Below, piece by piece: positions 1-28,286 of a stretch of DNA of 28,286 bases (its first letter is position 1; the number at the start of each line of letters is the position of its first letter). The stretch is from a virus. The DNA lies in the IMG/VR virus record IMGVR_UViG_3300010391_000840, positions 1 to 28,286 of that record. One strand, 5' to 3'. Made by a program: the position numbers and the translations under genes. Below the pieces are notes generated by a model. That model saw nothing but the letters and a program-made list of their open reading frames with translations, had not been told where the DNA came from and made no database searches.

Positions 1-3000
1 GATACCAGGAAGGAAGGCAACGACCTCATCCTTCAGCCCCTCACGGACAAGAAGGTCCGCGAGATGAGCAACGGGGCGCTACCAGATGCCGGACGCGCTC
101 TGCGAGCAAAGGATGCCAAGGAGGAGCCAGGCGGCATCTTCGACCAGAAGATCACGGGTGGCGTGAAAGGCAAGAAGTGGTCGCACATCCCGCTGCCCGA
201 GCGCATGCCGAACCCGGTGTTCGAAGGGCCCATTGCGGCGCTACTGGGTCTGAACCAGAACAGCTACAGGAGGGTGGTAACGGGTGAGGAGGAGTTAGGG
301 GGCAAGACTGGTCCTCAGGCCATCATTGGGGCACTCAAGGCCGTCGAGCCCAATAAGGTGAAGAAGGAGCTCGAGTCCAAGCTACCAGAGCTCCGCACCA
401 ACAAACTCAATGACGCCAACAAGCGGCTCAAGTATCTCCGGGCCATCGAGGGAGCTGGTCTCTCCCCCATCGAGGCCTACACCATGAAGCACCTGCCGGT
501 GCTGCCTCCGGCATTTCGCCCCATCACCATCCTCGATAGCGGAGACATCAACTACGATGATGTGAACCGCCTCTACAATCACATCGGGCAGATAGGCCTC
601 AAGTTCAAGGACTTCGACCCGGCTCTGCCCCCCGAGGAGAAGTTGCCACTACAGGCTTCTCTCTATGATGGCATCAAGGCCATCATGCTGACAGGCCAGG
701 TCCACCACGGCCGGCATCGCAACGCCATCATGCAGACCATATCCGGCTCGGGTGGGGAAGGTGGCCAGCCAAAGGAAGGCTTCTTCCAGGACAAGATCAT
801 TGGTCGACGGCAGGACCTGTCGATGCGCGGGGTCATCATCCCCGAGCCGTCTCTCAGCATGGACTATGTGGGCCTGCCGAGGAAGGCTGCAGCGGAAATC
901 TACAAGCCATTCATCGTTCGCCGCTTGGTGCAGATGGGCCAGAAGCCCCTCGATGCCCAGGATATGGTGAGAAAGAACCACCCAGCAGCCCTTGAGGCCC
1001 TGGAAGTCGTGCTCAAGGAGCGCCCTATCTGGCTCAAGCGGGACCCTGTCCTCCACAAGTTCGGTGTGCAGGCTTTTCTACCCCGCTTGGTTGAAGGCAA
1101 GGCAGTAAAGATCCACCCGCTCTCAACGGCGGGGTACAACGCAGACTTTGACGGCGACAAGATGTCCGCGTTCGTACCAGTGAGCGCGAAGGCTGTGAAG
1201 GAAGCCCTCCAGGCGCTTCCTTCCCGCAATCTCTTTAGCCCGACAACCGGGCTGCTCATGTCGAAGCCGACTCAAGAGTCCATGATGGGGCTCTACAAGC
1301 TGACGGAGGTCGACAAGAGGACTGCACTAAGGTTCCCCACTGCTGCCGAAGCAGCCCGTGCCGTAAAGGATGGGAAGGTCGGCATGAATGACCTCATCTC
1401 CATAGACGACATCAAGGATGACGCCTACTCGGAGATGCTGAAGAGCGCCTCGCCTCCTGTCAGGACAACCGTCGGGCGACTCATGCTGTACCAGTCCCTC
1501 CCCGAGCTGGTTCGAGAGTCGAAGCTGCTCTCGGACACTGGTTACTTGCTCGACAAGAAGAATCTCTACGGGCTACTCACTGACGTTGCGAAGAAGTCAC
1601 CCAGCGACTTTGGAGTGGTGTCTGACAGGTTCAAGGACATCGGTAACGAATTCGCCACCGGCATGTCCATTGGCCTCGATGATTTCCTCTCCGACCACGA
1701 ATACCGTGACGAAGTACTCCTGGATGCAGCCAAGAAGGAGAAGGAGATACGGGCTAGGACTTCCAGTCCTCAGAAGCGCAAGGAGGAGATCGTCAAGCTC
1801 TACGTTTCTGCTGCAGAGAAGATCCACTCAGAGACCAAGAAGAACGCTGACTCCAAGAAGAACCGCATGTACGACTGGGTCCGGTCCGGGGCTAGAGGCA
1901 GCTGGTCCCAGTACAAGCAGATGACTGTTGCCCCGATGCTGGTGGCGGACTCGAAGGGCGAGCCAGTTCCCATTCCGATTCCCAAGTCCTACTCCGAGGG
2001 CCTCGACATCGGCTCGTACTTCGCGTCGATGCACGGCGCCCGCATGGGTACCATTGGTCGTGTCCAGGGTACCCAGGCTCCTGGCAAGATGTCGAAGCAG
2101 CTCATCAACAGCACGATGAGCCAGCTCATTGTGGATGAGGACTGTGGCACACCCAAGGGCGTAGTGCTGGCCACTGACAACCGCGACGTGCTTGACCGCT
2201 TTACCGTGCGAGAGATTGACCTGGGCAACAAGGCAGGCCTGGACAAGGGCAAGATCTCTGCAGGTACGCTAGTTACCCCAGATCTGCTCAACCGCTTGAA
2301 GAACAACAAGATCAACAAGATCGAGGTGCGCTCGCCTTTGAAGTGTGCCCACGGCAAGGGCCTATGTGCGAAGTGCTACGGCCTGAATGAGGATGGTAAT
2401 CTACATCCTCGGGGGTCCAACGTTGGTGTCATCGCTGCCCAGGCTCTTGGTGAGCCGGCCACGCAGCTAGCGATGAACGCCTTCCACTGCAATCACGCAG
2501 ACTCAATTGTCTTCTGCCGGCACAGTGGCGGGTTAATTCTGGCCATGACGATGGAGGAGTTGTTCGAGACCGTCGATTCCGAGATCGAGCACGTCGGAGA
2601 AGAAGAGATCAAGCATGTCGCCGGTTGGGAGGTGCTTGATGGAGACAGGTGGACGGAAGTTGTTGCTCTACGCAGACACTGTGTCTCTCGGCCGATGCGG
2701 ATGCTCAGTGCTGGGGGAAGGGTGACCATTTGCCAGGACAATCATCCAGTGGCGGCTCGCCCCAATCTGGTTTCTTGTTCTGGCTGCGGTTACCATCGGC
2801 TCAAGAAGCCACGCCCAGCCAGCAATAGCCGGCGTGTGCACTGCCCCAGGTGTGGCCTCCGTCAGGCCCCACCTGCCAGGATGTTTGGGGAACTGGGTTT
2901 CGCTCCTCCCGTAGAACTGGAGCCGAAGAAGGTCTTCCTTGAGCTACACGGTGTGGAGGTTCGAGGGGACCAGGCCTTGAATCTTGCCTTTGACCCTTAC

Positions 3001-4431
3001 GTCGTCGGCATGTTCTTGGCTGAAGGGAATGTGACGTTCAAGAGATCCTACTCAGACCAAGCGGAAAAACATCCATACGCCGTCTGCTTCTCCCAGCTTC
3101 CAGGAGCAGTACGAGATCGGTTGCTTCAGCACTTGCCTAAAGAGTGGAGCCCCAAGGTTCATGACCGAGACGTTGTGGTGAACAGCTTGGAGCTTGGAGA
3201 GAAGTTCCACGCCCTGTTCGGGAGGTACTCGTTCAACAAGGCCCTGCCGCCTACCTTCTTGCACTTCACCTCTGAGTGGCTGAGGCACTTCTTGGCGGGT
3301 CTTATCGACGGTGATGGGCACATTCAGCATCACCGCAACGGCCCCGACTCTATCAGGATCGATACGACCAGTTTTGCTCTGGTCCAACAGGTCGTCTTTA
3401 TCTGTGACAGGCTAGGTATCAAGTCGGCCATCGTTGCCACTTCCACGCGTAGCCTCACCCGGCATCAAGGATTCAAGGTAAGTCTGACCATGACGACCGA
3501 AGCTCGGGCCTTGCTGTCCGAGTCGGTGAAAGTGTCAGAGGTAGTGCTGTTCAGCCCATCAAAGGGGCCCACCTACGGTTGTCATAGCCTCAAGCTGCTC
3601 ACTCTGAACAGAGAGGTGCTCTACACGAAGAAGTACGTGTACGACGCGACCACAAAAACGGGCACCTTGGTGGCGAGCGGCATCCAAAGCCACAACACAG
3701 GTGGTGTCGTGGGTGCGAAGGGTACTAGCGCCACGGGTCTCTTCAACCGTCTCGAGCAGCTCCTGAACGTACCCAAGAAGCTGCCTGGCGCCGCCACCCT
3801 AGCTGATATAGACGGCAAAGTAGGGGCCATCGATAAGGACCCGGCTGGTGGCTGGCGTGTACACGTGGGGGACACTAGCCACTACATCCCTGCCACGCGT
3901 GTCCTGACTGTGAAGAAAGGCGACGAGGTAAAGATGGGTGACGCTCTCTCTGATGGGCCGAAGAACCCCAGGGAGATGCTGGCGCGTACTAACATGAACG
4001 CTGTCCAGCAGTACCTCACGGACGAAATCTGGAACGCCTACAAGGATGAGGGCCCAGTGCGCCGGCGCAATGTCGAGACATTTGTGCGCGCCATGACCAA
4101 CCTCAGCGAGGTCTCGGACCCAGGTGCCCACGACACTCTGATGCGGGGGGATCACACCGCCACGTCCGAGATTGTAGCGTTCAACCGTAATCTCAAGTCC
4201 AGTCAGAAGCCCGTCCAGTACAAGCCACTCCTCCAGGGCGTCAACATGCTGCCACTCGAGCTCCAGACAGACTGGCTTGCCCGGTTGCAGCACAAGAATC
4301 TGAAGGACACTATCCTCGACGCTGCTGCCGAGGGATGGAAGTCTGTGCTACACAGCACCCACCCAATCCCCAGTATGGCGTATGGCAAGGAGTTCGGGCT
4401 GGGCACGGAGAAGGAGCCCTGGCTGTACTAG
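1..4431 (+). CDS. rpoC-like: DNA-directed RNA polymerase beta' subunit, 5'-partial, intein-containing
   Basis: This is the catalytic large subunit of a multisubunit RNA polymerase. The frame is open to the left edge. An ATG at 64 exists, but the residues before it (LTDKKVREMSNG) resemble the conserved N-terminus of bacterial beta', so the gene probably starts upstream. Seen in order: GGIFD-x-KITGG and WSHIPLPERMPNPVF (N-terminal core), IIGRRQDLSMRGVI, the Mg-binding NADFDGD (Asp codons 1144, 1150, 1156), SGARGS, a four-Cys zinc site (codons 2143, 2344, 2365, 2374), GVIAAQALGEPATQLAMNAFH and, after the intein, TGG and VKKGDEVKMGDALSDGP. Without the intein about 1050 residues remain, shorter than the roughly 1400 of E. 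coli RpoC. The N-terminal zinc ribbon is missing: KITGG runs almost straight into WSHIPL. The Arg of the trigger-loop MRTFH motif is Asn here. Phage origin follows from the downstream virion genes. The beta subunit is not in view. Confidence 0.96.
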   Translation, partial: DTRKEGNDLILQPLTDKKVREMSNGALPDAGRALRAKDAKEEPGGIFDQKITGGVKGKKWSHIPLPERMPNPVFEGPIAALLGLNQNSYRRVVTGEEELGGKTGPQAIIGALKAVEPNKVKKELESKLPELRTNKLNDANKRLKYLRAIEGAGLSPIEAYTMKHLPVLPPAFRPITILDSGDINYDDVNRLYNHIGQIGLKFKDFDPALPPEEKLPLQASLYDGIKAIMLTGQVHHGRHRNAIMQTISGSGGEGGQPKEGFFQDKIIGRRQDLSMRGVIIPEPSLSMDYVGLPRKAAAEIYKPFIVRRLVQMGQKPLDAQDMVRKNHPAALEALEVVLKERPIWLKRDPVLHKFGVQAFLPRLVEGKAVKIHPLSTAGYNADFDGDKMSAFVPVSAKAVKEALQALPSRNLFSPTTGLLMSKPTQESMMGLYKLTEVDKRTALRFPTAAEAARAVKDGKVGMNDLISIDDIKDDAYSEMLKSASPPVRTTVGRLMLYQSLPELVRESKLLSDTGYLLDKKNLYGLLTDVAKKSPSDFGVVSDRFKDIGNEFATGMSIGLDDFLSDHEYRDEVLLDAAKKEKEIRARTSSPQKRKEEIVKLYVSAAEKIHSETKKNADSKKNRMYDWVRSGARGSWSQYKQMTVAPMLVADSKGEPVPIPIPKSYSEGLDIGSYFASMHGARMGTIGRVQGTQAPGKMSKQLINSTMSQLIVDEDCGTPKGVVLATDNRDVLDRFTVREIDLGNKAGLDKGKISAGTLVTPDLLNRLKNNKINKIEVRSPLKCAHGKGLCAKCYGLNEDGNLHPRGSNVGVIAAQALGEPATQLAMNAFHCNHADSIVFCRHSGGLILAMTMEELFETVDSEIEHVGEEEIKHVAGWEVLDGDRWTEVVALRRHCVSRPMRMLSAGGRVTICQDNHPVAARPNLVSCSGCGYHRLKKPRPASNSRRVHCPRCGLRQAPPARMFGELGFAPPVELEPKKVFLELHGVEVRGDQALNLAFDPYVVGMFLAEGNVTFKRSYSDQAEKHPYAVCFSQLPGAVRDRLLQHLPKEWSPKVHDRDVVVNSLELGEKFHALFGRYSFNKALPPTFLHFTSEWLRHFLAGLIDGDGHIQHHRNGPDSIRIDTTSFALVQQVVFICDRLGIKSAIVATSTRSLTRHQGFKVSLTMTTEARALLSESVKVSEVVLFSPSKGPTYGCHSLKLLTLNREVLYTKKYVYDATTKTGTLVASGIQSHNTGGVVGAKGTSATGLFNRLEQLLNVPKKLPGAATLADIDGKVGAIDKDPAGGWRVHVGDTSHYIPATRVLTVKKGDEVKMGDALSDGPKNPREMLARTNMNAVQQYLTDEIWNAYKDEGPVRRRNVETFVRAMTNLSEVSDPGAHDTLMRGDHTATSEIVAFNRNLKSSQKPVQYKPLLQGVNMLPLELQTDWLARLQHKNLKDTILDAAAEGWKSVLHSTHPIPSMAYGKEFGLGTEKEPWLY
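2488..3696 (+). mobile_element. Intein with LAGLIDADG homing endonuclease in RNA polymerase beta'
   Basis: A 403-residue in-frame insertion splits the trigger-loop sequence AMNAFH/TGG. It begins with Cys1 (codon 2488) in CNHADS and ends with SHN, followed by Thr as the +1 nucleophile (codon 3697). This is a class 1 arrangement. Splicing block B is seen as CQDNHP, and the C-terminal blocks as VYDATTKTGTLVASG followed by the terminal HN. The homing endonuclease has two LAGLIDADG motifs: a degenerate VGMFLAEGN near 3010 and a good LAGLIDGDG at 3292-3318, both with acidic catalytic positions. Between block B and the endonuclease lies a CX2C-X18-CX2C zinc ribbon (Cys codons 2776, 2785, 2842, 2851), probably an added DNA-binding module. 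Splicing and endonuclease residues both look intact, so an active element is likely. The insertion follows the residue equivalent to the catalytic trigger-loop His, so unspliced protein should be inactive. Confidence 0.95.
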
Positions 4432-4442
4432 GGGGGGTAACG

Positions 4443-5642
4443 ATGTCCCTGAACCCACTTGGCAACATGGGAATCTCGGGGCGGGCACCCCAGCCCACCA
4501 GTATGTCCGAAAGCGAGTTCAAGCCTGCTACTGTCGAGACATGCCGCATCATCAATGTGAACATCGAGAGCTGGTCGGTCGACTGCATCTCCGACCTGGG
4601 CAACAAGAGGTTCTTCGATCTGCAGGTGATGTCCCCCTACTTCCACTTCGTAAATGGGGAAGGCATCTATGCACAGCCAGAACTGGGAGCATTGTGCTGG
4701 GTCTGCGTGCCCAGTGGTGGCCGGTTTGCCGCGCCCTTCGTTCTTGGGTACCAGTCTGCTCATGATCAGGACCTCGACAGCTTCCAAGGGGGCCGCCAGT
4801 CCCTGAACCCTGGTGACATCATGCTTCGCACCAGGGATGAAAACTTCATCATCCTGCGCCGAGGTGGAGTGGTTCAGATAGGGGCGACCCCCACCGCCCA
4901 GCGCATCTTCATGCCGATTCGGAACTTCATTCAGGACTTCTGTGAGAACTACGAGCTGCTTACGTTCGGCGGTGAGCTCACTTGGACCACGGAGCGTACT
5001 GATGACACGACGACTGCGGACAAAGCCTTCACCAAGTTCTCCTTGAAGGCCAAGGAAAAAGCCAACAACAAGCTCCACATTGCGTCGCTCAGTATCGGTT
5101 CCCACGGGGAGACTTCCCCCACTACACTGATGCTGGAAGTCTTCGACAAGGGAGATGACAACGCGAAGGTCATGGTGAGCCTGGTCATCACCAAAGAAGG
5201 CAACGTGGCCTGGCAGGGTGAGAAGGGCTACGCCATAGAGTTCAAAGAGAACATCCAGGTCACCTCGAAGGAAGCGGACATTACAATCAAGGCCGAGCAA
5301 GGCAATGTCAACGCTCAGGCTAAGATGAATATGACTCTCATCTCAGAAACGGCGGTGGCCAGCTTGATTGGGAAGGTCAAAGCCGAGCTTGTGAGTGAGG
5401 TCAAGGCGATGCTCGACGCCCCAATCATGCACCTTGGGAACGGGGCTACCTCCCCCATCGTCAAGGGCGACCAGCTCGTAGCCTTTCTCACTGCACTCAT
5501 CACCCAGATCTCCCAGTTCAGCTTCATAGGCACCACGGCACCGTTGCCTGGGCCACCTGTACCCGTGATTGCTGCCCCGGCTGTAGCAGCTCTTATCGGA
5601 CAGCTTCCAACCCTGCTGTCTGTGAACTCGTTCACGAAGTAG
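4443..5642 (+). CDS. Baseplate spike / assembly protein V-like (OB-fold plus spike)
   Basis: The predicted product has 399 residues. The start at 4443 is chosen because a G-rich Shine-Dalgarno run (4432-4438) sits just before it, 11 bases after the RNA polymerase stop; the frame is open further upstream but overlaps that gene. The N-terminal half (about residues 35-125) has the alternating hydrophobic pattern of the OB-fold of gpV/gp5 baseplate proteins, including GALCWVCVPSGG and FVLGYQ. Residues about 250-330 are a low-complexity, beta-rich stretch with alternating charged and hydrophobic residues (ADITIKAEQGNVNAQAKMNM) typical of a trimeric spike stem. The end carries SPIVKGDQLVAFLTALITQI, a phrase common near the C-termini of spike proteins. 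By family it would form the membrane-piercing tip of a contractile tail. No lysozyme domain was recognised. The family call is from pattern recognition, not from a search. Confidence 0.72.
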   Translation: MSLNPLGNMGISGRAPQPTSMSESEFKPATVETCRIINVNIESWSVDCISDLGNKRFFDLQVMSPYFHFVNGEGIYAQPELGALCWVCVPSGGRFAAPFVLGYQSAHDQDLDSFQGGRQSLNPGDIMLRTRDENFIILRRGGVVQIGATPTAQRIFMPIRNFIQDFCENYELLTFGGELTWTTERTDDTTTADKAFTKFSLKAKEKANNKLHIASLSIGSHGETSPTTLMLEVFDKGDDNAKVMVSLVITKEGNVAWQGEKGYAIEFKENIQVTSKEADITIKAEQGNVNAQAKMNMTLISETAVASLIGKVKAELVSEVKAMLDAPIMHLGNGATSPIVKGDQLVAFLTALITQISQFSFIGTTAPLPGPPVPVIAAPAVAALIGQLPTLLSVNSFTK

Positions 5643-5652
5643 AGGAGATTCC

Positions 5653-7662
5653 ATGTCCACTGAAGCTCTCTTCCTCGACTCGTCCCTCCAGTTTGAGGGC
5701 GCCGAGAAGTTTGCCGGCATGCTGACCCGCCTGGGTGACAACGTCGACAACTGGCATCAGGAGATCATGCAGGAGGCTTACAAGCAGCTCCCGTATCTGA
5801 GCCAGTACGACTCCCACGTCATCCTGGACAAGGTTGATGAGGAGCGCGGCTTTGCCTTCGGGTCCATCGAGGTGCGCCCCAAGACGGCGATGACCGTAGA
5901 GGAGATGCAGACCTCTGGGATGGACAAGGTCCACATCCCGCTCATCGTCAAGGAGCAGATGCTCAGCCCCCTCGACGTCTTCCTGAGTGGCAAGAAGTAC
6001 TTCCACCTGACCGAGAACCGGCTGCGCGAGATGCTCATGCGGCCCGAAGCCTTTGACGTCGCGAGGCTCCGGCCCTATGACCCCTCGCTTGTGCAGGACC
6101 TGCAGCCACCACTCCGTTCAGGCTTTGGGGGCTTCGGCGCCGGTGGCACGAAGGTCGGGTCGGCAGAAGCCGAGCTCGAGAAGCTTCCCCTCTTGCCCCA
6201 GCTCTACGGGCGGGTCAAGGAGAGCCATGCGGAGCGCATGAAGACCGCAATGGCAGACCCTTCCCTCCAGGCCTCGGTCCTGAATGGGCATGAAGGTGTG
6301 AAGGCAGCGTTCGCCTCAGCCCAGCGCCTCAACCCATCCAACCCCGAGAAGGTCGCCTCCCTGGTAGCGAGCCGTATCAAGCCTACTGTGGTGCAGATCA
6401 CCAAGCTCGGGACCAACGAGGCCTTGGTGAAGTGGGCGACCGACGAGATGTTCGCGCCCCAACAGGAACAGGTCCCAATGGACGTGGCCCGTGACCTGAT
6501 GGGTGACCAGGACATGCAGCAGGAGCTCGAGAACGACGGCTCCGTCACCATGAGCCCGGACTCCGAGGTCAAGCAGACGCTTGAGGCGGAGGAAGTCAAG
6601 GTCGCGGATTCGTTTGGCATCTGGAAGGTCCAGGATGCCAATGGAAACACCCTCATCGGCTGGGTCTTCCCCAAGCTGATGACCCTGGACCTGCAGGTGC
6701 TGCCGCTCTCGCTCTTCAACAACGGCTCGCAGTTCGCGCTTCAGGAAGCCATTGCTGGGGAGATCGCAGGCAAGTCCACGGACATCCCGAAGGGCATCCC
6801 CCGTGGCTACGGGGCGCTCTACTACCTCGACCATGGGACATCCAAGGCCTTCATTCCCATGACCGTGACGAGCACAATGCAGGGGCCCCAGGGCGTGCGC
6901 TTCCTGGCGCAGACCGACATGGGCGACCAGGTCACGTTCTCGTTCGGTCAGGGTCTGGTCAAGCCGGTGCGGGTATCCGAGGCGGAGTGGGTGCTGCCCA
7001 ACTTCCTGAACTGGATGCCTCTGCGGGGCAAGACCGAGCTGGTTTCGGACCCCACCCTGTTCTCGAAGCTGGCAGCCGTGAGCCGCACTGGTACGGTGGA
7101 CATCGTCGGGGACAAGGACGGGACCTTCAGCTTCCGTGGTCCGGCCATCGCCAAGGTGGCGAGCGACCACACCAAGTTCGTCGACCGCAACAAGGCGATG
7201 TTCCTCGGCGTGGCCTTGGGCATGGACCACCGCTTCTGCAAGACCGCACTCGCCCGAGCCCAGAATGGCGAGCGCGTCTCAGTGGCCGGCCTCAAGGTCC
7301 TCGGCTCCTTGTCGGAGAAGATGGCCAGCATCCGGGGTCAGCTCAAGAAGGAGCTCTCCGAGCTCGACCCGCCTATCTGCAACTACTTCCTCGCCAAGGA
7401 GGCCTCGGTCCTCGACGATGCCCTCACTGCGGACAAGATCCTCGGCCTGGGCTTCCTCAACGCAGAGAACGTGTCGACGTTCGTCGATCTGCTGCCTGCT
7501 CTCCAAGCCGCATCGTGCAAGCTGGCCGAACTCCTGATCGCCGTGCGTATCGGTCTCAAGGAGGTGCCTGAAGTGGCCGTGGAGCGCATGCTGGTCGCTC
7601 TCGAGGACGTCATTCGTGGGCTCCAGTCCCTGCGACAGAAGGAGTTGCGATTCTCGGAGTGA
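5653..7662 (+). CDS. Unrecognised 669-residue phage protein, probably virion-associated
   Basis: I do not recognise a named family. The gene follows the spike gene after 10 bases with a clear AGGAG site (5642-5646). The protein is soluble and has no signal peptide or membrane segment. The N-terminal third is acidic and helical, with FLSGKKYFHLTENRLREMLMRP. It is followed by a Gly/Phe-rich linker (SGFGGFGAGG). The central part (about residues 310-450) looks beta-rich, with IWKVQDANGNTLIGWVFPKL and LSLFNNGSQFALQ. The C-terminal part (about 500-669) is strongly helical and Ala/Leu-rich, which would suit a coiled or bundled domain. Position between spike, packaging and capsid genes suggests a structural or injected virion protein. 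It is too far from terL, and lacks a portal-like pattern, to be called the portal, though that is not excluded. Confidence 0.85.
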   Translation: MSTEALFLDSSLQFEGAEKFAGMLTRLGDNVDNWHQEIMQEAYKQLPYLSQYDSHVILDKVDEERGFAFGSIEVRPKTAMTVEEMQTSGMDKVHIPLIVKEQMLSPLDVFLSGKKYFHLTENRLREMLMRPEAFDVARLRPYDPSLVQDLQPPLRSGFGGFGAGGTKVGSAEAELEKLPLLPQLYGRVKESHAERMKTAMADPSLQASVLNGHEGVKAAFASAQRLNPSNPEKVASLVASRIKPTVVQITKLGTNEALVKWATDEMFAPQQEQVPMDVARDLMGDQDMQQELENDGSVTMSPDSEVKQTLEAEEVKVADSFGIWKVQDANGNTLIGWVFPKLMTLDLQVLPLSLFNNGSQFALQEAIAGEIAGKSTDIPKGIPRGYGALYYLDHGTSKAFIPMTVTSTMQGPQGVRFLAQTDMGDQVTFSFGQGLVKPVRVSEAEWVLPNFLNWMPLRGKTELVSDPTLFSKLAAVSRTGTVDIVGDKDGTFSFRGPAIAKVASDHTKFVDRNKAMFLGVALGMDHRFCKTALARAQNGERVSVAGLKVLGSLSEKMASIRGQLKKELSELDPPICNYFLAKEASVLDDALTADKILGLGFLNAENVSTFVDLLPALQAASCKLAELLIAVRIGLKEVPEVAVERMLVALEDVIRGLQSLRQKELRFSE

Positions 7663-7669
7663 GGCCTGA

Positions 7670-8617
7670 ATGCGACACCCTTCTGACTACTACGTCCGCT
7701 ACCTGTTGGCGGCATCTTGGAGTGACCTCGAGCAGCCGCTCACGTTCGAGGCTGTCAACCAGACACTCGACGACATGGGCTTGCCCGAAATGCAGGACAA
7801 GCAGTGGGAGTATCTGCTGACGACCTTCCAGGCGCCAGCCGACTTCCTCTTCAACAACGCTCGACACCAGCCGACTGTTGACTTCATGAAGAGAGAGAAG
7901 ATCTACACCATCTGGGTGTCGAATGAGGATATGAGCCGGGTCCTCCTCGAGATTGTGGGAGACCACAGCAACCGGCTCTACCAGCACGACCTGCACATTC
8001 TCATCATGGGAAACGTGCCACCAGAGATCGTTGCGGAGAAGCTCAGCAAGAAGTACTTCCTCACGAAGTCACTGACTCCCAGCATGGTGGAACTCTACCA
8101 GCACTACTTCTGGAAGAGGGAGAGCTTGTCCAAGCCGGAGTGGGGCAGGTTCTTGATGGGCGACTTGAACTACCGCTCGAACTACGACGACTACATTGCC
8201 CCGCTCATGTGCGGTGAACAGCAGGCGCTGTACCGAGCTGGGCTCAGCCCGAGATACGACTACAAGCAGTCCATCCGGGACATGCACCGCCAGGGAGCAT
8301 TCCGACTTCAGTACCTGGCGTTCCAGCAGGACGACAAGAGGACCGTGGACCTCTACAACAAGCTCTCAAAAGAGGTACGTTCCTCCTACAACATCCTCTA
8401 CGGTGAAGGCGGAGGCTACGAGGAGAAGCTGAAGGAAGTTCGTCACTGGATCATGGAGCACCGAGACACGGCAATCCCCGCCATCCACGATCTCGTCGGC
8501 TTGGAAGGGTCCTACAGCGGGGATGGCAAGGACGACAAGAAGACAATCAGTGGGGTCGAGCAGCCCAAGCAACTGCAAGAAAAGGGAGACCAAGATGGCC
8601 GGGATGAAGATGCCTGA
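7670..8617 (+). CDS. Unrecognised 315-residue phage protein
   Basis: The gene starts 7 bases after the previous stop and is probably co-translated with it. The protein is rich in Tyr, Trp and charged residues and predicted helical. It opens with SDYYVRYLLAASW, and its middle part (near residues 125-160) has PSMVELYQHYFWKRESLS, which could form a helix-turn-helix-like element but is not diagnostic. The last 40 residues are charged, Gly/Lys/Asp-rich and probably disordered. The order and spacing suit a role in virion assembly. A packaging or DNA-binding role, such as a terminase small-subunit-like function, is only a guess. Its end overlaps the next gene by 23 bases. Confidence 0.82.
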   Translation: MRHPSDYYVRYLLAASWSDLEQPLTFEAVNQTLDDMGLPEMQDKQWEYLLTTFQAPADFLFNNARHQPTVDFMKREKIYTIWVSNEDMSRVLLEIVGDHSNRLYQHDLHILIMGNVPPEIVAEKLSKKYFLTKSLTPSMVELYQHYFWKRESLSKPEWGRFLMGDLNYRSNYDDYIAPLMCGEQQALYRAGLSPRYDYKQSIRDMHRQGAFRLQYLAFQQDDKRTVDLYNKLSKEVRSSYNILYGEGGGYEEKLKEVRHWIMEHRDTAIPAIHDLVGLEGSYSGDGKDDKKTISGVEQPKQLQEKGDQDGRDEDA

Positions 8618-9152
8618 GTGGTACACCGAAGCAAAGGAGAAGATGGCTGATGTGCTTGCCGAGCCACCGCCTCCGATGTCAGCGCCCCTAGAGATGGAGA
8701 GGGTCACAGACCTCCCCTTCCTCTTCGCGGAGTACAACGTGAAGAAAGGGGATGTGCTGCTTCATCTCTTCCCAAGAGACGGCTCCAACGACCAGTGGAC
8801 TGATGGGCACTACATCAATCGCTGCCGAGGCTGCCGCTCTGAGGTGCCGATGCCAAGGACTCAGCGAGAGCTGAGGCCCTGCCCAAGGTGCGGTCACACT
8901 GGGCTGGTCTACATTCCTGGTCGTTCGGAAGAGGCCTCGAAGGTAGCTTTCCCCGCCAACGCTCGAGACCTCATCAAGAAAGCCGTCGATGCTGTCTGGA
9001 TGGGAGACGTTGCCATCGAGCTTGTCCCGGAGCTCCGGGCCTACGTCGTGCAGATTCAGGGCGCCAAGGGCACTGCCAACACGGTAGGGACTGAGAAGTT
9101 CGTTCAGCAGATCTGCACTGTGCTGAACACCTACCTCACGCCGGCCAACTGA
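8595..9152 (+). CDS. Zinc-ribbon protein of unknown function
   Basis: This is a 185-residue protein. The start at 8595 is chosen over an upstream in-frame ATG (8523) because AAGGGAGA at 8582-8589 lies at the right distance and because the long form would be buried in the previous gene. Residues about 78-104 form a compact zinc ribbon, CRGCRS...CPRCGHTG, with a CX2C pair on each side. The C-terminal half (about 115-185) alternates helix and strand and ends with VQQICTVLNTYLTPAN. Phage zinc-ribbon proteins of this size bind nucleic acid or serve in virion assembly. Nothing here decides between the two. It lies in the late operon directly before the ligase gene, 11 bases apart. Confidence 0.82.
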   Translation: MAGMKMPEWYTEAKEKMADVLAEPPPPMSAPLEMERVTDLPFLFAEYNVKKGDVLLHLFPRDGSNDQWTDGHYINRCRGCRSEVPMPRTQRELRPCPRCGHTGLVYIPGRSEEASKVAFPANARDLIKKAVDAVWMGDVAIELVPELRAYVVQIQGAKGTANTVGTEKFVQQICTVLNTYLTPAN

Positions 9153-9163
9153 GGTGATTCTGG

Positions 9164-11542
9164 ATGGGACGGCTCAGCAAGATTGCAGCGCGGGTCACCG
9201 CGGCTGAGCGCGCCTACTACCAGGAAGGCGACTTGGGCCCAGGAGCGCCTGATCGGACGATTTCTTCGCTACCAAAAATCAAGGTGCCCCAGGTCTGGGA
9301 GTTCTCAGCCCACCCACACCTTGCTGAGCGGGCAGGCCCGCATATCGACCTGCGCTTGGGCAACCCCGAGACCGGCGTTGCGCACTCGTTCGTCCTGCCA
9401 AAGCGTACGGAGCTACCCGGACCTGGCCAGTCCGCACTCGTGGTGCCGACGTTCGACCACACCATCCCGTACATGGACTACACGGGCCCAATCTCAACTG
9501 AGTATGGCAAAGGCAAGGTCGAGAAGGGCCGCAGGACCCAAGCCGACGTCTATCATGCAACCCCCGACGATAAGCCAGGCACCAAGCTGCGCTTCAACCT
9601 CTATGACGGGCTCAGCCCCGAAGAGTACGCCATCATCCGCCTCGACCGGGGGTGGCGCATCGTCAACAAGACCCTGACTCGGGAGCGCCGCCCGGACCTG
9701 CCAGCGGACAAGCCCAAGTACAAGGAGCTGGACGTCTCGAAGGTGGACTCTACGACTCCCGGCCAGGTGATGATGCCCAAGCTCGACGGGGCGCATGGCA
9801 TCATCGACTTGCAGGCAGGCCGAGCCCCTAGGGTGTTCTCCTACCGCACGGCTAAAAAAGCGCCGACCGGCCTCATCGAGCACACCCACAAGCTGCCTGA
9901 CCTCCTCAAGGACAAGGTGCCGAAGTCCCTGGATGACACCATCCTGCGAGGTGAGATCCTCGCGGTCGACCAGAAGGGCAAGGCCCTGCCGGCAGAGACC
10001 ATTGGGGGTCTACTGAACACCAAGGTTTGGAACAGCCGGGCCAAGCAGGAGGAGCTTGGGGCTCGGCTGCACGCCTTCTCGTTCGACGTGGTGAAGTACA
10101 AAGGCAAGCCCATGGCGGATGCGCCCTTCAGTGAGAAGCTGAAGGTGCTGAAGCAAGTCGAGAAGGAGATAGGTGACCTCTGGCTGCCCGAGATCGCGAC
10201 CACCCCGAAGGAGAAGTCGAAGCTCCTGCAGCGCATTGAGCAGGGCAAGCACCCCCTCACTCGCGAGGGCGTGGTGTTGGTAAAGCCCGAGGTGCCGGGT
10301 TCCACCACCAAGGCCAAGTTCGCGCCCGACTTTGATGTGGTAGTCCGAGACGTCCACCCAGCGGTCAGTGGAAAGACTGGCGAGCCCCACGATCGCGCCG
10401 GTTCCATCAGCTACTCCTGGACCGGGAAGGGGCCCATCGTCGGGCAGCTTGGGGGCTTCTCACACGACCTCGGCAAGGACATGCTGAAGAACCCCGACAA
10501 GTACATAGGGCGAGCGGCTAAGGTGAAAGCCACCAAGGTGTTCGCCGGCGAACGGGGAGAACCGGGAGCTCTCTTCCAGCCCAGATTCAAGGAGTGGCAC
10601 TTGGAAAAGGGCGACATTGAGAAGGCAGCAGGGGTTGTCGACGTCACCACGCACGACAGTAGCGGCACTGAGCACATCAAGCCCTTCTCCTTCGTCAACC
10701 GCGTAGAGGGTAGCAAGCCTCCGGCTCTTGGCATCACCATGCTCAAGCCAGGCGGCAGGACTCTGGCAAACGTCAAGGCTACTGGAGAACTGAAAGTTGA
10801 TGGGAAACCCCTCAAGGTGACCAAGATCCAGGATGCTGAAGTCGTCTTCGCAAGCGAGGGTGACACCGAGAAAGCAGCCTTCCTGGACGAGCTCAGAAAG
10901 ATTGCTGCGCTTCAGCCGGAGGAAGTAGGTGAAGTAGAGATCACGCAAGACCCAGACGAGTTCACCTCCAAGCTGCAGCCTGGCGATGTTATCGTAACGA
11001 GGGGCAACCGCCGGCTCAGCAGGATCATCTCGTTGGTCCAACGGGTCAAGGGACTGCCAAAAGAGCGAGCTATGTGGACTCACTCTGGTCTCTACCTTGG
11101 TGATGGCAAGATGCGGCATGCGCACCTTCCCATTATCGGCAGGGGCATGGGTATGGGCGGCTCTAAGGTTCGGGATCACCGAATCGAGGCCGTCCACAAC
11201 CTGGGGGTGGACTTCCTGGCGTTGAGACCTGAAGTGCCAGAAGAGGAGCGCGGTGAGGCAATCACTCGTTCCAACGACCTTCTGGGTAAGAAGTTCAGTA
11301 CGTGGGCACTGACTCGTGCTGGCTTCTTGCCGAAGATGGAGTGGAAGAGCAAGGAGCTGAAGGAGAAGAATCTGCCTGAGAATGTCATCTGCACGTCTGT
11401 GGTGGGCTACAGCTACCCCAAGGTGCAGTTTGGCCCACCTATGAGGTCCATCCACAACCTGATGCCGGCAGAGGTAGCGGGAAGTCCAAAGCTTGCGCCT
11501 GTTGCCGCCCTGAGCGCAAAGTCCAAGTCGAAGATGGGGTAG
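9164..11542 (+). CDS. Fusion: LigD-type 3'-phosphoesterase, ATP-dependent DNA ligase and permuted papain-like hydrolase
   Basis: The 792-residue protein has three parts. Residues about 45-130 match the LigD 3'-phosphoesterase domain: the H-x-D-x-R core is HIDLR (H60, D62, R64), an upstream His pair is at 50/52, and DHTIPY supplies H99 and Y103. Residues about 195-470 are an ATP-dependent DNA ligase: motif I PKLDG (K206, the expected AMP-accepting Lys), GEIL (E264), AFSFD (305-308), EGVVLVKP (368-375) and KAKF (383-386), then an OB-like region. After the motif FLDELRKIA (573-581) comes a third domain with LQPGDVIVTRGN, WTHSG (H640) and VICTSVVGY (C743). The His-before-Cys order is that of the permuted NlpC/P60 (YiiX-like) hydrolases. 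The ligase part should clean 3' ends and seal nicks. The target of the papain-like part is unknown (amide or thioester bond). The polymerase/primase domain of full LigD is absent. The first two domains are firm, the third is probable. Confidence 0.9.
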   Translation: MGRLSKIAARVTAAERAYYQEGDLGPGAPDRTISSLPKIKVPQVWEFSAHPHLAERAGPHIDLRLGNPETGVAHSFVLPKRTELPGPGQSALVVPTFDHTIPYMDYTGPISTEYGKGKVEKGRRTQADVYHATPDDKPGTKLRFNLYDGLSPEEYAIIRLDRGWRIVNKTLTRERRPDLPADKPKYKELDVSKVDSTTPGQVMMPKLDGAHGIIDLQAGRAPRVFSYRTAKKAPTGLIEHTHKLPDLLKDKVPKSLDDTILRGEILAVDQKGKALPAETIGGLLNTKVWNSRAKQEELGARLHAFSFDVVKYKGKPMADAPFSEKLKVLKQVEKEIGDLWLPEIATTPKEKSKLLQRIEQGKHPLTREGVVLVKPEVPGSTTKAKFAPDFDVVVRDVHPAVSGKTGEPHDRAGSISYSWTGKGPIVGQLGGFSHDLGKDMLKNPDKYIGRAAKVKATKVFAGERGEPGALFQPRFKEWHLEKGDIEKAAGVVDVTTHDSSGTEHIKPFSFVNRVEGSKPPALGITMLKPGGRTLANVKATGELKVDGKPLKVTKIQDAEVVFASEGDTEKAAFLDELRKIAALQPEEVGEVEITQDPDEFTSKLQPGDVIVTRGNRRLSRIISLVQRVKGLPKERAMWTHSGLYLGDGKMRHAHLPIIGRGMGMGGSKVRDHRIEAVHNLGVDFLALRPEVPEEERGEAITRSNDLLGKKFSTWALTRAGFLPKMEWKSKELKEKNLPENVICTSVVGYSYPKVQFGPPMRSIHNLMPAEVAGSPKLAPVAALSAKSKSKMG

Positions 11543-11559
11543 CTACGAGTAGGTGATCT

Positions 11560-11841
11560 ATGCCTTTCAAGAGCGAGGCGCAGCGACGATGGGTGTACGC
11601 CAAGCACCCAGAGATGGCCAAGCGCTGGCAGGAGCACACGCCCAAGGACAAGCTACCCGAGAAGGTGAAGCATGCCGCGTTTCTCGATGAACTAACTAAG
11701 ATTGCAGACCTTGCCGGCCTGGTTCTCAGTCAGCTCGCCAGGCGAGAGGCGGCTCCTCCAGTCACCAAAGCCCTCAGTGACGTGGAGGAGTCCATCGCAG
11801 AGAAGTGGCGAAGATTCAGTACTCCAAGTCTAGGAATCTGA
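11560..11841 (+). CDS. Small SEAQRRW-type phage protein
   Basis: This 93-residue protein begins MPFKSEAQRRWVYAKHPEMA and continues KRWQEHTPK, a phrase that recurs in many small phage proteins of unknown role. The C-terminal half carries FLDELTKIA (residues 41-49), the same motif as in the ligase fusion upstream and in the protein at 23106. The site TAGGTGA lies just ahead of the start. Its last 26 bases overlap the 3' end of the convergent RNase HII gene. The basic, Trp-rich N-terminus suggests nucleic-acid binding, but this is inference. Confidence 0.78.
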   Translation: MPFKSEAQRRWVYAKHPEMAKRWQEHTPKDKLPEKVKHAAFLDELTKIADLAGLVLSQLARREAAPPVTKALSDVEESIAEKWRRFSTPSLGI

Positions 11842-12517
11842 AGTCACCATTAGGAGAGTCCTTCCAGACCTCCTCCCATTCCTTCCAGGAAGGCCGTGTC
11901 TTATCAATGCGGTCTCCAAAGCGGTGCCAGATCTTCTTGAGGAACAGACCCCGGTGATAGGAGCTAGGGCCCAGTCGGCAAAGTGCTTCTACGTGCTCCT
12001 CCGAGCCATAGCCCCTATTCTTCTCCCAGTGGTAGGACGGCCAGTGCCTGCTCATTCCGTCCATCTCCAGATCTCGCACTACCTTTGCCACGATGCTGGC
12101 AGCCCCTATCTGCCAGACCAAGGCATCGCCTCGGGCAATACCTTCCTGTTCGCCGGCGAACCCCCTCAGGTGCTTGTCCCCGTCTATCTTCAGGATGTTG
12201 ATGTTCTCTTCAGGAGCTCCTTCCAGCGCGTCGAGACAAGCTCTCCGCCAAGCCTCTTCCAGCCCTAGCAGGTCAATGACAGACGGGTGGGCCCAGCCAA
12301 TGCCGAAGAAGCTTGCTTCCTGCATGATGATGGGCGCGAGCTCAGCTCTCTTGCTGGACGACAGCTTCTTGGAGTCTCCTACTCCCTTTACTGGTGTGGC
12401 GTTGGTGGGGAAGACAACTACTACAGCGCAAATCGGCCCGGCTAAGGCCCCCATGCCGACTTCATCTAGGCCTGCGCACAAACCTCTGGTCTCCCTTGAA
12501 CTTCCCGGTCTTTGCAT
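11816..12517 (-). CDS. rnhB: Ribonuclease HII
   Basis: This is a 233-residue RNase HII, which cuts 5' of ribonucleotides embedded in DNA. Seen: GLDEVGMGALAGP (catalytic D18, E19), GVGDSKKLSSSKR, ILKIDGDKHL (third metal acid region), ALVWQIGAASIVAKVVRD and NRGYGSEEHVEALCRLGPS with the following YHRGLF. These match the family in order and spacing, and the length is normal. The start at 12517 is preferred: GGAG lies five bases upstream, and the longer form from 12568 would overlap the upstream gene more and add a non-family tail. The usual GRG motif, which reads the RNA-DNA junction, is GMG here. The gene is on the minus strand inside a plus-strand late cluster and overlaps its upstream neighbour by 56 bases, so the two are probably co-transcribed. 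Confidence 0.93.
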   Translation of the reverse strand: MQRPGSSRETRGLCAGLDEVGMGALAGPICAVVVVFPTNATPVKGVGDSKKLSSSKRAELAPIIMQEASFFGIGWAHPSVIDLLGLEEAWRRACLDALEGAPEENINILKIDGDKHLRGFAGEQEGIARGDALVWQIGAASIVAKVVRDLEMDGMSRHWPSYHWEKNRGYGSEEHVEALCRLGPSSYHRGLFLKKIWHRFGDRIDKTRPSWKEWEEVWKDSPNGDFRFLDLEY

Positions 12518-12824
12518 CCCGACTCCATGTCCGTGTTTGGGTGAGCACTTCGGCCTGAATCCAACCATCGTGGATGTCGATGATCGGTACGTCGCAACTG
12601 AACTCCTGTGCCCAGGCTCGGAGATATGCTCGAAGGGGCTCTCTTGTGTCTTTCCCCAAGGGGTGCAGGAGTGTAATCTTCAGGATGAACCGCAACGGGT
12701 CGACTGTCGGGTAGACTTGGAACTGTGAGCGGATGACGTCATCGCCGACAGCGGAAAGGATGCCAAGTCTGGCGTGCTCAACCCACTGTAGTCGTTGACG
12801 GGCTAGTCTTTCCTTCGAGGTCAC
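12462..12824 (-). CDS. Unrecognised 120-residue protein upstream of rnhB
   Basis: I recognise no family. The best start is GTG at 12824; the Shine-Dalgarno site is weak and the frame stays open a little further upstream into terL, so the start is uncertain. The N-terminus is basic (SKERLARQRLQWVEHARLG), the middle has an alternating strand-like run (PLRFILKITLLHPLG) and then a helix (EPLRAYLRAWAQEF) before IIDIHDGWIQAEV, and the end is basic and disordered. Composition is like that of a real small alpha/beta protein. The 56-base overlap with rnhB, whose ribosome site lies inside this gene, supports a two-gene minus-strand unit. A longer plus-strand frame on the other strand has Pro/Ser-rich nonsense composition and was discarded. 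Confidence 0.6.
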   Translation of the reverse strand: MTSKERLARQRLQWVEHARLGILSAVGDDVIRSQFQVYPTVDPLRFILKITLLHPLGKDTREPLRAYLRAWAQEFSCDVPIIDIHDGWIQAEVLTQTRTWSRDAKTGKFKGDQRFVRRPR

Positions 12825-12855
12825 AACACTCTTATACCAGGAAGGTCCGACGCTT
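12825..12855. promoter_or_regulatory. Short divergent gap between the minus-strand unit and terL
   Basis: Only 31 bases separate the GTG start on the minus strand from the first possible terL start. The gap holds AGGAAGG (12838-12844), the probable terL ribosome site, and TATAAG on the minus strand (TTATA on the plus strand near 12831), which could serve as part of a -10 element. There is too little room for two full sigma-70 promoters, and the phage polymerase may use other signals. Confidence 0.25.
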
Positions 12856-15800
12856 GTGATGGGGAACGGTGCGATGGCTGAGCTGGTTCCAAGATCTGAG
12901 AATCCCGATGATCGACCATCCTCGATCTTTGAGTCGGACCCGGACCCTTACGATAACCCCCTCGCGCTTAAGACCCTTCGCGCCAACGAGGAGCTCGAGG
13001 CCTCGGAGTTGACCCGCGTCGGCCCCATGGCAGCCACGCCGTCGGAGTTCGTAACTGGCGCGCTGAGGATTCCAACCAAGGGCAAGCTAGACAACTTCAG
13101 CTTCAAGGGCCGCGAGTACCTCAAGGCCATCTACGACAGCTCAGCTAGGCGACGCCTTCTGGTTGCCGGGAGACAGGTCGAGAAAACCGTCTGGGTTGAC
13201 GCGCTGGTGAGCCGGGCCGATGGGGCCTTGGCCCCCGCGGGGGACATCAGGGTCGGGGACGAGCTGGCCACGATGTCCAACGACGGCGTGACCATGACTC
13301 ACGGGATCGTGAGCTGGGTCTCCAAGCGGTACACGAAGCCATGCGTGCGCATCACGACCCGCCAGGGACACGTGGTTGAGGTTGCCCTGACCCACCCAAT
13401 GCGTCTGTGGGACCAGTGGGTGGAGGTCGGCAACCTCAAGGTCGGGGACCGTCTAGCCGCGGTGAGAAGAGCAGGGGTCTTCACGGGCGTTGTGAAGATG
13501 CCGGACGAGCGCGTACGACTGACCGCGTATCTCCTTGGAGACGGGTGCCTCCTTCAGCAAGTAGGCTTCACGTCCTTGCCGGGCAAGAAGATGACGGAGT
13601 TCCTTGCCGATCTCAAAAAGGTTGGCGGGTCAGCGAAGGTGTACGCGAAGAAGGACACCAAGGCGCTAGCTGCACGCCTGCATGTTGGCCCAGTCCACCA
13701 GTGGCTAGAGCAGGATGGGCTTCGCGGCCACAAGTCGGCTACCAAGTTCATCCCGGCTTGGGTCTTCGGCCTATCTCGGAAACAGACCGCCCTTTTCCTG
13801 AACCGTCTGTGGTCAACGGACGGCCATGTCAAGAAGAACGGACCTTCGAAGTACTCCATCGAGTACTGCTCCATCTCCAAGCGGCTCATCAAGGACGTCC
13901 AGGCACTACTCTGGAAGTTCGGTATCCCCTCCAAGATTCGGGAGAACTGGCCCAACATCTACAAGCGTCGTGGTGAGAAGAAACTCGCCTACATCCTACG
14001 GGTGGAGACGCAGGAGGGCGTGCGCCGCTTCCTCCAGGACGTGGGGGCCTTCACCAAGTCCGAGAAGATCAAGCTGCCGGCTCTTGGGTCGAACAACAAC
14101 CGGGACACCTACCCCAAGGAAGTCAACGGGCTCATCGGCAGAATCCTCGCGTCGCGCGGGAAGGACGACTGGCGCGAGAACCGGGAGGGTGGCAGCCTCC
14201 ATCTAGCCGACTTGCGGCGTACGATGAAGTACGCGCCGACGCGAAAGAAGCTCATCACCTATCTCCAGTTCTTCCAGAGTCACCCAGGCTTCAACAAGGG
14301 ACTGGTCGACGAGTTGGCCCTCCGTGTCCGGACGAGCGACCTGTACTGGGATGAGATCATCTCCATTAGGGCTCTTGGGCTCCAGACCTGTGTCGACTTC
14401 GAGGTTGGGGGTACTCACAATTTCATCGCGGAGGGGTTGGTCACCCACAACAGCACCCTCCTTGGCAACATTCTTCTGGCCTATTCCCAGATCAACCCGT
14501 ACTTCCGGACTCTTTACGTCTCCCCCTCGAACCAGCAAACGAAGGTCTTCAGCCGCGACCGTGTCTCGGAGCCCATCGAGCTCTCCCCACTCCTGCAGCA
14601 GACTACCAACAGCAAGCTGCTAAAGAACGTCCTCGAGAAGAGGTTCGTCAACCGCTCCCAGATCACGTTGCGCTTTGCCTTCCTCAATGCCGACCGCGCC
14701 CGAGGGATTCCCGCGGATCTCGTCGAGATCGACGAGTTCCAGGACATCCTTTTGGACAACGTACCTGTCATCGAGGAGTGTGCGTCCCACTCTGACTTCA
14801 AGTACTTCATCTACTCGGGCACGCCAAAGTCCCTGGACAACTCCATCGAATACTACTGGACGCGCTTCTCGACCCAGAACGAGTGGTCAGTTCCCTGCAA
14901 GAGGCATGGTAGCCCGAAGAAGCCTGGTTCCTGGCACTGGAACATCCTCGATGAGGAGAACATCGGGGAGCAATCTCTCATCTGCAACAAGTGCGGGAAG
15001 CAGATACGGGCAGACGACCCCGATGCCCGCTGGGTGGCGCTGAACCCGCACCCGAACGTGGAGAAGCCATTCGAGGGATTCCGCATCCCACAGCTCATGG
15101 TTCCCTGGATCGACTGGTCGGACATCAAGAACAAGCAGCGGGTCTACAGCCGGGCCAAGTTCTACAACGAGGTGCTCGGGCGCAGCTACGACGCAGGTAC
15201 ACGCCCACTTACCCGCCGTGACGTACAGCGTAACTGCTGGGACGAGCTCTCGATGAGGTACTACCGGGAGATCCTCCAGTACAGCAGCTCATACCCTATC
15301 TACATGGGCATTGACTGGGGCAGCGCTGAGTCGAGCTATACCGTAGTGACTCTGGGTGGATACCTGCCCTTCGCTCCTGACCGCTACACCGTCTTCTATT
15401 GGCATCGTTTCGAGGGTGTGGAGTCCGAACCGAGAAAGCAGCTCGAGATCATTCGCAAGCTGGTCGTCGACTTCAACGTGCAGAAGATTGGGGCCGACTA
15501 TGGTGGTGGCCACTGGCCCAACGACGAGCTGACCCGAGACTTCGGCGCCGACAAGGTGAAGAAGTACCAGTGGGTCGGCAACGTGAAGAAGAAGATCAAG
15601 TTCGAAGCCCAGATGGGCGTACCCCGGCATCTCTGCCACCGCACAGAGGTCATGTCCGACATCTTCAACGCCATCAAGCGAGGAAACGTCTTCTGGTTCC
15701 CCAGGTGGGAGGAGTTTGAGGACCCCTTTGCCGCGGACATGCTGAACATCTACTCGGAGTACAACGACCGCCTCAGGATGAACATCTACAAGGCAGCTCC

Positions 15801-15972
15801 GAGTCACCCTGACGACTCGTTCCACTCGCTGGCGTTTGGATTCCTGGCTTCGTTCTACGTACAACCGAGGCCGGATGTTATCTTGCCCACTAAGGAAGTG
15901 CAGCGCCAGCAGGGTCTGACGGGAACCGAGGCCGAAGAGGACGACGAGATGGAGGACCTCGATGTTGTCTAG
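12856..15972 (+). CDS. terL: Terminase large subunit, intein-containing
   Basis: This is the ATPase/nuclease motor that packages DNA into proheads. The 1038-residue precursor gives about 616 residues after splicing. Walker A is split: LLVAGRQVEK before and STLLGN after the intein, so the mature site reads GRQVEKST. Walker B is LVEIDEFQD (Asp 14731, Glu 14734), followed by the coupling motif YSGTPKS (from 14812). A zinc-ribbon-like insert has Cys at 14896, 14983 and 14992. The RNase H-fold nuclease has MGIDWGS (Asp 15313), IGADYGG (Asp 15496) and HPDDSFHSLAFG (Asp 15811/15814). Starts at 12856 (GTG), 12859 and 12874 (ATG) are all possible; AGGAAGG at 12838-12844 suits the first. No small subunit was recognised next to it. 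The stop codon overlaps the stop of the convergent helix-turn-helix gene. Confidence 0.95.
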   Translation: MMGNGAMAELVPRSENPDDRPSSIFESDPDPYDNPLALKTLRANEELEASELTRVGPMAATPSEFVTGALRIPTKGKLDNFSFKGREYLKAIYDSSARRRLLVAGRQVEKTVWVDALVSRADGALAPAGDIRVGDELATMSNDGVTMTHGIVSWVSKRYTKPCVRITTRQGHVVEVALTHPMRLWDQWVEVGNLKVGDRLAAVRRAGVFTGVVKMPDERVRLTAYLLGDGCLLQQVGFTSLPGKKMTEFLADLKKVGGSAKVYAKKDTKALAARLHVGPVHQWLEQDGLRGHKSATKFIPAWVFGLSRKQTALFLNRLWSTDGHVKKNGPSKYSIEYCSISKRLIKDVQALLWKFGIPSKIRENWPNIYKRRGEKKLAYILRVETQEGVRRFLQDVGAFTKSEKIKLPALGSNNNRDTYPKEVNGLIGRILASRGKDDWRENREGGSLHLADLRRTMKYAPTRKKLITYLQFFQSHPGFNKGLVDELALRVRTSDLYWDEIISIRALGLQTCVDFEVGGTHNFIAEGLVTHNSTLLGNILLAYSQINPYFRTLYVSPSNQQTKVFSRDRVSEPIELSPLLQQTTNSKLLKNVLEKRFVNRSQITLRFAFLNADRARGIPADLVEIDEFQDILLDNVPVIEECASHSDFKYFIYSGTPKSLDNSIEYYWTRFSTQNEWSVPCKRHGSPKKPGSWHWNILDEENIGEQSLICNKCGKQIRADDPDARWVALNPHPNVEKPFEGFRIPQLMVPWIDWSDIKNKQRVYSRAKFYNEVLGRSYDAGTRPLTRRDVQRNCWDELSMRYYREILQYSSSYPIYMGIDWGSAESSYTVVTLGGYLPFAPDRYTVFYWHRFEGVESEPRKQLEIIRKLVVDFNVQKIGADYGGGHWPNDELTRDFGADKVKKYQWVGNVKKKIKFEAQMGVPRHLCHRTEVMSDIFNAIKRGNVFWFPRWEEFEDPFAADMLNIYSEYNDRLRMNIYKAAPSHPDDSFHSLAFGFLASFYVQPRPDVILPTKEVQRQQGLTGTEAEEDDEMEDLDVV
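13186..14451 (+). mobile_element. Intein with LAGLIDADG endonuclease in the terL P-loop, Thr at position 1
   Basis: A 422-residue in-frame insertion lies between the Lys and Ser of the terminase Walker A motif. The N-terminal block reads TVWVDALV, which aligns with the usual C-x3-D-T-x-V at Asp5 and Val8, so position 1 is Thr rather than Cys or Ser. Block B is VEVALTHP: the His is kept but the usual Thr three residues earlier is Ala. The C-terminal blocks are TCVDFEVGGTHNF and GLVTHN, with penultimate His, terminal Asn and Ser at +1 (codon 14452). The endonuclease carries LLGDGC (13531-13548) and LWSTDGH (13807-13827), both with catalytic Asp. Because mature terminase needs this P-loop, splicing is expected to work despite the odd first residue. 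The boundaries follow from the extein sequence GRQVEK/STLL. Confidence 0.92.
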
Positions 15973-16247
15973 GCCGAGCCAGGGGTTGAAAAGAGATAGG
16001 GGTGAAATCGACGAAGGTGCAACTCCAGCCTAGCGCTTACCTTTGGACACCGAAGGGGATAGTGTTCCTGGGTGAGTTTGACCACTTCGTCGGCTTTGAA
16101 CCATGTCTTCTTGGAACCTTCTACACGCTGAGGAGTGAGCTTCCCGAGCTTCACCAGGTAGAAGACTGTTCTTCGAGATTTCTTCAGGATCGTCTGCGTT
16201 GTCACGATATCAATCAATCCTGCTGCGCTGGCTGCGATTCTTCCCAC
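15969..16247 (-). CDS. Small helix-turn-helix DNA-binding protein (excisionase/MerR-like)
   Basis: This 92-residue protein uses a GTG start, with GGGG eight to nine bases upstream. Residues about 12-60 match the HTH_17 (excisionase-like) pattern: a helix ending in TILKKSRRTVFYLVKLGKL, then QRVEGSKKTWFKADEVVKL. In this family the second helix reads DNA and the following hairpin (wing) contacts the backbone. The C-terminal 30 residues are basic. Such proteins are phage regulators or recombination directionality factors; no integrase is in this window, so a regulatory role is more likely. It is on the minus strand between terL and the next late gene, sharing a CTAG stop palindrome with terL and facing the next gene across a 72-base divergent gap. 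Confidence 0.75.
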   Translation of the reverse strand: MGRIAASAAGLIDIVTTQTILKKSRRTVFYLVKLGKLTPQRVEGSKKTWFKADEVVKLTQEHYPLRCPKVSARLELHLRRFHPYLFSTPGSA

Positions 16248-16319
16248 TGTTAAGACCCCATGTTAGGTTGAGGGTACGGTGAACCGCACGGTGCTTGCAA
16301 GAGCCGACAGGAGTAGCCG
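16248..16319. promoter_or_regulatory. Divergent intergenic region with candidate operator
   Basis: These 72 bases separate the minus-strand helix-turn-helix gene from the plus-strand gene at 16320. They contain a short palindrome, CGGT-GA-ACCG (16277-16286), and a direct repeat ACGGTG at 16276-16281 and 16288-16293. AGGAG at 16309-16313 is the ribosome site of the rightward gene. The palindrome could be the binding site of the adjacent regulator. No clear sigma-70 boxes were seen. Confidence 0.3.
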
Positions 16320-17942
16320 ATGAGTGATCTCCCTTTTGGCCTTGAATCCCAGAAGACATTCGCCTCCCTAAGCCCCGCTGATCTCCAGTCTTTGGGGAAG
16401 AGAGCCTCAGTAGCTTACTTGGGCGGGGGCATCTCACTGAACGACGCCATCGTCAAGCTTGCCCGTGAGTACCCGAGCATCTCGCCCCACCAAGTCCAGC
16501 GCGTCGTTGAGTTTGCCAACCAGGAGACGTTCGCTAAGCTCTTCTCAGACAACGAGAAGTACGCCAGCGACAAGAACGTGGAGTTCAAAGTCGCTGACCC
16601 TGGGGACATACTGCTGGAGCTCAACAATGGGGCTCGCCCCACAGTGATGTCAGTGCCCCCGGACGAGTATTCCTCAAGCCCCGTGAAGCTCGCCTACTCT
16701 AATGTAGAAGCGGACATCGAGCTAGCCCGCATCTTCGGTATCGACCCAGCCCTACCGGGCGCTGAAATGACCGTGAAGTACGCCCAGCACGAAGACGGCA
16801 AGTTCGAGGTGCTCGAGAGGATCTTCACGAAGGAAGCCAGCACCGATCCGCTTGACCTCATCCTGTCCGCAGGACAGGAAAAGCGTGGCAACCTGGTCGA
16901 CGGCATTGCTGCCCAGCCTGCGCCGGCACCACAGCCATCTCCTCAACAGCAGATGCAGCAGATGGCCGGGGGCCAGCCGGGGACCCGCGCTGAGGAGAAC
17001 GGCAACACCCACAACGATCAGATGCTGGAGTTGCAGCGCGAGATCGAGCTCGCCAAGAAGCGCCAGGAGCTCCAGAAGGTGGAGCAGCAAACCATCGACC
17101 AGATGAACCCCCAGGGCCAGCCCGGCGCCGTTCCCGCCCCGCCTCCGCCAATGCCTGGTCCTGGCCCCGATGCAGGCGCCGCTGGGGCCCCCCAAGACCA
17201 GATGGCCCAGCAGGGTGGCCCCGTAGAGATGGGCGGGATGCCCCCAGAGCAGATGCCTCCAGAACAGATCCCTTCTGCTGCTGGCGCTATCACCGCCCCG
17301 CCTGGCGCCGAGGCTACGAAGATGGGGTCGGCTCTCGTCAAGCAGGCGATGGCCCACGTGAAGAGCGGGCGGCCCCACTCAGACCTTCTTCTCAAGGCTG
17401 CGGCGGCATCGACTTCCCTTGACTACATCAAGCAGGCCACCGCCCACCGGGGTGAGTACCCCATGGCCAACCCCTGGGGTGAGGTCATCCGGGCCAAGCA
17501 GAAACTCGCTACCCTGCTAGAGGACTCCAACTACGCCTGTCACAAGAACACCGAGCTTTGCAAGGAGGCCCAGGCCAACTTTGGGCAGATGCTTGCCCAG
17601 CATCTTCACGCGGGTGAGAACTTCGGTGAGGTGAGCCACCTTCTAGCTAGGGTGGACAAGGGTCACCTGAAGGTAGCCCTCTCCTTGGTGATGCCCTATC
17701 TCGTCAAGCAGGGGCTCGACCCGGTGAAGGCCAGGGCTGAAGCCATCCAGTACGAGATGGAGAAGGGGGCCAGTGCTCGGGCGCCGAACCTTGGGCATCC
17801 GCTAGCCGAGGCCTACGCAACTGTCTGCAAGCTCGCCCATGCCATTCCCGTCTTGTATCTGGCCAGAGACCAGATCAAGGAACGGTACAACCTGGTCGAC
17901 AAGGCCTTGCAGGAGGCGATGGTCAATGCTTCTGCGCGCTAG
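16320..17942 (+). CDS. Virion-type protein with Pro/Gln-rich centre, function unknown
   Basis: This 540-residue protein has a good AGGAG site six bases upstream. The N-terminal part (about 35-80) has AIVKLAREYPSISPHQVQRV, then VEFANQETFAKLF, a helical phrase seen in structural proteins of large phages. Residues about 195-325 are disordered and Pro/Gln/Gly/Met-rich, with the tandem phrase MPPEQMPPEQIP; a charged helix (about 225-260) interrupts this. The C-terminal 200 residues are helical and Ala/Leu-rich. It lies where a portal gene is often found, right after terL, but it has no recognisable portal features. Several E/D-K-x-A phrases (for example NEKYAS) recur in it and in its neighbours. 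Tail, head-inner or scaffold roles are possible. Confidence 0.85.
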   Translation: MSDLPFGLESQKTFASLSPADLQSLGKRASVAYLGGGISLNDAIVKLAREYPSISPHQVQRVVEFANQETFAKLFSDNEKYASDKNVEFKVADPGDILLELNNGARPTVMSVPPDEYSSSPVKLAYSNVEADIELARIFGIDPALPGAEMTVKYAQHEDGKFEVLERIFTKEASTDPLDLILSAGQEKRGNLVDGIAAQPAPAPQPSPQQQMQQMAGGQPGTRAEENGNTHNDQMLELQREIELAKKRQELQKVEQQTIDQMNPQGQPGAVPAPPPPMPGPGPDAGAAGAPQDQMAQQGGPVEMGGMPPEQMPPEQIPSAAGAITAPPGAEATKMGSALVKQAMAHVKSGRPHSDLLLKAAAASTSLDYIKQATAHRGEYPMANPWGEVIRAKQKLATLLEDSNYACHKNTELCKEAQANFGQMLAQHLHAGENFGEVSHLLARVDKGHLKVALSLVMPYLVKQGLDPVKARAEAIQYEMEKGASARAPNLGHPLAEAYATVCKLAHAIPVLYLARDQIKERYNLVDKALQEAMVNASAR

Positions 17943-18201
17943 TCGAGCTGCCGGTCAGCTCACAAAGGAAGCCATTGTGGGAAGCCTGGCCAGGGGAGCT
18001 GGGCGCCTGGCTGTAGGAGTCGGGAAGCACACTCTAGGCGTGGTTGGTCGGAACCCATTGACGGCTGCGGGAACCGCTCTGGTGGGTACTGCTGTCGCAC
18101 CAGAGATTTCACGGGCTGTACAAAAGTCCCAAGTCGGCTTGTCCGCGCCCTGGCTGCAGGCTGCGAACGCCGGCCAAGTTCCTCACGTCCCTACGTTCTA
18201 G
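17926..18201 (+). CDS. Small Gly/Ala-rich, possibly membrane-active protein
   Basis: The start at 17926 is chosen because AGGAGG (17911-17916) lies nine bases upstream; a longer frame from 17839 would lie inside the previous gene and has nonsense composition. The 91-residue product overlaps the previous gene by 17 bases, suggesting coupled translation. Residues about 15-60 form a Gly/Ala/Val-rich amphipathic or weakly hydrophobic stretch with glycine spacing (SLARGAGRLAVGVGKHTLG, then NPLTAAGTALVGTAVA). It is not a clean transmembrane helix. I recognise no family. Confidence 0.68.
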   Translation: MLLRASRAAGQLTKEAIVGSLARGAGRLAVGVGKHTLGVVGRNPLTAAGTALVGTAVAPEISRAVQKSQVGLSAPWLQAANAGQVPHVPTF

Positions 18202-18213
18202 CAGGAGCGAACG

Positions 18214-18927
18214 ATGAACCTCGTCGACAAGCTCGCCTCTGAAGGCCACCTTACTGCCCAGCAGGTGGAGCGCATCGGGCGTAATGTCCACGACTTCATG
18301 AGCGCCATCGAGAAGGATCCAGCGCTCTACAAAGAAGCCCTGGAGAAGGTCGCAGGACTAGGTGATATCTTGAGGAATGCGTTCTCGCAGAAGAACCTTG
18401 AGCATGCGGCAACAAGCGCGGTTCAGTATGCCCCTATCCCAATCCTTGCTGGTCTCAGTGGTGGACTGATGGGCGGGGCAGCGGCTCTGGGGAAAGCCGG
18501 GGTGCGCTCGGTCCAGGACATGTACAACAAGAGTCGAGCCTATAAGGACATGCTTGAGGAGAACCCCCAACTCTCTGAGGCTGACCCTGTCCTTACAGAG
18601 AAGGCATTCAGCACTCTCTACCGGTTCAACCCTGCCTACGCCAAGGATCCTCTGGTTGCCGGCACGTTCGTGAAGAACGTCATCGATCAAGAGCGCATGG
18701 ACATCGGTACGGTGAGCAATCTCGTCCAGTCCCACAAGCTCATTCAGGAGGCGAAGGGCAAGGGCCCCACGATGGCCAATTTCTTCATGGAGTCCATGCT
18801 GAAGGCGCCGGAGTACGGGATGAAGCAACAGCAGCAGGACTGGAGTGAGGCTGCCCACGACCGCGCCGAAGAAGAGCAAGAGTGGAAGAGGGAGCGGGCA
18901 GAACGCGAAAGAACTCAGAATCCATAA
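18214..18927 (+). CDS. Unrecognised virion-type protein with glycine-rich hydrophobic segment
   Basis: The product has 237 residues, with a clear AGGAG site seven bases upstream. The N-terminal 55 residues are helical and charged (MNLVDKLASEGHLTAQQ). Residues about 72-96 form a hydrophobic Gly-rich segment (ILAGLSGGLMGGAAALG) resembling those in the neighbouring genes at 17926 and 18931. The C-terminal part is helical and ends in a strongly charged coil rich in Glu and Arg, preceded by a QQQQ run. The repeated presence of such segments in three consecutive genes suggests proteins that are packed in the head or touch a membrane during infection. Function is unknown. Confidence 0.82.
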   Translation: MNLVDKLASEGHLTAQQVERIGRNVHDFMSAIEKDPALYKEALEKVAGLGDILRNAFSQKNLEHAATSAVQYAPIPILAGLSGGLMGGAAALGKAGVRSVQDMYNKSRAYKDMLEENPQLSEADPVLTEKAFSTLYRFNPAYAKDPLVAGTFVKNVIDQERMDIGTVSNLVQSHKLIQEAKGKGPTMANFFMESMLKAPEYGMKQQQQDWSEAAHDRAEEEQEWKRERAERERTQNP

Positions 18928-18930
18928 GCA

Positions 18931-21900
18931 ATGCTCACTAAGCTCGCCACCTTCCGGGGAGTCTCACCCGCTGGAGAGCCTCTCGTAAGGCTCTTCGAGT
19001 CGGGTGCTCCCTTGATCAAGGAAGCCGGTGCGCTGATGCCGGAGATCAAGCAGTGGATGGCAGGCTACAAGGCTGAGAGCGGCAAGCTGGCGATTCTTGT
19101 CAACGCAATGGGCTCGTCGGAGTACTGGGGCCAGAACGTCAATGGGGATGTCTTTCCAGAGGCCGCGCTCATACATGACTGCCGCAACCACAAGGACCAA
19201 GCACACCCCTACGACGACTTCACGGGCAAGATCATCCCTCCGTATGGGTACTGGACCTTCCTGAGCGCCTTCCCGTTCGTACACCACAGAAACAAGGACC
19301 CAAGCCGGGCCTTTGGCCATGTTGCCTTGGCGGCGTGGAACCCAAAGATGCACCGGGTTGAACTTGTCGTCATCATAGACAAGTCCCTGGCCATGCAGCA
19401 TGGGGCACAGGATGTCGTAGACCGCATAGAAGCTGGAGAATATCCAGACTGCAGCATGGGCTGCAGAGTGCCTTACGACGTATGCTCGGTGTGCCTCAAT
19501 AAGTCAAAGACACGCAATGACTACTGCTCGTGTGTCAAAGAAATAGGGATGGGGAAGATCCTCGATGACGGCCGTCGCATCGGCGTCATCAACTTCCACC
19601 CCCGCTTCTTCGACATCTCATTCGTCTTCATCGGCGCCGACAAGACCGCTAAGGTCATGTGCAAGCTCGGCTCTGGACTCGTAGTGCCCCAAAGTGTCGC
19701 TGACGCGGATCTGCTTTACGGCCCAGAAACTGGAATCCCCGAGGAAGGGTTGCTGAAGGCTGCATCATCTACGATTCGGGATATCGGCATCGGCACTGGG
19801 GCAGGTAGTTTGGGTGGGGCTTTGGGCTGGGGTGCCATGGAGTTGCTCAAACACCGAGGCAAGCCTCACCCTGGGATGCTCAAAGGCTTGGCGCGAGCTG
19901 CGGGCGAATGGGGTATTGCAGGGGGTACCACAACTGGAGTTCTCTCTGCCTTGCAAAAGCGTGGAGGAGCTACTCAAGGTCTGGTGACAGCAGATGTAGA
20001 GGAAGCCAGGTTCCCAGACGTGAAGACCGAGAGGAAGAAGCTTGACGAAGCTGTGCTCGAGCGCGTGATGGGGCGCACTGAGGGTGGCAAGGTCATTGAC
20101 GAGAAGACTGCTGGTCTCAAGGACCTCAAGTCCATCACTCACCTTTTCGAGAACCTAGCCGGCAAGCCACCGAAGGGCCGCATCGGCAAACGTCCAATAA
20201 GCGCTGCCAATCTCCTAGGAAAGTCGGCTGCCGAGAGGCCGGATCCTACGGACGATGCGGATACCCGACTTCTGATGGGGCGGGTAGACAATCAGGAAAG
20301 CCCGACTGCCATTGGTGACGGCACGGTCCACACGAACATCTTCCACAACGAGGGGGAAGACTCAGCTGGGGTGGACCGTAGCAGTGGGTTTACTGACGCT
20401 CCACCGTGGAGACCGAGAGTCGAGCCGTTCAAGAAGCGGCCCAAGGTAGAGACTCTTGCTCCTCAGTCCCCTCATGACTACAGGGTCCAGTGGAGTGGTG
20501 ACGTAGGTGGTGACAGCACCAATCTGAGCAAGGAGTCATTCGACGTCGAGAGAGCACACAAGAAGCTCGTCGATCGCAAGACGGGTCTCACTGAGACCTT
20601 CGAGCGCGCCAAGCACATCAAGATAGGCCCTCCACCAACGCCGAACCGCAGGGAGTACCCATTCACTGGCACCATCGAGTTCAAGGGCCTGACCATCCAC
20701 GTCGAGAACGCCCCTGGCACCATCCGGAAGGGCAAGACGTGGCAGACCGAGATGAAGCTTCCCTATGGGGAGATTCTTAGTACTCGCGGTACCGATGGGG
20801 ACAAGCTTGACGTCTACGTAGGCCCCTGGCGCGATGCAGAGAATGCGTACATCGTCCACCAGAACTTCGTCGGCGGCCCCAAGGATGGCCGGTATGACGA
20901 AGACAAAGTGATGCTGGGCTTCGAATCTGCTGAGCAGGCCAAGGCGGCCTATCTAGCGCACTACACCAACCCGAAGTTCTTCCGTTCCATCACCGCGATG
21001 GCCTTCCCTCTCTTCAAGAGGGCAATCCTCCGAAAGGAAGCGCACGGGGAGAAGCTTGCTTCTGCCTGGAGCAGTGTTGTTGCAGGCTTGGTGATGGAGG
21101 ATGAACTCCAGGTCAGAGTGCAAGAGGTACCCAGCATGGAAAAGGACGCCGCTGATCTAGAGGAACTCTTCTCTAGCTCTGCAACTGCCCGACGCCGGCA
21201 GCGCACCTGGCGGGACAAGGTCACCGGCAGGGAAACAAACGTCACCGGCTCGGGCATGGAGAGCTCGGACAAGGCCAAGACTGCGTCCGTGGATATCGAG
21301 ACCATGAAGGTGGAACGTGTCCTTCATGGTGGCTGGTCCCTGGAGGACCTGCTGAAGGTTTCGAACGAGACAAAGGCTGCAGCTCACCTGAAGTGGGCTG
21401 ACATCGTGAAGTGCATCGGCCCCAGCAAGGCGGTAGGTAGGGCAACCCCGCTCCTGTCCCAGAATGAGCCTGACCTACCGGCCGAGGTCCTCAACAAGCT
21501 TGGCGCAGATGAAGACTTGAAGAAGGGGCTCGCCACGCCTGCCCTGATGGGTATGATGCTGAAGCCCAAAGAGTTCCAGCGCATCATCCTCATTCACATA
21601 GGCAAGTCCGACTTGGCAGACAAGTTGGACAGTGCGGATGAAGTGTTCAAGCCAAGCGAGGAGAGTGCAGCACCCTGCGAACCGCTTGAGCCGGATCACT
21701 TTGACGACCACCTTCTCAAGACGCTACTTCCATTCCTGGAAGGGAAGTCGTATACGGGTCCTGTGGTGAGACGCCGGATCATTCGCATCATTGCAATGAA
21801 GCCCACTTCTCACCCTGAATCAAAGGAAGTAGATTCTCCTCTTCTATCCAAGGTAGCGTCCGCATACACTTGGTACAGAAAAGAGGTCATGAAGTTGGCG

Positions 21901-22272
21901 AGAGCACTACCAGCAACCGTGACAAGTCACCCGGAGCTCCATGCCAGGACTCTTGGTGTCAGTACGGAAGACCTCTTCAGCAAGACCGCTGCAGGTGAGC
22001 ACGCACTCAGTCCTCGCTCAGTAGCGATTCTGTTGGGGACGGTTCCTCTCTCACTTCTCTATGCGGCGCACAAGCGCCAACAGATGGAGAAAGGCGAGGA
22101 CATTGGTCTGCTGGCGGCTCTCATTGCAGAACACCCCTGGCTCACTTCCATGGGTGTCGTGACTGGACTGGGCGCGCTTCTTCGCGGTCCCAGGGCTCGT
22201 CAGGCTGTCGATGAAGCGTTCGCAGCCGGCGACCGCAACTGGCGTGGGAAGCAGTTACCAGCAAGTGCGTAG
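18931..22272 (+). CDS. Prohead maturation protease fused to a pyrophosphatase-like domain and C-terminal membrane segments
   Basis: The 1113-residue protein starts three bases after the previous stop, without a strong ribosome site, so it is probably coupled. Residues about 50-240 match a phage head-maturation protease: QNVNGDVFPEAAL, AFGHVALAAWNP (candidate catalytic H130), EYPDCSMGCRVP (candidate Ser165) and NFHPRFFDISFVFIGADKTA. A Cys cluster (164, 168, 175, 178, 189, 191) right after the Ser probably binds zinc. Next come a Gly-rich hydrophobic stretch (about 280-345) and a charged disordered linker. Residues about 573-693 resemble the InPase domain of phage polyvalent proteins: WQTEMKLPYGE, then TDGDKLDVYVGP, and later YDEDKVMLGF. 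The C-terminus has two hydrophobic segments (about 1030-1090). The protease should cut scaffold and capsid proteins during assembly. The role of the other parts is unknown, and self-cleavage into several products is plausible. Confidence 0.85.
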   Translation: MLTKLATFRGVSPAGEPLVRLFESGAPLIKEAGALMPEIKQWMAGYKAESGKLAILVNAMGSSEYWGQNVNGDVFPEAALIHDCRNHKDQAHPYDDFTGKIIPPYGYWTFLSAFPFVHHRNKDPSRAFGHVALAAWNPKMHRVELVVIIDKSLAMQHGAQDVVDRIEAGEYPDCSMGCRVPYDVCSVCLNKSKTRNDYCSCVKEIGMGKILDDGRRIGVINFHPRFFDISFVFIGADKTAKVMCKLGSGLVVPQSVADADLLYGPETGIPEEGLLKAASSTIRDIGIGTGAGSLGGALGWGAMELLKHRGKPHPGMLKGLARAAGEWGIAGGTTTGVLSALQKRGGATQGLVTADVEEARFPDVKTERKKLDEAVLERVMGRTEGGKVIDEKTAGLKDLKSITHLFENLAGKPPKGRIGKRPISAANLLGKSAAERPDPTDDADTRLLMGRVDNQESPTAIGDGTVHTNIFHNEGEDSAGVDRSSGFTDAPPWRPRVEPFKKRPKVETLAPQSPHDYRVQWSGDVGGDSTNLSKESFDVERAHKKLVDRKTGLTETFERAKHIKIGPPPTPNRREYPFTGTIEFKGLTIHVENAPGTIRKGKTWQTEMKLPYGEILSTRGTDGDKLDVYVGPWRDAENAYIVHQNFVGGPKDGRYDEDKVMLGFESAEQAKAAYLAHYTNPKFFRSITAMAFPLFKRAILRKEAHGEKLASAWSSVVAGLVMEDELQVRVQEVPSMEKDAADLEELFSSSATARRRQRTWRDKVTGRETNVTGSGMESSDKAKTASVDIETMKVERVLHGGWSLEDLLKVSNETKAAAHLKWADIVKCIGPSKAVGRATPLLSQNEPDLPAEVLNKLGADEDLKKGLATPALMGMMLKPKEFQRIILIHIGKSDLADKLDSADEVFKPSEESAAPCEPLEPDHFDDHLLKTLLPFLEGKSYTGPVVRRRIIRIIAMKPTSHPESKEVDSPLLSKVASAYTWYRKEVMKLARALPATVTSHPELHARTLGVSTEDLFSKTAAGEHALSPRSVAILLGTVPLSLLYAAHKRQQMEKGEDIGLLAALIAEHPWLTSMGVVTGLGALLRGPRARQAVDEAFAAGDRNWRGKQLPASA

Positions 22273-22284
22273 GGCAGGCGAGGC

Positions 22285-22302
22285 GATGAGAGGACACTCA
22301 TC
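22285..22302 (+). promoter_or_regulatory. Small hairpin in the leader before the scaffold-like genes
   Basis: GATGAG and CTCATC form a perfect six-base-pair stem around a six-base loop, 13 bases after the protease stop. No T-run follows, so it is not a standard terminator. It lies in a 94-base gap, one of the two largest plus-strand gaps here, ahead of a strong AAGGAGG ribosome site at 22352-22358. It could be an RNA-processing or attenuating element separating protease and capsid-gene expression. It may also be chance. Confidence 0.3.
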
Positions 22303-22366
22303 CTTGATGATTTGCCTGAGAGCCTGAGAGGAAAGCTCAAAAGAACCCATCAAGGAGGACAAGCAA

Positions 22367-23092
22367 ATGAACGAGTTCCTGGCTGAGATCTACAACACCC
22401 GCGAGTCCATCGGGGCTCCGAAGGACAACTCCGACGTCGAGAAGCTCGCCGAGGCGCAGCTCCTGGACGAGACGCTCCGGGCCGAGGGCATCGACATCGA
22501 CAAGCTCCCTGGCGAGACCATCCTCAAGCTGGCCCACCAGCTCCTGGGTGCCGACAGTGCGCTCGTGAAGTCCGCCCAAGCGGAAGCCTACCAGGGCAAG
22601 GAGACCCCGGCGGAAGAGGCCAAGGAGGAAGAGGCCAAGGAAGAGAAGGGGGAGGAGAAGCCGGAAGGTGAGAAGTCCGCCTCCGAAGAGACCTTCGAGG
22701 AGAAGGTTGCCCAAGCCGACTTCCTAGGCCGCGTCATGGCCCACAGCTACTGGAACGAGAAGAGCACCATCGAGAAGAATGCCGCGATGCCTGAGGCCTT
22801 CAAGAAGCAGATCAAGAAGGGCGACAAGAAGGAGCCACCGAAGGGTGGCAAGCCCCCCTTCCTTGCCAAGAAGGCGTCTGCCGACGACAAGGCCCGTCCG
22901 TCCGTCATCGACATCCTGGCCGAGAAGCGCGCGTCGGAGTGGGCCACGGCCCATGGGCTGGTCAAGACCGAGCAGCCCGCCAAGCCAACCGATGAGGAGA
23001 AGCTCGCCGCTGCCGTCGACAAGCGTGCCTTCGAGATGCTGACTGCTGCTGGCATCGACGTGAACGCCGTAGAGGCCGCGGCCCAGAAGTAG
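22367..23092 (+). CDS. Charged, scaffold-like protein
   Basis: This 241-residue protein has the strongest ribosome site of the region (AGGAGG 22353-22358, eight bases before the start). The first 70 residues are helical, then residues about 78-108 are almost entirely Glu, Lys and Ala with repeated EEAK units. A short ordered segment follows (FLGRVMAHSYWNE), then Lys/Pro-rich linker and a helical end. High charge, low complexity and position between the prohead protease and the capsid gene suit an internal scaffold that the protease would degrade. No family was recognised. Confidence 0.82.
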   Translation: MNEFLAEIYNTRESIGAPKDNSDVEKLAEAQLLDETLRAEGIDIDKLPGETILKLAHQLLGADSALVKSAQAEAYQGKETPAEEAKEEEAKEEKGEEKPEGEKSASEETFEEKVAQADFLGRVMAHSYWNEKSTIEKNAAMPEAFKKQIKKGDKKEPPKGGKPPFLAKKASADDKARPSVIDILAEKRASEWATAHGLVKTEQPAKPTDEEKLAAAVDKRAFEMLTAAGIDVNAVEAAAQK

Positions 23093-23105
23093 GTCGAGGA
23101 CGAGC

Positions 23106-23381
23106 ATGGAGAGTCGGATGCTGGCTTCTTTCACCGATGAGCTTCAGAAGATCGCCGAGGGCAACGCGGCTGAGCCCGTGAAGCCTCTCGTCGGTGGTCT
23201 GGGGTCCAACGTGGTGGGGAAGCCGCTTCCGACCTCCGGTCTTCCGAAGGGCAACGTATCGCTCTCGGCAAAGCCAGCTCGACCCACGAACTACACCATG
23301 GTCCACTCGAACGCGCCAATGGCGGCTTTTGATGGCGGTGCTGCTGTGAAGTCAGTGCCTCCGCCGCTCGTGGAAACCTAA
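23106..23381 (+). CDS. Small protein with N-terminal F-x-D-E-L-x-K-I-A motif
   Basis: The product has 91 residues from ATG 23106; an ATG at 23118 with GGAG six bases upstream is an equally good start and would place the motif closer to the N-terminus. Residues 9-17 read FTDELQKIA, shared with the proteins at 9164 and 11560. The rest is Pro/Gly/Ser/Val-rich and probably disordered, ending KSVPPPLVET. It sits between two scaffold-like genes, 13 and 11 bases from its neighbours. It may be a minor internal head protein. I recognise no family. Confidence 0.75.
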   Translation: MESRMLASFTDELQKIAEGNAAEPVKPLVGGLGSNVVGKPLPTSGLPKGNVSLSAKPARPTNYTMVHSNAPMAAFDGGAAVKSVPPPLVET

Positions 23382-23392
23382 GGAGAACGAGA

Positions 23393-24967
23393 ATGAATAC
23401 GTCGGTCTTCGAAATGGTCCACCAGGTGCTTGGCGATGCCAAGGAGAAGCTCGCTCGCGATGCTTCCCAAGGTGTCGAAAAGAAGGCGGCGGTGCAGTCG
23501 CAGCCCTCCAAGACCCACGGTGGCACTCTCAGCAACGAGTACCTCGACAAGCTGTCCGCTGCCTGCGATCACCTCGCCGGCAACCTCCACCTCGTGGTCG
23601 ACAATCGGACCCCGCAGGAGAAGCTGGCGGAGTACGCCGAGATCAACCGTGCCTTGATGAAGAAGGCGTTCGAGGGCGGTGACAAGGCTCACCAGTCCAC
23701 TGAGGCGAATGAGGACTCCAAGTCCCCACACGCCGTCTCACTGGACGAATCGGGTACCGGTGTGGGTGGCACAACATCCATTCCGTCTACACCGGCGCTG
23801 ACGCCAGGTGCCAACCCTGCGGAGGCCAGTGGGCAGGGTGAAGCGACCCCAGCCAACAAGCCCCCGGCGACCACGGCTCCCACCGAGAAGCCAAATCCTG
23901 AGGACGCCTCCAATGCCATGGAGACGAACAAGGGCATGATGATGCCGACACAGCCTGACGACCTCCTGAAGCAGGAGGGAGGCAGCGAGGCGAACGGCAA
24001 GACGGCGGCGGCCCGAGCCCAGCGCACACTCACCAAGACGAGCGCCAAGGGCCAGAAGGAGCTGCAGCAGAAGGTTGCCCAGGCCAAGCGTCACAAGGTG
24101 CTGATGGCCAAGGCAGCCCAGGCAGGCCTCCCCCCAAAGGTGGCTGCAAGCCTCCTCCGGAAGATGGCTGAGCCTGACAGCGAAGACATGGACGGCAGCC
24201 AGATCTCGGCGGGGACCGACCCGCAGCTGCAATCCGAACCAGGTGTGCCGAGTGCGCTCTCACAGGGCTCGGAAGCTGGAAGCAACACTCCTCGGGGAAG
24301 CGCTCCCACTTCTGGTGAAGGGGGAGGCCGTGAGCTCATCAGCAGCAATGAGGCTGCGATGAACGCAACCAAGGGCCAAGCCAAGCAGCAGAACAAGGGC
24401 GCCCTCACCGAGTTGCTGACCGAGCCGATGCAGTCGTCGGCTCATGACGAAACTCTCCAACAGTCGCTGGATAACACCTCCTCTGCGGGTGTGAAGATTT
24501 CTGCGGCTCGAGAGCTGCTCAAGAAGATGGCGGCATCCTCTCCCGGCATCCGGAAGAAGGTCGCCATGCTGGTGAAGAAGGCGGAAGGTGAGGCTACCGA
24601 GTCGATCGAGCCCCCTCCTGCGGCCCCGATGGCCCCTCCAATGGCCCCTCCGGCGGGGATCCCGCCTGAGGCCGCTGGGGGAGTCGGGGAAGCTGAGGGA
24701 GCTGGAGCGATGGAAGCCGCGCTTGCCGCAGTCCTCGCCGGCGTGACACCCGAAGACCTGATGGCGGCTGAGGAGCTCCTGGCAGGAGAGGCCGGGGGTG
24801 GTGAGATGCCTGCTGCTGGTGAAGGAGCAGCTCCAGAGGCGGGAGCCGAAGTACCGGAGAAGCTGCAGCAGTTCGGTGGAGCTGGCGGCGCCATGGCCGG
24901 TGGCCCTGGCGGCATGGGTGCCGGACCCACCGGATCTCCGGGATCTTCGTCCCCCACGATGGCCTGA
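23393..24967 (+). CDS. Large low-complexity scaffold-like protein
   Basis: This is a 524-residue protein with an AAGGAG site upstream. Residues about 1-90 are helical (VFEMVHQVLGDAKEKLA; LDKLSAACDHLAGN). Residues about 95-205 are disordered, rich in Thr, Pro, Ala, Glu and Gly. Basic helices follow (about 205-255, with KVAQAKRHKVLMAKAAQAG), then another disordered Ser/Gly stretch, a helix near 365-400 and a Pro/Met/Gly/Ala tail with tandem APMAPPMAPP. Composition and place just before the decoration and capsid genes fit a scaffold or internal core protein. Recurring Lys-x-Ala phrases might be protease sites, but this is inference. Confidence 0.82.
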   Translation: MNTSVFEMVHQVLGDAKEKLARDASQGVEKKAAVQSQPSKTHGGTLSNEYLDKLSAACDHLAGNLHLVVDNRTPQEKLAEYAEINRALMKKAFEGGDKAHQSTEANEDSKSPHAVSLDESGTGVGGTTSIPSTPALTPGANPAEASGQGEATPANKPPATTAPTEKPNPEDASNAMETNKGMMMPTQPDDLLKQEGGSEANGKTAAARAQRTLTKTSAKGQKELQQKVAQAKRHKVLMAKAAQAGLPPKVAASLLRKMAEPDSEDMDGSQISAGTDPQLQSEPGVPSALSQGSEAGSNTPRGSAPTSGEGGGRELISSNEAAMNATKGQAKQQNKGALTELLTEPMQSSAHDETLQQSLDNTSSAGVKISAARELLKKMAASSPGIRKKVAMLVKKAEGEATESIEPPPAAPMAPPMAPPAGIPPEAAGGVGEAEGAGAMEAALAAVLAGVTPEDLMAAEELLAGEAGGGEMPAAGEGAAPEAGAEVPEKLQQFGGAGGAMAGGPGGMGAGPTGSPGSSSPTMA

Positions 24968-24983
24968 GAGGAAAGGAACAGCC

Positions 24984-25340
24984 ATGAACAAGATCAGCTC
25001 ACAAGACGCGGCTTCCCTCCTCAAGCAGGCTGGGACCGCCATCCGGACCCTGACGAAGGAGCGAAGCGACCTGATGACGAAGATCGCCAGCTTCGAGAAG
25101 AGGGAGCGGATGGAGAAGATCGCACGTGACATGGAGGTCAAGGGTCTCTCGTCCGACCTCACCTTCGAGCAGAAGGTGGCGGCTCTCGAGAAGGCCCCGA
25201 ACCTTGACGTCACCGAGGAAGCCATCAAGCTCGCGGCCCCACAGGGCAGCGGGTTCGGCAGCCTCAGCGATCAACCGACCGGTTCAACGTCTTCCTTCGA
25301 GCACTTCATCATGACGGGCGAGGACCCGTCCGAGGCGTGA
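24984..25340 (+). CDS. Small coiled-coil protein, possible scaffold component
   Basis: The product has 118 residues. The start at 24984 follows GAAAGGAA at suitable distance; longer in-frame starts lie inside the previous gene. Residues about 5-70 form one long charged helix likely to be a coiled coil (LLKQAGTAIRTLTKERSDLM, KIASFEKRERMEKIARDME), followed by FEQKVAALEKAP. The C-terminus is short, Ser/Gly-rich and acidic, ending MTGEDPSEA. Small helical proteins directly before the capsid genes are often scaffolds or capsid delta-like domains. Function is inferred from position only. Confidence 0.8.
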   Translation: MNKISSQDAASLLKQAGTAIRTLTKERSDLMTKIASFEKRERMEKIARDMEVKGLSSDLTFEQKVAALEKAPNLDVTEEAIKLAAPQGSGFGSLSDQPTGSTSSFEHFIMTGEDPSEA

Positions 25341-25385
25341 TCGTAGGAGACCCACCAACGCAGAAATCCAACGTGGAGGTAGACC

Positions 25386-25850
25386 ATGGCAGTACAAAAC
25401 TTCAAGCTCGTGAGCGAGTTCCAGACGATCCAGCGTCGTCCCTTCGAACTCAATGATCCCACCATCCTGAACCCGACGGCAGGAAACCCCCTGCTCGACG
25501 GGGAGTTCCTGGAGCTCAACTCGTCCTACAAGATGCTTCGTGGCACCGTGAACCCGGCAGCGGTTCCCTCCTTCGCCTACTTCGCGGAGCGGGGCCGGTA
25601 CGAGGTGCAGGCGATCCAGAAGGGTCCGTTCCTGTTCCTCGGGCCCTACGAAGCCGACACGCTGATCTTCGACGGCACTGGCATCACCACCGTTGGGCAG
25701 AAGCTCGAGGTCAACGACGTCACCATCGGTGCCCTCACCCGCCGAGGCCTGAAGATCTTCACGTCGGGTGTTGTGGTCGGGTATGTCACCCGGCTGCCGG
25801 CGAACAACAAGAACTTCCTGCGGTTCATCCACTGCGGCTCCGGAGTCTAG
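25386..25850 (+). CDS. Probable capsid decoration (cement) protein
   Basis: This 154-residue protein has GGAGG (25375-25379) ahead of the start. It is beta-rich throughout, with many short hydrophobic strands (GPFLFLGPYEADTLIF, LKIFTSGVVVGYVTRL) and few long helices. It is soluble and has no Lys-rich or disordered tail. A small beta-rich protein directly before the major capsid gene, 54 bases apart, is the usual place of a head decoration protein that stabilises the expanded capsid. The call is from position and secondary-structure pattern, with no diagnostic motif. Confidence 0.62.
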   Translation: MAVQNFKLVSEFQTIQRRPFELNDPTILNPTAGNPLLDGEFLELNSSYKMLRGTVNPAAVPSFAYFAERGRYEVQAIQKGPFLFLGPYEADTLIFDGTGITTVGQKLEVNDVTIGALTRRGLKIFTSGVVVGYVTRLPANNKNFLRFIHCGSGV

Positions 25851-25904
25851 GCGCCTACGAACTGGACCAAGGAACAGGAACTCAAAAGGAAAAAGGAGAA
25901 GATC

Positions 25905-27026
25905 ATGAGCATGGTTCAAGCATCCCTCGAGATGTTCAACCAGAGGTTGGACACCCAAGAAGGCAAGGACAAGCTCGCCGAGCTCGGCGGGTCCTGGATC
26001 CGCGACCGTCTGCGTGAAGTCGCCTACTCACGGCACGTACTGCCGCCCGAGCAGGTCACCCGCGCTGACTGCCAGCGCTCTGTCAACCACGACACGCTCG
26101 TCAAGATCGTGGACGTGGAGCCACAGAGCCGTGCGATGGCGATCACCTTCCGTGACCAGCCCACCGCCAGGTTCATCCGTGCGCCGAAGGCCGAGATCCC
26201 CTTCTTCACCATCTCCTCGGAGAAGTTCGAGAAGACGGAGCAGGAGCTCCTGGCCTACGAGATGCCCATCACCAAGGTCATCGAGGACAACTCGGTGAAG
26301 GACATCCAGGAGATCGAGGACCGGGAGTTCACCCGGCACATCGAGTCGGCAGTGCAGGCGCTCCAGACCGAGGTCAACTCGACTGGCGTGGCCTACAACG
26401 CCACCAACATCCGTGCAGGCAGCGCCCAGGCACAGGTGGTCTCCGTCGTGAAGGGTGAGCTCGCGCTCGCCGCGAACGGCGTGGACTTCCTGGTCCGCCC
26501 GGTGCAGCGTCCCGACTTCGTGGAGCTCTTCAAGCTCCTCGACAACAACCGCCTGCGCTCGGAGCGCATGCTGCTGACCGAAGGCGACCACGACGACGTG
26601 CTGCAGTGGACGCTCGAGGACTTCGGCTCGAAGATCACGTCCGAGACAGTGGTGGACGGCTACAAGTACAACACCCTGCTCGGCCGCAAGGTCGTGCGGA
26701 CCGTGAAGACGGACATCCTTCGTCCGGGCAACATCTACATCTTCACCGCGCCGCAGTTCTTCGGGAAGTTCTACATCCTGAACAACACCAAGTTCTACAT
26801 CGACAAGATCGCGAACGTGATCACGTGGCAGAGCTGGGAAGACATCGGGATGGGCATCGTGAACATCTCGGCGGTTCGCAAGCTCGAGCTCTACCGCGGG
26901 TCGGTGAAGCCGGGCGACACGGACACCGGCTTCGCAGCCAAGCTGCCTGCGGCAGAAGAGGACCTCGGTGCGGAGAACAACCGAGTCGATTCAGGTCTAC
27001 ACTACCCGTCTGTTCAGCAGTACTGA
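25905..27026 (+). CDS. Major capsid protein (HK97-fold type)
   Basis: The product is 373 residues and has a purine-rich leader with AAAAGGAGAAG just before the start. The N-terminal helix region (about 1-55) is followed by an extended-loop-like segment (about 60-130: SRAMAITFRDQPTARF, IPFFTISSEKFEKTE). A long acidic helix (VIEDNSVKDIQEIEDREFTR) matches the spine helix of HK97-fold shells, and the C-terminal half is alternating A-domain-like strands (VVDGYKYNTLLGRKVVRTVK, PGNIYIFTAPQFFGKFYILN). Length is typical. Codon use is the most biased in the window (almost only C- or G-ending codons), which suits high expression. It is followed by the strongest terminator hairpin seen, as expected for a capsid gene. 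Confidence 0.85.
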   Translation: MSMVQASLEMFNQRLDTQEGKDKLAELGGSWIRDRLREVAYSRHVLPPEQVTRADCQRSVNHDTLVKIVDVEPQSRAMAITFRDQPTARFIRAPKAEIPFFTISSEKFEKTEQELLAYEMPITKVIEDNSVKDIQEIEDREFTRHIESAVQALQTEVNSTGVAYNATNIRAGSAQAQVVSVVKGELALAANGVDFLVRPVQRPDFVELFKLLDNNRLRSERMLLTEGDHDDVLQWTLEDFGSKITSETVVDGYKYNTLLGRKVVRTVKTDILRPGNIYIFTAPQFFGKFYILNNTKFYIDKIANVITWQSWEDIGMGIVNISAVRKLELYRGSVKPGDTDTGFAAKLPAAEEDLGAENNRVDSGLHYPSVQQY

Positions 27027-27043
27027 CAGCGGGGTCAGTACAA

Positions 27044-27093
27044 TGACGGCCCCTGGGTCTGGGTCATCAGACCCCGATCCAGGGGCTTTGTCA
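27044..27093 (+). terminator. Rho-independent-type terminator after the capsid gene
   Basis: GCCCCTGG (27049-27056) pairs perfectly with CCAGGGGC (27079-27086). Inside, GTCTG (27057-27061) pairs with CAGAC (27068-27072) around the loop GGTCAT, leaving a CCCGAT bulge; TGAC and GTCA can extend the base. CTTTGTCA follows and a TTTT lies at 27101-27104, so the U-tract is short and interrupted. It begins 18 bases after the capsid stop. Confidence 0.8.
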
Positions 27094-27118
27094 TGTGACC
27101 TTTTCCGGGAGGCCTATG

Positions 27119-27739
27119 ATGGCGCCAGAAGCGAAGACTCGAGAGCTCAACTACATCATGGTTCAGCACATGGGGTACTCCGCTGAGACGCGTACCCTTC
27201 GGCATGTGCGAGCTGGACAGCGCAAGCAGCGGTTCATGCTGGAAGACGGCAGGCAGATCCGCGACAAGGGTGAGCGCTTCGATGAGGTGACGTTCGAGGA
27301 CGTACTCAAGAACCACGAGATCCTGCTCGCTGGTGTCCGCGATGGGGCCATTCGGGTGTGCCGGCCAGATAACCTCGAGCCCTTGACCCTTGACCAGCTG
27401 GGCGAGCTCATCAAGCGCTTGGCGAAGGACTTCAAGAAGGACCTCAAGGTCGACGAGACACTGCTAGAGCCTCTGATCGGAAGTGACCTCAAAGACGAGA
27501 AGGTCTGGGTCGAGAAGACCACGTCGGCGACAGTTCCGGCTTTGGATGCGCCAGCCCAACCCCCCATCGACACGGCGCCCGCCTCTCCCAAGGTCGAAGA
27601 GCCCAAGGCCACTGAGGGCACGGGGCTTCTCGACGACTCCGGCAAGGAAGCCAAACTGGGGCTTCCGGTCCCCGAAGAGCCTGAGGAGAAGGACCCCAAG
27701 AAGGACCCCAAGCACTCTGCGAAGAAGGGTCGGAGGTAA
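27119..27739 (+). CDS. Unrecognised virion-region protein with acidic Pro/Lys-rich tail
   Basis: The start at 27119 is chosen because GGGAGG (27107-27112) lies six bases upstream; an ATG at 27116 would be too close and a GTG at 27095 would lie in the terminator. The product has 206 residues. The N-terminal 115 look folded (LNYIMVQHMGYSAETRTLRH, MLEDGRQIRDKGERFDEVTF) with a helix near 95-115. From about 135 on it is disordered and Pro/Glu/Lys-rich, ending in a basic KKGRR. First gene after the capsid terminator, so it may be expressed at a lower level. No family recognised. Confidence 0.8.
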   Translation: MAPEAKTRELNYIMVQHMGYSAETRTLRHVRAGQRKQRFMLEDGRQIRDKGERFDEVTFEDVLKNHEILLAGVRDGAIRVCRPDNLEPLTLDQLGELIKRLAKDFKKDLKVDETLLEPLIGSDLKDEKVWVEKTTSATVPALDAPAQPPIDTAPASPKVEEPKATEGTGLLDDSGKEAKLGLPVPEEPEEKDPKKDPKHSAKKGRR

Positions 27740-27742
27740 GTC

Positions 27743-28123
27743 ATGATGACGCGTGTGTGGAACATCACCAACGACCCGAGCACTGACGTGCCGGCCCAGA
27801 ATCTTGTGGTTCTCGGCAAGCTGCTCAAGCCTGGTCAATCGATGCAAGTCGACGAGGCCAGGCTGAAGTATGCCCACAAGACCAAGAAGGACATCGAGGC
27901 CAAGCTTCTGGCGGTAGGCAAGGCCCCTCCAAGCTATCTCGCGACAGCCGTGATGGCAAAACTGCCGGAGGGAATGGCCCGGAGCTCCATCAGTGGGGCC
28001 ATCCCCGCACTGGTGTCGGACCTCAAGCCGAAGGCTCCTGCCATAGTCGAGGAACCCAAGAAGAACGAGTCGAAGGAGGAGCTCAAGAAGGAAGAGGCCA
28101 AGTGGGGCGGCAAGAAGAGGTAG
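27743..28123 (+). CDS. Unrecognised small protein with basic tail
   Basis: The product has 126 residues; GGAGG at 27731-27735 precedes two ATGs (27743 and 27746). The first 50 residues look like a small beta domain (VWNITNDPSTDVPAQNLVVL, GKLLKPGQSMQVDEARL), the kind of extended-strand start seen in head-tail connector region proteins. The middle is helical, and the last 30 residues are Lys/Glu-rich. The tail resembles that of the previous gene (both end in KKGRR or KKR after Lys/Glu/Pro-rich stretches). No family recognised. Confidence 0.78.
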   Translation: MMTRVWNITNDPSTDVPAQNLVVLGKLLKPGQSMQVDEARLKYAHKTKKDIEAKLLAVGKAPPSYLATAVMAKLPEGMARSSISGAIPALVSDLKPKAPAIVEEPKKNESKEELKKEEAKWGGKKR

Positions 28124-28126
28124 CTG

Positions 28127-28286
28127 GTGACCCAGGCCATCGGACAGGAAGGGGCAGTCGCTGGGAAGGTTGAGCTCAACGACCCCCTCATCTCTCAGCT
28201 CGCGGAGTATGCACGCCGCTTCATGCGTGACTACCCGGAGCTGAACCGGCTCACGTCAGGGTATGACCACAGCCCTAGGCATCTGA
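28127..28286 (+). CDS. Neck/adaptor-like protein, 3'-partial
   Basis: A GTG start at 28127 follows AGAGGT (28116-28121) and lies three bases after the previous stop. The frame is open to the right edge (53 residues seen). It contains VELNDPLISQLAEYARRFMR followed by DYPELNRLTSG, then DHSPRHL. The phrase ELNRLTSG, followed by His-Leu, resembles the N-termini of phage neck or head-completion proteins near capsid genes. Only the N-terminus is visible, so the function call is tentative. Confidence 0.55.
   Translation, partial: MTQAIGQEGAVAGKVELNDPLISQLAEYARRFMRDYPELNRLTSGYDHSPRHL

Follow-up and report, generated by a model that had tools for sequence, protein, structure and literature searches.

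A LigD-like phosphoesterase-ligase with a tagged papain-like C-terminus in an uncultured large phage, a candidate packaged repair protein

Introduction

Bacterial LigD proteins, including those of Mycobacterium and Pseudomonas, join a 3'-phosphoesterase (PE) to an ATP-dependent ligase, and many, though not all, also carry a polymerase domain. Permuted papain-like enzymes of the YaeF/YiiX type (Peptidase_C92, with the solved structures BcPPNE 3kw0 and YiiX 2if6) share a fold in which His precedes Cys; the roles of the active-site residues in permuted NlpC/P60 proteins have been set out, solved members of the permuted family have hydrophobic S1 pockets, and the family has been proposed to consist of amidases acting on lipid-amino acid bonds (PMC3142127). 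Phage polyvalent proteins place disparate enzyme domains in one polypeptide within a late gene context, SNF2 helicase fusions are typical of them, and InPase is among their listed domains (Iyer et al. 2017, PMC5512222). The T4 capsid-targeting sequence (CTS) is a short, mostly N-terminal peptide common to otherwise unrelated proteins of one phage (PMC5694885). LigD-type PEs, ATP ligases, C92 enzymes, polyvalent proteins and capsid-targeting peptides are each already known; what is new to us is their combination, together with the short peptide FxDELxKIA, which we refer to as the tag.

Here we describe this combination in a 28,286-base stretch of IMG/VR record IMGVR_UViG_3300010391_000840 (the window). 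Its source is an uncultured large phage, with genes for an RNAP beta'-like subunit, a terminase, an InPase-fused head protein and a major capsid protein (MCP).

Results

The open-reading frame at 9164–11542 begins with ATG and is uninterrupted over 792 aa (Table 1). Searched in full with tblastn, the protein gave zero matches in cultured phages, its PE-ligase part gave just weak matches to generic DNA ligases, and a PE-ligase profile found zero relatives in 84,980 bacterial and archaeal genomes. The PE-ligase is present in 12 further contigs; 11 of these, sharing 38–78% identity with the window protein, were aligned with it, and the truncated L025 was left out.

Table 1 Features of the phosphoesterase-ligase locus in the window.
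Feature	Position	Strand	Evidence
Whole ORF, 792 aa: PE, ATP ligase, insert, tag, permuted papain-like domain	9164..11542	+	
LigD-type 3'-phosphoesterase (predicted), residues ~46-168 (H52, H60, D62, R64, H99, Y103)	9299..9667	+	Pfam LigD_N; profile match to solved PE domains 3p43/3p4h/5dmp; invariant residues
ATP-dependent ligase fold, nucleotidyltransferase + OB, residues ~175-485 (K206, E368, K383, K385; motif I KLDGAH)	9686..10618	+	Pfam; PHROG; AF2 model vs solved ligases
Insert of ~77 residues (490-566), only in window protein, no confident family	10631..10861	+	Alignment; scans
FLDELRKIA tag, residues 573-581, ligase/hydrolase border	10880..10906	+	Sequence; motif scans
Permuted papain-like (Peptidase_C92-type) domain, residues ~601-785 (H640, H652, C743)	10964..11518	+	AF2 model vs 3kw0/2if6; homologues match PF05708
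93-aa ORF, second tag FLDELTKIA (11680-11706); in relatives fused to other domains	11560..11841	+	
RNase HII, opposite strand beside PE-ligase	11816..12568	-	Pfam PF01351 1.6e-28; homology search
91-aa tagged protein (FTDELQKIA, 23130-23156), capsid module, upstream of MCP (25905)	23106..23381	+	

On sequence profiles, the N-terminal domain is a LigD-type 3'-phosphoesterase. Pfam LigD_N matches the window protein at E 2e-4, under the curated cut-off, and exceeds the cut-off in two orthologues, L203 and L205 (E 3.2e-11 and 7.4e-9). Residues H52, H60, D62, R64, H99 and Y103 are invariant in 12 of 12 aligned sequences. The first three align to His42, His48 and Asp50 of Pseudomonas LigD, which we take to be active-site residues of its PE. 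The other three align to its PE residues Arg52, His84 and Tyr88, which are named in PMC8656161.

The region that follows matches Pfam DNA_ligase_A_M (4e-8) and phrog_114 (8e-18), and its AF2 model (mean pLDDT 66.6) matches an archaeal ligase (2cfm, Z 20.4) and M. tuberculosis LigD (6nhx, Z 18.1). Motif I is KLDGAH in the window protein, and all 12 aligned sequences have AH at its end, so that His replaces the Arg of the usual KxDGxR whilst the Lys is kept; L002 has Asn in place of the motif Asp, and the motif-III Glu is missing from L203 and L205. We take the ligase fold to be established by the modelling but, given these departures, not the ligase activity. Scans with Pfam and NCBIfam found no polymerase domain in the 792-aa protein, where the named domains leave too little space for one, and no Ku was recognised in the six contigs searched, which are possibly incomplete. 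Neither a second ATP ligase nor an NAD ligase was recognised in the contigs searched; the known PE-ligase of the 177-kb contig also escaped the ATP-ligase search, so that there may be further divergent ligases. The protein is thus like bacterial LigD in its order of PE then ATP ligase, its kept PE active-site residues and its fold match to the M. tuberculosis enzyme, but differs in having no polymerase and no Ku found, in its motif-I His, in its phage-specific C-termini and in its place in a virion gene block.

Whilst the PE-ligase is, by sequence, a conserved core, the part that follows it is swappable. Three relatives (L002, L020 and L202) end soon after a tag-like sequence, which lies at the extreme C-terminus, two (L001 and L003) carry the tag and short tails, and L203–L206 stop at about the end of the core. 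The L022 PE-ligase runs on into an SNF2 helicase (3e-23) and that of L024 into a DnaJ-like region with a weak score (2e-4), the latter protein having the tag near its end; among the closer relatives, most PE-ligase proteins have the tag on their C-terminal side. In L025, whose contig is truncated, some 1,400 aa follow the PE-ligase and include a papain-like segment that partially matches the window domain (hhalign 91.5%, 69 columns). By eye, this ~1,400-aa protein (86–4312) shows ParB-like, HExxH, papain-like and ART-like stretches, with no Pfam support. The exact fusion of PE-ligase and C92-type domain was found in one contig, and the first-pass annotation, made from the window alone, had called it a combination not known; it is less a unique fusion than one example of the swappable C-termini that follow a conserved PE-ligase. 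A second swappable position lies beside the PE-ligase, where a shared start, MPFKSxAQRR..., occurs in L003 (9651–12041), L002 (9725–11293), L024 (5971–8157) and the window (11560–11841) with differing partners (SNF2 helicase, papain-like segment, short ORF).

With at least two unrelated enzymatic domains, the PE-ligase and the C92-type domain, in a late/virion neighbourhood, the window protein has the features of a polyvalent protein. The likeness extends to the SNF2 fusion in orthologue L022 and to the InPase domain elsewhere in the window, but none of LigD-type PE, DNA ligase or papain-like domain turned up as a term in PMC5512222.

Between the ligase and the hydrolase lie an insert of ~75–77 aa (490–566) and the tag (573–581), both absent from the domain list of the first-pass annotation, which was otherwise right. 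The best match of the insert, Flavin_Reduct at E 0.018, was taken as chance. The same annotation had allowed for a sequencing error joining two genes near 10870, and an assembly or sequencing artefact at this point would suit a fusion known from one contig as well as the GC3, which is 0.76–0.90 over 9314–10513 and 0.64–0.74 from 10514, a drop from ~0.82 to ~0.68 past the ligase core. However, there is a single open frame, coding-type GC3 is continuous through the junction, no start codon stands just before the tag, and orthologues carry different C-terminal extensions at the same point, whilst the GC3 step also fits a later acquisition of the C-terminal part. We found no sign of such an error, reject it on frame and coding bias, and regard an artefact of any kind as very improbable.

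A Pfam scan of the window C-terminal domain gave no C92 match, just NlpC/P60 at E 0.07, and as the sole query against IMG/VR the domain had no match; the search worked only once tagged homologues were in hand. Stand-alone tagged proteins with the same domain (L163/L076, L165/L031 and L167/L085) were found via the FxDELxKIA motif search, and three stand-alone phage homologues match Pfam Peptidase_C92 (PF05708, best 1e-10). The AF2 model (220 aa, pLDDT 72.7) matches BcPPNE 3kw0 (Z 15.8 over 170 residues, rmsd 3.1), YiiX 2if6 (Z 14.0) and PLAAT phospholipases (Z near 7.5). Together, the C92 matches of the stand-alone homologues and the model's Z-scores to 3kw0 and 2if6 show the fold to be papain-like and permuted. 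H640 precedes C743, which is the permuted order and rules out a classical, non-permuted NlpC/P60 domain, and H652 takes the place of the third residue. The domain therefore shares fold and His-then-Cys order with YaeF/YiiX-type enzymes, but has His652 rather than Glu, Phe711 where NlpC/P60 has its active-site Tyr (Phe also in L163), and a linkage to the PE-ligase and the tag.

Profiles, AF2 models and aligned residues thus uphold the earlier reading of a PE-ligase without the polymerase followed by a permuted NlpC/P60-type hydrolase, and the fold matches and alignment likewise agree with its order of His640 then Cys743. Its statement that all main catalytic residues are present holds for the PE and fails at motif I and at Phe711. 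Our best guess at the target of the hydrolase is a lipid-linked amide or acyl bond, as the permuted family has been proposed to contain lipid-amino acid amidases; a wall target is less likely given the hydrophobic S1 pockets of its solved members (PMC3142127).

Three tags occur in the window, FLDELRKIA at the junction and one each in the 93-aa ORF (11560) and the 91-aa ORF (23106). Across IMG/VR, FxDELxKIA with a CTN leucine was found in at least 119 stretches compared with 17 for a codon-permuted control, and a scored tag search of seven contigs returned 32 matches compared with 2 in reversed proteins. Among the matches listed (124 distinct ORFs), the tag fell in the first 60 aa of 66 of 99 complete ORFs, where 35 were expected, and a Shine-Dalgarno-like site preceded the nearby Met in 49 of 92, compared with 12 for internal Mets; in a minority of the ORFs among these matches the tag is internal or C-terminal. 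Pfam families in 96 tagged proteins comprised C92, SNF2, GNAT, InPase, DnaJ, transketolase and zinc peptidase (one to three each); most were without a Pfam family, and some matches will be chance. The motif-bearing L075 and L110 have a transketolase-type look (two tagged members match Transket_pyr) and are probably chance motif matches. Clusters of three to four small tagged genes were seen in both of the large contigs, G003 (24.8–25.6 kb) and G004 (146.5–147.6 kb).

A 21-aa tblastn probe did not find the tag in cultured phages, and it was not found in Salmonella phage Arash (about 172 of 181 kb scanned) or in Pseudanabaena phage PA-SR01. Six exact tag strings gave no relevant match in open-access full text, which is weak evidence of absence as subscription papers lie mostly outside it. 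The tag, short and mostly N-terminal, occurs on unrelated proteins that include one of the capsid module; in this pattern it resembles the T4 CTS, and it is probably a capsid- or virion-targeting signal comparable in use. It differs from the CTS in sequence and in also being internal or C-terminal.

The position of the tag exactly at the domain border keeps reasonable the idea of a precursor, in which the tag region would be a linker cut by the prohead protease and the fusion would serve only to make PE-ligase and hydrolase, separate in the end, from one gene. The same tag and C92 domain are known as separate genes, and T4 and giant-phage precedents cut N-terminal propeptides (PMC5694885); however, no cleavage site is known for the clade, and in L002, L020 and L202, with their tag-like sequence at the extreme C-terminus, a cut would free few residues. 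We consider such a linker unlikely.

The RNase HII gene adjoins the PE-ligase on the opposite strand in all eight loci tested, the terminase lies downstream of the PE-ligase with the MCP in the same block, and this arrangement is kept in related contigs. In five related contigs the gene at 23106 keeps its place, flanked by the InPase-fused head protein and the MCP, and in four of them its tag is recognisable. The 1113-aa head-module protein of the window (18931–22272) has an InPase-like domain (PF18823) at 579–697 and an N-terminal part without family. The RNAP beta'-like gene (64–4431) and the terminase gene (12856–15972) each have an intein-like insertion with homing-endonuclease-type matches, and the L020 terminase (9206–13464) seemingly has two intein-like insertions.

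This neighbourhood bears on a further explanation, in which the PE-ligase would act only late in the cell, unpackaged: RNase HII would nick at leftover ribonucleotides, the PE-ligase would clean 3' ends and seal, giving an intact concatemer for the neighbouring terminase, and the tag would dock proteins on a shared intracellular or assembly partner. Both RNase HII and terminase adjoin the PE-ligase in related loci, the enzyme could be the general phage ligase as no other was recognised in the contigs searched, and for the ligase this account is nearly as simple. However, it leaves the added hydrolase, the SNF2-type fusions and the tag unexplained, one tagged protein sits in the capsid module, and a divergent second ligase may have escaped a search that missed the PE-ligase of the 177-kb contig. 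We regard such purely intracellular repair as possible but doubtful.

Discussion

We give about even odds to the 792-aa product being a packaged, polyvalent-type repair enzyme with an added hydrolase, in which the tag is a probable virion-targeting signal. The sequences and models show the domain folds, their conservation, the swappable C-termini, the recurrence of the tag and the genomic context; enzymatic activities, packaging, injection and substrate we infer. The protein would belong to the late virion gene block, and its conserved core, a PE followed by an ATP ligase, would heal 3' ends and seal nicks as the sole DNA ligase recognised in the clade; encoded beside RNase HII, it probably acts where phage DNA is broken or carries ribonucleotide nicks. 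Behind the FxDELxKIA tag, the core would have gained in this phage a permuted papain-like (C92) hydrolase, which most likely cuts a host amide or acyl bond that is perhaps linked to a lipid. By virtue of the tag, the entire protein would be packaged and delivered with the DNA, so that on entry the PE-ligase may repair the incoming genome whilst the hydrolase acts on its host target.

The packaged enzyme is favoured by the domain folds, by variable C-termini that include an SNF2 fusion typical of polyvalent proteins, by a tag that recurs across many unrelated large-phage proteins, in most cases close to the N-terminus and with Shine-Dalgarno-like sites before the nearby Met, by the tagged gene in the capsid module and the occurrence of tag and C92 as separate genes, and by the absence of a recognised second ligase or Ku together with the RNase HII that adjoins all eight loci. 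Against it stand the loss of the motif-I Arg to His in all 12 sequences, the Asn of L002, the missing motif-III Glu of L203 and L205 and the Phe for Tyr in the hydrolase, as well as a tag that, unlike the T4 CTS, may also lie internally or at the C-terminus and did not turn up in either cultured phage scanned, and an exact fusion confined to one contig. The first-pass suggestion, end healing of the genome on entry together with the cutting of a wall or protein bond, is a possibility short of proof; it draws indirect support from the gene's place in the late virion block, from the tag and from the fact that no other ligase was recognised.

More broadly, and with a little less than even confidence, FxDELxKIA may serve a large phage group, most of it uncultured, as a dedicated signal for loading the capsid, marking a delivered set of helicases, acetyltransferases, permuted papain-like hydrolases, zinc peptidases and a genome-healing-and-sealing PE-ligase, with effectors gained as tag-plus-domain cassettes behind existing genes, as in the window protein. 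If the motif does predict particle-bound proteins, candidate injected proteins could be read directly from metagenomes; if a 3'-end-healing ligase is packaged, the phage would carry its own genome repair at entry; and the swappable C-terminus would represent polyvalent proteins caught in the act of gaining domains.
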